DNA of 64,000 nt from Thalassospira australica. GTDB lineage: Bacteria; Pseudomonadota; Alphaproteobacteria; Rhodospirillales; Thalassospiraceae. The notes beneath the pieces were generated by a model, which worked only from the letters and a program-made list of their open reading frames with translations, ran no database searches and was not told the DNA's origin. How positions within the stretch are numbered: position 1 is the first letter of the stretch; each line of letters opens with the position of its first letter. The translations under genes and the position numbers were made by a program. Positions 1-64,000 of the stretch are shown here, one piece after another. Location: NCBI RefSeq assembly GCF_000763295.1, contig NZ_JRJE01000008.1, forward strand, positions 62,001 through 126,000, read 5' to 3'.

Positions 1-1190
1 CGGCTGTACCAGATGGAAAGTTCAGCAGGCTGCGCCCGCCTGCCCCAAAAGGAAAAACAATTGTTGTCGGCGCCGGAAAGGCTGCGGCGAAAATGGCTGC
101 TGCCTTCGAGGATGACTGGCCAAATGAATGCCAAGGTCTTGTTGTCACCCGATACGGGCATAGAACGCCGACCCGACATATCGAAGTGGTCGAAGCCGCC
201 CACCCGGTTCCCGATCAGGCCGGCGTTGATGCCGCAAGGCGAATTGCCGATCTTGTATCGTCGGCAACGAAGGATGATCTGGTGATATGCCTGATATCAG
301 GCGGGGCATCGGCCTTGCTAAGCTTGCCGGCAACAGGCATTACCCTGAAGGAAAAGCAGGACATCAATCAGGCACTGCTGCGCTCAGGCGCGCCGATTGA
401 TCAAATGAATACAGTTCGGAAATCGCTTTCCGCCATAAAGGGGGGGCGATTGGCTGAAATGGCATTTCCTGCCCAATTGGTGACTTATCTGATTTCCGAT
501 GTGCCAGGGGATGCACCTTCTGCCATTGGGTCTGGCCCAACCATTTCAGAATCCAGCAACCCTGAAGATGCGCTTGCAATTCTAAAGCGTTGGGATATTC
601 CCGTGTCAGATCGCCTAAAGCAGGCAATCTTGCAAAACCCGACAAAAGCATCCTCTGCCCCGGCGACCGTGCATATGTTGGCGACACCTATGATGTCACT
701 TGAAGCCGCATCAAACAAAGCGCGCAGCCTTGGAATAACGCCCTATGTTCTTGGCGACGCCATCGAAGGCGAGGCACGCGAAGCAGGGCGTATTTTGGGC
801 GGGATCGTGCGCTCAATCCTGATGCATGACCAGCCTTTCACATCTCCTTGTGTATTGCTGTCGGGTGGCGAAACCACGGTCACAGTAAAGGGGAATGGGC
901 GGGGTGGTAGAAATGCAGAATTTCTATTGTCCCTTTTTGAAACAGTCGGCGATGAACCACGCGTTGCCGCAATTGCTTGCGATACAGACGGTATTGATGG
1001 CATTGAAGACAATGCAGGTGCCTGGTTTGATGGCACACTTAAAACCTTAACCCGCAAACGAAACCTTGATGCCGGTTCCTATCTTGCGAATAATGACGCG
1101 TGGACGTTTTTCCATCAACTTGATCGCTTGGTACATACAGGTCCGACCTTGACCAATGTGAATGATTTTCGTGCAATTCTGATAAAGTAA
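1..1190 (+). CDS. Glycerate 2-kinase, MOFRL family (5' end outside window)
   Basis: The open frame runs in from the left edge; about 395 residues are visible and roughly the first 30 are missing compared with the family. The visible N-terminus holds the glycine-rich VVGAGKAAAKMA stretch, the middle has the LISGGASALL loop, and the C-terminal MOFRL domain carries GGRNAEFLLSL followed by CDTDGIDG. The family phosphorylates D-glycerate to 2-phosphoglycerate in the cytoplasm, and some members act on hydroxypyruvate-related compounds. The stop lies 10 bp before larA, so the two are probably cotranscribed. That makes a glycerate-like hydroxyacid a plausible substrate of the neighbouring racemase. 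The family call is firm; the exact substrate is inferred. Confidence 0.9.
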   Translation, partial: AVPDGKFSRLRPPAPKGKTIVVGAGKAAAKMAAAFEDDWPNECQGLVVTRYGHRTPTRHIEVVEAAHPVPDQAGVDAARRIADLVSSATKDDLVICLISGGASALLSLPATGITLKEKQDINQALLRSGAPIDQMNTVRKSLSAIKGGRLAEMAFPAQLVTYLISDVPGDAPSAIGSGPTISESSNPEDALAILKRWDIPVSDRLKQAILQNPTKASSAPATVHMLATPMMSLEAASNKARSLGITPYVLGDAIEGEAREAGRILGGIVRSILMHDQPFTSPCVLLSGGETTVTVKGNGRGGRNAEFLLSLFETVGDEPRVAAIACDTDGIDGIEDNAGAWFDGTLKTLTRKRNLDAGSYLANNDAWTFFHQLDRLVHTGPTLTNVNDFRAILIK

Positions 1191-1200
1191 GGCGCCTCTG

Positions 1201-2499
1201 ATGACCCATACCCCACCTGAAATCGCCTATGGTCGTGGCTTCATCTCCTTGAGCCTGCCTGAAAATGCCCGCACAACGGTTATTCGCAAGGCAGAGCTCG
1301 CCAAACTTCCAGACAATCACGCAGCCATTCGCAACGCACTTGAAAATCCGGTGGAGGCCGCCCCGCTGTCGGAACTCGCCAAAAACCGCAAAAGCGCGTG
1401 CATCCTGATCTGCGATATTACCCGGCCGGTCCCAAACAAACTTTTCTTGCGCCCGATGATCGAAACCATGCTGGCAGCAGGAATTCCACAAAGCGAAATC
1501 ACGGTACTGGTCGCCACCGGCCTTCACCGCCCCAATCTGGGCGAAGAACTTGATGAATTGCTGGGTGACCCGTGGGTTTTGGAAAACGTGCGGGTCGAAA
1601 ACCATTATGCCCGCAATGAAGATGACTTGGTTGATCTTGGATCAACTCCGACCCGTGATGTTCCGGTTAAGCTGAACAAGTATTTGGTGAATGCCGATCT
1701 CAGGATCGCCACCGGGTTGGTGGAACCCCACTTCATGGCCGGTTGGTCCGGCGGTCGCAAGGTGGTTGCCCCCGGTGTTGCCGGTCACGAAACAATCCGG
1801 ACATTCCATTCTGCACGCTTCATGGAAGATCCCCTTGCTGTGCAGTGTAACCTTGCGGGAAATCCTCTTCACGAAGAGCAACTCGAAATCGTCCGCAAGC
1901 TGGGCGAGATTTATGCGCTTAACACCGTTCTGGATGAAGACCGCGACCTTGTTCACGTTACATTTGGTGAAATCATCGCCAGCCACCTTGCTGCGGTCAG
2001 CTACATTTCCGAAGCAACCCGTGTCGATGTCGGGCGGAAATACAGCACAGTCGTGACATCATCGGCCGGCTATCCGCTTGATAAAACCTATTATCAGACC
2101 GTCAAAGGGATGGTCACCCCAATGGATATCCTCAAACCCGGCGGCACGCTGATCATTGCATCGGAATGTTCCGAAGGGTTTGGGTCCGAAGAATTCCGCA
2201 ATGCCCAGGCACGCCTTGCCGACCTTGGGTCGGAACGTTTTCTTGCCACGCTTAAGGCGAAAACACTTGCCGATATCGACGAATGGCAAACTGAAATGCA
2301 GCTTAAACCGATGCGTGTCGGCAAGGTACAGCTTTATACCAACGGGCTGGACCCAGAGGAAAAGCGCATCACCTGTGTTGAGGTAATTGATGACCTTGAT
2401 CAGGCAATTGCACAAAGCATCGCACAAAGCGGCGATATGGACGTGGCCATCATTCCCGAAGGCCCCTATGTCATCCCGGTGTCGGGCCCCAATGAATGA
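1201..2499 (+). CDS. larA: Nickel-pincer-dependent 2-hydroxyacid racemase/epimerase, LarA family
   Basis: 432 residues, close to the 424 of Lactobacillus plantarum lactate racemase. Expected LarA landmarks are present: DITRP near residue 72 (substrate-binding Arg75), GLHRPN with His109, His177, the GWSGGRK segment with Lys187 as the expected covalent attachment site of the nickel-pincer cofactor, and His203 in TFHS as the expected nickel ligand. The family interconverts the C2 stereochemistry of 2-hydroxyacids (lactate, malate, gluconate and others), so lactate cannot be assumed. The gene overlaps larC by 4 bp and follows a glycerate kinase, in an island that also encodes D-apiose catabolism. 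Glycerate or apionate are reasonable candidate substrates. Confidence 0.9.
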   Translation: MTHTPPEIAYGRGFISLSLPENARTTVIRKAELAKLPDNHAAIRNALENPVEAAPLSELAKNRKSACILICDITRPVPNKLFLRPMIETMLAAGIPQSEITVLVATGLHRPNLGEELDELLGDPWVLENVRVENHYARNEDDLVDLGSTPTRDVPVKLNKYLVNADLRIATGLVEPHFMAGWSGGRKVVAPGVAGHETIRTFHSARFMEDPLAVQCNLAGNPLHEEQLEIVRKLGEIYALNTVLDEDRDLVHVTFGEIIASHLAAVSYISEATRVDVGRKYSTVVTSSAGYPLDKTYYQTVKGMVTPMDILKPGGTLIIASECSEGFGSEEFRNAQARLADLGSERFLATLKAKTLADIDEWQTEMQLKPMRVGKVQLYTNGLDPEEKRITCVEVIDDLDQAIAQSIAQSGDMDVAIIPEGPYVIPVSGPNE

Positions 2500-3719
2500 A
2501 CCATATTCATCTTGATGCTGTCGGTGGTATTGCCGGTGATATGTTTATTGCCGCGATGCTTGATATGCTTCCGCATCTGCACCCCCGTATAGAACAGGAC
2601 ATCAAACGTATATTGCCATCGGATGTCGGTACTGTTGAAATCACCGAAATTCGCAAGAATGGGATGCATGCCCGAACCTTTAATTTGGTTCCCAACCCGT
2701 CCTCCGGGCAAGATCGTCGATCACATCACGATATACCCGACAAGCACCCCATTGGGTCCGGGGCATTTGGCGATATTCTTTCCTTTATCCGGTCTTCCCA
2801 AGTCGCACCGGAAACGATCGAGGTTGCCTGCGCCATCTTGACCCTGTTGGCAGAGGCCGAAGCCAAAACCCATGCTGTTGATATCAAGGATGTGCATTTC
2901 CACGAAATTGCCGATTGGGATTCTGTCCTTGATGTGGTGATTGCCGGCAGCATTATCGCGGCCTTGCCGAATTGCCATTGGACTGTCTCTGATTTGCCAC
3001 GCGGGGGTGGATTGATCAAAACCCAACACGGGTTGCTACCGGCCCCTGCCCCGGCAACGGTCGAGCTTCTGACAGGTTTTAACTGGCGCGACGATGGTGT
3101 TTCAGGCGAACGTGTGACCCCAACCGGCGCGGCTATCCTGAAATACCTGATTGATCCCTCAGCACCTGATGCGTCCACGGGAAAATCCGAACATTTGTGT
3201 GCCAGCGGAACTGGCGCAGGCACACGCAATATTCCCGAGTTGCCTAATATTTTGCGTGCGTTGCAATTCTCGTCGATCACCACAAACAACGACCCCGGCC
3301 ACGATCAGGACCATGTCACGGTTATAGAATTTGAAATCGATGATATGACCGGCGAAGAAATTGCGACTGCAACAGAAATGCTGCGCAAAAGCGATGGGGT
3401 TATTGATTTGGTCCTGTTTGCCGGACAGGGTAAGAAAAATCGCCAGACGACTGCTTTTCGGTTGCTTGCCAAAACCAATCTCGCCGATCAGATCATGGAT
3501 GAATGCTTCGCGCAAACATCGACGATCGGGCTGCGTCATCATGTTAGTGAACGCCGCATTCTGCCGCGCTCAGAAAACCTTGATGAAACCGGCATACAGG
3601 TCAAACATGCGACACGGCCCGGCGGCGTCATTTCGACAAAGGCCGAGCATGACGATATCGTGGGGCAGAATCTTCAAACCCGTCGCCAACAAAAATACCG
3701 CGCCGAATTCAAGGGCTAA
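2496..3719 (+). CDS. larC: Nickel insertion protein for the LarA pincer cofactor
   Basis: 407 residues beginning HIHLDAVGGIAGDMF, the conserved LarC start, with a histidine-containing middle (VHFHEIADWDSVLDVV) typical of this CTP-dependent nickel insertase. LarC performs the last step of nickel-pincer nucleotide synthesis, cyclometallating the organic cofactor with nickel. In L. plantarum larC is read through a programmed frameshift; here it is one uninterrupted frame. The ATG overlaps the larA stop (ATGA), showing translational coupling. The gene is followed after 2 bp by larE. Confidence 0.92.
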   Translation: MNHIHLDAVGGIAGDMFIAAMLDMLPHLHPRIEQDIKRILPSDVGTVEITEIRKNGMHARTFNLVPNPSSGQDRRSHHDIPDKHPIGSGAFGDILSFIRSSQVAPETIEVACAILTLLAEAEAKTHAVDIKDVHFHEIADWDSVLDVVIAGSIIAALPNCHWTVSDLPRGGGLIKTQHGLLPAPAPATVELLTGFNWRDDGVSGERVTPTGAAILKYLIDPSAPDASTGKSEHLCASGTGAGTRNIPELPNILRALQFSSITTNNDPGHDQDHVTVIEFEIDDMTGEEIATATEMLRKSDGVIDLVLFAGQGKKNRQTTAFRLLAKTNLADQIMDECFAQTSTIGLRHHVSERRILPRSENLDETGIQVKHATRPGGVISTKAEHDDIVGQNLQTRRQQKYRAEFKG

Positions 3720-3721
3720 CC

Positions 3722-4507
3722 ATGGTCGTCAACGTGCATCACCCGCTTGCAGAAATTGTTCTCTCCCTGCCCAGACTGGCAATCGCGGTCAGTGGTGGCG
3801 TTGACAGCATGACACTTGCGACATTTGCCCATTCGGTCGCACCTGGCAATGTCGAGATGCTTCATGCTGTATCGCCTGCTGTGCAACCTGCGGCGACTGC
3901 GCGTGTTCGCAAAGCAGCACAACAGCAAAACTGGCACCTGACGGTAACCGGCACTGGCGAATTCAATGACCCACGGTATCGCGACAACCCGGTCAATCGT
4001 TGCTATTTCTGCAAGACAAACCTCTATGACAGAATACGCAGCCTGACGACGGCGCCCATCGCATCGGGCGCAAACCTTGACGATCTGGGTGAATATCGCC
4101 CCGGATTGCTTGCAGCATCGGAACGCGATGTCATCCACCCGTTCGTTCAAGCAGACATGAAGAAATCCGATATTCGTGCACTTGCGCGCGAACTTGGACT
4201 TGACGACGTGGCCGAACTGCCAGCCCAGCCCTGCCTTGCCAGCCGTATTGAAACCGGAATCGCCATTGACCCAAACGATCTGGCCTTTGTCGACAGAACG
4301 GAACAACTTCTCTATGACGAACTGGGGTTGAGCGGGGATCTCAGATGCCGCATTACCACGTCAGGTGTCATCATCGAACTGCCAGAAAATCAAATGACCG
4401 ACGAAATTGAACACTGGCTTGCAGCACATTGCCGGGATCAAGGGCGCACGTTCAACGGCCTGCGACCGTATCAACGGGGTGCCATGTTTATTCAGGACAA
4501 ACCATGA
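3722..4507 (+). CDS. larE: Sulfur-transfer protein of nickel-pincer cofactor synthesis
   Basis: 261 residues of the PP-loop ATP pyrophosphatase superfamily. The PP-loop SGGVDS is at residues 24-29, a CYFC pair at 104-107, and the PCLASR motif places Cys171 where the sacrificial cysteine (Cys176 in L. plantarum) lies. LarE adenylates the pyridinium dicarboxylate intermediate and donates sulfur to make the dithioacid. A single cysteine at this site fits the sacrificial-cysteine class rather than the iron-sulfur class, although this rests on motif reading alone. It starts 2 bp after larC and overlaps larB by 4 bp. Confidence 0.92.
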   Translation: MVVNVHHPLAEIVLSLPRLAIAVSGGVDSMTLATFAHSVAPGNVEMLHAVSPAVQPAATARVRKAAQQQNWHLTVTGTGEFNDPRYRDNPVNRCYFCKTNLYDRIRSLTTAPIASGANLDDLGEYRPGLLAASERDVIHPFVQADMKKSDIRALARELGLDDVAELPAQPCLASRIETGIAIDPNDLAFVDRTEQLLYDELGLSGDLRCRITTSGVIIELPENQMTDEIEHWLAAHCRDQGRTFNGLRPYQRGAMFIQDKP

Positions 4508-5160
4508 CGAAAATTCATCAGCCCGACTGGGACCGGCAGAACCGGACAGGCTTTCCCGAGGCGATCTATTGCGCCCGAAAATCCCCGGAACAGATCAACA
4601 TCATCATAGAAGATGCAATCTCCCAGCAGCGCCCGTTGTTGCTCACGGCACTAGCAGCGCAAAACTACCGGGAACTGGATCAGGGACTTAGCGCCCAACT
4701 CGATTACGATCAGGTTTCGGCAACGGCCATGGTGGGTGAGAAGGCAAAGTTAATCAGCCACGGGATCGGCATAATTGCCGCAGGCACATCTGATATTCCC
4801 GTCGCGACCGAAGCGCAAAGAACCCTGGCTTTCTGCGGCTGTGACAGCACATTGATCCAGGATGTCGGGGTGGCTGGCTTATGGCGGTTGCTTGACCGGA
4901 TTGACGAAATCAAGCAATTCCGGATCATTATTGCACTCGCCGGCATGGAAGGCGCGTTATTCAGCGTTCTTGCCGGGCTGGTCGAAGCCCCTGTTATCGC
5001 CGTCCCGACATCGGTGGGGTATGGCGTTACAGAAGGTGGCAGAACAGCACTAGAATCTGCACTTGGCAGCTGCGCCCCGGGCCTTATGACGGTCAATATC
5101 GATAACGGTTTTGGTGCGGCGGCCGCCGCCATCAAGATACTGAATGCCGCAACACGATAA
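4504..5160 (+). CDS. larB: Pyridinium-3,5-biscarboxylate mononucleotide synthase
   Basis: 218 residues from the ATG that overlaps the larE stop. A longer reading frame exists upstream, but the coupled ATG fits the operon better. The C-terminal half is PurE-like, with AAGTSDIPVATEAQ, ALAGMEGALFSVLAGLV and VPTSVGYG, the usual LarB signature. LarB carboxylates nicotinic acid adenine dinucleotide at C5 and releases AMP, the first step of nickel-pincer cofactor synthesis. It completes the set, so the cell should be able to make the cofactor from this locus alone. No strong terminator follows. Confidence 0.9.
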   Translation: MTKIHQPDWDRQNRTGFPEAIYCARKSPEQINIIIEDAISQQRPLLLTALAAQNYRELDQGLSAQLDYDQVSATAMVGEKAKLISHGIGIIAAGTSDIPVATEAQRTLAFCGCDSTLIQDVGVAGLWRLLDRIDEIKQFRIIIALAGMEGALFSVLAGLVEAPVIAVPTSVGYGVTEGGRTALESALGSCAPGLMTVNIDNGFGAAAAAIKILNAATR

Positions 5161-5275
5161 AGACCCACCAACCTTAACACTTTTAGCCGAAACAAAAATT
5201 TTAGCTATGAGGGTTTGAAAGGTTCGTACTCAGCCTACCTTCACAATCGGCCCATCAACAATCAGTTGGTTTAGC

Positions 5276-5408
5276 TGTCAGGTGCCACAAAAGGTGACAT
5301 TAAGCTTTCTTCTAAATCAATTTCTTAGCACTTCCGATTGCCAGATAAGTTGACGTGGATTGACACATAAGCTGACAAAAAACTGCGGAATTGACAGAAA
5401 AGCTGACA
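5276..5408. repeat. Cluster of TGACA-type repeats, possible IS21-like end remnant
   Basis: Two 18-bp near-identical direct units, TTGACACATAAGCTGACA (5360-5377) and TTGACAGAAAAGCTGACA (5391-5408), lie 31 bp apart. They are preceded by a diverged AAGTTGAC at about 5347, GGTGACATTAAGC at 5293-5305, and an inverted TGTCA at 5276. The cluster sits in the 345-bp gap between convergent larB and the GntR gene, an unlikely place for an operator. Multiple spaced end repeats of this kind are typical of IS21-family ends, so an abandoned transposon end is plausible. No transposase is nearby, and nothing else was seen in this gap. Confidence 0.4.
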
Positions 5409-5505
5409 TTTTTTCAAACATGCTGCTGCACCTTGAACGATCGTTGTCCGACATTCAAATCCGGTCACACCGAGACACAAGCCTTGCGAACTAATGTGAT
5501 GCTAT

Positions 5506-6255
5506 TCAGCCTTCCCGATGACGATAAAGGTCATTGGAGCGATTCAAGTGTGATTGCATTTCCCGGGCGGCCTGTTCGGAGTCATGGTTTTCAATGCATT
5601 TCACAATTTCGCTGTGCTCTCGGAGGGTTACATCTTCCTGACCTGACCAGATTAGCAAGTCGGTGTGGTAATTGAAAACCCAGTTCAGCATTGCTTCACT
5701 GACGGCTTGAAAAATCGGATTGCCCGAAATGCTCGATACCTTGATGTGAAAGGCCATATCGCCCTTGATAAAGGCCGCCGCATCACCAAGTTTTTCGCGC
5801 TGTGCTTCAATCAAACCTTTTAGGTCTTCGACGTCATCTGCCGTCGCATTCTGCGCCGCAATCCGGACCATCCCCACCTCAAACAGGCGACGTGCTTCCT
5901 TGAGATGTTCAAGATTGTCAGGCGATGCTGACAACAACATGCGCGCAACCATATCCATCTGCCTGAACATCAGGTCTGCGGAAAGCTCGCTTACACGGGC
6001 CCGTTCACCGTGGGAGATACTGATGAGACCCAAAGTATGCATGGATTGCATCGCCTCGCGAACAGCCGGTCGGCCGACGCCGAAACGCTCCATCAAGGTG
6101 CGCTCTGACGGCATCAGATCACCTGGCCCCAATTCGCCGCGCACAATCATCTCGCGCAGGCGTTCAAGCACCTGATCTGAAAGTTTGCGTCGGACGATTT
6201 TCTTATCGTCGCCTGTATCTGCCCAACTATTCATACGAATGTGGTTCCGTGCCAT
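5506..6255 (-). CDS. GntR-family regulator, FadR/FCD subfamily
   Basis: 249 residues from the ATG at 6255; an ATG at 6234 is an alternative and neither has a strong ribosome site. The N-terminal winged helix has LSDQVLERLREMI, PSERTLMERFGVGRPAVREA and a wing, at about residues 10-80. The C-terminal FCD domain has the helical pattern with DMAFH and EHSEIVKCI, whose Asp and His residues usually bind metal and a carboxylate ligand. It is the last gene of the minus-strand apiose operon, 43 bp after apnL. A sugar-acid intermediate is therefore the likely effector. Candidate operators are the palindromes at 14536 and 17302. Confidence 0.85.
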   Translation of the reverse strand: MARNHIRMNSWADTGDDKKIVRRKLSDQVLERLREMIVRGELGPGDLMPSERTLMERFGVGRPAVREAMQSMHTLGLISISHGERARVSELSADLMFRQMDMVARMLLSASPDNLEHLKEARRLFEVGMVRIAAQNATADDVEDLKGLIEAQREKLGDAAAFIKGDMAFHIKVSSISGNPIFQAVSEAMLNWVFNYHTDLLIWSGQEDVTLREHSEIVKCIENHDSEQAAREMQSHLNRSNDLYRHREG

Positions 6256-6298
6256 TCTGAAGTTAATCTTGTTGTGCAAACTTCTAGCGTATCTCCAG

Positions 6299-8140
6299 TC
6301 AATTGAGAACCTCGGAGCAAGGTAATTCGAGTTGCAGCATTCCATAAGCGTCAAGCGCTTGGCACCCTGCCAAACCGCCGATCTCCACATTGACTGATTG
6401 CTTGGTGAGATTGACCATCAGAAGCCTGACAAGGGCCCCATCCTTTTCGGCAACAGCCGCAACCTGTTTTGGATCATCGACACGGCAAGGCAAAACCGGT
6501 TTCCCTGCCATTTTTGAAAACGCCTTTATGACCTCGCCGATTGGCAAGAGATTTGAATTTTCAGCATCAACAATACCGCGCGCACCAATCACCCCGGCTG
6601 GCACCCAACGGCTAATATCAGTTGCAGAAACCCGCGCTCCATAGCCGATTGCCCAAGCCGCCCCGAACTGTTCCCGGTGACGGGGGTCGTCATGGGTCAT
6701 GCAGATCCGCTCTCCGTTTGGATTGGAAAATGTGCGTGAGCCATAAGGGTTCTGGCGCATGGCGATGGTGGTCGGGCCCAAGCGATACTCTTTACCCGAA
6801 CCAAGAATGGCGCGAGCGGACCGGAAAATGTGCGGCAAGGTTTCCAGCGTTTCCATGACACTCTCGTCATCTGCTGCATGGACAATCGGATTGGTCGCAT
6901 GGGTGACGAAATCAAGCATCTCTACTGGCGGCCGCTTTCGGTTAAGTTCCGTAAAGTAGCTAAACATTCCCCCGCCCAACGAAATGCCGGGAAAGGCCTT
7001 TCGGGCTGCGTGATAGATATCGGCAAGAGGTGGGCAATCTGGCCATTCACTTCCTGGCGGCGTTGATTGCCGATCGACCGATGGGCACACCAGCAAACTA
7101 TCGGGCTTGAAACCAGCATGCGCCAGATCGTCTTTTAGCACCCTGAATTCCTGATCAAGATTGCCATCACAGACGACAACATATTCAAGTTCATATTGCG
7201 CATCGAATTGCTGTTGAAGAGCCGCAAACGCCGATAAATCCGGCCCCACATGCCCGACAGTCTGATCGTAATGACACAGCAGGACCTGCGGAGTGACCTT
7301 TCTCAAAACATCCAGACACGCAAGAGGTTGATTTGCCTCTTCGGGCGTGATCACCAAGCCCGTTTTCGGGAAAACATGCCCAGAACCGATTTCCGGGATC
7401 ACATGGATCGCCGTATCCTCTGCCTTGCCTTTCCTTGGGGGTAGTCCTGCTGCTGATTGGGCCGTGCTGCCTTCGATTGAAAGCTCTATGGATTGCGTGT
7501 TTGTTTTCCCACCGTCCAAAAGATACGGCCAAGGAAGTTCAATCGGTCGAACATAGGTTTTAAAAGAGGCATCAGACCAGTTCCGCTGATCCTCCATTTC
7601 AAATTCATCACCCAAAAACCGGCAGGTTGCCGTCAGCCCCGCCTCGGGATAATGCGTTAATCCGCGGATGGATTTGAAGGGCTGCCATGGCTCGATCAGA
7701 TCGGGAAAAATGGTGTCTTCGATATCCCCGTCGCAATGCTCAACCCTGACAGGCTGCCCGGCAACGCCCTCAATCGGATGAAGCACATTAAAGCCGCACC
7801 GATTGGTTTCAAAACCACCATCGGGCGTTGCATCCACGGTGAAACGAAGCACCCCGTCCTCAGTCCCGCTGATTACCGCTTTCAACGCAAGTGCAACACC
7901 ATTGTTGTCACACGTCGCAACATAGGAAATGGAAAAATTTCCGAGGGTTTCGTCAATAACGATATCGGACAAAACAGGCGAAAGTGTTCCCCAGTCCCGA
8001 TCTCGTACAACATAGGAAATCGCCCGTAATATCTCTGTCCCGTGATATCGGACATATCGCAGGTTGCCATGTTCAAAGCGCACTTGCAGCGGCCCTGCTT
8101 TGAGGGTCCTGACAGGACTTGCTTTGCTGACATTGCTCAT
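6299..8140 (-). CDS. apnL: Probable D-apionate lactonase
   Basis: 613 residues from the ATG at 8140; a TTG immediately upstream is less likely. I see no signal peptide or membrane segment, so a cytoplasmic protein. The length and neighbours (Gfo/Idh/MocA dehydrogenase, oxidoisomerase, RuBisCO-like protein, DUF1537 kinase) match the published D-apionate lactonase ApnL, which hydrolyses the lactone produced by D-apiose dehydrogenase. I cannot point to a verified catalytic residue, so the assignment leans on overall resemblance and context. It is 36 bp downstream of apsD in the same operon. Confidence 0.7.
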   Translation of the reverse strand: MSNVSKASPVRTLKAGPLQVRFEHGNLRYVRYHGTEILRAISYVVRDRDWGTLSPVLSDIVIDETLGNFSISYVATCDNNGVALALKAVISGTEDGVLRFTVDATPDGGFETNRCGFNVLHPIEGVAGQPVRVEHCDGDIEDTIFPDLIEPWQPFKSIRGLTHYPEAGLTATCRFLGDEFEMEDQRNWSDASFKTYVRPIELPWPYLLDGGKTNTQSIELSIEGSTAQSAAGLPPRKGKAEDTAIHVIPEIGSGHVFPKTGLVITPEEANQPLACLDVLRKVTPQVLLCHYDQTVGHVGPDLSAFAALQQQFDAQYELEYVVVCDGNLDQEFRVLKDDLAHAGFKPDSLLVCPSVDRQSTPPGSEWPDCPPLADIYHAARKAFPGISLGGGMFSYFTELNRKRPPVEMLDFVTHATNPIVHAADDESVMETLETLPHIFRSARAILGSGKEYRLGPTTIAMRQNPYGSRTFSNPNGERICMTHDDPRHREQFGAAWAIGYGARVSATDISRWVPAGVIGARGIVDAENSNLLPIGEVIKAFSKMAGKPVLPCRVDDPKQVAAVAEKDGALVRLLMVNLTKQSVNVEIGGLAGCQALDAYGMLQLELPCSEVLN

Positions 8141-8176
8141 CAATTCATAACCTTTGGGTAACCTGGTAAAAGATGA

Positions 8177-9202
8177 TCATCTATTTCCGACCTTGACCAC
8201 CTGCAGGCCATTATCCGCCGATTGATAGGCACCATAAACAAGCGCCAGTGTTTTCAGGTTGTCATGCCCTGAGGTTTCTGGCTGCCGGTTATCGCGCAGA
8301 CAATCAACAAAGTGTTGCTCGATATTGAAAACGCTTTCCTGAATGTTGTGCCATGGCCTTTCCGCCCAGTGCAAAAGTGGCGGCGCGACGTCGATGTGCC
8401 GTGTGCCATCATGGTTGTGACACATAAGCTGATAGCCAGAATTCAGGCGCAATGTCCCTTTGCTGCCATCAACTTCAAGCAGGGTTTCGGGAAAACTTTC
8501 GACCGGCAGGCTTGTGGCATAGCTGCAATCAACAATACTCGTGATGCCGTTGTCATGATCCAGCATCATGGTTGCAACATCTTCGGCGCGAATATTGGGA
8601 TTGACGCGTTTTGTCCTGGCAGAGATTGAACCAACATCCCCGAACAGGAACCGGGCAATATCCAGAATATGGATCCCAAGGTCCTGAATGATGAATTTTT
8701 CATCCGTCGCAAGATATGGCTGCCCGGAATAAACATCATAGGCAGACCGGAAACTGACACGTCCCCAAAAAACGTCTCCGATGGCGCCCTCGTCGATATG
8801 CGTTTTGACGGCACGAATTGCTGACTGCCAGCGGAAGTTTTCATGCACCATCAAGGTGACACCGGATTTATCGGCCATTGAAACCATTTTGCCCGCATCA
8901 TCCATCGACGCGGCAAAAGGCTTCTGGCAAATGATATGAACACCAGCTTGTGCCGCCATCTCAACCAATGGCAAATGTGTTTCTACTGTCGTCGCGATAT
9001 CGACAAAATCCAACTCTTCGTTGGCAAACATCTCTTGCGCGTCGGTATAGGTGTTTTCGATACCAAACCGTTTTGCGGTTTCGCTCAGACGCTGTTCATC
9101 GCGATCACACAGTGCGGTAATGTTAACACCATCAATGTCACGCCAGGCGCACAAATGATTTTGTGCAAAGAACCCGCATCCAATTAAAGCACCTTTTAAC
9201 AT
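8177..9202 (-). CDS. apsD: Gfo/Idh/MocA oxidoreductase, probable D-apiose dehydrogenase
   Basis: 341 residues. The Rossmann start is ALIGCGFFAQNH, followed by TALCDRDEQR and the catalytic-lysine motif HIICQKPFAAS, where Gln replaces the usual Glu of EKP. The C-terminal half is the alpha/beta substrate domain of the Gfo/Idh/MocA family. Such enzymes oxidise the anomeric carbon of sugars with NAD(P), giving a lactone. With apnL, apnO, oiaK and oiaX alongside, D-apiose to apionolactone is the expected reaction. A good Shine-Dalgarno (GGAAGG) precedes the ATG and overlaps the end of the permease gene 6 bp upstream. Confidence 0.78.
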   Translation of the reverse strand: MLKGALIGCGFFAQNHLCAWRDIDGVNITALCDRDEQRLSETAKRFGIENTYTDAQEMFANEELDFVDIATTVETHLPLVEMAAQAGVHIICQKPFAASMDDAGKMVSMADKSGVTLMVHENFRWQSAIRAVKTHIDEGAIGDVFWGRVSFRSAYDVYSGQPYLATDEKFIIQDLGIHILDIARFLFGDVGSISARTKRVNPNIRAEDVATMMLDHDNGITSIVDCSYATSLPVESFPETLLEVDGSKGTLRLNSGYQLMCHNHDGTRHIDVAPPLLHWAERPWHNIQESVFNIEQHFVDCLRDNRQPETSGHDNLKTLALVYGAYQSADNGLQVVKVGNR

Positions 9203-9208
9203 ACAGAT

Positions 9209-10285
9209 TTATCCTTCCTGTTTGCTCAATGCGGCCTGCTGCTGCAAGGCGACTTTCGCCTGCAGACGTTGCTGTGCCTGATCGACGACCACGGCGGCAA
9301 TAATTACCAGCCCCTTGATCACGGTTTGCCAGAACGAACTAACCCCCATCATGACCAAACCGTCAGAAAGAATACCGATCACAAAGGCACCGATGATGGT
9401 TCCGGCAATACGCCCCCGTCCCCCGGACATTGATGTTCCGCCAAGAACCGCCGCAGCAATTGCGTTTAATTCGAATGTCTCGCCGGTTGCCGGATGGGAT
9501 GCGACAAGCTGGGATGAAATCACCAACCCGACAATTGCCGCACAGAACCCGGAAAACATATAGACGAACATTTTGACACGGTTGACCTTCACGCCCGACA
9601 GTGCGGCTGCGTGTTCATTCCCCCCAACCGCATAGATGTGACGACCAAGCGGAGTTCGACCTGCGATATAGGCAGCACCGCATCCAACCGCGATCAAAAT
9701 CCAGATTGATACCGGGATGCCCATAAATGCCCCCGACCCCAGGACACTCAGCCCGTTGGACCCAAATTCCGGGTTACCGACCAAATTCGGGAATGTCGCC
9801 CCGTCAGAGGACAACAAGGCAAGCCCCCTTGCGACATATAGCGTTCCAAGGGTCGCGATGAATGGCGCAACATTAAGCTTGGTGATCAAGGCACCGTTTA
9901 TCGCCCCGAAAAGCACGCCAACAAAAAGCGTGATCGCAAAGATTTCAAAGATATTGAAATAGAGCGTGTACCCGATTCCGAGATCAACACCGTTCAGGAT
10001 CAGCCACCCTGCAACCATGCCGCAGAGCCCTACAATTGAACCAACCGAAAGGTCAATGCCCCCGGTAATGATGACAAAGGTCATGCCAATCGCAAGGAAC
10101 GCGTTCAAGGCCACATGTTTTGACATGATGACAAAATTGGCCGCACTTAGGAAATTCGGGGCTGCAAACGCAAAAAACGCAAACACAAGAATAAGTGCAA
10201 TAAATGTGCGCAGCTTCAACAGAAGCAAAAGCCAAGTCTGATTGCTGTTTCCTGACGCCGTTCCGGCCGATGCGATAGATGTCAT
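9209..10285 (-). CDS. Ribose-type (CUT2) sugar ABC transporter permease
   Basis: 358 residues with about eight to ten hydrophobic segments after a short cytoplasmic lead. The conserved permease region ITGGIDLSVGSIVGLCG and the late motif LGGTSMSGGRGRIAGT are characteristic of RbsC-type permeases (BPD_transp_2). It starts with AGGGAG eight bases before the ATG and overlaps the ATPase stop by 4 bp. It presumably forms the membrane channel for the periplasmic binding protein at 12639, carrying D-apiose or a related branched sugar inward. Confidence 0.9.
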   Translation of the reverse strand: MTSIASAGTASGNSNQTWLLLLLKLRTFIALILVFAFFAFAAPNFLSAANFVIMSKHVALNAFLAIGMTFVIITGGIDLSVGSIVGLCGMVAGWLILNGVDLGIGYTLYFNIFEIFAITLFVGVLFGAINGALITKLNVAPFIATLGTLYVARGLALLSSDGATFPNLVGNPEFGSNGLSVLGSGAFMGIPVSIWILIAVGCGAAYIAGRTPLGRHIYAVGGNEHAAALSGVKVNRVKMFVYMFSGFCAAIVGLVISSQLVASHPATGETFELNAIAAAVLGGTSMSGGRGRIAGTIIGAFVIGILSDGLVMMGVSSFWQTVIKGLVIIAAVVVDQAQQRLQAKVALQQQAALSKQEG

Positions 10286-11856
10286 ATCTGCAACTCCCTA
10301 TTCTCAGCCGTTTTCTGGCTTGTTGTTGTGTGACCGACTGCAGATGCGGCAATGATCTGTTCTTCGGTCGCTTCTTGCTGGGTAAATTCCTTGATCACCC
10401 GCCCCTTTGACATCACCAGAATTCTGTCAGAAAGAGACATCACCTCTTCAAGGTCAGAGGTCACAAACAATATCCCCAGACCATCCGCGGCAAGCTTGCG
10501 CATTTCTTGAAAGACTTCGCCCTTTGCCCCGATATCAATGCCGCGACTTGGTTCATCCATCAGTAGCAATTTGGGGTTGGTCATCAGGGCTTTGCCGATG
10601 ACGACCTTTTGCTGGTTGCCACCTGACAATGAGCTGACCGGATTTTCGACACTTGCAACCTTGATAAACAGGTCACGCACCATATCTGCGACGGCCTTAC
10701 GCTCTTTCTTGATGCTCAGGTACCCGCGTTTGGTAAATTTCATCAGGCTGGACAGCGACATGTTTTCACGGATCGGCAAGATTTGAACCAGTCCCGCACC
10801 TTTTCGGTCCTCCGGGATCAAGGCAATTCCGCGCTCTATTCGCCCCGCCACGCTGGTTTCATCAAGGGGCTTTCCATCAACATAGAACTTTCCGGTGCAC
10901 ATCGGATGCTGGGCCATGATGCATTCGAAAAATTCAGACCGCCCTGCCCCCATCAATCCATAAATGCCAACAATCTCGCCAGCCTTCAGGGAAACAGAAA
11001 CGCGATCAACAACAAACCCGCCATTCTTGCTTGGCAGGCATATGTCTTCGGCCCGGAATACTTCTGCACCAAGTTGATGGGTCAGTGATTTTGAGAAATC
11101 CTTGGACGCAGCACCGATCATGTTGCGCACAATCCAGCTGACCTCCACCCCCGCCATCGAACGCGACCCGGTAATGCAGCCGTCACGCAAAACCGTGATG
11201 TAATCCCCAATCCGGATAAGCTCTTCGAGCCGATGGGAAATGTAAATGATTCCCACACCAGACTTTTTAAGATCCTTGATCACACGGAAAAGAATTTCCA
11301 CTTCAGCAGCGCTCAGGGCCGATGTTGGCTCATCCATAATCAGAATGCGTGCATCCTGTGCGAGGGCCTTGGCAATTTCGACAATCTGCTGTTCGCCAAT
11401 ACTTAATTCGCCCACAAGTGCATCGGGGGAAATGTCGTGTTCCAGCCGTTTCATCAAGCTTGCGGCTTCTGACTGCTGGTTGCGGCTGTCTATGTCGACA
11501 CCTCCGCGTGTTTTTTCCCGCGCAATGAAGATGTTGTCGGCCACCGTCATGTTCGGGAACAGATTAAGTTCCTGAAAAACGATGCCGATGCCATGCGCCG
11601 CGGCAGCACGTGTATCGGCAAACTGAACCCGTTTGCCATCCACCGCAATCTCGCCGGACGTTAATTGTTCAACCCCGGCGATGACCTTCATAAGGGTCGA
11701 TTTCCCGGCACCGTTTTCACCGACAAGGACATTCACAGCCCCAAGCCTGACATCAAAGTCGACTTCATTCAGGGCCAACGTTCCCGGATAAACTTTCGTT
11801 GCCCCCCGCACCGTCAGTCCGATTTGATGTTCTTCGTTACATGAAAGATCATTCAT
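10282..11856 (-). CDS. Ribose-type (CUT2) sugar ABC transporter ATP-binding protein
   Basis: 524 residues with two fused ABC domains, as in RbsA. The first domain has Walker A GENGAGKST, the signature LSIGEQQ and Walker B ILIMDEP. The second has a degenerate Walker A, GLMGAGRSE, but an intact LSGGNQQK signature and LLLMDEP. Such asymmetry is normal for this subfamily. The gene overlaps the preceding lipoprotein gene by 8 bp and the following permease gene by 4 bp, so the importer is translationally coupled. Confidence 0.92.
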   Translation of the reverse strand: MNDLSCNEEHQIGLTVRGATKVYPGTLALNEVDFDVRLGAVNVLVGENGAGKSTLMKVIAGVEQLTSGEIAVDGKRVQFADTRAAAAHGIGIVFQELNLFPNMTVADNIFIAREKTRGGVDIDSRNQQSEAASLMKRLEHDISPDALVGELSIGEQQIVEIAKALAQDARILIMDEPTSALSAAEVEILFRVIKDLKKSGVGIIYISHRLEELIRIGDYITVLRDGCITGSRSMAGVEVSWIVRNMIGAASKDFSKSLTHQLGAEVFRAEDICLPSKNGGFVVDRVSVSLKAGEIVGIYGLMGAGRSEFFECIMAQHPMCTGKFYVDGKPLDETSVAGRIERGIALIPEDRKGAGLVQILPIRENMSLSSLMKFTKRGYLSIKKERKAVADMVRDLFIKVASVENPVSSLSGGNQQKVVIGKALMTNPKLLLMDEPSRGIDIGAKGEVFQEMRKLAADGLGILFVTSDLEEVMSLSDRILVMSKGRVIKEFTQQEATEEQIIAASAVGHTTTSQKTAENRELQI

Positions 11857-12511
11857 TTCCGGTCACCTCGATTTCAACCGGGGTAATCAGAACGGTGTCG
11901 TCGGGTTTTCGCATTGTAAATGCGCCGGTAGCAGCAACAGATTTACCGACCAGGCCCTCACGCGACAGATCTTTCAAAACAGTGTCAAAGGCCTTGGTAT
12001 TTAGAGCACGCGACAATTGCGCAAACTCAATCTGATCGGTAAAGGACGTAAAATCGAAGAATGGCAAAACATCACGCAACGTCGTACCACGGATGACCGG
12101 GCCAAGCTGTATGACGGCGTCTGCACGCCCATCCCCATCGATATCAACATCTGCGGTCGCTGCCCGCGTGTCTGTTTTTGCCGCGACGATTTCACCCTCA
12201 ATCCGGGTGGCGAAGTTCCACGGGCTGCCCTCGCTGGATGGACGATATCCAAAAGAGGCACCGGCTGCATCAAGGTCATCCCCAAGAGCTGCCAAAATGT
12301 CAGCGAAATCAGCACCCGAACTCTTAAGGTGCGGGACAACCCGATCTTCCCAAATCCCCTCTACCAGGGCAGGCATATCTCCATAAGACGAACCTGAAAC
12401 AGTTGCCTTATTATCATTTTCTGCATCGTTTTTTACCAGTTGACATGCCTCAACCGAGAACACCAAAGGCAAAAGCAGAAGCAATTTTATCATTGGCCCA
12501 ACGCGCTTCAA
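11849..12511 (-). CDS. DUF2291 lipoprotein of the sugar ABC operon
   Basis: 220 residues when started at the TTG at 12511, which has an excellent Shine-Dalgarno (AAGGAGG) five bases upstream. The next ATG, six codons later, has none. The N-terminus MKRVGPMIKLLLLLPLVF is a basic, hydrophobic signal ending in SVEAC, an acceptable lipobox, so the mature protein is probably anchored at Cys in the periplasm. The rest resembles DUF2291, a family of unknown function that recurs between the binding-protein and ATPase genes of ribose-like transporters. A role in transporter assembly or sensing is inferred from position only. Confidence 0.75.
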   Translation of the reverse strand: MKRVGPMIKLLLLLPLVFSVEACQLVKNDAENDNKATVSGSSYGDMPALVEGIWEDRVVPHLKSSGADFADILAALGDDLDAAGASFGYRPSSEGSPWNFATRIEGEIVAAKTDTRAATADVDIDGDGRADAVIQLGPVIRGTTLRDVLPFFDFTSFTDQIEFAQLSRALNTKAFDTVLKDLSREGLVGKSVAATGAFTMRKPDDTVLITPVEIEVTGNE

Positions 12512-12638
12512 GCTGGCCTCCTTCAGAAGATTGCACAACTCAATCTCTGCGGTGAGCGGGGAACGCAGCCCAAGCTGCGCCCCGCCCATCCGGCACAAAA
12601 GATCGCGACCGACGACATATACTGTCGTGGTTGCTCAC

Positions 12639-13658
<1,020 letters not shown>

Positions 13659-13661
13659 TTA

Positions 13662-14486
13662 TCAGGTGATCCGACGGATACTTTCTTTGATTTCGTCCGG
13701 TTCGAATACCCCGATCCAGTCATCACGCATCAAGCGTGGCTTTCCGTTATTGATCGCCTTGTTACACGCATCAGAGAATTCACCCTGTATTTCGCCCATA
13801 ACAACAGCACCAAGAATATTAAGATGCCCCAAAAGGAAGTCACGTGCTGCCTGCTCATTGACGCCCCGGCGCACGACCTCGTCAAGCGCCTCTTTCATGA
13901 CAACCAGCAAGGTAGCACAAACCGTTTCGGACAACCCCGGCTCCAGCAGGGCCATTTCATCAACTGACACGCGATGAGACCTGAGAATCGGCTGGAAAAT
14001 TACCTTTGCAATCTCTTCGCCAAGCGCAAAGTCCTCTTCGGGCCCCTGCATCAAGGCGCTGACAATAGCCTGTCTTGCCGCAACACCACCGAAATAGTCG
14101 CGCTTGGCGGCCATGTCTGTTTCTTCATTGAAAATTGGCGGATGACAAGGATGTGTAACGAAATAGGTCACATCATCGCGCTTTGGGAAATGGCCCGCAA
14201 AGGGTGCAGCCGCATCAAGTGCAATGATCATGGTGCCAGGTGCAACCTTGTCGATCAGGCCATGTGAAACGGCCTTAATCGCTGTATCTGGAACAGCAAG
14301 AATAACGGCACGTGCACCGGCCAAAGCATCATCTAGCGCAACACAGCTGACACCAACCGCATCCTTGAGGCGGGCCTGCCCGGCTTCGGTGATTTCGACA
14401 TGTGCAACATCAAAGCGCGAGCCCTTGAGATTGGCCGAAAGCCGAACCCCCATTTTGCCACCGGCGCCGATCAACGCGATCTTCAT
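13662..14486 (-). CDS. apnO: Probable D-apionate oxidoisomerase (NAD-binding, PGDH_C-type)
   Basis: 274 residues. The N-terminal Rossmann motif is ALIGAGGKMGVR, the middle has VILAVPDTAI and the conserved THPCHPPIF loop, and the C-terminal half is the helical domain with IFQPILRSHRVSVDEMALLEPGLSET. This resembles the published apionate oxidoisomerase ApnO, which uses NAD to oxidise and isomerise D-apionate to 3-oxo-isoapionate. Start confidence is high because AGGAGG lies four bases before the ATG. It is the first gene of the leftward arm and diverges from oiaX across 131 bp. Confidence 0.78.
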   Translation of the reverse strand: MKIALIGAGGKMGVRLSANLKGSRFDVAHVEITEAGQARLKDAVGVSCVALDDALAGARAVILAVPDTAIKAVSHGLIDKVAPGTMIIALDAAAPFAGHFPKRDDVTYFVTHPCHPPIFNEETDMAAKRDYFGGVAARQAIVSALMQGPEEDFALGEEIAKVIFQPILRSHRVSVDEMALLEPGLSETVCATLLVVMKEALDEVVRRGVNEQAARDFLLGHLNILGAVVMGEIQGEFSDACNKAINNGKPRLMRDDWIGVFEPDEIKESIRRIT

Positions 14487-14535
14487 GCTTCCTCCTGTTG
14501 GTGTTTTTGTTTGTTGAAACGAGAATTACCGACAT

Positions 14536-14571
14536 TCATCATATTGTCAACTGGTATGATGAGATGATAAT
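14536..14571. promoter_or_regulatory. oiaX promoter overlapped by inverted-repeat operator candidate
   Basis: In the divergent apnO/oiaX region an 8-bp perfect inverted repeat, TCATCATA (14536-14543) and TATGATGA (14555-14562), surrounds TTGTCA at 14544-14549. A GATAAT follows 16 bp later (14566-14571), making a plausible sigma-70 promoter reading rightward into oiaX. The repeat covers the -35 element and spacer, as expected for repression. The GntR protein at 5506 is the natural candidate to bind it. Confidence 0.5.
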
Positions 14572-14617
14572 TATGATCTCAATTCAAAGAAGATTGACCG
14601 TCAGGAGGACTACACCA

Positions 14618-15865
14618 ATGGAAAGACTGCGCGCCCAGTACGAGGTTGAAAGCCCCAAAAGCCTTGAGCACGCTGCCAAAGTCATTGCTGGCGAACAATC
14701 ATCGGGAACTTTTTTGAAACTTGCCGGGGAAACAGACGCATTGCGCCAACGATCCGGTGCCCGGGTTGAACTCATCGAGGAACGGTCGCAATCAGCCTCA
14801 CCATCCCTGCCCACCCGAACGCAAGGATCGCATTATTCACGCGGGGTTATCACGCTGTCCTGGCCTTTGGACAATATGGGCACATCGCTTACCAATGTGC
14901 TTGCGACAGTCGCAGGCAATCTGTTCGAACTGGCAGATGTATCGGCATTGCGTTTGATTGACGTCGAATTCCCGGATGCATTTTCGCAAGCCTATCCCGG
15001 CCCTGCATTCGGGCGTAAGGGCACTCTTGATCTTGCCGGTGTTTCCAACCGCCCGATGATCGGCACCATCATCAAACCCAGTGTCGGCCTGTCACCAGAT
15101 GAAACAGCACAACTTGTCCTTCAATTGATCGAAGGTGGAATCGATTTCATCAAGGATGATGAATTGCAGGGAAATGGCGCACACTGCCCGTTCCCCGAAC
15201 GCGCCCGGAAGGTCATGCGGGTCATCAATGACTATGCCGACCGTACCGGCAAGAAGCCGATGTATGCCTTTAACATCACAGGCGAGGTCGACGAGATGAA
15301 ACGCAATGCCGATCTGGTACACGAACTGGGCGGTACATGTATCATGGTCAGCCTGTTTTCGATCGGATTGGCCGGGCTAAGTGCCATTCGCGCGCACGCC
15401 GCGCTTCCCCTGCATTGTCATCGCAACGGTTGGGGTCTTTTCTCAAGATCTCCGGACATCGGTATTTCGTTTCGCGCCTGGCAAAAATTCTGGCGGTTGG
15501 CTGGCGCTGATCATCTGCATGTCAACGGGATCGCCAACAAATTCACTGAAAGTGACGAGACGGTCATGGAATCTGCCCGCGCGCTTGGTGAAAATGTGCC
15601 CCCCAATCAAACGTATCACGCAATGCCGGTTTTCTCATCTGGCCAGACTGCAGTGCAAATGGAACAGACCATCGCCGCACTTGGTCACACTGATTTCATC
15701 TATTGCGCAGGTGGCGGGATCATCGGCCATCCCGGCGGTGTTGCAGGTGGCGTCGCAAGCATTCAGCAGGCCGCTGCAGCTGCAGTTCAAGGCATCCCTG
15801 TTGATGAATTTGCCAAAGACCATGAAGAACTCCGCCTTGCGCTTTCGACTTTCCGGAAAAATTGA
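14618..15865 (+). CDS. oiaX: RuBisCO-like protein, probable 3-oxo-isoapionate-4-phosphate transcarboxylase/hydrolase
   Basis: 415 residues from the ATG at 14618, nine bases after AGGAGG. It is a RuBisCO large-subunit homologue: IIKPSVGLSP at about 151-160 supplies the lysine equivalent to spinach Lys175, and GGIDFIKDDE places Lys179 with Asp181 and Glu182 at the carbamylated-lysine/magnesium site. The second loop lysine seen in true RuBisCO (IKPK) is Ser here, so it is not a carboxylase. In the characterised apiose pathway this family splits 3-oxo-isoapionate-4-phosphate into 3-phosphoglycerate and glycolate. Direct linkage to oiaK and apnO supports that role. No RuBisCO small subunit or phosphoribulokinase is nearby. 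Confidence 0.82.
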   Translation: MERLRAQYEVESPKSLEHAAKVIAGEQSSGTFLKLAGETDALRQRSGARVELIEERSQSASPSLPTRTQGSHYSRGVITLSWPLDNMGTSLTNVLATVAGNLFELADVSALRLIDVEFPDAFSQAYPGPAFGRKGTLDLAGVSNRPMIGTIIKPSVGLSPDETAQLVLQLIEGGIDFIKDDELQGNGAHCPFPERARKVMRVINDYADRTGKKPMYAFNITGEVDEMKRNADLVHELGGTCIMVSLFSIGLAGLSAIRAHAALPLHCHRNGWGLFSRSPDIGISFRAWQKFWRLAGADHLHVNGIANKFTESDETVMESARALGENVPPNQTYHAMPVFSSGQTAVQMEQTIAALGHTDFIYCAGGGIIGHPGGVAGGVASIQQAAAAAVQGIPVDEFAKDHEELRLALSTFRKN

Positions 15866-15867
15866 TC

Positions 15868-17217
15868 ATGTCCAACACTTCTTTCGCTCAGGATCTGTTT
15901 CTCTCCTTTTACGGGGATGACTTTACCGGCTCCACCGACGTCATGGAGGCACTGTCTGCAAACGGCATTGAAACCGTTTTGTTTACCCGCATCCCCGACG
16001 CACATCACATTGAACAGTTTAAAAACTGCAGCGCCGTTGGTCTGGCGGGGATCAGCCGAAGCCAGCCTCCCGAATGGATGGATGACAATCTTCCTGATAT
16101 TTTCCACTGGTTGCAGCGTCTGAACGCAAAACACTGTCATTACAAAACATGCTCCACTTTCGACAGTGCCCCCCATCAGGGATCAATCGGACGTGCCATA
16201 GAAATCGGCAGAACCGTGTTTGACCAAAAGCAAGTTCCGTTGATTGTCGGCGCCCCCCAGCTTCGCCGATACACCTTCTTTGGACATCTGTTTGCCGCAT
16301 ACCGCGACCAGACCTATCGCATTGACCGTCACCCGGTCATGAGCCAGCACCCCGCAACACCGATGACGGAATCTGACCTGCTGGTCCATCTGGGCCGACA
16401 GAGCTCGTTGCCATCAACCTGCGTAACTGCAGATCAAATGAAGACTCTGCTTGGTGAGGCGTCCGACCAACAAGGGGCAAAAAACACACTCCTGGAAAAA
16501 CAATGTCTTCTTCTTGATGTTTACGATGATCAAAGTCAGGCGACCGCTGGCACGTTTTTGCATGTTTTTCGTAAATCACTGGGCCCGTTCGCAGTTGGAT
16601 CATCAGGCGTTGAGTATGCTTTGCTGCGAGCATGGCAGCAGGCTGGCCTCATTGGACCGGCACCACAAATTTCCCGCCCCAAAAAACTGGATCGCATTGC
16701 TGTTGTGTCGGGGAGTTGCTCTTCGACAACGGCAAATCAGATCGAAATGGCCCTGTCAGAGAATTTTGCCGGCATCCCGATTGACTATCATGCCTTGGTT
16801 TCCGGGCAAGGAACCGAGCTTGCCCTTGAACAAGCCTCAACTTCTGCCTCGAAACACCTAAAGAATGGCAAAAGCCCGATCATTTATACAGCCCGCGGTC
16901 CTGAAACAGTAACCAATACTCAAACCGCTTCTGCCGACGTCGCCGGGCGCCATCTTGGGGCCCTGCTTGACAGATTGATCAGCGAACATCAGTTGGAACG
17001 TGCCATTATTGCAGGTGGTGATACGTCTAGCCTGGCACTAAGCGAGATGAACATCTACGCCTTAACGTTGCGTCATCCGATACCGCAAACACCAGGATCG
17101 CCTTTGTGCAATGCTTTTCGCCAGGATGGAAACCAACTGGAAATCGCCCTCAAGGGCGGTCAAATCGGTAAGGACGACTATTTCATTTCTTTGCGGGATG
17201 GCAAACTCACTACCTAG
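15868..17217 (+). CDS. oiaK: DUF1537 four-carbon-acid-sugar kinase family, probable 3-oxo-isoapionate kinase
   Basis: 449 residues from ATG 15868; a TTG at 15862 overlaps the oiaX stop and is an alternative. The N-terminal domain has FYGDDFTGSTDVMEAL and the C-terminal nucleotide-binding domain has IIAGGDTSSLAL, both hallmarks of DUF1537 kinases such as DenK/OtnK. These phosphorylate the terminal hydroxyl of sugar acids. Coupled to oiaX, the likely substrate is 3-oxo-isoapionate, giving the 4-phosphate used by the RuBisCO-like enzyme. It ends the rightward arm of the cluster. The following 245 bp hold no gene, only the palindrome at 17302. Confidence 0.8.
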   Translation: MSNTSFAQDLFLSFYGDDFTGSTDVMEALSANGIETVLFTRIPDAHHIEQFKNCSAVGLAGISRSQPPEWMDDNLPDIFHWLQRLNAKHCHYKTCSTFDSAPHQGSIGRAIEIGRTVFDQKQVPLIVGAPQLRRYTFFGHLFAAYRDQTYRIDRHPVMSQHPATPMTESDLLVHLGRQSSLPSTCVTADQMKTLLGEASDQQGAKNTLLEKQCLLLDVYDDQSQATAGTFLHVFRKSLGPFAVGSSGVEYALLRAWQQAGLIGPAPQISRPKKLDRIAVVSGSCSSTTANQIEMALSENFAGIPIDYHALVSGQGTELALEQASTSASKHLKNGKSPIIYTARGPETVTNTQTASADVAGRHLGALLDRLISEHQLERAIIAGGDTSSLALSEMNIYALTLRHPIPQTPGSPLCNAFRQDGNQLEIALKGGQIGKDDYFISLRDGKLTT

Positions 17218-17301
17218 AGCGCGGGCAGAGTTCGAGCTGGCAACCCTCATCACCCCCATCAACGATAAAAGTCCGATGATTGAAGATGGCCAGATCAAAA
17301 A

Positions 17302-17321
17302 ATCATATTACAATATGATGA
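17302..17321. promoter_or_regulatory. Palindrome sharing a half-site with the oiaX operator
   Basis: ATCATATT-AC-AATATGAT is a perfect 8-bp inverted repeat (17302-17319). Read on the minus strand, its extended form begins TCATCATATTGT, the same 12 bases found at 14536-14547. It lies in the convergent gap downstream of oiaK, so if it is a GntR operator it is a distal one. It could also be a relic of a removed promoter. Confidence 0.35.
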
Positions 17322-17462
17322 TTACTGCCTTTGCAAATCTGTCTTCCGATGCGGCGAACCAACCCGACGCATCACATCGGCAATCGTTTTGCCCGCTTGG
17401 CGCGGGCACAGTGATGCGAAAAAATCCGAGAATTAGAGAGGATGCCGATACCGGTCCCGGAT

Positions 17463-18224
17463 CTATACGCCGTAATAGGTTGCGATCATTTGCCCGTTAA
17501 TATTTTGGACCTGAAACGGCGTATTATAAATGTCGGCAAGAATACCGGCATCAATGATCTGATCCGGCGATCCCTGCTCGGCCACCTTGCCATCCTTCAT
17601 CGCAATAATATGATCTGAATAACATGATGCAAAATTGATATCGTGAATAACGACAACAACCGTCTTGCCAAAATCACGTGCGGCCTGCCGGAACAGTTTC
17701 ATCATTGAAACTGCATGATGGATATCAAGGTTGTTCAACGGTTCGTCAAACAGCATGTAGTCTGTATCCTGACACAACGTCATCGCGACAAAAGCACGCT
17801 GCCGCTGCCCACCCGATAGCTGGTCAAGAAAACGGCCCGACAGATCAGTCAAACCAAGATACGCCAGAGCACGATTGACATGCTCCAGATCATTCTCATT
17901 CGTGCGGCCTTTGCTGTGGGGATACCTGCCAAAGGCAACCAGATCGCGCACGGTAAGTCGCGCAGTTATATGGTTATCCTGACGCAGCACGGCCAAGCGT
18001 TTTGCCAACTCAAGGCTATCGGCGGTCGCGATGTCCAACCCATCTACTGTAATTTCGCCATCATCCATGTTTACCAGTCTGGCAATCATGGACAGCAATG
18101 TGGATTTTCCCGCACCATTTGGGCCAATGATTGATGTCAGCCCGTTCCGCTTTAAACCAAGTGTCACATCATCAACCACCAGGGTTCCATCATACGACTT
18201 GGTCGCATTGCGTACATTAATCAC
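17463..18224 (-). CDS. Iron-siderophore ABC transporter ATP-binding protein
   Basis: 253 residues with Walker A GPNGAGKST (about 34-42), signature LSGGQRQR and Walker B YMLFDEPLNNLD, of the FepC/FhuC group and closest in style to CeuD/YclP. The start is a GTG at 18224 that overlaps the stop of the permease gene. It energises uptake of an iron-siderophore through the two permeases upstream. It is the last gene of a four-gene operon (binding protein, two permeases, ATPase). Confidence 0.88.
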   Translation of the reverse strand: MINVRNATKSYDGTLVVDDVTLGLKRNGLTSIIGPNGAGKSTLLSMIARLVNMDDGEITVDGLDIATADSLELAKRLAVLRQDNHITARLTVRDLVAFGRYPHSKGRTNENDLEHVNRALAYLGLTDLSGRFLDQLSGGQRQRAFVAMTLCQDTDYMLFDEPLNNLDIHHAVSMMKLFRQAARDFGKTVVVVIHDINFASCYSDHIIAMKDGKVAEQGSPDQIIDAGILADIYNTPFQVQNINGQMIATYYGV

Positions 18225-19213
18225 CGAACACCTCTGCGCAAAATAAGCCCGATAAAGAACAATCCGCCTGCAAACTCGATCAAGATTGCCAATGCTGTGT
18301 TGAAATCAAACAGCTTCTCAAGCACCAATTGCCCGGACGACAAGCAAATAAAGGCGATCAAAATCGCCCCCGGCAGAATATGTTTGTGCTTGGCCCCTGG
18401 CAGCACGATGTAAGCCAGATTTGCAACCAGCAACCCAAAGAAGGTTACAGGCCCAACCAAGGCAGTCGACACAGCCACCAGAACAGATGCAAGCGCCAGG
18501 ATAGTAACCGCAGTGCGAGTGTGATTGACGCCAAGTGAAATCGCGCTATCGCGCCCCAACAACATGACGTCAAAGCGGCTGAATATCTTGGCCCCGATGG
18601 CGCTTACCAAAACAATCACAGCAACCGACACCCCCAAAAGAGACTTGTCGACACTATTGAAGCTTGCAAACAGGCTATCTTGCAAAACGACAAAATCATT
18701 GGGATCGATAATCCGCTGCAACAGCCCTGAAACACTGCGGAACAAAAGCCCAAAGAACAAACCGCTCAGTAAAAGAAGGTGCACATCCCGAAAAACACCA
18801 AAGAACAAAAAGCGATAAAGGATCAACGCAAAAACAGTCAGGCAGCCAGCCTCGATCAGGAATTTGATTTGCGGATCCAGCGCCGATATCGCCTGCGCGC
18901 CAAAAACAAAAATCAAAACGGTTTGCAAAAGCACATAAAGCGCATCAATTCCCATAATCGAAGGCGTCAGAATTCGGTTGTTGGTAACTGTTTGAAACAA
19001 GACGGTTGAAACCGAAACGGCATAAGCAACAAGCAAAAGTGCCAGAAGCTTGGTTCCCCGAAATTCGAAAATGAACCCCCAATTGCCACGCGCCCCAATC
19101 GTCATAAAGCCAATTGCAGACAACAACGCCAAACAAAGCAAGATCATCAATACTCTGTTCGGGCCAAGTCGACGCCTGATGGTTTCGGTTCGCGACATCA
19201 CATTATCTGGCAT
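18221..19213 (-). CDS. Iron-siderophore ABC transporter permease (second subunit)
   Basis: 330 residues with about nine transmembrane segments after a short basic N-terminus, FecCD family. The PGAKHKHILPGAIL segment near the C-terminus is the conserved coupling region for this family. It starts with an ATG at 19213 inside the end of the preceding permease gene (11-bp overlap) and overlaps the ATPase start, so the operon is tightly packed. It resembles CeuC/YclO/FatC permeases for catecholate or hydroxycarboxylate siderophores; the actual ligand is unknown. Confidence 0.87.
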   Translation of the reverse strand: MPDNVMSRTETIRRRLGPNRVLMILLCLALLSAIGFMTIGARGNWGFIFEFRGTKLLALLLVAYAVSVSTVLFQTVTNNRILTPSIMGIDALYVLLQTVLIFVFGAQAISALDPQIKFLIEAGCLTVFALILYRFLFFGVFRDVHLLLLSGLFFGLLFRSVSGLLQRIIDPNDFVVLQDSLFASFNSVDKSLLGVSVAVIVLVSAIGAKIFSRFDVMLLGRDSAISLGVNHTRTAVTILALASVLVAVSTALVGPVTFFGLLVANLAYIVLPGAKHKHILPGAILIAFICLSSGQLVLEKLFDFNTALAILIEFAGGLFFIGLILRRGVR

Positions 19214-20186
19214 ACGCGTTTCTGCCCAAAACCAGATACAGGAAGAACAGGCTTCCGATCACACCAAGAACGGCACCAACCGGCACTTCAAATGGCGCGA
19301 TGATCAGCCGTCCAACAATATCGCACACCAAAACAATTGCCGCGCCAAACAAGGCGATCCAGGGCAGCGTCTTTTTCAGATTATCGCCAAATGCAATGCT
19401 GACCAGATTGGGCACGATCAGACCGACAAACGGAATCATGCCGGCCGATACGACCACAGATGCCGTGACAAGCGAGATAATCACCAATCCGAATGTCATG
19501 ACCTTGCGATAATCCAATCCAAGACTGACCGAGAATTCCTGTCCCAAACCGGCCATCGTCAATTTATCTGCCCCGCGATAGGCGATGATCGCCAGCCCAA
19601 AGGCCAGCCAGAGCACTTCGTACCTTCCCCTCAAGACTGTCGAAAAATCGCCACTGGTCCAGACATTCATGGCCTGCATCATATCAAACCGATAGGCGAT
19701 GAACGCCGCAAAGGAACTGATCACTCCGCCCAACATCATTCCGACCAATGGAACGATGACCACGGAACGCAATGGTATTTTGGTCAGCAACCACAAAAAC
19801 AGCCCAGTGCCCGCAATGGCAAATACGCCCGCCACCAGCATCTTTCCGACAACCGGCAAATCAGGCGCAAACAATAATACCACCAGCATCCCCAGCGCTG
19901 CAGCTTCGACAGTGCCGGTTGTCGCCGGTTCAACAAACTTGTTGCGTGCCAGCATCTGCATGATTGCACCAGCGACAGCCATACTTGTCCCGGCAAAGAC
20001 AAGCGCCAGAGTTCTTGGAATTCGCGATGTTTGAAGAACCAGCCAATCGGTTTGACTAACCGTGCCATCAAGGAAATCGATCAGCGAGATCTTGGCAACA
20101 CCAACAAACAAGCTGGCGACAGCCAAAGCTACCACCGCCACACACGCAATGACGTAGATTTTCTTCCGGGAAACCGCACCAGCCAA
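19203..20186 (-). CDS. Iron-siderophore ABC transporter permease (first subunit)
   Basis: 327 residues, FecCD family. SRIPRTLALVFAGTSMAVAGAIMQ-type sequence at about 50-75 is the characteristic conserved loop, followed by NKFVEPATTGT. The start appears to be TTG at 20186 with AAGGT eight bases upstream; no better ATG lies near. It pairs with the permease at 18221 and is like CeuB/YclN/FatD. It begins 15 bp after the binding-protein stop. Confidence 0.87.
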   Translation of the reverse strand: MAGAVSRKKIYVIACVAVVALAVASLFVGVAKISLIDFLDGTVSQTDWLVLQTSRIPRTLALVFAGTSMAVAGAIMQMLARNKFVEPATTGTVEAAALGMLVVLLFAPDLPVVGKMLVAGVFAIAGTGLFLWLLTKIPLRSVVIVPLVGMMLGGVISSFAAFIAYRFDMMQAMNVWTSGDFSTVLRGRYEVLWLAFGLAIIAYRGADKLTMAGLGQEFSVSLGLDYRKVMTFGLVIISLVTASVVVSAGMIPFVGLIVPNLVSIAFGDNLKKTLPWIALFGAAIVLVCDIVGRLIIAPFEVPVGAVLGVIGSLFFLYLVLGRNAYAR

Positions 20187-20201
20187 AATCAGCGACCTTT
20201 G

Positions 20202-21134
20202 TTAACTGCCGGAAACAGCAACAAAACGCTGAGCCAACTGTTTGATATTGCGGTGAAGTGACTCGATCCCCGCATTGACAAGATACCAGGATGCAGAGTC
20301 CAGATAGACAATCTGGTCTTTTTTCCACGCACTCGTTTGATGGATCAGGTCATTATCCAGTAAAGCCTCTGCAGCAGCGCCTGATTGGCCGATGGCAGAA
20401 TCGCGATCAATGACGAACAACCAGTCCGGATCGGTTTCCAGAATATATTCAAACGATACCGGCTGCCCATGATTCCCGGCTTTAATATTCTCGTCCGCGG
20501 GAACGACGCCAAATTCTTTAAACAGGATTCCGAACCTTGAGTTCGGGCCATATGTGCTCATACGTGCGCCGTTGGTCATGATCAGCAATCCGTTACCCGC
20601 CTTTGCGGACAAAGCCTGCAAAGAGGCCATGGATTCTTTCAAATCTTCAATTTCGGCGGTCGCTTTTTCCGATTTATCAAAGATGGTGCCCAGAACCCGG
20701 ATATTGCGAAAGACATCTTCAAGAAAATGATCCTGGCGCACAGTCAAATCGATTGTTGGTGCCATTGCGGAAAGTTCGGCAAATTTTGGCGCTGCACGGC
20801 CCGAAATGATGATCAGGTCAGGTTCCATGGCGTTAATCGCCTCGAAATCAGGTTCGAACATAGACCCAATTTTTGGCACCCCCCCAAATTGCGCCAATAT
20901 TTCAGGCAGCGCGATTTCCGGTATTCCGTCCACAGGCTCTTCAAGAACATTCAGCGTATCAAGTGCAGACAAATCAAAGGTCAGCACAGTTCGCGGTTTC
21001 AATGGAACGTCAGTCTCACCTTGGGCATGAGCAACCGTGACCACCGCCCCATCGGCATAGGCGGGCGCACCCGCCGCAGAAAATGCGACTAGGAGTAATC
21101 CGCAAAAAGTGCTTACAATAGACCGAAGATTCAT
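20202..21134 (-). CDS. Periplasmic iron-siderophore-binding protein
   Basis: 310 residues with a signal peptide (about 1-27, ending APAYA) and no lipobox, so a soluble periplasmic protein. The body is a class III helical-backbone binding protein: LKPRTVLTFDLSALDTL, FEPDFEAINAMEPDLIIIS and a C-terminal DSASWYLVNAG segment are typical of CeuE/YclQ/FatB. It leads the operon, starting with AAGGTG before the ATG. A 7-bp inverted repeat at 21222 in the divergent region is a candidate regulatory site. Confidence 0.87.
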   Translation of the reverse strand: MNLRSIVSTFCGLLLVAFSAAGAPAYADGAVVTVAHAQGETDVPLKPRTVLTFDLSALDTLNVLEEPVDGIPEIALPEILAQFGGVPKIGSMFEPDFEAINAMEPDLIIISGRAAPKFAELSAMAPTIDLTVRQDHFLEDVFRNIRVLGTIFDKSEKATAEIEDLKESMASLQALSAKAGNGLLIMTNGARMSTYGPNSRFGILFKEFGVVPADENIKAGNHGQPVSFEYILETDPDWLFVIDRDSAIGQSGAAAEALLDNDLIHQTSAWKKDQIVYLDSASWYLVNAGIESLHRNIKQLAQRFVAVSGS

Positions 21135-21221
21135 GTCAAATCACCTTATCTGCCAGACCCGCATCATCAACTTGGCATCTGCTGAAACAAGTTTCTTATT
21201 CAGTTACCTGCCTCTGCCTTG

Positions 21222-21239
21222 ATTGTTCAACCGAACAAT
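21222..21239. promoter_or_regulatory. Inverted repeat between siderophore operon and LysR-TrpD2 gene
   Basis: ATTGTTC-AACC-GAACAAT is a perfect 7-bp inverted repeat, 88 bp upstream of the siderophore-binding-protein start and about 120 bp before the divergent ATG at 21360. It does not match the Irr box found at 27220. It may bind the divergently encoded LysR-domain protein, although it lacks a strict T-N11-A signature by eye. Confidence 0.35.
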
Positions 21240-21359
21240 TTTTTAATAATTCCAAATTGTGACCATTGAAAATTGCAGCCTAAACTACCGAAAAACAGCC
21301 ACACCGCAACAGCTGAGAATGCAAATCAGCATCAAAAAAGCGAAAAAAACAGCACTCTG

Positions 21360-22778
21360 ATGCAAAAGACCCGTTTGTTGATTGCATTTGATGCTCTTTT
21401 ACGAGTTGGCAGCGTCACACAAGCCGCAGAAGACGTTGGCATCCAGACTTCGGCTATGAGCCGAGTCCTATCGGAATTGCGCAAGATTTATGATGACGAG
21501 CTGTTTATTCGCACCGGTCAAGGCATGCGCCCTACGCCACTTGCAGAATCGCTTCGCCTGCGCGTCAGAGCCTTGGCGCACGAAGCTTCAGAGTTGCTTT
21601 TCCCAACAGCAGATCGCAATCAGACCCCATCCGCGGCAGAGGAAAATGAATGGCAACACCCTACGGTTTTGCCGATGCCTCCACTGGCTTCAAGCCGCGA
21701 ACCAAAACTTGATGTATCGCCGACGCCCGAAACGCTCTCGAGAAAAATCTCAGAGATTGATCACCGCGCATCCCCTGCCAAGCGTCTGGCAAAATACATT
21801 GCTGTCACCTGCCCTGGTCCGGGAAAAAGCCGCCCACTCACGCAACGCGAAGCCAAAGACTGTTTTCATATTATCCTGAATGGCCATGCCCATGAAATTC
21901 AGATCGGCGCGCTGTTGATGACCATTCAGCATCGCGGCATCACGGCGCCAGAACTGGCTGGATTTATTGAGGCCGTGCGCGAAAACATCATATCGAACGC
22001 ATCCTCTGGCATTCAGCCGGATCTTGATTGGCCAGCATATATCTCGGCCAACTGGCGACATGCACCATGGTTTATCCACTCCGCACGGCTTTTGGCAGAA
22101 GCAGGTCACAAAATTCTGTTGCATGGCTATTTTGGCAACGGTCCACATAGCGGAAAGCTAGAACTGGCAATGAACGACTGCGCCATTCCGGTATGCACAA
22201 CGCTTGAAAACGCCAGCCAGGTTCTCAACACCTCAAACATCGCATATGCGCCGCTGGGTGCGATTTCACCGCAAATGCAAGCATTGCTGGATCTTTACCA
22301 TCTGGTCGAAACCCGGTTACCGGTTCATTATGTCAGCCATCTGGTAAACCCCCTGAATGCAAAATCGGTTATCTTGGGGGCCGCGCAGCTCTCAAAGCGT
22401 GATCTTTACCGGGACGTTGCACATCTGTTGAAATACCAAAACGCGACAATTGTCGGCTCTGTGAGAGATTTTGCGCAAATCTCGCCTCAAAAGACAACGC
22501 CGCTTTACCGCATCTGTAACGGACAATCGCTTGACACCATCGCACCGGGAAATCGCATGATCGCCGATGCGCCACCAAGACATATCTTTACGCAGCGCGA
22601 ACATTGGCAAGCTGTCTGGACCGGGTCCGCAACAGATGAAATGGCGGAAAATATCATCACATATACAGCTGCAGCGGCCCTGATCAGCTTGCCACAGCAT
22701 TCAGACATGTCATTTGAAACTGCGCTGTCCCATGCCCAGCTCTTATGGCGAGATCGCAATCGGGCAATGTCCAAATAG
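21360..22778 (+). CDS. LysR DNA-binding domain fused to a TrpD2/YbiB-like glycosyltransferase family 3 domain
   Basis: 472 residues from the ATG at 21360; a TTG 29 codons upstream is possible but has no clear ribosome site. Residues about 3-65 are a LysR winged helix (AFDALLRVGSVTQAAEDVG, SAMSRVLSELRK, LFIRTGQGMRPT). Instead of the periplasmic-binding-like effector domain, a linker of about 50 residues leads to a GT3 N-terminal helical domain (LTQREAKDCFHIIL, EIQIGALLMTIQHRG) and a catalytic-fold domain with DWPAYISANWRHAPWF and KILLHGYFG, as in E. coli YbiB (TrpD2). It diverges from the siderophore operon. I do not recognise a described protein with this architecture. Phosphoribosyl transfer is not demonstrated for YbiB, so catalysis is uncertain. 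Confidence 0.8.
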   Translation: MQKTRLLIAFDALLRVGSVTQAAEDVGIQTSAMSRVLSELRKIYDDELFIRTGQGMRPTPLAESLRLRVRALAHEASELLFPTADRNQTPSAAEENEWQHPTVLPMPPLASSREPKLDVSPTPETLSRKISEIDHRASPAKRLAKYIAVTCPGPGKSRPLTQREAKDCFHIILNGHAHEIQIGALLMTIQHRGITAPELAGFIEAVRENIISNASSGIQPDLDWPAYISANWRHAPWFIHSARLLAEAGHKILLHGYFGNGPHSGKLELAMNDCAIPVCTTLENASQVLNTSNIAYAPLGAISPQMQALLDLYHLVETRLPVHYVSHLVNPLNAKSVILGAAQLSKRDLYRDVAHLLKYQNATIVGSVRDFAQISPQKTTPLYRICNGQSLDTIAPGNRMIADAPPRHIFTQREHWQAVWTGSATDEMAENIITYTAAAALISLPQHSDMSFETALSHAQLLWRDRNRAMSK

Positions 22779-22784
22779 GCACTT

Positions 22785-23675
22785 TCATAGTTCGCCAAAT
22801 GCGGATGCGACTTCATCTCGCACCAGATCGGCAAAAGCATATGCAAGTGACATCGCGTCAAACTGACGACCAAGTGCAAGAACCAAAGGGATGCGACGCA
22901 GGTCTGATGAGACAGGAATCTCCACCAGTCGCCCGGCCTGCAAGTCGTCTTTTACACTATGGCATGGAACGTACCCGTAACATTTACCCGAGCGAATAGC
23001 AGCAATCGCAGCATCAAGCGAATTGACCCGCCACTGCCCGGGGAGCAAAAAGTCATGATTGACCTTATCTTCAACGTCTATGACCACGCGTGGGATCGTT
23101 GCTAATTGCTCTTCAAGTTCTGATCCGGTGACCTGTGCGATTGGATGACCTGCTCTTACAATCGGTTGAAGTGCAATATCGACCAAAGGCGTCGCGTTCA
23201 AACCGCTATCATCCCAATATCCAATCGCGACATCCCAACTTTCCGGCTTGAAATAAGAAATCGGTTTCCGGACAAACTCCTGAACCGAAACCTCTGTCTG
23301 GGGATGCTGATTTTGCAGTTCTGTAATCGCAGAAAAAAGAACGTCGCGCGGGAACAGGCAATCGCATAGGACCCGTAACGAAGGCCTCTGCCCGCTTGCC
23401 AGCAAAGATGCGCGCTCTTCAAGATGGTTCAGACCGTCAATCAAGGGAATGGCCGCCATCAAAAGACGCTCTCCCATTTTGGTCAAAACAGCACGACGCC
23501 CGACTGTCTTGATAAGGTCTACATTCAGCTTCTTTTGCAATTCGGCAATTGCATAGCTCACGGATGATTGGCTGCGGTTAATCTCAAGTGCCGCCTTGGC
23601 AAAACTCCCCGATCGTACCGCGGCGCGCAAAACCGCCCATTGTTCAATGTCGGTACGTGGAATGGTATTTTTCAT
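22785..23675 (-). CDS. LysR-family transcriptional regulator
   Basis: 296 residues from the ATG at 23675. N-terminal LysR helix-turn-helix: VLRAAVRSGSFAKAALEINRSQ with SVSYAIAELQKKL, then a PBP2-like effector domain with VSVQEFVRKPISYF and a conserved RAGHPIA. It converges with the LysR-TrpD2 gene (6-bp gap) and diverges from the metallo-beta-lactamase-fold gene at 23784 across 108 bp. The classic LysR arrangement suggests it controls that gene. Confidence 0.88.
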   Translation of the reverse strand: MKNTIPRTDIEQWAVLRAAVRSGSFAKAALEINRSQSSVSYAIAELQKKLNVDLIKTVGRRAVLTKMGERLLMAAIPLIDGLNHLEERASLLASGQRPSLRVLCDCLFPRDVLFSAITELQNQHPQTEVSVQEFVRKPISYFKPESWDVAIGYWDDSGLNATPLVDIALQPIVRAGHPIAQVTGSELEEQLATIPRVVIDVEDKVNHDFLLPGQWRVNSLDAAIAAIRSGKCYGYVPCHSVKDDLQAGRLVEIPVSSDLRRIPLVLALGRQFDAMSLAYAFADLVRDEVASAFGEL

Positions 23676-23783
23676 CAAATTTTTCGATCAATATGAACAG
23701 TTATTCCCGCTTTTCGTTCGGTATTTTTGATCATAGATTCAATTGCGAATAAAGATTAATCTCACAAACAACACGGTAACTTC

Positions 23784-24803
23784 ATGAAGACCATTGGAAC
23801 GGCCTCAGTGATGTGCTTGATGCTCGCCCTTGCATCAACTGCTGCAAATGCGAAACCACTGACATCACAAGAACTGGCTGACAAGGGCCTGAAGGCAGGT
23901 GAAAACTATCCCGGCCTGCATAACCTTTGTGATCTATCATCGCGCTTTCGCATCGCCGGATCCCGCCCACCCGGAAACACCAAAAAACGCGAACTTTCTG
24001 CCGAGGAACGCGAAAAAAGACGGCAAGGCGCCTATGTCGAACCGACCCGTGTGTTTGACAATCTGTACTTTGTCGGCAACCGGTCTGTTTCAAGCTGGGC
24101 CATTCAGACCAGTGACGGCATCATTCTCGTTGATGCTCTGAACAATAATGATCAGGCGGAACGCTATATCGAAGACGGCCTGATCAAACTTGGCCTCAAT
24201 CCGGAAGATATCAAATACCTTGTTATCACCCACGGCCACGGTGATCACTATGGTGGTCAGGAATATCTGGTTAACAAGTTCCACCCCAAGGTCGTAATGA
24301 GCGATCAGGACTGGAACATGCTCGAAGATCCGGAACAGATGATCCAAAATCCGCGCTGGGGTAAACCGCCGAAACGCGATGTCACGGTCAATGATCGGGG
24401 AACCGTAAGTCTGGGTGATACCAATGTGAAGTTATTTGTTACGCCCGGTCATACGCCTGGAACAATATCATTGATTTTCCCGGTCCAAGACGGCCAAACG
24501 CGCCATCATGTCGGGCTTTGGGGTGGTACGGGACTGAACTTCGGCCCCAAAGAAGATCGCATCCGGGAATATGCCCAATCAGCAGAAGACTTCGAAAAAG
24601 CAGCCCAGCATCACAATGTTGATGTGTTTCTGTCAAACCATCCGCGCCGTGATGGTTCCGTTGAAAAGATGCAAAATCTTCAAAGCCGCACTCCTGGGTC
24701 CACACATCCCTTTGTTGACGGCGAAGATGCTCTTGGTGCGTTCCAATTGCTGCATTACTGCACCTTGGCCCAGGCGGAAAGACTGGCTGAAAGAGACCAA
24801 TAA
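23784..24803 (+). CDS. Exported metallo-beta-lactamase-fold hydrolase (B3-like)
   Basis: 339 residues with a signal peptide (about 1-23, ending ANA before KPLTSQELA). The zinc motif THGHGDHYGG (HxHxDH) is followed by GHTPGTISL and a later SNHPRRDG His, the metal ligands expected for the fold, in the spacing of subclass B3 enzymes and related hydrolases. Substrate is unknown; a beta-lactamase, lactonase or other esterase role are all possible. A LysR gene diverges immediately upstream. A strong terminator follows at 24841. Confidence 0.82.
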   Translation: MKTIGTASVMCLMLALASTAANAKPLTSQELADKGLKAGENYPGLHNLCDLSSRFRIAGSRPPGNTKKRELSAEEREKRRQGAYVEPTRVFDNLYFVGNRSVSSWAIQTSDGIILVDALNNNDQAERYIEDGLIKLGLNPEDIKYLVITHGHGDHYGGQEYLVNKFHPKVVMSDQDWNMLEDPEQMIQNPRWGKPPKRDVTVNDRGTVSLGDTNVKLFVTPGHTPGTISLIFPVQDGQTRHHVGLWGGTGLNFGPKEDRIREYAQSAEDFEKAAQHHNVDVFLSNHPRRDGSVEKMQNLQSRTPGSTHPFVDGEDALGAFQLLHYCTLAQAERLAERDQ

Positions 24804-24840
24804 CCCTGCCCTATGAAACACGAATATCAAACAAAGAAAA

Positions 24841-24875
24841 GGCCCCGGACATACTGCTGTTCGGGGCCTCTTTTT
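24841..24875 (+). terminator. Intrinsic terminator after the MBL-fold gene
   Basis: GGCCCCG and CGGGGCC form a 7-bp GC stem around a 14-nt loop, followed by TCTTTTT. An A-rich stretch before it may let it work leftward for the convergent TonB receptor gene as well. Confidence 0.85.
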
Positions 24876-24914
24876 ATGTGCAGGTTAGCTTTTGAAAGAT
24901 CAACCGGTCGCGGA

Positions 24915-27149
24915 TCAGAACGTTGCCGTCACAGAAAGATAGTAAGAGCGTGAACCTTCATTGAAGGTGTTTGCACCAGCTTGGGCTCCGCTTGCGCGGC
25001 GTAATATTTCCGTATTCAGAATGTTATTGATCCCGGTCGACAGGCTGAAGCTGTTATTTAGCGCATATTTCAGGCCAATATTGAACAGGTGATATGGTTT
25101 GCGCGGCTCACTGTTGGTCAATTCCGCACCGGTTGCACCGTTAATGGTCGCCGCATTGGTTTTGCCATAACGTGTGGCTGCAAACACCACATTCAGATCA
25201 TCCGTTGCCTGCCAGTCAAGCCAGCTATTTACGGTATATTTCGGAATTAGACTTAGGGGCTGACCATCAGACTTGTTCTTGGATTCCGTCATATAGGTAA
25301 AGTTGGTGGTCCAGGACAAATTTTCAGATACCGGATAGGTCAAATTACCCTCAAACCCTGCCACGACCGCTTCGGGGACATTTTCCCACTGGAAAATCCC
25401 GACGGTTTCGGCGGCATTCGCATACCCCAGCAGCTCCTGCCCGGATGAAATACGGTTCTTGTAGGTATTGTGGAAATAGGTTGCACTTGCCGCCAAACCT
25501 TCGCGATCAGCAAAGGAAACACCAAACTCCTTGTTCAGGCTGGTTTCCGGTTCAAGGTCCTCATTTCCAACAACATAGCAACCGCCTGACAATGTGTAAC
25601 CCGCAGCACAACCATTGCCACGTGAATAGAACAAATATCCCGGCGTGCCCTGATACAGGTTTGGTGCCTTGAAAGCGCGCGCAATACCGAACTTGAAAGA
25701 TACTTCTTCCGTCATCTGATAGCTGGTATTCAAGCTTGGACTGTAATGAATCCCGAAGCTTTCCTGATAATCGGCGCGAAGCCCCGGCGTCAGCATCCAG
25801 TCTTCAGACAGCATGATGTTGTCTTCAATATAAAGACCTTGCATCCAGGCCTCTGCATCCGGATCACGATCATCTGGATCACTCGGAATACCGGGAATAC
25901 TCGACGCACCGGTTATTTCCTGACCGATTGACACCGGGTTATGCATCCACTCTCCGCGGAACTCTGCCCCCAGCGTCACATTTTGGTCAAAGCCCATATG
26001 GAATGGCAGATCCCATTCGCTTTTGGCTGTCAGATTATCAACCGTAATTTTGCTGAATTCCAGATCACTGCCAATGACCCCTTCAGCCCCACCCGACAGG
26101 CCTTCGTTCAAACGCCGGTTCTGGGTATTTTCCCATTGGATGTAACTAAGTGAATCACCAAAATCGTAAAAACCTTCATGCGTCAGAGATAACGTGCGCC
26201 TCTCCATCGAATTGGTTTCCGTTCCGGCAAGTTCCGTCAACCGGTCTTGTGAGCCACCGTTTGGCGCACGCTGGCTATCGCGCGTATAAATGTTGCCCTG
26301 GCGACTGTATCCCGCTTCGACGTCGAATTCATGGTCCATGCTGGGCATCAGGGTCAGTTTGGCACTGATGTCTTTATTGATGACACCTTCTCGGCCCGCA
26401 GCCGGAAAATCCGACACCGAATCAGATTCATTGATGGCCTGATCATCAGCATCCCTGTGGCTATATCCGCCGATCAGCTGCAAAGAGACTTTCTCATGAA
26501 CAGGTCCACCAACCACGAAATTGGTTCGAAATGTTTTACCCTCCTCCGGGTTTTCCGGAATATTGGCAAATGTGGTGATGGAGCCTGAAAATTCGTCCGG
26601 CTTTTTAGTAATGATGTTAACGACACCCCCCGATGCCCCGGAACCATATCGCGCAGCAGCTGGCCCCCGGATCACTTCAATACGCTCGATCGCTTCTGGA
26701 GGCACCCAGCTGGTATCGCCACGCGTATCACGTTCTCCTGATCGACCAAGCCGGACTGCATTTCGCGACATCACCGGTTTTCCATCAATCAGAATCAAGG
26801 TATTCTCGGGCCCCATCCCGCGAATATCAATCTGACGCTGGTTCCCGCGCTCACCACTTGTCGAGGCCCCGGTAAAATTGACACCGGGCATCTTGCGAAT
26901 GATCTCGGAGATATCATTCACTACCGGTGTTTTCGCCAAATCATCTGCTGTAATCGTCGAAACACCAAGTGACTGCTTAAGCTGGTCCTTCGTCGCAATC
27001 ACATAGACCGTATCCAGAACAGTCTCATCCTCCGCCGCCAGACCATCTTGTGCCAACACCTCAAACGACCACGCGCTCATCAACGCGATCAGGCTCGTTT
27101 GCATTAATTTGATCCGATATCCGCCAGGTTCTTTTTGAATTTTTTTCAC
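24915..27149 (-). CDS. TonB-dependent siderophore receptor, FepA/PfeA-like
   Basis: 744 residues from a GTG at 27149 preceded by GGGGTG; this start gives the basic-hydrophobic signal MKKIQKEPGG to about FEVLAQ. The plug domain has DISEIIRKMPGVN, RGMGPENTLILIDGKPV and RIEVIRGPAAARYGSGASGG; the rest is a 22-strand barrel ending in the aromatic VTATF. The plug pattern and length match ferric enterobactin receptors (FepA, 746 residues). Function: outer-membrane, TonB-driven uptake of a ferric catecholate-type siderophore, presumably served by the inner-membrane importer at 17.5-21 kb. An Irr-type box lies 71 bp upstream of the start. Confidence 0.88.
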   Translation of the reverse strand: MKKIQKEPGGYRIKLMQTSLIALMSAWSFEVLAQDGLAAEDETVLDTVYVIATKDQLKQSLGVSTITADDLAKTPVVNDISEIIRKMPGVNFTGASTSGERGNQRQIDIRGMGPENTLILIDGKPVMSRNAVRLGRSGERDTRGDTSWVPPEAIERIEVIRGPAAARYGSGASGGVVNIITKKPDEFSGSITTFANIPENPEEGKTFRTNFVVGGPVHEKVSLQLIGGYSHRDADDQAINESDSVSDFPAAGREGVINKDISAKLTLMPSMDHEFDVEAGYSRQGNIYTRDSQRAPNGGSQDRLTELAGTETNSMERRTLSLTHEGFYDFGDSLSYIQWENTQNRRLNEGLSGGAEGVIGSDLEFSKITVDNLTAKSEWDLPFHMGFDQNVTLGAEFRGEWMHNPVSIGQEITGASSIPGIPSDPDDRDPDAEAWMQGLYIEDNIMLSEDWMLTPGLRADYQESFGIHYSPSLNTSYQMTEEVSFKFGIARAFKAPNLYQGTPGYLFYSRGNGCAAGYTLSGGCYVVGNEDLEPETSLNKEFGVSFADREGLAASATYFHNTYKNRISSGQELLGYANAAETVGIFQWENVPEAVVAGFEGNLTYPVSENLSWTTNFTYMTESKNKSDGQPLSLIPKYTVNSWLDWQATDDLNVVFAATRYGKTNAATINGATGAELTNSEPRKPYHLFNIGLKYALNNSFSLSTGINNILNTEILRRASGAQAGANTFNEGSRSYYLSVTATF

Positions 27150-27219
27150 AGTTAGACACCCCACTTTGCAAATGCGAGGTATTCTTATTATCGCCACTCC
27201 CCAAGTGCAATAATTGTTA

Positions 27220-27236
27220 TTTAGAATTATTCTAAA
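27220..27236. promoter_or_regulatory. Iron control element (Irr box) upstream of the TonB receptor
   Basis: TTTAGAATTATTCTAAA is an exact match to the alphaproteobacterial ICE consensus TTTAGAA-N3-TTCTAAA, extended by one more paired base on each side. It lies 71 bp upstream of the receptor start. Established knowledge: ICE sites are bound by Irr, which activates or represses iron-uptake and storage genes depending on position. Confidence 0.75.
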
Positions 27237-27389
27237 TTATATACAGAGCAAAACCCACGACCAAACCAGTCAGTTCCATTCGTGTTGACAATGCCCTTCA
27301 CGATTACAGCACCTAGTAACACCCCGAATTATGACAATTCAGACTGGCCTGTATTTCTGACTGATTTTGAGCGGGAATATGGAAAGCGA

Positions 27390-27424
27390 TGGAGCAGTGA
27401 TTACACTTTGTAAACACTGCTCCA
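27390..27424. repeat. Long near-perfect hairpin next to the tRNA 3' end
   Basis: A 35-nt palindrome: arms TGGAGCAGTG and CACTGCTCCA enclose a second paired block TTACA/TGTAA around CTT. It begins 4 bp beyond the 3' end of the minus-strand tRNA. It lacks a U-run on either strand, so it may be a processing or transcription-stalling hairpin rather than a classical terminator. The rest of 27237-27389 shows nothing recognisable. Confidence 0.6.
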
Positions 27425-27427
27425 CGG

Positions 27428-27501
27428 TAGGCCCGGAGGGACTTGAACCCCCAACCAGACCGTTATGAGCGGTCGGCTCTAACCAATTGAGCTACGGGCC
27501 C
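27428..27501 (-). tRNA. tRNA with CAU anticodon, likely tRNA-Ile2 (k2C-modified) or tRNA-Met
   Basis: 74 nt, folding as a standard cloverleaf on the minus strand: acceptor GGGCCCG/CGGGCCT, D-arm GCTC...GAGC, anticodon stem GACCG/CGGTC with loop CTCATAA, T-arm GGGGG TTCAAGT CCCTC, discriminator A. The CCA end is not fully encoded (ACCG follows). The CTCATAA loop and the GC-rich acceptor favour the AUA-decoding isoleucine tRNA that needs TilS lysidine modification over elongator methionine, but sequence alone does not settle it. Confidence 0.9.
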
Positions 27502-27520
27502 CCAAGACAAAAGTCCGGGT

Positions 27521-27554
27521 AAAGAAAAGACCGCACCAGATGTCTGGTGCGGTC
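27521..27554 (-). terminator. Intrinsic terminator of the yqeY-dnaG-rpoD operon
   Basis: GACCGCACCAGA and TCTGGTGCGGTC form a perfect 12-bp stem with a 2-nt loop. Read on the minus strand it is followed by TTTTCTTT. It lies 54 bp beyond the rpoD stop and before the tRNA gene. Confidence 0.85.
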
Positions 27555-27607
27555 CCGAAAACTAGCGATTTTCAGGCCAAGGTCAAGCCCGAACCGCATG
27601 TGATTTC

Positions 27608-29680
27608 TTAATAATCGAGGAACGAACGCAATTTGCGCGAGCGCGACGGATGCTTGAGCTTGCGCAGCGCTTTTGCTTCGATCTGACGGATACGTTCACG
27701 GGTCACAGAGAACTGCTGACCAACCTCTTCGAGGGTATGGTCAGTATTCATGCCAATCCCGAAACGCATACGCAGAACACGTTCTTCACGCGGGGTGAGC
27801 GATGCCAGAACACGCGTGGTGGTTTCACGCAGGTTGGCCTGAATCGCAGCATCGAGCGGCTGAACGGCGTTCTTGTCTTCGATGAAATCGCCCAGATGGC
27901 TGTCTTCCTCGTCCCCGATCGGGGTTTCAAGAGAGATCGGCTCCTTGGCGATTTTCAGAACCTTGCGGACCTTCTCAAGCGGCATCTGCAGTTTTTCAGC
28001 CAGCTCTTCAGGCGTCGGTTCACGACCGATTTCATGCAGCATCTGGCGCGAGGTCCGTACCAGCTTGTTGATGGTCTCTATCATGTGGACCGGAATACGG
28101 ATGGTACGGGCCTGATCGGCAATAGAGCGCGTAATCGCCTGACGGATCCACCAGGTCGCATAGGTCGAGAATTTGTACCCACGGCGGTATTCGAATTTGT
28201 CCACCGCCTTCATCAGGCCGATGTTGCCTTCCTGAATAAGGTCAAGGAACTGAAGACCACGGTTGGTGTATTTCTTGGCAATCGAGATCACAAGACGCAG
28301 GTTGGCCTCGATCATTTCCTTTTTCGCACGGCCTGCTTCGCGTTCGCCCTTGTTCACAACGCCGTAAACGCGGCGGAATTCACCAATCGGAAGCCCGACC
28401 TCGGCCGAGACCCCGCCAACGCCTTCACGCAGGTTGGCAATTTCATCGGGATAACGTTCAACAAAGGCCTTCCAACCCTTGCCCGAAAGCGCGCCAACAC
28501 GTTCCATCCAGTTCGGGTCAAGTTCATGGCCCTGATACTGTTTCACGAAGTCCTGACGTTTGATCTTGCAACGATCGGCAAAGCGCAGAAGCTTGCCCTC
28601 AAGCCCCAGAAGGCGGTTGTTCAACCCCGTCAGATGATCAAGAAGCTCTTCAATACGGAAGTTGTTCAGATGAACATCTTCCATAAGGCCAACCATCTCG
28701 TTCTTGAGCTTGTTATAGCGTTTTTCCGTCGCGGCCGGAACGGCTTCACCCTTGTTGAGCGCAACAAGACGCTGTTCCTGCGCCTTATGCAGCTTCTCAT
28801 AGGTTTTGGCGATCAACTCGAACTTTTCAAGAACCTGTTCGGTCAGCTCCTCTTCCATTTTGGAAAGCGAAACATTGACCTGTTCGTTCTCGTCATCGTC
28901 GTCGTCATCCCCTTCGCGCGCATCTTCTTCGCCTTCGGATTTCTCGGACTCGTCGTCCTCGTCCTCTTCTTCCTCGGCGTCGTCGGTAAGCCCGTGCGGA
29001 GTTTCGGTTTCGGCCTCTTCGTCATCGTCGTCATTGGCAGACTCGAAACTTTCGACATCTGCTTCGGCGTCGACCTCGGTATCGGCTTCTTCGTCTTCGC
29101 CTTCGGCTGCGGCAATTTCCGCCTCCGGACCACCGCCATAGGTGGTTTCAAGGTCGATAACATCACGCAGCAAAAGTTCGCCAGCCTGAAGCTGATCATG
29201 CCAGTTGACGATGGCGCGAATGGTCAGCGGGGATTCGCAAATCCCGCCAATCATCATGTCGCGGCCAGCTTCAATACGCTTGGCAATTGCGATTTCGCCT
29301 TCACGCGACAGCAGTTCAACACTGCCCATCTCACGCAGATACATGCGCACCGGATCATCAGTACGACCGACATCATCCTCGGAGATATTGCCACGCGGAT
29401 CGGCTTCTGCCTCGTCGCTGTCGTCATTGTCATCGGCTTCGTCAGCGTCGATGACATTGATGCCCATCTCATTGAGATTGCTCATCACGTCTTCGATCTG
29501 CTCTGACGAAAAATGCTCTGACGGCAGGGCCGCATTCAATTCATCGACTGAGATGTGGCCTTTCTCCTTGCCCTTGGCAATGAGCTTTTTGATGGCCGCT
29601 TTATATGTATCGAGAAGAGGTCCGTCTGCGTTTTCAGAAGAGTTCTTTTTCTCTTCAGCGTTCGAAGTCTTAGACGACAT
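27608..29680 (-). CDS. rpoD: RNA polymerase primary sigma factor (sigma-70)
   Basis: 690 residues. Region 1.1 lies near the N-terminus ([23 protein letters not shown]), region 1.2 is [20 protein letters not shown], region 2 contains [16 protein letters not shown] and [17 protein letters not shown], and region 4.2 ends [20 protein letters not shown]. Between regions 1.2 and 2 is an unusually acidic, low-complexity stretch at about residues 180-270, rich in Asp and Glu runs. It is 116 bp downstream of dnaG in the conserved macromolecular-synthesis order, with GGGGA just before the ATG. Confidence 0.97.
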
Positions 29681-29796
29681 CTATTCCCCGTTTCCCGCTG
29701 GGTACATTCGTACCGTTGTTGTCCCACGCACTGTGTTTCTCAGCGCAAATCACAAATAGCCCGATCGCCGATCCTGACCGCACATGCAATCAAAGA

Positions 29797-31686
29797 TCAG
29801 TCGTCGAGCTTAAACACTTTTTCCCGGCGTTGGGCCAGATCCTCTCGTCTGTGAGAAAACCTTTCCCATTCTTCCTCGCTGGTATCTGCTGCCAACTGTC
29901 GGACGGCGTATTTTGCCTCTTCGTCCTCCAGGGAGCTTACAGCCATGGAAAAAACCTGCTTCCAACCCGTCAGGGCCCGTTCGAGCGGCGTTTCGGGCTT
30001 GGCGAAAGCAGCGTGCGCAATCACATCCGCACTAACCACCCGCAAAACTGTCTCTGACAGCCCGTCGCGCTCCAAATGGGCCTTGATCGTTTCACAATCA
30101 AGTCCAGGATCGTCATCAAGCAGCTTTAAGACGGCACGACGAAGATTGTCAAGCGCGGAGTCTGCACAACTATAGATTCCAAGCTGTTCACCGATGTCAT
30201 CATGCAGTGCAGGATGATTGATCAGCGTCAGCAAAAGAATGGAGTCCTGCAGGTCACGCTTCTTTTGCATGGGTGGTCGCGACATGCCCGGCACCGCTTT
30301 TCCGGCCGGACCCCAGAAATGGTCATTTTTTCCGCGTTTGCCACCCCAACCGGATTTTTTATTTTGATATCCGCCCCGGTTTCCGGTCCGATTTGCCGGT
30401 TTACTGCCCCGATCCCCCTTGAACAGTTTCCATATCCGGTCGCGGAACATCGAATTGTACTGTGAGCGCACCGCTTCATCGGCAATCACGGAAATGCGCT
30501 GGTTAATCGTTGCTTCAAGTGCCGCCCGGCGTTCCGGTGTATCGATCTTGTGCGCACCAACTTCCATACGCCAGACAAGCTCGGCCAGCGGCACCGCTTG
30601 TTCGATGATTTTGCGAAAACTGTTAAAGCCGTCCGGGGCGGCCATCAGGCTATCGGGGTCTTCGCCTTCGGGCAGGATGGAAAACACCAATGATTTGCCC
30701 GGGCGCAGGATGGGCAATGCGCGTTCTGCTGCGCGTACTGCGGCACGTTTGCCCGCCGCATCCCCATCAAGGCACAGGACCGGCTCGTTGGTCATTTTCC
30801 AAAGTTCGCCAATCTGTTCTTCGGTCACCGCCGTGCCAAGCGGAGCCACTGCCCCGCGAAACCCGGCGCGATGCAAGGCAATCACATCCATGTAGCCTTC
30901 GGTGACAATGATCGGCGCATCCTGACGGGATGCTTCGCGAGCTTGGGGCAGGCCATAAAGCAACCGCCCCTTGTGAAACAGCGGGGTATCCGGGCTATTG
31001 AGGTATTTCGGTTTGCCATCGCCCATGACACGCCCGCCAAAGGCCACCACACGCCCCCGGCGGTCAAGGATCGGGAACATCACCCGCCCTCGGAACCGGT
31101 CATAGCTTTGCCGGCCATTCTCTTCGGGTTCGATCAGAAGCCCGGCCTCGACCATCAGTTTCTCGTCGATTCCTTCGCGCTTTAGTGCTGCTTTCAGCGC
31201 GCCGCGATTGTCTGGCGCAAAGCCCAGCCGGAACTCGGCAATGGTTTTGTCATCAAGTCCACGTTGATGAAAATAGGCAAGTCCTTCCTTGCCTTCGGGC
31301 ATGCGCAAGGTTTTTTCAAAAAACGCGGTTGCGGCTTCCATCACCTCATAAAGGGTTTTGGCCTTCTGTTCGCGTTCCTGTGCTTCGCGCGATGGCTTGG
31401 GCACATCCATGCCAACCTGATTGGCCAGCACCTCAACTGCTTCGACAAAGGTCAAGCCACGGGTATTCATCACAAAACTGATGACATCACCATGCGCCCC
31501 GCAGCCAAAGCAGTGATAGAAACCCTTTTGCTCGTTGACCGTAAAGGATGGGGACTTTTCAGAATGAAACGGGCACAGCCCGGAATATTCCCGGCCGCGC
31601 TTGATCAGCTTCACCGATGTCCCGACGATATCCGCCAGTCCCACCCGTGCCCGCAGGTCGTCCAGAAACGACTGGGGAAAGCTCAT
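29797..31686 (-). CDS. dnaG: DNA primase
   Basis: 629 residues from the ATG at 31686, which has GGGG five bases upstream; an in-frame ATG 11 codons earlier is less supported. The CHC2 zinc ribbon is C38-P-F-H41 and C59-F-G-C62, followed by the TOPRIM core with VTEGYMDVIALH and LCLDGDAAGKRA. The C-terminal third is the DnaB-interacting helical domain. A Gly/Arg/Lys-rich linker (about residues 430-465) precedes it. It sits between yqeY and rpoD on the same strand. Confidence 0.97.
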   Translation of the reverse strand: MSFPQSFLDDLRARVGLADIVGTSVKLIKRGREYSGLCPFHSEKSPSFTVNEQKGFYHCFGCGAHGDVISFVMNTRGLTFVEAVEVLANQVGMDVPKPSREAQEREQKAKTLYEVMEAATAFFEKTLRMPEGKEGLAYFHQRGLDDKTIAEFRLGFAPDNRGALKAALKREGIDEKLMVEAGLLIEPEENGRQSYDRFRGRVMFPILDRRGRVVAFGGRVMGDGKPKYLNSPDTPLFHKGRLLYGLPQAREASRQDAPIIVTEGYMDVIALHRAGFRGAVAPLGTAVTEEQIGELWKMTNEPVLCLDGDAAGKRAAVRAAERALPILRPGKSLVFSILPEGEDPDSLMAAPDGFNSFRKIIEQAVPLAELVWRMEVGAHKIDTPERRAALEATINQRISVIADEAVRSQYNSMFRDRIWKLFKGDRGSKPANRTGNRGGYQNKKSGWGGKRGKNDHFWGPAGKAVPGMSRPPMQKKRDLQDSILLLTLINHPALHDDIGEQLGIYSCADSALDNLRRAVLKLLDDDPGLDCETIKAHLERDGLSETVLRVVSADVIAHAAFAKPETPLERALTGWKQVFSMAVSSLEDEEAKYAVRQLAADTSEEEWERFSHRREDLAQRREKVFKLDD

Positions 31687-31792
31687 GTGTGCCCCGTTCC
31701 CGTATCGTCGCAGCTTCATGCTGCAACCCTGTTAAGTGATCCCTGCCCCGATCAGGCCGATTTTGATGATTTTTGATTGACCTCGGGACGAC

Positions 31793-31825
31793 GAAAGCCG
31801 GACGATTTTACATCGCCCGGCTTTC
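31793..31825. repeat. Hairpin between yqeY and dnaG
   Basis: GAAAGCCGG and CCCGGCTTTC form a 9-10 bp stem around a partly paired loop, in the 159 bp between the yqeY stop and the dnaG start. There is no U-run on the minus strand, so it may attenuate or stabilise rather than terminate transcription into dnaG. Confidence 0.55.
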
Positions 31826-31845
31826 AATAAAATGGCTAATTGAGA

Positions 31846-32301
31846 TTAACCCAAAAGTTTTTTGGCGACACCACCGGCTTTACCGAAATCCATTGTGCCA
31901 CTGTACTTCTCGCGAAGGGCAGCCATGGTCCGGCCCATGTCCTTAAGGCAGGTCGCACCGATATCGGAAACGGCTTCGCGCACGGCCTCTTCGATTTCCG
32001 CATCGGACAACTGGGCAGGCAGGAACTTTTCGATCACTTCGATCTCTTTGGCTTCCTGTTCGGCCAGTTCCGGGCGATTGCCCTTGGTGTACATCTCGAT
32101 ACTTTCGCGGCGTTGTTTGACCATCGCCTGAAGCAGGGTGATGATTTCCGCGTCGGAAATGCCGTCGGTGTTGCCATCGCTCCGGGCGGCAATATCGCGT
32201 TCTTTCAATGCTGCCAAAATAAGGCGCACGGTGGTTACGGAGCAGGCATCCTTTGCAAGGACGGCCTTTTTCAAAGCGTCATTAAGCTGCGATCGCAGCA
32301 T
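31846..32301 (-). CDS. yqeY: YqeY/GatB-domain protein
   Basis: 151 residues of the YqeY family, with MLRSQLNDALKKAVLAKD at the start, a central EKFLPAQLSDAEIEEAV segment and the C-terminal GATCLKDMGRTMAAL motif. The family shares the tail domain of GatB amidotransferase and is thought to bind tRNA-related substrates; its precise role is unknown. It commonly precedes dnaG and rpoD in alphaproteobacteria, as here. It diverges from carA across 368 bp. Confidence 0.92.
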   Translation of the reverse strand: MLRSQLNDALKKAVLAKDACSVTTVRLILAALKERDIAARSDGNTDGISDAEIITLLQAMVKQRRESIEMYTKGNRPELAEQEAKEIEVIEKFLPAQLSDAEIEEAVREAVSDIGATCLKDMGRTMAALREKYSGTMDFGKAGGVAKKLLG

Positions 32302-32423
32302 GGCTCATCTCTGATTCTGTGGAAGAAAGGAGCGAACATACCGCAAATCGGCATTTTACGCAAAGAAAACATTAACGCCTAAGTTGTTGATTTTAATCAA
32401 TAAATAAAAGTTTAGATGCGTTC

Positions 32424-32452
32424 TTGACATGCCTGCGCGACTCCCGTAGACA
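32424..32452 (+). promoter_or_regulatory. Candidate sigma-70 promoter for carAB
   Basis: TTGACA (32424-32429), 17 bp, TAGACA (32447-32452). It would give a leader of about 210 nt before carA, long enough for pyrimidine- or arginine-responsive control, but I see no convincing terminator or attenuator in the leader. The rest of the 32302-32669 gap holds only a small TTGATT/AATCAA repeat at 32387. Confidence 0.5.
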
Positions 32453-32669
32453 TCCGCCAATTTGCCTGCCGGGATCACGCTTTGCCCCGCTTTCAGCAGA
32501 CACCACTGGCATATTTCAAATGGTCAGTTCCAAATGCTGAAAACCGCTTTGCGCGTCTGCATGTCCGGTATGCAGGTTAAAAGCAGCCGTTTTTGTCGGC
32601 ATGCGCCAAGATGTTATATATAAAAAGACTCCGTGTTTCACCGTGGAAAGATCGAAAGGACATTTGCCA

Positions 32670-33836
32670 ATGTCAGCGCCCACGCACACCCCGCCTCCTG
32701 GTGCTTCTGCCGTTCTGGTTCTTGCAGATGGTTCAGTATTTTGGGGACGCGGCGTCGGGGCCCGAGGAGAGGTCGTCGGTGAAGTCTGCTTCAACACCTC
32801 CATCACGGGCTATCAGGAAATCATGACCGACCCGTCTTATGCCGGTCAGATGATCACCTTTACCTTCCCCCATATCGGTAATGTCGGCACCAACGATGAA
32901 GACATCGAAAATGCCGCACCTGTTGCCCTTGGCTGCATCCTGCGCCAGGACATTACCGATCCATCAAACTACCGCGCACAAAAACATTTCAACGACTGGC
33001 TGATCGAACATGGCCGGATCGGCATTGCCGGGGTTGATACCCGCCGCCTGACCAAACGCATCCGTACCGAAGGGGCGCCGAACGGTGTTATCTGCCACAG
33101 CGAAGATGGCAGCTTTGACATCCCCGCCCTGATCGCCAAAGCCAATGACTGGCCCGGCCTTGAAGGCATGGACCTTGCCAAGGACAATAGCTGCACCACC
33201 GGTTATGACTGGGATGAAGCCCTTTGGTCACGCGAAGGCGGCTACGGCAAGCTTGGCAATGCCAAACACCATGTTGTTGCCATCGATTACGGCGTAAAGC
33301 GCAACATCCTGCGCAACTTCGCCAGCCTCGATTGCAAGGTGTCGGTCGTACCGGCCACCACCCCGGCTGAAGACATTCTTGCGATGAACCCGGATGGTGT
33401 TTTCCTGTCAAATGGTCCGGGTGATCCGGCTGCGACCGGCGAATATGCGGTTCCAACCATCAAAAAGCTGATCGACAGCGGCAAGCCGGTATTCGGGATT
33501 TGCCTGGGTCATCAGATGATGGCGCTGGCGCTTGGCGCGAAGACCCAGAAAATGGATGTCGGCCATCGCGGTGCCAACCACCCGGTCAAGGACACCACCA
33601 CGGGCGTCGTCGAAATCACATCCCAAAACCATGGCTTTGTCGTTGACAAGGACAGCCTGCCTGAAAACGTCGAAGCCACGCATTTCTCGCTGTTTGATGG
33701 CTCGCTTGCGGGCCTGCGCCTGAAAGACAAGCCGGTCTTTGCGGTTCAGTATCACCCCGAAGCATCACCGGGCCCCCATGACAGCCACTACCTGTTCAAA
33801 CGTTTCGTTGGTCTGATCGAGGACGCCAAAGCCTGA
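32670..33836 (+). CDS. carA: Carbamoyl-phosphate synthase small (glutaminase) subunit
   Basis: 388 residues from the ATG at 32670 preceded by AAAGGA; an upstream in-frame start is unlikely. The N-terminal CPSase domain has SVFWGRGVGARGEVVGEV and SITGYQEIMTDPSYAGQ; the C-terminal class I glutaminase has the nucleophile Cys in FGICLGHQMMAL and the His/Glu pair in QYHPEASPGP. It hydrolyses glutamine and channels ammonia to CarB for carbamoyl phosphate used in arginine and pyrimidine synthesis. carB follows after 96 bp. Confidence 0.97.
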   Translation: MSAPTHTPPPGASAVLVLADGSVFWGRGVGARGEVVGEVCFNTSITGYQEIMTDPSYAGQMITFTFPHIGNVGTNDEDIENAAPVALGCILRQDITDPSNYRAQKHFNDWLIEHGRIGIAGVDTRRLTKRIRTEGAPNGVICHSEDGSFDIPALIAKANDWPGLEGMDLAKDNSCTTGYDWDEALWSREGGYGKLGNAKHHVVAIDYGVKRNILRNFASLDCKVSVVPATTPAEDILAMNPDGVFLSNGPGDPAATGEYAVPTIKKLIDSGKPVFGICLGHQMMALALGAKTQKMDVGHRGANHPVKDTTTGVVEITSQNHGFVVDKDSLPENVEATHFSLFDGSLAGLRLKDKPVFAVQYHPEASPGPHDSHYLFKRFVGLIEDAKA

Positions 33837-33932
33837 CCCGATAATCAGGACACGCCCAAGATTACGCGATTAACGGACTTAAACGAGGCGGTGCAGCCAC
33901 AGCACATGCCCTTGCGAAAAGCGGAAAACGAC

Positions 33933-37175
<3,243 letters not shown>

Positions 37176-37207
37176 GGTTCTTACCCGAACCTGACGGAAG
37201 AATTCAG

Positions 37208-37238
37208 ACCGCCCGGCGGGACGCCGGGCGGTTGATTT
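37208..37238 (+). terminator. Intrinsic terminator of carAB
   Basis: ACCGCCCGGCG and CGCCGGGCGGT form an 11-bp stem with a 3-nt loop, followed by TGATTTTG. It separates carAB from greA. Confidence 0.8.
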
Positions 37239-37277
37239 TGTAGTATCGACCGCTAATAAGAATAGGCTGTGAGCGCG

Positions 37278-37751
37278 ATGGAAAAAGTACCAATGACCCC
37301 CCAGGGGCATCAGCGTCTCGAAGAAGAACTGAAGCATCGCAAGTCCGTCGAACGTCTTGAAATCATCAAGGCCATCGCGGATGCCCGTGAGCATGGCGAT
37401 CTTTCGGAAAATGCCGAATACCATGCCGCACGCGAACGCCAAAGCTTCTGCGAAGGTCGTATTGCCGAACTCGAAGACGTTCTGAGCCGATCCGAAGTCA
37501 TCGACGTGCCGTCACTGGCCGGTAGCGTCGTGAAATTCGGTGCCAAGGTTGATCTCGTTGACGAAGACACCGACGAAGAAACCACCTATCAGGTTGTCGG
37601 CCCGATCGAGGCGGACATTAACTCTGGCCGTATCTCGACCACATCGCCGATCGGTCGCGCACTGATTGGCAAATCGGTTGGTGATTCTGTCGAAGTCACC
37701 GTTCCGGGCGGCACCAAAAGCTACGAGATTTTGAAGGTCGATTTTTCCTAA
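37278..37751 (+). CDS. greA: Transcription elongation factor GreA
   Basis: 157 residues from ATG 37278 ([19 protein letters not shown], the usual GreA start); a GTG nine bases earlier is an alternative. The N-terminal coiled coil carries the acidic tip ([15 protein letters not shown]), which enters the polymerase secondary channel to stimulate transcript cleavage. The C-terminal FKBP-like domain has [18 protein letters not shown]. It has its own terminators on both sides, so it is a single-gene unit. Confidence 0.96.
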
Positions 37752-37772
37752 CCGGAAAACGGCTCCAAGTTC

Positions 37773-37803
37773 AAACGGCCCGGATATTCCGGGCCGTTTT
37801 TTT
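37773..37803 (+). terminator. Intrinsic terminator of greA
   Basis: AAACGGCCCGG and CCGGGCCGTTT pair around ATATT, followed by a run of seven T. Confidence 0.9.
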
Positions 37804-37824
37804 GTTTCAGACAGGCCCAACACA

Positions 37825-37855
37825 TAAAAAAAGAAGCCGGGAAATACCCGGCTTC
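37825..37855 (-). terminator. Intrinsic terminator of the chemoreceptor operon
   Basis: GAAGCCGGG and CCCGGCTTC (37833-37855) with loop AAATA; on the minus strand a run of seven T follows. It lies 24 bp beyond the chemoreceptor stop. Confidence 0.88.
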
Positions 37856-37879
37856 GCAAAAGTTGGATCGGTGTTTTTC

Positions 37880-39343
37880 TTAATCAGCCTTGGCCAGTTG
37901 TTCCAGAACCGCTTCGACGTTGCGATTAAGATCGGATGCCTCTGTATCAAGGTGATCCGCACTGCCCAGAAGCTCGGTCGCTGTTTCTCCGGTCCGGTCT
38001 GCAATTTCCGAAAGCTGATGGATCAGGTCAGAAAGATCACGGGTCGCATCAACCGTGACATTCAAGCTTTGTGCGATCTCGCGGGTTGCGCCCTGCTGTT
38101 GATCCATGGTGGCAGAAATCGTCGTCGTAACTTCCACAAGATCACCAATCGTTTCCGAAACCCCGTTCACGGCCGAAACAGAATCTCCGGTTGCCGACTG
38201 GATTTCGGAAATCTGCTGGGCGATTTCATCGGTTGCACGTGCCGTCTGATTGGCAAGGTTCTTGACCTCATTGGCAACCACGGCAAAGCCTTTGCCCGCT
38301 TCACCGGCACGTGCTGCCTCGATGGTTGCATTCAATGCCAGCAAGTTGGTCTGCGAGGCAATATCGGTAATCAGGTTAACGACTTCCCCGATTTTCTCAG
38401 CAGCGTTGGACAACCATTCGATCCGCTCACTCGCGGTCGAGGAACGCGAAACAGCATTGTCGGTGATCTCACGTGCCCGAACAATCTGGCGTGAAATCTC
38501 GTCGGCAGAAGCGTTGATTTCTTCAACAGCCGAGGCCGCAGATTGAACATTCTGCGAGGTTTCCTCAGACGCATGAACCGCACCGACCGAGGCTTCCCGG
38601 CCTTTGAGTGCGCGATCATTCAAATCCTTGGCACGCTGCTGCAACTGAACAGATTCAGCATCAACCGCCCCCGCAGATTTTCCGATCCGACTGGTAATCT
38701 GATCAGCCAGCTCACGTTTGAAGTTGTCACGTTCAATTTTGCGCTGCTTGCGAAGCTCTTCATTCTGCGCCAGCAAATCTTGCGCCGACTTTGCAGTCTG
38801 CTCCGCCTCGTTGCGCACAGTCTCGGCATTTGCCAATGTCGTATACAGGCTTTTACATGACCAGATCAGCACCCCTGCCTCGACAATGACAATCACCGCA
38901 TGCAGGACGACCCGGAAAAATGCGCCACCTTCGGGGAACACCCAGTAAGGAACAACAAAATTCAATGTCAGATGGTGCAGGGCAATGACCCCGGCAACGA
39001 CAACAATCGTTCTCCAGCAAACCAGCGCACCAATAACGGCAAGGGCAGCAAAAAAGTACATATGGATGTCAATTTGCCATGCATGCCCGCGGAAGGCATA
39101 AACAAGAACCCCGACCTGCAGGATCATCGCCGAAGCCACGATAAAACGCGAAACCTGGGCCTGCGGGCCAGCCATGCGATAAACCACATAGGCAAGGGCG
39201 GCAAAAACAGCGCTGGCAATCAGTGGCGAGACTGCATCGTTACCGGCAACGTAACCTGCGACCCCGCTCAAAGGAATATGGACCGTCAGGATGACGAACA
39301 GAGCCTTAAGCGCGTTGGCGCGAATTTCGAATAACTTTTCCAT
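37880..39343 (-). CDS. Methyl-accepting chemotaxis protein with multi-pass membrane sensor
   Basis: 487 residues. About six hydrophobic segments fill residues 12-165 with almost no periplasmic loop, so the sensor is an intramembrane module rather than a Cache or 4HB domain. A basic coiled-coil linker (about 170-225) leads directly, without an obvious HAMP, to the MCP signalling domain, whose hairpin tip is [20 protein letters not shown] and [13 protein letters not shown]. The ligand is unknown; membrane state or a hydrophobic compound is possible. It starts 17 bp after a small membrane-protein gene, suggesting joint expression. Confidence 0.88.
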
Positions 39344-39360
39344 ATGCTTTCACCCAGACT

Positions 39361-39738
39361 TCAAAAGGCGTTATTAACGTCGTCGGCATCAAAACAGGCT
39401 GATGTAATCAGCGGCGACAGCGCAAAAAGTGCGCCCATCGCATCGGCCTCTGGCATGCTGCCATCATCATTCACCACAACAGCCAAATGCCCAAAACCGC
39501 CAAACCGCACCACACGCCCGCCAGCGGCACCGACCTGCTGCAGGATGTCGTCCTCGGTCATGGAAAACGGGAACACCATCCCTGCACTGCCCATTTCCGA
39601 AACCGGGCGATAGGACAGCACGACCAAAAGCAAGACGCCAAAAACGGCAAAAAACATCGTCGCGATTAATCCCTGCCATCCACCGTCTTCAGTAGCCTGA
39701 TATGCACGAGGTTGCGGGGCGAACTTGAGCGTTTCCAA
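39361..39738 (-). CDS. Small single-pass membrane protein of unknown function
   Basis: 125 residues from a TTG at 39738 with AAAAGG seven bases upstream. One transmembrane helix (about residues 24-42, IATMFFAVFGVLLLVVLSY) follows a soluble N-terminus. The C-terminal part is predicted outside, with VVRFGGFGHLAVVVNDDGS, and contains one Cys near the end. I do not recognise a family. Its coding quality, ribosome site and tight linkage to the chemoreceptor support a real gene, perhaps an accessory of the receptor. Confidence 0.65.
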   Translation of the reverse strand: METLKFAPQPRAYQATEDGGWQGLIATMFFAVFGVLLLVVLSYRPVSEMGSAGMVFPFSMTEDDILQQVGAAGGRVVRFGGFGHLAVVVNDDGSMPEADAMGALFALSPLITSACFDADDVNNAF

Positions 39739-40016
39739 TTATTAGCCTTTTATATAAGAACCAATCCGAACGTATAGGTTCATATTATTTATAGTTCCGC
39801 GATGCCGGATACAAGGATTTTTCATCCTTACGTTTAATTTGGCAATGCATGCTCGCGTTATAAATACATACCTGCGGAATGACGTAATTTCCTATCGAGC
39901 ATTACGCCAACGCACCTGCAACAGATCAGGTTTCGCAACGATATGTTTGAATACATCTTGGATTTGCGCGGATATATCACAACGTTCCAAACGATGAACG
40001 TTCAGATCACATACAC

Positions 40017-40047
40017 AAAAAACCGACACTCAAACCAGTGTCGGTTT
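40017..40047 (-). terminator. Intrinsic terminator of the Lrp-family gene
   Basis: AACCGACACT and AGTGTCGGTT pair around CAAACC; on the minus strand the stem is followed by TTTTTT. The remaining 39739-40016 region shows no gene, repeat or RNA that I can support. Confidence 0.88.
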
Positions 40048-40073
40048 TGGGCAGGCACCACGGATCGCAGGTA

Positions 40074-40559
40074 TCAGTCTTCGACGTCAATATCGATTGG
40101 AACACCGGGCATGTTTTTCGCAGTGCGAATCGAAAGCGCGGATTTGACGTGATTGACGTTCTCGGCAACGGTCAGCTCGGTGGTCAGGAACTTCTGATAT
40201 TCATCCCAGCTGTGTGAAACGATCTTAAGAAGAAAGTCCATTTCACCTGCAACCATGTGGCATTCGCGAACTTCGGGCCATTCGGTTGCACGGGCTTCAA
40301 ACGCACGTAAATCATGTTCGGCCTGACTTGCCAGCCCAACCATGGCAAACACGGTTACATGATAGCCAAGCGCCTGCGCATCGACGTCTGCGTGGTACCC
40401 CTGAATGAAACCGGTTTCTTCGAGAGCGCGCACACGGCGCAAACAAGGGGGTGCTGAAATACCTGCACGGCGAGCAAGTTCCACATTGGTCATGCGGCCA
40501 TCTTCCTGCAGATCGCGCAAAATTCTGCGGTCGATCTTGTCGAGTTTGACCCGTTGCAT
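40074..40559 (-). CDS. Lrp/AsnC-family transcriptional regulator
   Basis: 161 residues. The N-terminal helix-turn-helix is LDKIDRRILRDLQEDGRMTNVELARRAGIS, followed by the RAM ligand-binding domain with MVAGEMDFLLKIV. Lrp-like proteins respond to amino acids and form octamers. It diverges from trxB across 344 bp, a neighbour pair also seen in other alphaproteobacteria. It could be called lrp, but orthology to leucine-responsive Lrp is not shown by sequence reading alone. Confidence 0.92.
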   Translation of the reverse strand: MQRVKLDKIDRRILRDLQEDGRMTNVELARRAGISAPPCLRRVRALEETGFIQGYHADVDAQALGYHVTVFAMVGLASQAEHDLRAFEARATEWPEVRECHMVAGEMDFLLKIVSHSWDEYQKFLTTELTVAENVNHVKSALSIRTAKNMPGVPIDIDVED

Positions 40560-40903
40560 TTATTCCTCGATTCTGTGCGCGAAAGTTACCCCGATTGAAA
40601 CAATATTACAGCGAGGTAAGTTGCTGGCAATAATATATTCAGACGATTAATGCAATCTTGCGCTTGGAAGCCGTAACTGCACACAGGATAAATCGGCTTA
40701 CCACCCTTATTTCAATCTATCATTGTGCCATTGGATCGCACCTGATGTGGCAACAGCAAAACCACCACCCGGGACCGTAAAATCCAATCGGGTAAAAAAC
40801 CCGTCAAATGCCCGCCAAACTTTGCGTCAGGCGGTTGCGTCTTGTCCGGTCTGCTCATATGTTCGACGTCAGTTTTTACTCATCTCGGACACGAACAAGA
40901 ACC

Positions 40904-41854
40904 ATGGCCCAAGAACATCAGACCAAAGTCCTCATCATTGGCTCCGGCCCTGCCGGGTATACTGCTGCGATCTATGCTGCGCGTGCCAACCTTGAACCCA
41001 TGATGGTCATGGGGCTGCAGCCGGGTGGTCAGCTTACCATCACGACCGATGTCGAAAACTATCCTGGCTTCGCCGATGTCATTCAGGGTCCGTGGCTGAT
41101 GGATCAGATGAAGGGACAGGCTGAGCATGTCGGCACCAAGATGGTTCATGACCTGATTACCGAAGTCGATTTCTCCAAGCGCCCGTTCGTCTGCAAGGGC
41201 GACTCCGGCGACACCTATATCGCCGAAACCGTGATCATCTCGACCGGCGCACAGGCCCGCTGGCTTGGCCTTCCGGGCGAAGAAAAATTCAATGGTCGCG
41301 GCGTTTCGGCCTGTGCGACCTGTGATGGTTTCTTCTATCGCAACAAACCGGTCACGGTTGTTGGCGGCGGCAATACCGCCGTTGAAGAAGCCCTGTATCT
41401 TGCCGGGATCTGCTCCAAAGTCACCCTGATCCACCGCCGCGACGAACTTCGCGCGGAAAAGATGCTTCAGGATCGCCTGCTCAAGCACGAAAAAATCGAC
41501 GTGGTCTGGGACAGTGTCGTGGATGACATTCTGGGCGGTGACGGCCCAATGGACGGCGTTGAAGCCGTGCGTGTGCGCAATGTCAAAACAGACGAAGTCA
41601 CCGACATCCCGGCAGACGGCTTCTTTGTGGCCATTGGTCATGACCCGGCAACCGCCGTGTTCAAGGGTCAGGTCAACATGGATGACGAGAACTATATCCT
41701 CGTCAAACCGGGCAGCACCGTCACCAATGTTGAAGGCGTATTTGCCGCCGGTGATGTTACCGACAAAATCTATCGTCAGGCTGTTACGGCGGCAGGCATG
41801 GGCTGCATGGCCGCCCTTGAAGCCGAAAAGTTCATTGCCGAACACGAAGGCTGA
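40904..41854 (+). CDS. trxB: Thioredoxin reductase
   Basis: 316 residues from ATG 40904. FAD motif IIGSGPAGYTAAIYAARA at the start, the redox-active CATC at residues 137-140, an NADPH-binding VVGGGNTAVEEALYLA and the C-terminal GVFAAGDVTD FAD motif. It reduces thioredoxin with NADPH in the cytoplasm. A terminator at 41892 separates it from the LysR gene, although the trxB-LysR order is conserved in relatives. Confidence 0.96.
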   Translation: MAQEHQTKVLIIGSGPAGYTAAIYAARANLEPMMVMGLQPGGQLTITTDVENYPGFADVIQGPWLMDQMKGQAEHVGTKMVHDLITEVDFSKRPFVCKGDSGDTYIAETVIISTGAQARWLGLPGEEKFNGRGVSACATCDGFFYRNKPVTVVGGGNTAVEEALYLAGICSKVTLIHRRDELRAEKMLQDRLLKHEKIDVVWDSVVDDILGGDGPMDGVEAVRVRNVKTDEVTDIPADGFFVAIGHDPATAVFKGQVNMDDENYILVKPGSTVTNVEGVFAAGDVTDKIYRQAVTAAGMGCMAALEAEKFIAEHEG

Positions 41855-41891
41855 TCCTTTGGCGCCGACCGGCCCAAACACACCAAACATC

Positions 41892-41923
41892 AAAGGGGAT
41901 GCGTTTTGCATCCCCTTTTTTTA
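41892..41923 (+). terminator. Intrinsic terminator of trxB
   Basis: AAAGGGGATGC and GCATCCCCTTT form an 11-bp stem with a TTTT-type loop, then a T-run. Confidence 0.92.
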
Positions 41924-42176
41924 ATGATAGCAAACTGCCCGAACACCCGCGCTTGACCGGGATTGGGCGAAAAATCACGGCGCGCGATCTTCCTTTCTGA
42001 GAAATGTCTTCTTGCAGAAAATACTATAGGCCTCATATTGATTGAATAATCATGTACTTGGTCAATAGCTGTGACGCACTTAATAGTGTTGAAACCAAAT
42101 TGACCATAAAAGAAGAGAACACTTATCAGGGGTCTGGCGCATCGACCGTGCGCTGGTGACATCTAGGAGCAGGTCT

Positions 42177-43103
42177 ATGGACTGGGACAAGCTGCGTGTC
42201 TTTCACGCTGTTGCCGAAGCCGGGAGCTTCACACACGCAGGGGAAAACCTCAATCTGAGCCAATCAGCCGTAAGCCGGCAGATCAGCGCGCTGGAAGAAA
42301 GCGTGAAGGTCCCGCTCTTCCACCGGCATGCGCGTGGCCTGATCCTGACAGAACAGGGTGAACTCCTATATCGCACCGCGCACGATGTCTTTGCCAAGCT
42401 TTCCATGGCCGAGGCCCGCATTCGCGAATCAAAGGAACGCCCAAGTGGTCCGCTCAAGGTTACAACTACGGTTGCCTTTGGCTCCACCTGGTTGACCCCG
42501 CGCATCAACGAGTTCCTGGAACGCTATCCGGAAATTGAACTGTCTCTGGTGCTGAACGACGAGGAACTCGATCTTGCCATGCGTGAGGCCGATGTTGCCA
42601 TCCGTATGCAGCCACCTCGTCAGGCCGATCTTGTGCAGCGACAGCTGATGACGCTGCGCTATCATGTGTTTGCATCGCCCGAATACATCAAACAGTACGG
42701 CATGCCCAAAACACCCGAAGAACTCAAAGATCACCGTTTGATCATCTATGGCGCGGACGCCCGCCCGCCTGTGTCAAATGTCAACTGGATGATGGCCACC
42801 GCCCAGCAGTTCAAGCCGGACATGCGTCCGATTCTGAAGCTGAACAATATTTACGGCATATTCCGTGCGACCGAGTCCGGCTTGGGAATCTCGGCTTTGC
42901 CAGATTACCTGCTGCCGTCCAACAGCAACCTTGTGCGTATTCTGCCAGAACTCGAAGGGCCAAGCTTTGACGCCTATTTCGTTTATCCTGAAGAATTGCG
43001 TCATTCCAAACGAATCGCTGTTTTCCGCGACTTCCTGATCGAGGAAATCTCAAAAGTCAGGGCAAAGGCCGCCGCAGCCGCCAGCGCCGCAGCAGACAAA
43101 TAG
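42177..43103 (+). CDS. LysR-family regulator, LsrB/VtlR-like by position
   Basis: 308 residues from the ATG at 42177 (AGGAG eight bases upstream). LysR helix-turn-helix MDWDKLRVFHAVAEAGSFTHAGENLNLSQSAVSRQIS split across the first 40 residues, then an effector domain with EEVRVRMQPPRQADLVQ-type loop and GIFRATESGLGISALPDYLL. The C-terminus is an Ala/Lys tail. Placement after trxB and lrp matches LsrB of rhizobia and VtlR of Brucella, which are LysR proteins tied to AbcR small RNAs. The tandem RNAs 0.5 kb downstream strengthen that link. Orthology is inferred, not proven. Confidence 0.85.
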   Translation: MDWDKLRVFHAVAEAGSFTHAGENLNLSQSAVSRQISALEESVKVPLFHRHARGLILTEQGELLYRTAHDVFAKLSMAEARIRESKERPSGPLKVTTTVAFGSTWLTPRINEFLERYPEIELSLVLNDEELDLAMREADVAIRMQPPRQADLVQRQLMTLRYHVFASPEYIKQYGMPKTPEELKDHRLIIYGADARPPVSNVNWMMATAQQFKPDMRPILKLNNIYGIFRATESGLGISALPDYLLPSNSNLVRILPELEGPSFDAYFVYPEELRHSKRIAVFRDFLIEEISKVRAKAAAAASAAADK

Positions 43104-43119
43104 AAGCTTCACAGGCTTG

Positions 43120-43338
43120 CTAGGCTCAGGACCTATTAATTTGGTTTGAATGGTTCACCGGGTTTTTGCGACAAAGTAGCCCGTGCAAACCCGGTGAATC
43201 CGAAGGACAGACGTTATGTTTGCAAACTCTGGCGTCAGATCCCTTGGCCGGGATACCAGCCCGCCCGGCAGGTCTTTCCTTGGACTTCACAAATATAACG
43301 TCTGCCATTCCAATCAAATTAATAGGTCCTGAGCCTAG
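43120..43338. mobile_element. MITE-like palindromic element, copy 1
   Basis: 219 bp bounded by a perfect 24-bp inverted repeat (43120-43143 and 43315-43338, beginning CTAGGCTCAGGACC). Inside, 15-nt arms at 43208-43222 and 43290-43304 pair again. A second 12-bp hairpin (TTCACCGGGTTT, 43154-43198) is present only in this copy. The central block with TTGGCCGGGATACC and GCCCGCCCGGC is shared with the copy at 56063. No reading frame is convincing. CTAG at both ends recalls IS5-type targets. It interrupts the region after the LysR gene. Confidence 0.75.
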
Positions 43339-43380
43339 ATACACCAACAGCCCGGTTTTTTTTCCGGGCTGTTGGTGTAT
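43339..43380. repeat. Palindrome with eight-T loop
   Basis: ATACACCAACAGCCCGG and CCGGGCTGTTGGTGTAT form a perfect 17-bp stem around TTTTTTTT, directly abutting the MITE-like element. There is no T-run after the stem, so it is not an ordinary terminator. It may be a LysR-gene terminator rearranged by the neighbouring insertion. Confidence 0.6.
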
Positions 43381-43649
43381 CTGGTAGCTGCATAATAAAG
43401 GCGCCCGAATCAATCTTCTTGTGCCGCGCCACTCTCCTGAACACGCCATGACGGCGTCGTTACGCCTCGCTTAAACAGGCATCTCACCTGTTCTAATTCA
43501 ATCATTGCGCCGCAACATCTTCAAATTACTGACATTTTGTTGTCATGCGTATAGCGCATGGTTGATTTGCCAATTTTCAATTTTTAATCCACCAAAGCCC
43601 TACTTATATTTGCATCATAAGTTGTGAGCGGCCGCAAAAAGCGAGATCG

Positions 43650-43795
43650 CATCAACTGTCCCTGAAGATCGTATGATCCGTCCGCCGAAACGAAATTCGG
43701 CACGGGAGTCTCCCCTAGACTCCCTACGTCTCCCAGACGTAAAGCCTCCCTGTTGATCTTGCCGGTAGCACCCCCCTGCTACCGGCATTTTTTTT
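43650..43795 (+). ncRNA. Predicted small RNA 1, AbcR (alpha-r15)-like; boundaries approximate
   Basis: No reading frame. Successive hairpins: GCCGAA/TTCGGC (43684-43701), GGGAGTCT-CCCCT-AGACTCCC (43704-43724), TACGTCT-CCC-AGACGTA (43725-43741), the single-stranded AAGCCTCCCTG, then the intrinsic terminator GCCGGTAGC/GCTACCGGC with eight T ending at 43795. CUCCC exposed in loops can pair with Shine-Dalgarno sequences. The 3' half is nearly identical to RNA 2 downstream. A tandem pair near a trxB-linked LysR gene resembles the AbcR1/AbcR2 organisation that represses ABC-transporter mRNAs. The 5' end is not defined; the upstream 43381-43640 is AT-rich with no gene. Confidence 0.7.
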
Positions 43796-43984
43796 GCTCC
43801 CGCACAATAGGTTTGACATCAATATGCAACCTTCATCGGATATTAGATCCCCTTTATGTAAATTTATTATTTATTTTCAATAATTTAGATAGATACATAA
43901 GGCTTTTCTATATTTATGCAGAAAATGCATGGCTGAAAAAGCAATTTGGCAGTGGTCATTATCGTCAAAAACGCTATCTTCCTT

Positions 43985-44163
43985 CTCGAACCGCAGCGGT
44001 ACACACCGCACCGCGGTAACGAGTTTTCTCCCTGACCGAATTTTTCGGTCTTAGCCGGACGCCTAGTCCGGCTTACCCAGGGCCCTGAGAAGGGTCCTAC
44101 GTCTCCCAGACGTGAAGCCTCCCTGATAAACTTGCCGGGCATTCGTTGCCCGGCTTTTTTTTG
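43985..44163 (+). ncRNA. Predicted small RNA 2, tandem paralogue of RNA 1; boundaries approximate
   Basis: Hairpins GACCGAA/TTCGGTC, GCCGGAC/GTCCGGC and GGGCCCT/AGGGTCC lead into ACGTCT-CCC-AGACGT and GAAGCCTCCCTGATAAACTTG, matching RNA 1 over about 40 nt, then the terminator GCCGGGCA-ATTCGT-TGCCCGGC-type stem (from 44134) with eight T. The 43796-43980 spacer is AT-rich and contains TTGACA at 43813, giving room for an independent promoter. Divergent 5' halves with a conserved seed and terminator are what paralogous regulatory RNAs look like. Confidence 0.7.
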
Positions 44164-44342
44164 CTTTTTTCATATGCCCGCCTACCAGGCCAAAAGCACG
44201 CAAATTGCACGCAGCCGTGATCACGCGTCACCGCATCTCGACTTGGCAACAGGCCGGGAAGATTACACTATGGTGATGACGATACTGTCTGGGCACAGGA
44301 CCATACCTTCAAAGCCATCAGCATGAATGGAACCACGGCACC

Positions 44343-45710
44343 ATGAAAAGCACGCTTAGTGCCTTCCTGTTTGGCAAAGACGCCGACAATCATTTGCCAG
44401 AACGCGTCCAAAGCGCCATCGAAAAGCAGCAATATGAAAGCGAAAAGCTGATCGGCTGGGTTCAGCTTCTTCTGGTGACAATCTTTGCAACGCTTTATGC
44501 CATCTCGCCAAGCACATCGATGTCAGATGGTTTCCATCCTGTGCCCTGGGCGCTGGGGTTGTATTATCTGTTCACGCTCAAACGTCTTGCTCTGGCCTAT
44601 CGCAACGCGCTCAGCAGTTGGTTCCTGACCCTGTCAGTCATTGCCGATATTGGTCTGTTGATGGTCCTGATCTGGAGCTTCCACATCCAGTACATGCAGC
44701 CCGCAAGTTTCTATCTCAAGGCGCCGACGGTCCTTTACGTCTTTATCTTCATCTCCCTGCGCAGCCTGCGCTTTGATCCACGTTATATTCTGATCGCCGG
44801 GGGCACCGCCGCCGCGGGTTGGATCGTCCTGACCGGCTATGTCATCTGGAACGAGGGCGGCACAGACATGATCACCCGTGATTATGTGACCTATATGACC
44901 TCAAACGCCCTTTTGATCGGGGCCGAAATCGATAAAATCATCGCCATTGTGCTGGTTACCGCCGTCCTTGCCATCGGGGTGATGCGCGCCAAGCGCTCCT
45001 TTATCCGGGCTGTTACCGATGAAATTGCCGCGCGCGATCTGTCACGCTTTGTTTCGCCTGAAATCGCCGACCGCATCACCCATGCCGATCAACAGATCAA
45101 ACCGGGCGAAGGGGAAGCCGTCAAAGCCACCGTGATGTTTACCGACATCGAAGGTTTTTCCTCCATTTCCGAAAAACTGGCACCAAAAGAACTCGCAACG
45201 ATGCTCAACGAGTATTTCACTGAAACCAGTGCCGTGATTTCCCGCTATGGCGGGGTTATCACCCAGTTCGAGGGTGATGCCATGCTGATCACCTTCAATG
45301 CGGTTACGCCGGACCCGGATCACGCGCTCAATGCTGTGCGGACAGCCCTTACCATTCAGGAAATCTCGCAAAGGAGGATTTACAGTTTTGGCGACAAGCT
45401 CAAAACCCGGTGCGGGCTTAATACAGGTGAAATTGTCATTGGCGCAATTGGCTCTGAAAGCCGCCTGACCTTTACGGTGCATGGCGATAACGTCAATATC
45501 GCCTCGCGTCTGGAAACGCTGAACAAGGAATTTGGCACCTACATCCTTGCGACCGAGGACACCGTCGCAGCCTGCGGCAATCATGACGATATCCCCCAAT
45601 GGACCTCGCGCAAGGACGTCACCGTCCGTGGCCGCGAACAACCAACCCGTATTTTCAGCATCACCCCAACGAAAACCACCCTGCCGAGAACCGGGTCTGC
45701 GGCGCAGTAG
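44343..45710 (+). CDS. Membrane-bound class III adenylate/guanylate cyclase
   Basis: 455 residues. Six hydrophobic helices between about residues 38 and 220 form an N-terminal membrane sensor. The C-terminal catalytic domain (about 255-440) has VMFTDIEGFSSISEKL with the first metal Asp, FEGDAMLITF with the second, and VNIASRLETLNKEFG supplying the transition-state Asn and Arg. It should make cAMP (or cGMP) at the inner membrane. The gene is flanked by two pairs of predicted small RNAs. No strong ribosome site precedes the ATG at 44343. Confidence 0.9.
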   Translation: MKSTLSAFLFGKDADNHLPERVQSAIEKQQYESEKLIGWVQLLLVTIFATLYAISPSTSMSDGFHPVPWALGLYYLFTLKRLALAYRNALSSWFLTLSVIADIGLLMVLIWSFHIQYMQPASFYLKAPTVLYVFIFISLRSLRFDPRYILIAGGTAAAGWIVLTGYVIWNEGGTDMITRDYVTYMTSNALLIGAEIDKIIAIVLVTAVLAIGVMRAKRSFIRAVTDEIAARDLSRFVSPEIADRITHADQQIKPGEGEAVKATVMFTDIEGFSSISEKLAPKELATMLNEYFTETSAVISRYGGVITQFEGDAMLITFNAVTPDPDHALNAVRTALTIQEISQRRIYSFGDKLKTRCGLNTGEIVIGAIGSESRLTFTVHGDNVNIASRLETLNKEFGTYILATEDTVAACGNHDDIPQWTSRKDVTVRGREQPTRIFSITPTKTTLPRTGSAAQ

Positions 45711-45766
45711 GAACTCTCACAAAGCGTGGGCCAATCGGCAAACGTAGTGCTGATAGAAAGCATGCG

Positions 45767-45935
45767 AAAAAATAAAAGCCCGGGGAGCAAGAAGCTCGCC
45801 CGGGCTTTGGGGGACAGATGGTCTTGGGGAGACCAGCCAGATGCGCTGCCTTGCCCGTGGGGTTCAAACGCTTGGGGAGGAAGCGTTCTTTCGGGCCTCG
45901 ATGCGTCGTGAGGGAGTGCACGGCATCGATGTTTT
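45767..45935 (-). ncRNA. Predicted small RNA 4 (minus strand); boundaries approximate
   Basis: Read on the minus strand: a stem CGATGC/GCATCG enclosing a CACUCCCU loop (45899-45928), CGCTT-CCTCCCC-AAGCG (45869-45885), TGGTCT-CCCCA-AGACCA (45819-45835), then a terminator with AAAGCCCGGG/CCCGGGCTTT (45775-45808) followed by TTTTATTTTTT. Three C-rich loops face outward. The 17-nt third hairpin is identical to that of the RNA at 46084. There is no convincing reading frame in 45711-46562 on either strand. Confidence 0.65.
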
Positions 45936-46083
45936 CGCATCCGACAGTTAGGAATATGCCCTTGAAATACGGCTCAAAAATCGGTGTTTGATGACCATTT
46001 TCGGGCAGATTGCGGCAATAAAGGCAACATGCATTAAGGCATAGGGCATATAATGCGGCGCTGTACTGCGCCGAAAACCGGGC

Positions 46084-46240
46084 AAAAAAAAGGGGCGGGA
46101 TAAACCCGCCCCAGATATTCGGGGTCATTCATGGTCTTGGGGAGACCACGTCAGCCGGGGCATTTCAGGTGGGGGAACAACCTGAAAACACTCGGATCAA
46201 CATCGTGAGGGGGGACAAAGATTGTTGACCACGTCCTCGA
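46084..46240 (-). ncRNA. Predicted small RNA 3 (minus strand), tandem paralogue of RNA 4; boundaries approximate
   Basis: On the minus strand: CGTG/CACG enclosing a GUCCCCCCU loop (46204-46233), TTTCAGGT-TGTTCCCCC-ACCTGAAA (46163-46187), TGGTCT-CCCCA-AGACCA (46132-46148), then the terminator GGGGCGGG-TTTAT-CCCGCCCC (46092-46112) with eight T. The order of three C-loop hairpins plus terminator matches RNA 4, so the two are probably duplicates. Beyond about 46250 the sequence to 46562 shows nothing I can name; promoters for both directions are expected there. Confidence 0.65.
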
Positions 46241-46562
46241 CTGACAGGTGTGAATGTGCCTTTGAATCAAGGCGGGAAAACAGGTCACATAGGGCCATTT
46301 CGGGGCGAATTGTGTTTCAATAAAGGCAGATCGCATCCAATCCCTTGATTTCATTAACCCCGATCATGATCTAATCAAGGGTGCATCGGCAATCGGGCAG
46401 GTCTGATCTAGCACCCTGTCGGAAAACAATCTGAACACAGGCTGACGCACACCATATGACGACGACCCCGCCGATATCTTGGGGGATATCCCGTACGTCC
46501 GGGGGTTTTGTTTGTGCCGACCGATGGCTGGGGGATCGGTCTTGCTCGTCAAGGAGATGCCA

Positions 46563-48626
46563 ATGCCCACAAGTGCGCGCGCGACATCAACACCCACAAC
46601 GTCACACTCACCTCGGGTTGCCGCCCTGATTGGCCCGTATTCCAGCGGCAAAACATCCCTGCTTGAAAGCCTGCTTCTGGCAACAGGTGGCCTTCACCGC
46701 AAGGGATCTGTGCGTGATCATAATACGGTTGGGGATGCCAGTGCAGAATCCCGATCGCGGAACATGAGCACCGAACTCACCTGTGCGCGAACAACCTATC
46801 TCGGCGAAGAATGGCATTTCATTGATTGTCCGGGATCTGTCGATTTTGCCCAGGATGCCCGCGAAGCAGCAATGGTCTGTGACGTTGCAATCGTCGTTGT
46901 CGACCCGGACCCAAGCCGGGTGATGACTGTGGCACCGATCCTTAAGTTTCTTGATCGCAACCGCGTTCCCCACCTGATTTTCATTAACAAGACCGACCAT
47001 GCCAGTGTGCGTTTACGCATCTGTCTTGATGCGTTGCAGGCCATTTCCGAACGCCCGCTTGTGATGCGGGAAATTCCCATTCGGGCTTCCAAAGACACAG
47101 AAGAGCACATCACGGGCTTTGTCGATATCGTGTCCGAACGCGCCTATGCCTATCTCGAAGGACAGCCATCCCAACTCACCGCCTTGCCATCCAGCGCCAA
47201 AAACCGTGAGGCCGAGGCACGCGAAGGGTTGCTTGAAACACTGGCCGACTTTGATGACGCCCTGCTTGAACAGATCCTTGAAGATCAGGAACCGGCCGCC
47301 GAAACCATCTATGCCAACCTTGAACGGGATCTGGCCCGGGATCTGATTGTGCCGGTCTTTTTCGGATCGGCTGAACATGACCATGGCATTATCCGTTTGC
47401 TTAAGGCCCTGCGCCACGAAGCCCCGTCGTCAGACGTTTGTGCTCACCGACTGGGCATTGATCCCACCCCGGATCAAAACATCGTACAGGTTTTCAAAAC
47501 CGTTCATCTTTCCCATGCCGGGCGGTTTTGCTTTGCCCGCATTTTGTCTGGCAGCCTTTCCAATGGTGATACACTGGGCGCGGACAAGGTATCGGGGCTT
47601 TGCACGGTGTTTAGCGAAAAGCATGAAAAGCTTGATCACGGCACAACCGGGTCGATTGTTGGCCTGCCCCGGATGGAACATTTACGCACGGGCAGCCTTG
47701 TTAGTCCGGATGGGCTGCACGACAGTCTCTGGCCCGATCCCCTGCCCCCGCTGTATGAAATCGGGCTAGAGGTCACAAAACCCGGCGATGACGTCAAACT
47801 GACCGAAGCACTCCGTCATATCTGTGAACAGGACCGTTCTCTTGGCTTTGGTCACCATCCCGGCACCGGTCAACTGCTGCTGTCTGGTCAGGGCGACATT
47901 CATCTCCAATCGGCTTTGGCCCATTTGGCGACCCATTATCATCTTGAAATCACAAGCGTGCCGGTTTTGACCGGCTATCAGGAAACCGTCCGCAAACCGG
48001 CCACCGCACGGGGACGTTACAAAAAGCAGACCGGCGGGCATGGGCAATTTGGCGATGCCGAAATTGAAATTCGCCCGCTTGGACGTGGTGACGGATTTGA
48101 ATTCAGCGAACATATTGTCGGCGGGGCCATTCCCCGGCAATATATCCCTGCCGTTGAAAAGGGTGTGCGTGATGGCCTGCGGTCCGGGCCGCTTGGCTTT
48201 CCGGTAATGGATATTGCTGTCAAACTGGTGGATGGATCATTCCATACAGTGGACAGTTCTGATCAGGCCTTCCAAATGGCCGGACGTATTGCAATTGGCG
48301 AGGCGCTTAAAAACGCAGGTCCGACCCTGTTGGAACCCATCGACATTTGCAAGGTCTCCGTTCCATCGGACTTTACGTCAAAGGCACAACGTTTGGTCAG
48401 TGCGCGCCGGGGGCAAATCCTTGGCTTCAATGCCAAGGACGGCTGGCAAGGCTGGGACGAGATCGAGGTGCAAATTCCCACATCGGAAACCGTTGATATC
48501 GTGACCGAGCTGCGCTCTTTGTCGCAGGGCACCGGCTTTTTCACCCGCCATTATTCCCACATGCAGGAACTTGCGGGGAAACATGCCGACGCAGTTGTTA
48601 ACCAACATCGCGCATCCGGGAAATAA
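46563..48626 (+). CDS. Elongation factor G-like GTPase (EF-G2)
   Basis: 687 residues from the ATG at 46563, six bases after AAGGAG. G1 is ALIGPYSSGKTSLLES (non-canonical but with GKT), G3 is FIDCPGSVDF, G4 is FINKTD. Domains II to V of EF-G follow, including YQETVRKPATARGRYKKQTGGHGQFG and SFHTVDSSDQAFQMAG. This is the EF-G2 paralogue rather than the translocase FusA, and no ribosomal-protein genes are near. Its role may be in stress translation or ribosome recycling, which is not settled for the family. Confidence 0.88.
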   Translation: MPTSARATSTPTTSHSPRVAALIGPYSSGKTSLLESLLLATGGLHRKGSVRDHNTVGDASAESRSRNMSTELTCARTTYLGEEWHFIDCPGSVDFAQDAREAAMVCDVAIVVVDPDPSRVMTVAPILKFLDRNRVPHLIFINKTDHASVRLRICLDALQAISERPLVMREIPIRASKDTEEHITGFVDIVSERAYAYLEGQPSQLTALPSSAKNREAEAREGLLETLADFDDALLEQILEDQEPAAETIYANLERDLARDLIVPVFFGSAEHDHGIIRLLKALRHEAPSSDVCAHRLGIDPTPDQNIVQVFKTVHLSHAGRFCFARILSGSLSNGDTLGADKVSGLCTVFSEKHEKLDHGTTGSIVGLPRMEHLRTGSLVSPDGLHDSLWPDPLPPLYEIGLEVTKPGDDVKLTEALRHICEQDRSLGFGHHPGTGQLLLSGQGDIHLQSALAHLATHYHLEITSVPVLTGYQETVRKPATARGRYKKQTGGHGQFGDAEIEIRPLGRGDGFEFSEHIVGGAIPRQYIPAVEKGVRDGLRSGPLGFPVMDIAVKLVDGSFHTVDSSDQAFQMAGRIAIGEALKNAGPTLLEPIDICKVSVPSDFTSKAQRLVSARRGQILGFNAKDGWQGWDEIEVQIPTSETVDIVTELRSLSQGTGFFTRHYSHMQELAGKHADAVVNQHRASGK

Positions 48627-48657
48627 GCTGTTTTTCAGCCCCGCAATAACCACATTT

Positions 48658-48684
48658 TTTGTAATAGAATTGATCTATTACAAA
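48658..48684. promoter_or_regulatory. OxyR-type palindrome upstream of dps
   Basis: TTTGTAATAGA and TCTATTACAAA are perfect 11-bp arms around ATTGA. The centre reads ATAG-N7-CTAT, the OxyR half-site spacing. It lies 98 bp before the dps ATG. An OxyR gene is in this window at 59990, and dps is a known OxyR target in other proteobacteria. Confidence 0.65.
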
Positions 48685-48781
48685 TCATTGAATCATTGAT
48701 TGGCCTATCTTTCCGCCATGAGAGATACTCTGTCCAAAGAGAGAGCAACTGGGGGTCCCCACCCCGCGAAAGGAGATAAAC

Positions 48782-49252
48782 ATGCAGATCGATATCGGTA
48801 TTAATGAATCCAACCGCACGCAAATCGCCGACGGCCTTGGCCGCGTTCTGGCTGATTCCTATGCGCTGTATCTGAAAACCCATAACTTCCACTGGAACGT
48901 GACGGGTCCGATGTTCCAGACCCTGCACACCATGTTCGAAGAACAGTATACCGAACTGGCCACTGCCGTTGACGAGATTGCTGAACGTATTCGTTCGCTC
49001 GGTGCCTATGCCCCGGCCAGCTTCTCGGCCTATGCCGAACTGACCTCGATCGAGGAAGAAAAAGGTGTTCCGGCCGCCAAGGACATGATCGGCCAGCTGG
49101 TCGAAGGCCACGAAACCCTGATCAAAACCGCGCGTTCGCTTTATCCGATTTGTGATAGCTCCGACGATGATGCCACCGCAGACCTTCTGACCGCCCGTAT
49201 TCAGGTTCACGAAAAAACCGCATGGATGCTGCGTTCCCTGCTGGAAGGCTGA
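48782..49252 (+). CDS. dps: Dps-family DNA-binding ferritin
   Basis: 156 residues. [25 protein letters not shown] carries the His, Asp/Glu ferroxidase ligands shared between subunits of the dodecamer, followed by [15 protein letters not shown]. It oxidises ferrous iron with peroxide and shields DNA. The N-terminus lacks a long Lys-rich tail, so DNA binding may be weak. AAAGGAG precedes the ATG, and an OxyR-like palindrome lies upstream. Confidence 0.95.
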
Positions 49253-49274
49253 TCTCGGCCAAACAGTTGAAAAC

Positions 49275-49308
49275 AAAAAACGGCCCAGATATTTCCGGGC
49301 CGTTTTTT
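49275..49308. terminator. Bidirectional terminator between dps and the amidase gene
   Basis: AAAACGGCCC and GGGCCGTTTT pair around an AT-rich loop, with A-run before and T-run after, so it can serve both convergent genes. Confidence 0.88.
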
Positions 49309-49328
49309 ATAGATCACCTCAAACAGGC

Positions 49329-50603
49329 CTATCCAAACAGCGGATCAATCTGACGCGCTGCCCCCAAAACCACCTGATCCTGCCCATGCGGGGCTGCAAT
49401 CATCAGTGCTGCGGGCACAGCTTCGCCTTCGACATGAACCGGCATCGATATTGCGCAGGCATCCAGCAGATTAAGCATGCCGGTATTGCGCAGCATCAGC
49501 GGGTTCAGCGTCTCAATATCCGCTTCGACTTCGGCAATTTTTGGCGCCATCATCGGCAGGGTCGGCGCGATCATGACGTCCACCGCTGCCATTGCCGCGC
49601 CAAACTGCGAAATCACATCGGTGCGCTTGGCATAGGCATCAATCAGATCATCCTTTGACAGGCTTTCGGCAAATTTCAAACGCGACAGAACATACGGATC
49701 GCCACAGGTTTCAAGCTTATCGAAATCCCCCGAATAGATCGCATGCGCTTCGGCTGAAACAAGGTTTCGGATCAAAAAGGCATTTTCCGCGACAAAACCA
49801 AGATCGACTTCAACCACCTCATGTCCTGCTGTGCGCAAGGTATCACACACCATATCGAAATCAGCCCGCACCCGGTCTGACAAATCATTGACAAACGCAT
49901 TGACCGGCACACCGATCCGAAGCGGTTTTTGATTGCCACTGTCACGGGCAACCGTCTGGCCCGACATCACCTCAAACACGGTGATTGCAGTTTGTAAATC
50001 AGGTGCGAGCGGACCCGGCGTATCGAACCCGGTTGCCAGCGGCAATATGCCATCACGCGGCACGCTCAGACGACTTGGCTTAAAGCCATAAAGCCCGTTG
50101 ATCGCGGACGGGATGCGAATGGACCCCCCCGTATCCGTCCCCAGTGCAAAATCCACCAGACCCAACCCGCAACTCACCCCCGCACCGGATGATGAGCCGC
50201 CCGGAATTCCTTCGGGATCAAACACATTGCCCGGCGTACCGTAATGAGGGTTCAGGCCAACACCGGAATAGGCAAACTCGCTCATGCTCGTGCGCCCGAA
50301 CGGAATGGCACCGGCCGCCTTGACCAACCCCACGACATCGCAATCGGCATCCGCAGGCGCGCAGTCCATCAGAAGTTTCGATGCCGCTGTTGTTTTTTGC
50401 CCTTCTTCATCAAACAGATCCTTGATCGACACCAGCATCCCCGCAAGCGGCAAACCCGGATTGGCCTTCACACGCTCTTCGGCCATGGCAGCAGCCTTTA
50501 GAATGCGCTCCTCATCAAACTCGACAAAGATTTTGCCCTTGAGATCGCCAAGTTCATTGACCTTGTCGATTGCCGCTTGTGCCTTGTCGATTATCGCGCC
50601 CAT
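49329..50603 (-). CDS. Amidase-signature hydrolase
   Basis: 424 residues from the ATG at 50603, which has AGG six bases upstream; ATGs at 50615 and 50642 are alternatives. The amidase-signature triad is visible: catalytic Lys in LVSIKDLF, cis-Ser in GIPGGSSSGAG, and nucleophilic Ser in GTDTGGSIR. The family hydrolyses carboxamides or forms GatA-like complexes; lack of gatB/gatC neighbours argues for a stand-alone amidase of unknown substrate. 50604-50845 upstream shows no gene. Confidence 0.85.
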   Translation of the reverse strand: MGAIIDKAQAAIDKVNELGDLKGKIFVEFDEERILKAAAMAEERVKANPGLPLAGMLVSIKDLFDEEGQKTTAASKLLMDCAPADADCDVVGLVKAAGAIPFGRTSMSEFAYSGVGLNPHYGTPGNVFDPEGIPGGSSSGAGVSCGLGLVDFALGTDTGGSIRIPSAINGLYGFKPSRLSVPRDGILPLATGFDTPGPLAPDLQTAITVFEVMSGQTVARDSGNQKPLRIGVPVNAFVNDLSDRVRADFDMVCDTLRTAGHEVVEVDLGFVAENAFLIRNLVSAEAHAIYSGDFDKLETCGDPYVLSRLKFAESLSKDDLIDAYAKRTDVISQFGAAMAAVDVMIAPTLPMMAPKIAEVEADIETLNPLMLRNTGMLNLLDACAISMPVHVEGEAVPAALMIAAPHGQDQVVLGAARQIDPLFG

Positions 50604-50845
50604 TGGCTGCCTCATGCTGTTATTTTTGATTTGAAACGGCATATGATTTTGGCGCCGCCCATAACTGTTTCTTCAGTCATAGGCCCGCGCCATGATTGGA
50701 TCAAGGATCGGATCAGGAATTTCACCCGTACAGGGATTACGGCAACACGGTGAAACGGATGGCTTTTCACCAACTGATCACCGATGCGTGACTTGCCCAA
50801 ATCGGCTTTTGCAGGGACATTGGAATAACGCAACTGGAGGACACC

Positions 50846-51814
50846 ATGCTGATACGCCGCAAGAAGGGGTGGGAAATCCCTGAAAGAGACGCCACGCCGC
50901 AATCTGTTTACCAAAATCGCCGACAGTTCCTGAAAGGGATCGCAGCAGGCTCGATTGGCGCAACAGCAGCAAGTCTTCCACTTGGCAGCGCGCTTGCCCA
51001 AGGCTCCGGCGCAACAGCCGATCTGTATCCGGTGGACCGCAATCCGGCCTACACCGTCGAACGTCAAATGACGGAAAAAGCCAAGGCACTGACCTATAAC
51101 AACTTCTATGAATTCGGATCGCACAAATCTATCTCACAAGCCGCACAGGCGATGAAAATCCGCCCCTGGACCGTCAAGATTGACGGGCTTGTCGAAAAAC
51201 CCATCGAAATCGATTTCGAAGAACTTGTCCGCAAAATGCCGCTCGAAGAGCGTGTCTATCGCTTCCGCTGTGTTGAGGCATGGGCAATGACCGTGCCCTG
51301 GTCCGGTTTCCCGCTTAAGGCACTGGTTGATTTTGCCAAGCCGCTTTCAGGCGCAAAATATCTTGAAATGGAAACCGCCAGCCAAAAGGACACCATGCCG
51401 GGTCTGCGTCAGTTCTGGTATCCGTGGCCCTATGTCGAAGGCCTGTCCATGGCCGAAGCCACCAATGAACTGTCCATGATCGCAACCGGTATTTACGGCG
51501 AAGAACTGCCCAAACAAAATGGTGCACCGCTGCGTCTGGTCACGCCATGGAAGTATGGCTTTAAAAACATCAAATCCATCGTCCGCTTCACCTTCACCGA
51601 CAAACGCCCGGTCAGCTTCTGGGAAGAACTCAACAGTGACGAATATGGATTCTGGGCCAACGTAAACCCCAAAGTCCCGCATCCGCGCTGGAGCCAGGCA
51701 CAGGAACGCCTGCTCAATAACGGTGAAACCGTCCCGACCCGGATTTATAACGGCTATGGCGACTATGTCGCCGATATCTACAAGGGCATGGAAAACGAAC
51801 GTCTGTTCATGTGA
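50846..51814 (+). CDS. msrP: Protein-methionine-sulfoxide reductase catalytic subunit MsrP
   Basis: 322 residues. A Tat signal with NRRQFLKGIAAG is followed by a hydrophobic stretch ending SALAQG. RFRCVEAWAMTVPWSG places Cys142 as the molybdenum ligand of the sulfite-oxidase fold (YedY). It repairs oxidised methionines in periplasmic proteins. The haem membrane partner MsrQ normally sits next to it but is absent here: a terminator follows at 51837, then uvrB. Electrons must come from MsrQ encoded elsewhere or another donor. Confidence 0.93.
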   Translation: MLIRRKKGWEIPERDATPQSVYQNRRQFLKGIAAGSIGATAASLPLGSALAQGSGATADLYPVDRNPAYTVERQMTEKAKALTYNNFYEFGSHKSISQAAQAMKIRPWTVKIDGLVEKPIEIDFEELVRKMPLEERVYRFRCVEAWAMTVPWSGFPLKALVDFAKPLSGAKYLEMETASQKDTMPGLRQFWYPWPYVEGLSMAEATNELSMIATGIYGEELPKQNGAPLRLVTPWKYGFKNIKSIVRFTFTDKRPVSFWEELNSDEYGFWANVNPKVPHPRWSQAQERLLNNGETVPTRIYNGYGDYVADIYKGMENERLFM

Positions 51815-51836
51815 TCCCCTCACCACATCAAACAGC

Positions 51837-51865
51837 AAAAAGGCCGGATTTTATCCCGGCCTTTT
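51837..51865. terminator. Terminator between msrP and uvrB
   Basis: AAAAAGGCCGG and CCGGCCTTTT-type arms pair around an AT-rich loop; A- and T-tracts on both sides make it probably bidirectional. Confidence 0.85.
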
Positions 51866-51903
51866 ATGTATTTCGGTCTATGGACCCATGTTCACAAACG
51901 ACA

Positions 51904-54051
51904 TTACGGTCCCTTGCGGCGACGCCCTTTGTATTTCGATTTATTGGCCGATTTTGATCCCGGTCCGGCAGTCCCACCAATGGTGCCAATCGTGCGCGCC
52001 ATTGGGCCTGCTTCGGCCAAACCAAGCTCCTGATCTTCCAGACGCTTGATCTCGTCACGCAAACGTGCCGCTTCCTCGAACTCAAGGTTTCCGGCCGCTT
52101 CACGCATACGTTTTTCAAGATCTTCGATATGGGCCCGCAGGTTATGGCCCACCATCATGTCGCCCGAAACCCCGGTATCAACCGTGACGTAATCCTGTTC
52201 GGCAACACTTTCAAGAACATCATTGATCCGCGACCGCACGGTTTCCGGTGTGATGCCATGCGCCTCGTTATAGGCCATCTGCTTTTCACGGCGACGGTTG
52301 GTCTCGTCGATCGCATATTGCAGGCTGTCGGTCATCTTGTCGGCATACAGTAATACCCGGCCTTCGACGTTACGCGCCGCACGGCCAATCGTCTGAACAA
52401 GCGACGTCTTGGACCGCAGGAACCCTTCTTTGTCCGCATCCAGGATCGCTACCAACGCACATTCCGGGATATCCAACCCTTCACGCAAAAGGTTGATCCC
52501 CACCAGAACATCAAACACACCAAGCCGCAGATCCCGAATGATCTCGATCCGCTCAAGCGTATCAATATCTGAATGCAAATAACGCACGCGAATACCATGC
52601 TCATGCAGGTATTCGGTCAAATCTTCCGCCATGCGCTTGGTAAGCGTCGTGACCAGAACACGTTGCCCCTTGGCTGCACATTCCTTGGCCTCGCCCAGCA
52701 AATCATCGACCTGGGTTTCAACCGGGCGCACGATACAAACCGGATCAATCAGCCCGGTGGGGCGGATCACCTGTTCGGTAAATACGCCCCCTGTGCGCTC
52801 CATCTCCCAATTGCCTGGTGTGGCCGAAACAAACACGCTTTGCGGGCGCATGGCTTCCCATTCTTCGAACTTCAGCGGCCGGTTATCCACACAGCTTGGC
52901 AGGCGGAAGCCGTGCTCGGCCAGGGTAAATTTGCGATTATAGTCCCCTCGGAACATGCCGCCGATTTGCGGCACAGCAACGTGACTTTCATCGACAAACA
53001 GCAATGCGTTTTCCGGCAGATATTCAAACAGGGTCGGCGGCGGCTCCCCCGGATTACGGCCCGAAAGCCAGCGGGAATAGTTTTCAATCCCCTTGCAGTG
53101 CCCGACCGTTTCCATCATTTCCAGATCAAAGGTCGTGCGCTGTTCGATCCGTTCAGCCGCAAGCAACTTGCCCTCGGCCTGAAACTGCGCCAAACGGTCT
53201 TTCAGTTCCTGCTTGATGCCGGTCATCGCCTGCACAAGGGTCGGGCGCGGTGTAACATGGTGCGAATTGGCATAAACGGTGACCGAATCCATCTTGGCGA
53301 ATTTGTGCCCGGTCAGCGGGTCAAACTCCGCCAATTCCTCGATCTCATCGCCAAACATCGAAACCCGCCAGGCGCGATCTTCACTGTGGGCCGGGAAAAT
53401 TTCCAGAACGTCACCACGCACCCGGAACGTACCGCGCGAAAAGGCCGCATCATTGCGGGTGTATTGCAATTCAACCAACCGCTTCATGATGTCGTTGCGG
53501 TCAACCTCATCCCCCACCGAAATGCGCTGCGTCATTTCAAGGTATGTTTCCACCGCGCCGATACCGTAGATGCACGACACCGATGCCACGATGATACAGT
53601 CGTTACGCTCAAGGATTGCGCGGGTTGCCGCATGGCGCATCCGGTCGATCTGTTCGTTGATCGAACTGTCTTTCTCGATATAGGTGTCAGAGCGCGGGAT
53701 ATAGGCTTCGGGCTGGTAATAGTCGTAATAGGATACGAAATATTCGACCGCATTATCCGGGAAGAAATGCTTCATTTCGGCATAAAGCTGGGCGGCCAAT
53801 GTCTTGTTCGGGGCCAGAACCAATGCCGGGCGCTGCGTTTTGGCGATGATATTGGCCATGGTAAAGGTCTTGCCCGACCCGGTCACACCAAGCAGAACCT
53901 GATCGCGTTCTTCATCATTGATGCCCGCCATCAGCTCCGCAATGGCTGCCGGCTGATCGCCTGCTGGCTCATACTCGGTCACCAGCTTGAATTCCCGCGA
54001 ACCGTCAACGGGCGGGCGACGTTTGGTCAAAAATTCCGGCAGCGCATTCAT
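51904..54051 (-). CDS. uvrB: Excinuclease ABC subunit B
   Basis: 715 residues from the ATG at 54051. Walker [15 protein letters not shown], the beta-hairpin region [21 protein letters not shown], the helicase motif [20 protein letters not shown] and the C-terminal UVR motif ([24 protein letters not shown], positions about 645-670) are all present. It verifies damage with UvrA and recruits UvrC. I looked for an alphaproteobacterial LexA box (GTTC or GAAC repeats spaced by 7) upstream and saw none. Confidence 0.97.
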
Positions 54052-54117
54052 CAAACAAACCTTTGTATCATTCCGTTAGTAGTTATAGGTCAGATACACC
54101 CAATCGCAAGCCCCACC

Positions 54118-54136
54118 CCTGACAGTTCCTGTCAGG
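54118..54136. repeat. Short palindrome between uvrB and a LysR gene
   Basis: CCTGACAG-TTC-CTGTCAGG, a perfect 8-bp stem with a 3-nt loop, 15 bp beyond the LysR stop. There is no U-run on the minus strand; further TGTCAG and CGTCAG copies follow. It may be a weak terminator or a protein site. Confidence 0.45.
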
Positions 54137-54151
54137 ATATGTCAGCAGACG

Positions 54152-55054
54152 TCAGGACGTTTTTCCACTTGGTTCCCTTAATGCGTTGATGCATGCGCGC
54201 AACGCTGGTGGCATATGCCGGTTCATTGGATAGTAAAGATACAATCCCGGCCAGTCTCGCTCCCATCCGTCAAGTACACGGACCAGTCTGTTTTGCGAAA
54301 TCGCGTCCTTGACCAACGGCTCTGCGACATTTGCAATCCCGATCCCGTCAAGGGCCGCATCCACCAGAATTCTGGGCGCATTGGTCGTCAGCGATCCGGA
54401 AACATCGATTGACGTTTCCTTGTTACCCTTCACGAATTCCCAAACATAGCGGCGGTTGCTTTGAAAACGAAACCCGATGCAGTTGTGCTTTGCCAAATCT
54501 TCGGGGATTTCCGGCATCCCGTATTTTTCAACATATGCGGGTGCTGCGACCATCACAAAACGGAAGTCTTTGATCATCGGTACAGCAATCATGTCCTTGG
54601 GGATATCATCGCGCAGCCGAACACCTGCATCAAAGCCTTCCGCTACAATATCAACAAGTCGGTTATCCACATTGAGCTCAACTGAAATATCGGGAAACCG
54701 CGCATAAAAATCTGCATCAAGCCGCTGTAGAACGATGGGGGCGGATGTCTCGTTCACGCTTAGACGAACTGTACCGCTTGGGCTTGTTTCATCGCGTTCA
54801 ATCTGCGTGATCAGTTGATCAAGATTTTCAAGTATCCGGCCAATATCTACATGAAATTTTTGCCCGGCCTCGGTCAATGCGACACTGCGCGTTGTCCGGT
54901 TGAACAAACGCGTTTTAAGGCGCCCCTCCAAAGATCTGACCAAATGGCTCAGCGTTGAAGGCGCAAGATTAAGCTCGTCAGATGCCCGCTTGAAACTCAG
55001 CAATCTGGCGACCCTGTCAAAAGCCTGCAACTCGTTGATCGGAGGAAACTCCAT
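54152..55054 (-). CDS. LysR-family transcriptional regulator
   Basis: 300 residues. LysR helix-turn-helix FDRVARLLSFKRASDELNLAPSTLSHLVRSLEGRL in the first 50 residues, then an effector domain with FDAGVRLRDDIPKDMIAVP and DGIGIANVAEPLV, the pattern of the CrgA/AaeR-like group. It diverges from an SDR gene at 55163 across 108 bp and probably regulates it. Confidence 0.9.
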   Translation of the reverse strand: MEFPPINELQAFDRVARLLSFKRASDELNLAPSTLSHLVRSLEGRLKTRLFNRTTRSVALTEAGQKFHVDIGRILENLDQLITQIERDETSPSGTVRLSVNETSAPIVLQRLDADFYARFPDISVELNVDNRLVDIVAEGFDAGVRLRDDIPKDMIAVPMIKDFRFVMVAAPAYVEKYGMPEIPEDLAKHNCIGFRFQSNRRYVWEFVKGNKETSIDVSGSLTTNAPRILVDAALDGIGIANVAEPLVKDAISQNRLVRVLDGWERDWPGLYLYYPMNRHMPPALRACINALREPSGKTS

Positions 55055-55162
55055 TCATGCCTCTCATCGCATAATTCATGCGAATTATATCTATATTTCA
55101 CACAATTTAAAATCGGTATTCAGGAGATAGACCAACACTCACATTGAACGGGAACAACAGCT

Positions 55163-55882
55163 ATGACCAAGAAAACCATCCTCGTGACTGGCGGGAACAA
55201 GGGCATCGGTCAGGAAATCACCAAACAGTTGGCATCACGCGGACACACGGTTTATTTCAGTGCACGTGATGCGGAAAAAGGACAAGAAACACTGCAGCTT
55301 CTCAGTCAGTACGGCGACGTCAGGTTAATCGAAATTGATCTGAGAAAACCGAACTCACATCACGCTGCCTTTGCCGAACTTCAAGCCCAAACGGGAAAAC
55401 TGGACGGGCTGATTAACAATGCCGCAATCTGCACCGATTACGAAGGCCCTGCCACCGTCACACTTGATGCGCTTCGTATGCACTTTGAAACCAACTATTT
55501 TGGTGTTGTCTCGCTGACGCAGGCGATGCTGCCGCTCTTGCGTGCCGGGGATCACAAAGCCATTGTGAATGTCTCAACCGCGTTGGGGTCACTTGGTCTT
55601 CAAGGCGAAGAATCATGGCCATACAGCGCAGTCAATCTGCTTGCCTATAACTCCTCTAAAACAGCACTGAATATGTTTACGGTATCGTTGGCCAAAGAAC
55701 TCCGCAGCGAGGGTTTCCGCATCAATGCCGTTAATCCCGGGCACATCAAAACCGGGCTTGGCGGTGATCAAGCCCCCGGAAGCGTCGAAGAAGGTGCTGC
55801 AATTTCGGTCAAATGTGTTCTCGCGGGTCCTGAGTCCCACACAGGATTGTTCTTGTCGTCAGGCGGTGTCGTGCCGTGGTAA
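55163..55882 (+). CDS. Short-chain dehydrogenase/reductase
   Basis: 239 residues. The cofactor motif TGGNKGIG is near residue 9, NNAAI follows at about 89, and the catalytic Ser and YNSSK (Tyr-x3-Lys) come later, with NAVNPGHIKTGLGG after the active site. The domain order is that of carbonyl-reductase-like SDRs using NADP. Substrate is unknown. Control by the divergent LysR protein is likely. A terminator follows at 55906. Confidence 0.9.
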   Translation: MTKKTILVTGGNKGIGQEITKQLASRGHTVYFSARDAEKGQETLQLLSQYGDVRLIEIDLRKPNSHHAAFAELQAQTGKLDGLINNAAICTDYEGPATVTLDALRMHFETNYFGVVSLTQAMLPLLRAGDHKAIVNVSTALGSLGLQGEESWPYSAVNLLAYNSSKTALNMFTVSLAKELRSEGFRINAVNPGHIKTGLGGDQAPGSVEEGAAISVKCVLAGPESHTGLFLSSGGVVPW

Positions 55883-55905
55883 CACGTCTTTGGCGATGAA
55901 TTCGG

Positions 55906-55937
55906 GCGCGCTTCGCAGAATATCGAAGCGCGCTTTT
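55906..55937 (+). terminator. Intrinsic terminator of the SDR gene
   Basis: GCGCGCTTCG and CGAAGCGCGC pair around CAGAATAT, followed by TTTT. The rest of 55883-56320 contains the MITE-like copy 2 and the leader of the aminotransferase gene. Confidence 0.85.
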
Positions 55938-56062
55938 GCGTTTCCGTGTTCACGGAACAATCCGCTTCCTGCCACGTTTGGTCATTAGTTCTTTCCGCTC
56001 GGACATCTGATTGGCCGTAAAATTGTATAAAACCATCCCAAAGAACCCGCACAAGGGCCTAG

Positions 56063-56222
56063 TGTCAGGACCTGTTAATCCGGTTAATCCAAAGGACAGA
56101 GGATATATTTGCAAACTCCTGCGTCAAAGCCCTTGGCCGGGATACCTGCCCGCCCGGCGAGCTTTTTTTTGCATTTCACAAATATATCCTCTGCCATTCC
56201 AATCAAATTAGCAGGTCTTGAC
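56063..56222. mobile_element. MITE-like palindromic element, copy 2
   Basis: About 160 bp with the same layout as the copy at 43120: outer arms GTCAGGACCTGTTAAT and ATTAGCAGGTCTTGAC, inner 15-nt perfect arms CAGAGGATATATTTG (56097-56111) and CAAATATATCCTCTG (56179-56193), and the shared centre TTGGCCGGGATACCTG. The extra hairpin of copy 1 is missing. CTAG and CTAA flank it. Inner-stem differences between copies are mostly compensatory, so the pairing itself is maintained. Confidence 0.7.
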
Positions 56223-56281
56223 CCTAAACAGCCTTGAATTGAAATTAAGGCAGGCGTAGGGTCCGAACCGAAAGAACATGA

Positions 56282-57523
<1,242 letters not shown>

Positions 57524-57563
57524 GGTCTGCTGTCCCGCCCGTCGGGATCAAAAATGATCATGC

Positions 57564-57595
57564 GGGGTCCGGCACTTGCCGGGCCCTGTTTTTTT
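57564..57595 (+). terminator. Intrinsic terminator of the aminotransferase gene
   Basis: GGGTCCGGC and GCCGGGCCC pair around ACTT with a G-T wobble, followed by TGTTTTTTT. Confidence 0.88.
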
Positions 57596-57676
57596 GTCCA
57601 TTATTCAATTCAATAATTGCGCACGAAATTACCGATAAATATTCCGATCAACGCCCCAACAAAGATTGTCTGTTCA

Positions 57677-58483
57677 ATGAAGATCGAAAATTTCTATGCC
57701 ACCGTGCATGACATCAGCCTGTCTTGCCAACGGATTAACCCTGCCGATGTGCGCGAAGATGCCCCCGCCATCATCCTTCTGCACGAAGCATTGGGCACCA
57801 TTCGCATGTGGCGTGACTTCCCCGCCAAGCTTGCCACGGCCACCCGCCATCCGGTGATTGTCTATGAACGGCGCGGTCATGGAAAATCCGATCCCCATGC
57901 TGCTGGCGACATTCCACGCGCGATTGATTTTCACAACACCGAAAGCGATGTTTATCTAAATGGTCTGATGAATGCGCTTGGCCTGACAAAACCAATCCTG
58001 TTTGGCCATAGCGACGGGGCCACCATCGCGCTCAAATATGCCGCACGCTTCCCCGACAATGTTAGCGCTGTCATCTCCGAAGCAGCCCATGTTTTCGTCG
58101 AGGACGTCACGATTGCCGGCATTACCCAGGCTGCCAAAACCTATGCCGAGACCGACTGGAAAACCAAGCTTGAACGTCATCACTTTGCCCAGACCGATGC
58201 TGTGTTCCACGCCTGGGTCGATACATGGCGCCAACCGGCATTTCGCGACTGGAACATGGTCGATGAACTTGCCAGCATCACCTGCCCGCTTCTGGTCATC
58301 CAGGGCGATGATGATCAGTTCGGCAGCGACGAACAGGTCCATACCATCTGTGCCAATACCGGTGGACCGGCAACCAAAATGCTGATCAAGGATTGCGGCC
58401 ATATACCACATTTTGATCAACCTGATCAGGTGATCGCAGCAGCGCTTCAACACCTCGTTTTAAGCCAATTGGTCGCCAGCTAA
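57677..58483 (+). CDS. Alpha/beta hydrolase
   Basis: 268 residues from the ATG at 57677 (MKIENFYATVHDISLS). Oxyanion region LLHEALGTIRMWRDFP, nucleophile Ser in LFGHSDGAT, acid in IQGDDDQFGS and catalytic His in CGHIPHF: a complete triad. Cytoplasmic, no signal peptide. Close relatives are often called 3-oxoadipate enol-lactonase-like, but no aromatic pathway genes are nearby, so the substrate is open. Confidence 0.88.
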   Translation: MKIENFYATVHDISLSCQRINPADVREDAPAIILLHEALGTIRMWRDFPAKLATATRHPVIVYERRGHGKSDPHAAGDIPRAIDFHNTESDVYLNGLMNALGLTKPILFGHSDGATIALKYAARFPDNVSAVISEAAHVFVEDVTIAGITQAAKTYAETDWKTKLERHHFAQTDAVFHAWVDTWRQPAFRDWNMVDELASITCPLLVIQGDDDQFGSDEQVHTICANTGGPATKMLIKDCGHIPHFDQPDQVIAAALQHLVLSQLVAS

Positions 58484-58496
58484 TGCCCGCTAAAAC

Positions 58497-58534
58497 AAAG
58501 AAGCCCCGGCTGCATAAAGCGCCGGGGCTTCTTT
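58497..58534. terminator. Bidirectional terminator between the hydrolase gene and ahpD
   Basis: AAAGAAGCCCCGG and CCGGGGCTTCTTT form a perfect 13-bp stem around CTGCATAAAGCG; U-rich ends in both directions serve the convergent genes. Confidence 0.85.
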
Positions 58535-58553
58535 GGTGGGCAATCTGTCTGGC

Positions 58554-59090
58554 TTACTCAGCCAATGCGTCTTCGGCGTCAATGACCACCGCGACAGCAT
58601 GGATCACAGATGCGATGCGGATCGCGTTCTGGATGCTTTCTTTTTTAACACCGGCGTTTTTCAAAACCTTGTCGTGGGAATCGATGCACATGCCGCAACC
58701 GTTGATCGCCGATACCGCGATTGAAAACAGTTCAAAATCAGCTTTATCAATGCCCGGCTTGCCGATGATGTTCATGCGCAGACGCGCTGGCATGGAGCCG
58801 TATTCTTCATCCGACACCAGATGCACGAAACGATAATAGATGTTGTTCATGCCCATGATCGCAGCAGCCCCTTTGGCCGCTTCAATCGCTTCTTCGCTCA
58901 GCTTGGCTTTGGCTTCTGCGGCAACTGCCTTGATCAGTTTGGCGTTGCGCGATGCGAATGCACAAGCAAGCGCAGTACCGTAAACCTGCTGGTCGGTCAT
59001 GCCCGGATTGTTGGCCATGCTCGACAGGTTCAGCTTAAGGTCCTTGGCATAGGCTGGCATTGCGTCTTTGATATCGACGATCGACGTCAT
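58554..59090 (-). CDS. ahpD: Alkylhydroperoxidase AhpD
   Basis: 178 residues. The active-site SAINGCGMCIDSHDK contains the CxxC pair and the proton-relay His of AhpD, preceded by IYYRFVHLVSDEEYG. It is a small helical peroxidase/disulfide reductase that regenerates AhpC. AGGGG precedes the ATG. The gene follows ahpC after 204 bp containing a hairpin, so expression relative to ahpC may be reduced. Confidence 0.94.
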   Translation of the reverse strand: MTSIVDIKDAMPAYAKDLKLNLSSMANNPGMTDQQVYGTALACAFASRNAKLIKAVAAEAKAKLSEEAIEAAKGAAAIMGMNNIYYRFVHLVSDEEYGSMPARLRMNIIGKPGIDKADFELFSIAVSAINGCGMCIDSHDKVLKNAGVKKESIQNAIRIASVIHAVAVVIDAEDALAE

Positions 59091-59223
59091 TGATTAATCC
59101 CCTTAATTCCGTGATGCCTTCTCGGCAAATATCGAAAAACAAATCAGCCCGAATATCCCGCTTGCCGCCGTTTTGGTCGGATTGAGGAGCAACAGGATTG
59201 TGGATCGCAAATTTCGATGGACT

Positions 59224-59253
59224 GAAAACGGGACCGGGCGCACGCCCGATCCC
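59224..59253 (-). terminator. Hairpin with weak U-run between ahpC and ahpD
   Basis: CGGGCG and CGCCCG with flanking GGGA/TCCC form an interrupted 10-bp stem around CA; the minus strand continues GTTTTC. It could be a partial terminator lowering ahpD relative to ahpC. Confidence 0.55.
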
Positions 59254-59294
59254 AAAATCGTCTTGCCAGACCACTGGCAGGAAAACGAACCCGA

Positions 59295-59822
59295 TTAGAG
59301 GGTTTCGTCACCCTGGGTCCAGTTGCACGGGCAAAGTTCGTCGGTCTGCAGCGCATCAAGAATACGAAGCGCCTCATGCGGATTACGACCAACGTTAAGG
59401 TCGTTGACCTGTACGTGACGGATGATGTTGTCCGGATCAACGATGAAGGTCGCGCGCAGGGCAACACCGGCGTCTTTTGCCAGAACACCAAGGGCAGCCG
59501 AGAGTTCTTTTTTCTCGTCAGCCAGCCATACGAACGGGCTGTCGCCCAGATCTTCGTGGTGGGTACGCCATGCAGCATGCACGAAGTCGGTGTCGGTCGA
59601 GCAGCCCAGAAGAACCGCATCACGGTCTTCGAAATCACCGTTCAGTTCGCCGTAGCCAACGATTTCCGTCGGGCAAACAAAGGTAAAATCTTTCGGCCAG
59701 AAGAACAGGATCTTCCATTTGCCTTCATAGGATTTGTCGGTCACCGGTGCGAAGCTGTCCGGGGATTTACCCGAAACACCAGTCAGATTAAATTCAGGAA
59801 GCGTATCACCAACGGTAAGCAT
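59295..59822 (-). CDS. ahpC: Peroxiredoxin AhpC (AhpE/Prx-type)
   Basis: 175 residues. Peroxidatic Cys50 lies in PKDFTFVCPTEI and the resolving cysteines in DELCPCNW (164 and 166). The length is slightly shorter than E. coli AhpC (187), as in the AhpD-coupled enzymes of mycobacteria and alphaproteobacteria, and no ahpF is present. It reduces peroxides with electrons from AhpD. It diverges from oxyR across 167 bp. Confidence 0.95.
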   Translation of the reverse strand: MLTVGDTLPEFNLTGVSGKSPDSFAPVTDKSYEGKWKILFFWPKDFTFVCPTEIVGYGELNGDFEDRDAVLLGCSTDTDFVHAAWRTHHEDLGDSPFVWLADEKKELSAALGVLAKDAGVALRATFIVDPDNIIRHVQVNDLNVGRNPHEALRILDALQTDELCPCNWTQGDETL

Positions 59823-59954
59823 AAGTTCGGTTACTCCGTAATCCAGTTAAAAATCCCGATTAGCAGCCCCCGACAGGCCGCATCAACTTGTGTGCAAGTG
59901 CAAAAAATTCACTCGCTGCTGGCGATTTGTAGTTAAATCGACTAACTAAGACCA

Positions 59955-59991
59955 ATAGATAAAATCTCAGTTCTTGATAGGAAAAACTTAT
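59955..59991. promoter_or_regulatory. OxyR-spaced binding site at the oxyR start
   Basis: ATAG-N7-CTCA-N7-ATAG-N7-TTAT reproduces the four-element OxyR spacing ATAG-N7-CTAT-N7-ATAG-N7-CTAT with degenerate second and fourth boxes. It ends on the oxyR ATG, so binding would favour autorepression and could also act on divergent ahpC 133 bp away. Confidence 0.6.
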
Positions 59992-60913
59992 GGTCGCCCA
60001 ACCAAGCATCAAGCAGCTCAAATACCTGGTTGCCCTTGCTGAATGTGGCCATTTTGGCCGTGCGGCTGAGAGTTGTTTCATCACACAACCCAGCCTCTCA
60101 GCCGCGATTAGCGAACTTGAAAACCTTCTTGGTGCGCAGCTGGTTGAACGCAACAAGCGTCAGGTGCTGATGACAGCCCTTGGCGAAGAGGTCGTTTCGC
60201 GGGCGCGAAGTATCCTTCAGGAAGTCAATGAACTGACGACAATGGCACAGGCCGCCTCTGATCCGCTTTCCGGTCCGATTCACATTGGTGTCATTCCAAC
60301 GATTGGCCCGTATCTTTTGCCTGATGTGATGGCGTCCCTGCGCACAGGGTTCCCCAAACTTCAGCCGCTGCTGCGCGAAGACCAGACATCTGTTCTGATC
60401 GAACTTCTGATGGCCGGGAAACTTGACCTGGCCCTGATTGCACTTCCGATTGATGAAAACTGGCTCGAAGAATTCGAACTGTTCGAAGACCGGTTTGTTT
60501 TCGCCTGCACCCCGGACAATCCCCTGACCCACAAGCACCATTTGGACATCAGCGACATCAAGAATGAAAAGCTGCTGCTGCTTGAAGACGGTCACTGCCT
60601 GCGCGATCAGGCGCTGGAAGTCTGCCAAAAGGCGGGCTGGAGCAAATCGGCCGATTTTCAGGCCAACAGCCTGTCCACCCTTGTTCAGATGGTGGGCGCA
60701 GGCATCGGTGCCACACTGTTGCCTGAAATGTCACTAGAAGTCGAAGCACGTCGGCCTGACATGCTGAAGATTATTCCGTTTGAAAACCCGGTCCCGGTCC
60801 GTCGCATCGGCATGGTCTGGCGGCGCAGTTCGGCGCGCAAACGCGAATACCGTCAGTTGGCAAGCTATCTGCGTGATCGTCTTGCCCCGCGCAAGGAAGC
60901 GGTCGTCGCCTGA
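59990..60913 (+). CDS. oxyR: Hydrogen-peroxide-inducible regulator OxyR
   Basis: 307 residues. LysR helix-turn-helix LKYLVALAECGHFGRAAESCFITQPSLSAAI, then the redox domain with LLLEDGHCLRDQALEVC, where Cys203 and Cys212 have the same nine-residue spacing as Cys199/Cys208 of E. coli OxyR. It should activate ahpC/ahpD and probably dps on peroxide stress. It diverges from ahpC. Confidence 0.95.
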   Translation: MVAQPSIKQLKYLVALAECGHFGRAAESCFITQPSLSAAISELENLLGAQLVERNKRQVLMTALGEEVVSRARSILQEVNELTTMAQAASDPLSGPIHIGVIPTIGPYLLPDVMASLRTGFPKLQPLLREDQTSVLIELLMAGKLDLALIALPIDENWLEEFELFEDRFVFACTPDNPLTHKHHLDISDIKNEKLLLLEDGHCLRDQALEVCQKAGWSKSADFQANSLSTLVQMVGAGIGATLLPEMSLEVEARRPDMLKIIPFENPVPVRRIGMVWRRSSARKREYRQLASYLRDRLAPRKEAVVA

Positions 60914-60969
60914 TCGGCCCCTGCACGGTCGACGTATGTTATTGCAGACACACGGGACGGGCATAAGCA

Positions 60970-61947
60970 ATGCTGCCGATCAAGGACAACAACCCGACGA
61001 CCATAACGCCCTGGGTCACCTATGCCATCATTGCGATCAATGTCGTGGTCTTTTTGGCGACGGTAACACTTGATCCCCGCGCAATGGTGTTGATGAACCT
61101 GCAATACGGGGCGATCCCTGCCGTCCTGTTTGGTCATGCAGAGCTACCACCGGACTTTTCCCCCTTCCCGGCCGGATTTGCATTCCTGTCGATTTTTTCG
61201 TCCATGTTCATGCATGGCGGCTGGATGCATCTTGGCGGCAACATGCTGTACCTGTGGATTTTCGGCAATAACGTCGAAGACTCCATGGGCCATTTCCGTT
61301 TTCTGGTCTTCTATCTTGCCTGTGGTGTTGCTGCCGCCCTTGGGCACGGCCTGCTTGATACCCAGTCAGAAATCCCCATGATCGGCGCATCCGGTGCGCT
61401 TGCCGGTGTGCTGGGGGCGTACTTCCTGCTGTATCCCAAGGCGCGCGTGCTGGTCTGGTTCTTCTGGGTGTTTATCTTTTATGTACCCGCCGTCGTGGTG
61501 CTGGGTTTCTGGTTTGTCAGTCAGGTGATCAATTTCGGCAGCGGGGCCGGGGGCAACATTGCCTGGGTGGCCCATATTGCCGGCTTTATCGCCGGGCTTG
61601 CGCTTATTCCCCTGTTCAAGCACCGCAACGTGCCGCTTTGGCATGATGGATCGGCGGCCCCGGCCTTTGGCATCTATCGCCCGGGTCGCAAAACACGCGG
61701 CCCCGCAGGCAGTTCAAACATCCCGCCCTGGGCCGCAGCCTACGAGGCCGAACGCGCGGCAAAACGCGCCAACATGCGCCGTGATCAGCGCGGCCCGTGG
61801 GGTAAGGAAGACGAAGAACGTGATCCTTCGCCCTGGGGGCGCTATCAGGTCAAACCAGAACCAAAGCCCGGAAAAAAAACCAAACCGTCAGTCGGCGTGC
61901 CCAAAGTTGTCCGCTTGCATCCGGACCGCGACAAAGACGATACTTAA
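60970..61947 (+). CDS. Rhomboid-family intramembrane serine protease
   Basis: 325 residues. Six or seven transmembrane helices fill residues 14-215. The catalytic Ser141 is in IGASGALAGVLGAY and His202 in VAHIAGFIAG; the WMHLGGNMLYLWIFG loop has the structural His and Asn. The C-terminal 110 residues are basic, proline-rich and probably cytoplasmic. It cleaves transmembrane substrates of unknown identity. It starts 56 bp after oxyR and is followed by the dehydrogenase gene. Confidence 0.93.
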   Translation: MLPIKDNNPTTITPWVTYAIIAINVVVFLATVTLDPRAMVLMNLQYGAIPAVLFGHAELPPDFSPFPAGFAFLSIFSSMFMHGGWMHLGGNMLYLWIFGNNVEDSMGHFRFLVFYLACGVAAALGHGLLDTQSEIPMIGASGALAGVLGAYFLLYPKARVLVWFFWVFIFYVPAVVVLGFWFVSQVINFGSGAGGNIAWVAHIAGFIAGLALIPLFKHRNVPLWHDGSAAPAFGIYRPGRKTRGPAGSSNIPPWAAAYEAERAAKRANMRRDQRGPWGKEDEERDPSPWGRYQVKPEPKPGKKTKPSVGVPKVVRLHPDRDKDDT

Positions 61948-61981
61948 GTGACGCCCCAAAAGAACACCCGGGAGACATGGA

Positions 61982-63022
61982 ATGCGCGCAGCCTACTTCA
62001 CCGAATATCAGGGTCCGATCGAAGTTCAGAAAGTCGATGACCCCACCCCTGAAAACGGCGGTGTTGTGATCAAGGTCGCGGCCACCGGGCTGTGTCGCAG
62101 TGACTGGCATGGCTGGATGGGCCATGATTCCGATGTGCAACTCCCGCATGTTCCGGGCCATGAATTTGCCGGGACGATTGTCGCCGTCGGCAAGGATATC
62201 AAACGCTGGAAAGAAGGCGACCGCGTCACCGTGCCCTTCGTGTCGGGCTGCGGGCACTGCCCGGAATGCCACAGCGGCAATCATCAGGTCTGCGATCAGC
62301 AATTCCAGCCGGGCTTCACCCATTGGGGCAGCTTTGCCGAATATGTCGCGATTGATTACGCTGACACCAATCTTGTCCGCCTGCCCGAAGAGATGGATTT
62401 CGCCACCGCCGCCAGCCTCGGCTGCCGCTTTGCCACAAGTTTCCGCGGCGTGATTGATCAGGGAAAGGTCACTGCCGGCCAGACGGTCGCCGTTCACGGG
62501 GCGGGCGGTGTCGGGCTGTCTGCCATCATGATTGCCGCAGCCGCAGGTGCATATGTCATTGCCATTGATATTGACGACAGCAAACTTGATTTCGCCCGCG
62601 AGCTGGGGGCAAATGCGGTTCTCAATGCCAGGGATGTGGATGACATCCCAACCGCGATCAAGGACATCACGCGCGGCGGGGTGAATGTTTCTGTCGATGC
62701 ACTGGGAAGCAGCCAGACCTGCTTTAACTCCGTCGCATCGCTTCGCAAACGCGGCAAACACATTCAAATCGGCCTGATGACCGGCGATCACGCCCACGCC
62801 AAAGTTCCCATGGACCGGGTGGTTGCCCATGAACTTGAAATTCTGGGCAGCCACGGCATGCAGGCATTTCGCTATGACGCCATGATCGACATGATCACAA
62901 GCGGGAAGCTCGCCCCGCAAAAACTGATCGGCGACCGCGTCACCCTGGCCGAAGGCGCAACCGCATTGATGAATATGGACAGTTTCATTGGCACCGGCGT
63001 CACCGTGATTGATCGGTTCTGA
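61982..63022 (+). CDS. Zinc-dependent alcohol dehydrogenase
   Basis: 346 residues of the MDR family. Catalytic zinc ligands are Cys38 in [11 protein letters not shown] and His60-Glu61 in VPGHEFAG; structural zinc uses [16 protein letters not shown]; the cofactor motif is [14 protein letters not shown] with [10 protein letters not shown] implying NAD. It resembles the formaldehyde/threonine-dehydrogenase-like branch, but the substrate is not predictable. GGGAG precedes the ATG by seven bases. DUF2478 follows after 3 bp, in the same transcript. Confidence 0.92.
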
Positions 63023-63025
63023 TCC

Positions 63026-63568
63026 ATGCTGGCTGCTATTGCCTTTCACCCAAAAGACCCGATTGACGATCTTCTGACCGCCATTGCCGAGGGGATGCTG
63101 GCAAATGGCAAGTCGGTCGCGGGTTATGTGCAAAAACGCCGCAGGGATGCCGATTGCGGAACACTTGTCTATGTCCGCAATCTGCGATCCGGCGATGAAA
63201 TGCCGATCACCAAAAACCGCGGCGCGATGGCCAAGGGCTGCAAGCTTGATGGCGATGCGCTGTCCACCCTGTCGGAACAGCTTTCGCAGGATGTTGAAAC
63301 CGGGGCCGATCTGCTGATCGTTGCGCGCTTTGGCCGCAGCGAAGCAGACGGGCGCGGGCTGCGCGATGTCATTTCGCGTGCAATGGAACTTGAAATACCG
63401 GTACTGGTCGGCGTGCGTGATGAATATCTGCCCGCCTGGGATGATTTTCATGGCGGCATCGCCGATAGCCTCCCGCTCAACGAAAAGGCCCTCCTTGCAT
63501 GGCTGGCCGACTTGGCCCCAAAGACTACACACGATCTCGCACTTGATCCCACAGGGGCAAGCACATGA
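63026..63568 (+). CDS. DUF2478 protein, NTPase-like
   Basis: 180 residues starting 3 bp after the dehydrogenase stop. The N-terminal AAIAFHPKDPIDDLLTAIAEG resembles a P-loop-like start with no proper Walker A, then LIVARFGRSEADGRGLRDVI and GVRDEYLPAWDDFHGG, the DUF2478 pattern. Members often sit near molybdate transport or molybdoenzyme genes; none are adjacent here except msrP 12 kb away. Function unknown. Confidence 0.8.
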   Translation: MLAAIAFHPKDPIDDLLTAIAEGMLANGKSVAGYVQKRRRDADCGTLVYVRNLRSGDEMPITKNRGAMAKGCKLDGDALSTLSEQLSQDVETGADLLIVARFGRSEADGRGLRDVISRAMELEIPVLVGVRDEYLPAWDDFHGGIADSLPLNEKALLAWLADLAPKTTHDLALDPTGAST

Positions 63569-63658
63569 TTGTGATCATCCAACCCTTGGGGTAATGCACC
63601 CGTTTGGGCATACTTGCATGGCGACGATATCTACAACCCTGATTGCGGGGATATCATC

Positions 63659-64000
63659 ATGTGGATGCGATTTCTTGTTGCCGGTCTGATTTTCCTTGCC
63701 CTGATTTTTGTGGTGAATGTACCTGCCGCACAGGCCGCAGATCCGTTTGGCCAGATTGAAATTCGCGAATGGACTGTCGATTATGGTGGCCTGCCGCGTG
63801 ATCCCGATGCTGTATCTGCCGATGAAATCTGGTTTGTCGGACAGGTTGGCGACTATATCGGGCGGCTTGATCCGCAAACCGGCGCATTTTTCAAACGCGA
63901 CCTTGATGATGAACCTGGCCCCCACAACCTGATTGTCGGGGCGGATGGCATTGTCTGGTATGCCGGTAATCTGGATGGTTATATCGGGCGTTATGATCCC
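63659..64000 (+). CDS. Exported Vgb-like beta-propeller protein (3' end outside window)
   Basis: 114 codons are visible from ATG 63659 (GCGGGGA upstream) to the right edge. A signal peptide (about 1-26, VVNVPAAQA) precedes EIREWTVDYGGLPRDPDAV. Repeating blades DEIWFVGQVGDYIGRLDPQTG and DGIVWYAGNLDGYIGRYDP are those of the virginiamycin B lyase/SMP-30-type propeller family. Being exported, it is more likely a periplasmic binding or lyase-like protein than an antibiotic-resistance enzyme. Truncated by the window, so the catalytic His residues cannot be checked. Confidence 0.8.
   Translation, partial: MWMRFLVAGLIFLALIFVVNVPAAQAADPFGQIEIREWTVDYGGLPRDPDAVSADEIWFVGQVGDYIGRLDPQTGAFFKRDLDDEPGPHNLIVGADGIVWYAGNLDGYIGRYDP

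Follow-up and report, generated by a model that had tools for sequence, protein, structure and literature searches.

The 852-bp gap at positions 45711 to 46562 of the window, i.e., the whole 64,000-nucleotide stretch of Thalassospira australica DNA that was analyzed, is predicted to be the home of two minus-strand RNA genes, termed unit A and unit B (the right-hand end of the gap assumes that the adjoining EF-G-like gene starts at the ATG at 46563). The two units are believed to belong to a genus-wide family of separately transcribed small RNAs (sRNAs) with multiple C-rich loops, which would lower translation by way of G-rich ribosome-binding sites, a function that we favor with some reserve. 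While sRNAs of the C-loop type are known, an ordered tandem array of units that combine a junction fold with a frozen hairpin appears to be new. A preliminary description, made from the letters of the DNA alone, had recognized a minus-strand small-RNA pair at this site, and the comparisons presented below support that reading.

Organization of the locus and of the two units

The gap is bordered on the left by a plus-strand adenylate/guanylate cyclase gene (44343 to 45710) and on the right by the plus-strand EF-G-like gene (ORF 46479 to 48626), whose likely start at ATG 46563 lies behind an AAGGAG sequence. Each unit presents the same predicted layout, in which hairpins H1 and H2 sit in a junction closed by a long-range stem, P1; a third hairpin, H3, comes next, and a C-rich linker then leads to an intrinsic terminator (Table 1). 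The fold energies of 45773 to 45912 and 46084 to 46232 are better than those of all 200 dinucleotide shuffles in each case, with z values of -3.1 and -4.2, respectively. The equal order of H1, H2, H3, and terminator that had been described for both units is indeed seen in A and B, and the identical 17-nt hairpin (TGGTCTCCCCAAGACCA) is exact on the minus strand of both, these being its only two exact matches in the genome (reversed control, 0). The loops described as CCCC or CCUCCCC were recovered for H2 and H3 but not for H1, whose C-rich loop is larger. Similarly, the proposed 3′ ends at approximately 45767 and 46084 are consistent with the terminators, whereas the 5′ starts had to be moved approximately 5 nt further upstream (to 46245 and 45945) because the preliminary description had missed P1, the stem in which the 5′ end pairs with the nucleotides immediately preceding H3. 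It had also passed over P3, a stem around H2 in unit B, as well as the distinction between A and B, and had named no mechanism.

Table 1. Predicted features of units A and B, with positions numbered along the window
Feature	Position	Strand	Description	Support
Unit A	46245-46084	-	predicted RNA of ~162 nt; first unit of the array	
Unit A conserved upstream element	46293-46311	-	AATTCGCCCCGAAATGGCC	conservation
Unit A promoter-like conserved block	46252-46279	-	ends GGCACATTC	conservation only
Unit A P1, 5′ arm	46238-46245	-	GUCAGUCG; partner 46150-46157	90.2% of cells paired in 14 type A rows
Unit A H1	46195-46230	-	loop includes UGUCCCCCCUC (CCCCCCU region)	pairs outside the covariation count
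Unit A H2	46163-46187	-	loop UGUUCCCCC	pairs outside the covariation count
Unit A P1, 3′ arm	46150-46157	-	CGGCUGAC	
Unit A H3	46132-46148	-	UGGUCUCCCCAAGACCA; loop CCCCA	
Unit A intrinsic terminator	46084-46112	-	hairpin and U-tract	
Unit B	45945-45767	-	predicted RNA of ~179 nt	
Unit B conserved upstream element	45993-46011	-	AATCTGCCCGAAAATGGTC	conservation
Unit B promoter-like conserved block	45952-45979	-	TTTTGAGCC...GGGCATATTC	conservation only
Unit B P1, 5′ arm	45936-45945	-	GUCGGAUGCG; partner 45836-45845	two-sided changes in 5/10 pairs
Unit B H1	45898-45929	-	inner GUG/CAC stem; CUCCCU loop	two-sided changes in 5/7 outer and 1/3 inner pairs
Unit B P3, 5′ arm	45892-45896	-	GCCCG; partner 45853-45857	arms covary across relatives' folds
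Unit B H2	45866-45888	-	loop CCUCCCC	
Unit B P3, 3′ arm	45853-45857	-	CGGGC	
Unit B P1, 3′ arm	45836-45845	-	CGCAUCUGGC	
Unit B H3	45819-45835	-	UGGUCUCCCCAAGACCA; loop CCCCA	
Unit B linker	45809-45818	-	UCUGUCCCCC; single stranded	
Unit B intrinsic terminator	45767-45808	-	hairpin and U-tract	

The window contains further elements close to the array. A plus-strand pair of sRNA-like elements at 43690 to 43800 and 44020 to 44165 consists of a short C-loop hairpin, the sequence CCUCCCUG, and a terminator, and similar DNA is present in 15 of 17 loci compared. Its hairpin (GUCUCCC-AGAC) resembles H3, and its matches to SorX (RF02784; 29.4 and 32.2 bits) fall below the cutoff of 46.6 bits, as do those to suhB/mmgR below their own. 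At 43120 to 43383, downstream of a LysR gene, an inverted repeat (TAGGCTCAGGACCTATTAATTTG ... CAAATTAATAGGTCCTGAGCCTA) precedes a strong hairpin whose loop contains a T-tract.

Conservation of the predicted fold

The structure of unit B, in which P1 would comprise 10 bp between the 5′ end and the bases just before H3 and the junction would hold H1 and P3-H2, is supported by covariation. Of 41 distinct B units, 32 were nonredundant; 15 of these were selected and aligned with MAFFT, and covariation was counted over 25 pairs of P1, H1, and H3, P3 and H2 being left out of the count because the alignment misplaces them. Retention of the stems in relatives, on which the preliminary description had staked its reading in advance, was found for unit B: 99.2% of 374 cells were paired, compared with 23 to 42% when the partners were slid. 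Two-sided changes occurred at 11 of the 25 pairs (shuffles, 6.0 ± 1.3, with 0 of 500 as high) and in 33 cells (9.0 in shuffles), while the number of further pair types was less striking (25 versus 22.2, with 37 of 500 shuffles as high). A larger set of 74 model matches (68 distinct rows), the alignment of which was fitted to the structure model, had 94.5% of cells paired, compared with 78.9% in shuffles, and displayed two-sided changes at 19 of the 25 pairs in the distinct rows (shuffles, 15.0 ± 1.4).

P1, H1, and H3 were present in the minimum-energy folds of all 32 B units; 27 of these folds also showed P3, with H2 as a distinct hairpin. The P3 arms differ across B units yet retain their pairing (GCCCG/CGGGC, GACCTT/AAGGTC, CTGCC/GGCAG, and GCCTGC/GCAGGC, among others), and the arms of H2 likewise change together.

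For type A alone (14 rows; 21 pairs of P1, H3, and the terminator, a count which omits H1 and H2), 95.6% of cells were paired, a value that none of 500 shuffles reached (94.0%). The covariation score was attained by 2 of 500 shuffles, one slid version scored higher (0.104 versus 0.090), and a two-sided change was present at a single pair of the 21 (shuffles, 1.1). Covariation within unit A on its own is weak, and the structure proposed for this unit is derived mainly from its homology with unit B and from folding.

Strand and upstream conserved blocks

The assignment of the RNA to the minus strand follows from the distribution of G-U pairs and terminators. Within the named structure, G-U cells number 90 and A-C cells 24 across 74 rows, and 76 of 77 units have a hairpin with a U-tract downstream of H3, compared with 2 of 77 in the control for the other strand, taken from a 100-nt stretch near the opposite end.

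Two conserved blocks lie upstream of the units, as compared in 41 of type B and 22 of type A, one of the form AATTYGCCC-NN-AAATGGYC and one which ends in GGCATATTC (type B) or variants thereof (type A), the latter block being positioned approximately 6 nt before P1. We infer that these represent a putative promoter and a regulator site; a scan for consensus sigma-70 promoters returned none before either unit. In a search for a possible regulon within the genome of origin, the pattern of the upstream element had 14 matches, of which two, located before A and B, are exact and 12 carry two mismatches (reversed control, 4). The core pattern, with as many as three mismatches allowed, had 12 matches (control, 1), and at the array only the block of unit B is among them.

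Distribution, copy number, and genomic context

A nucleotide search matched the region in 29 of the 29 family genomes examined, all of which belong to one genus, Thalassospira. These genomes harbor 77 units (30 A and 47 B units, counted by an H3 with at most two substitutions), with a range of 2 to 7 per genome and with one A plus 1 to 6 B units in 28 of the 29. The arrangement AB is present in 23 genomes, ABBBB in three, ABBBBB and ABBBBBB in one each, and ABA in one MAG, the units of which are spread over two contigs. Type A leads every tandem array seen. Neighboring H3 copies are spaced 269 to 373 bp apart, apart from three gaps of 503 to 546 bp, located between the third and fourth units in loci L033, L035, and L038 and perhaps marking a decayed unit. 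The array of genome G009 is split, four units lying beside EF-G-like and Dps-like genes (L033) and one lying approximately 42 kb away beside LysR and cyclase genes (L034), which suggests a rearrangement.

Two models were used for wider searches. Model R1 was built from 15 type B sequences, and in the genome of origin it scored unit B, itself a training member, at an E value of 1.4e-30 and unit A at 0.058; model R2 was built from 74 sequences and scored unit A, likewise a training member, at 1.5e-10. Across the genus, R2 returned 77 full matches at E ≤ 2e-9, plus three partial ones in two MAGs. As R2 makes no demand for an exact H3 and nonetheless finds an equal number of units, the constancy of H3 is not only an artifact of the counting. 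Within the order, R1 matched 23 of 199 genomes, every one of them Thalassospira, and R2 matched 29 of 29 genomes of the genus versus 1 of 288 others in the order (weakly, with an E value of 0.003 over 71 nt) and 3 of 385 in the class (two of the genus, and one at 0.048 with a poor alignment), these large searches being run with stricter filters under which diverged relatives can be missed. A pattern scan returned 25 stretches, comprising 22 from Thalassospira, one from a Rhodospirillales MAG which contains both units, and two unrelated ones to which the model gives only 12 to 13 bits. Weak R2 matches of 42 to 133 nt (E = 0.006 to 0.063) are present elsewhere in eight genomes of the genus.

Tandem arrangement and variable copy number, together with overlapping ORFs, of which a 67-amino-acid (aa) one is open in 5 of 28 relatives' loci, might instead indicate a DNA-level repeat (a mobile or REP-like element) or a small coding gene. 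This reading is extremely improbable and is largely refuted by the covariation of the B units. R1 finds no further copy in the genome of origin at E ≤ 1, the G-U pairs and terminators are strand specific, and the ORFs are not retained in most relatives; a mobile or plasmid element was rejected, there being no plasmid match. When the four overlapping ORFs were compared with the 28 loci, stop-free matches over at least 80% of the length numbered 0 for the 155-aa and 119-aa ORFs, 5 for the 67-aa minus-strand ORF (46151 to 46354, open in five nearer relatives and not in the others), and 2 for the 61-aa plus-strand ORF. None of the ten ORFs between 43126 and 46651 reached a Pfam cutoff; a PR zinc knuckle match (E = 5.5e-4; 20.1 bits, below the cutoff of 25.8) concerns an ORF which has no stop-free match over 80% in the 28 loci, and a coding gene is thus considered unlikely. 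The lack of a widely conserved ORF supports the earlier reading of the approximately 850 bp as an RNA locus.

Among 20 loci compared, several of which are too short to include all neighbors, the cyclase gene was found in 17, the Dps-like gene in 16, and the LysR and EF-G-like genes in 14 each; in G019, two cyclase gene matches adjoin (L038, 656 to 1975 and 2396 to 3712). Since most loci place the array next to the cyclase, EF-G-like, and Dps-like genes, it might be a cis-acting element of an adjoining gene, namely a leader, an attenuator, or a 3′ structure. Both neighbors in the window, however, lie on the opposite strand, nearly every unit (76/77) possesses its own terminator, and an EF-G-like match is absent from L036, L037, L050, and L052, all of which retain the array, as well as from the split-array parts L034 and L043. 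Since the array persists without the EF-G-like gene, it is no appendage of that gene, and a cis-acting role is regarded as very improbable.

Proposed function of the C-runs and of the frozen hairpin

The structure of unit B, the strand, the conservation, and the variation in copy number are supported by the data above; by analogy with sX13, NfeR1, LhrC, and SisA-D, we infer that the units are transcribed separately, act in trans, and pair through their C-runs with G-rich ribosome-binding sites. In the favored reading, each unit would constitute its own gene, with its own conserved promoter and its own terminator, both predicted from the sequence. Its RNA would adopt the P1-closed junction, with several C-runs displayed on the arms of the junction, both in loops and at single-stranded joints; the nearly invariant H3 and the C-rich linker would lie downstream. 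The C-runs would act as redundant anti-Shine-Dalgarno seeds which pair in trans with the G-rich ribosome-binding sites of several mRNAs, and this pairing would block ribosome loading and reduce translation. The presence of several seeds per RNA and of 2 to 7 gene copies may set dose and sensitivity, as has been proposed for LhrC.

In the predicted folds of the 32 B units, 334 of 380 CCC triplets (88%) are unpaired, versus 755 of 1,556 (49%) in shuffles, while C residues as a whole show no excess (934 of 1,710 versus 4,974 of 8,550). Each B unit presents 3 to 7 unpaired C-rich patches, and some extra B copies in G009, G010, G013, G017, and G019 also have C-runs as their terminator loops. In the B units of relatives, the C-runs are kept while the stems drift, a pattern expected of redundant seeds. 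The number of single-stranded patches and the multiple copies would also suit an RNA sponge, whose C-runs would sequester G-rich sRNAs or fragments of mRNA and regulate no mRNA directly, and CrfA, itself a sponge, provides a precedent. Nevertheless, no G-rich sRNA partner was seen in the sequences inspected, and the neighboring plus-strand sRNA-like genes carry C-rich loops of their own; a sponge appears improbable.

H3 (GGTCTCCCCAAGACC) is exact in 74 of 77 units, and four of its five stem pairs never vary, in contrast to the other counted stems, where two-sided changes affect 19 of 20 pairs. Pairing through the loop only leaves the invariance of these four pairs unexplained. That the stem is frozen, and not the loop alone, points to an added role for H3, which might consist in binding an RNA-binding protein (for example, Hfq) or in serving as an extended pairing seed. 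The same constancy, together with the presence of several similar sites per RNA and of extra copies in some species, might signify a decoy, in which the repeated H3 and C-runs titrate a sequence-specific RNA-binding protein and tandem copies add capacity. CsrB and RsmZ titrate CsrA in this manner, the hallmark of such decoys being repeated unpaired GGA motifs. CsrA is an unlikely ligand here by its usual motif, since none of 37 GGA sites in the 32 B units is fully unpaired, and only 1 of 16 is in the 14 A units, which sets the RNAs apart from CsrB/RsmZ-type decoys. Moreover, the stems that surround the remaining C-runs can vary freely, like those of base-pairing seeds, and we know of no protein that binds such hairpins here. 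A decoy is consequently deemed unlikely, albeit deserving of consideration. Also rather unlikely is a composite arrangement, in which a dedicated Thalassospira protein would read the frozen hairpin GGUCUCCCCAAGACC and the linker, the A-plus-multiple-B array would form a scaffold or decoy tunable by copy number, and the drifting C-loops would act as separate mRNA seeds. If true, H3 and the linker would form a protein-binding module and not just a seed, and the array would represent a C-specific counterpart of the CsrB/RsmZ principle.

For the favored anti-Shine-Dalgarno reading, candidate sites were sought in the genome of origin. The complement of H3 (CTTGGGGAG) has 13 matches, three of which are inside the units (reversed control, 6), and the complement of the linker (GGGGACAGA) has 33, one of which is in unit B (control, 4). 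The latter count is raised by a repeat, as among 30 of the 33 contexts, five carry the repeat GGGGACAGATTTATTT and four more resemble it. From the 13 CTTGGGGAG and 30 GGGGACAGA contexts, two candidate target genes, identified by Pfam as cbiM and a cytochrome c gene, were followed into the genus, and the exact sites before them proved not to be retained at the aligned positions of most relatives. This small search thus yielded no conserved target. A dispersed repeat of the form AAAAAGGGGACAGATTTATTTT is present in this genome, sometimes as close pairs (L154-L158, L162, L170, L180, and L181, near position 1501), and we take it to resemble repeats near IS200-like transposases.

Comparison with known sRNA families

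At the gathering score, Rfam identified one tRNA in the window and nothing on the array, across the window and four relatives' loci, and at E ≤ 10 it returned only matches below the gathering scores. The remark in the preliminary description that no RNA family could be named for the units therefore agrees with the database. The Rfam model of LhrC, accordingly, has no match at its gathering score on the array in these sequences. Unit A scored 20.0 bits against suhB (mmgR; threshold, 41) and 19.4 bits against SorY (threshold, 111), and among the matches listed none on either unit was to SorX.

sX13 of Xanthomonas possesses three stems with C-rich apical loops (4C, 4C, and 5C) and, according to the consulted part of the source, acts on G-rich motifs near translation starts (PMC3771888). 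Units A and B also display several stems with C-run apical loops and may work like sX13, a likeness which does not amount to membership; unit B scored 19.8 bits against the sX13 model (RF02232; gathering score, 50; E = 1.1). sX13 itself represses mRNAs through G-rich sites without Hfq, and neither a P1-closed junction nor an ordered A-plus-B array is mentioned for it in the part of the article consulted (PMC3771888).

The alphaproteobacterial cuckoo/alpha-r14 RNAs (NfeR1 and the CcsR relatives) are described, in the portions of the sources drawn upon, as three-hairpin RNAs whose stems drift and whose loops carry an anti-Shine-Dalgarno motif (PMC10746234, PMC3927594). Their defining hairpin-loop motif (CCUCCUCCC) is found in 0 of 77 units, which rules out identity. 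The Thalassospira units add P1, P3, and the frozen H3, and the short DUF1127 gene that adjoins these sRNAs (CIN1 locus) has no counterpart among the ten window ORFs between 43126 and 46651 at Pfam E ≤ 1.

LhrC1-5 of Listeria offer a multicopy precedent, including the proposal on dose and sensitivity, in the sections of the article used (PMC4132741). They resemble the present array in comprising homologous copies, each with redundant C-rich sites, here at 2 to 7 units per genome in 29 genomes, and the C-run terminator loops of LhrC recur in extra B copies of some relatives. They differ in belonging to another phylum and in having UCCC-type sites, and those sections describe no junction for LhrC (PMC4132741). 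SisA-D of Caulobacter, according to the part of the source consulted, are homologous alphaproteobacterial sibling sRNAs with a common anti-Shine-Dalgarno motif (PMC12559287), and are likened to the Thalassospira units by description only.

A published description of this RNA family was not found in the literature search; in the main text of a Thalassospira small-RNA paper, as far as accessible, only "tctcccc" and "cccc" occur out of six strings, in other sequences as far as shown (PMC6413936). As far as anatomy tells, the units would work like sX13, NfeR1, and LhrC but, by the tests made, are not members of these families.

The units thus represent a covariation-supported RNA family beyond the reach of Rfam models at the gathering score in the sequences scanned, and look like a further independent case of multicopy C-loop sRNAs. 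The genus supplies natural experiments in the form of 2 to 7 copies, an invariable order of the two unit types, and a single frozen hairpin set against the drift of the other counted stems, the last contrast rendering the distinction between seed parts and protein-binding parts of these RNAs testable.
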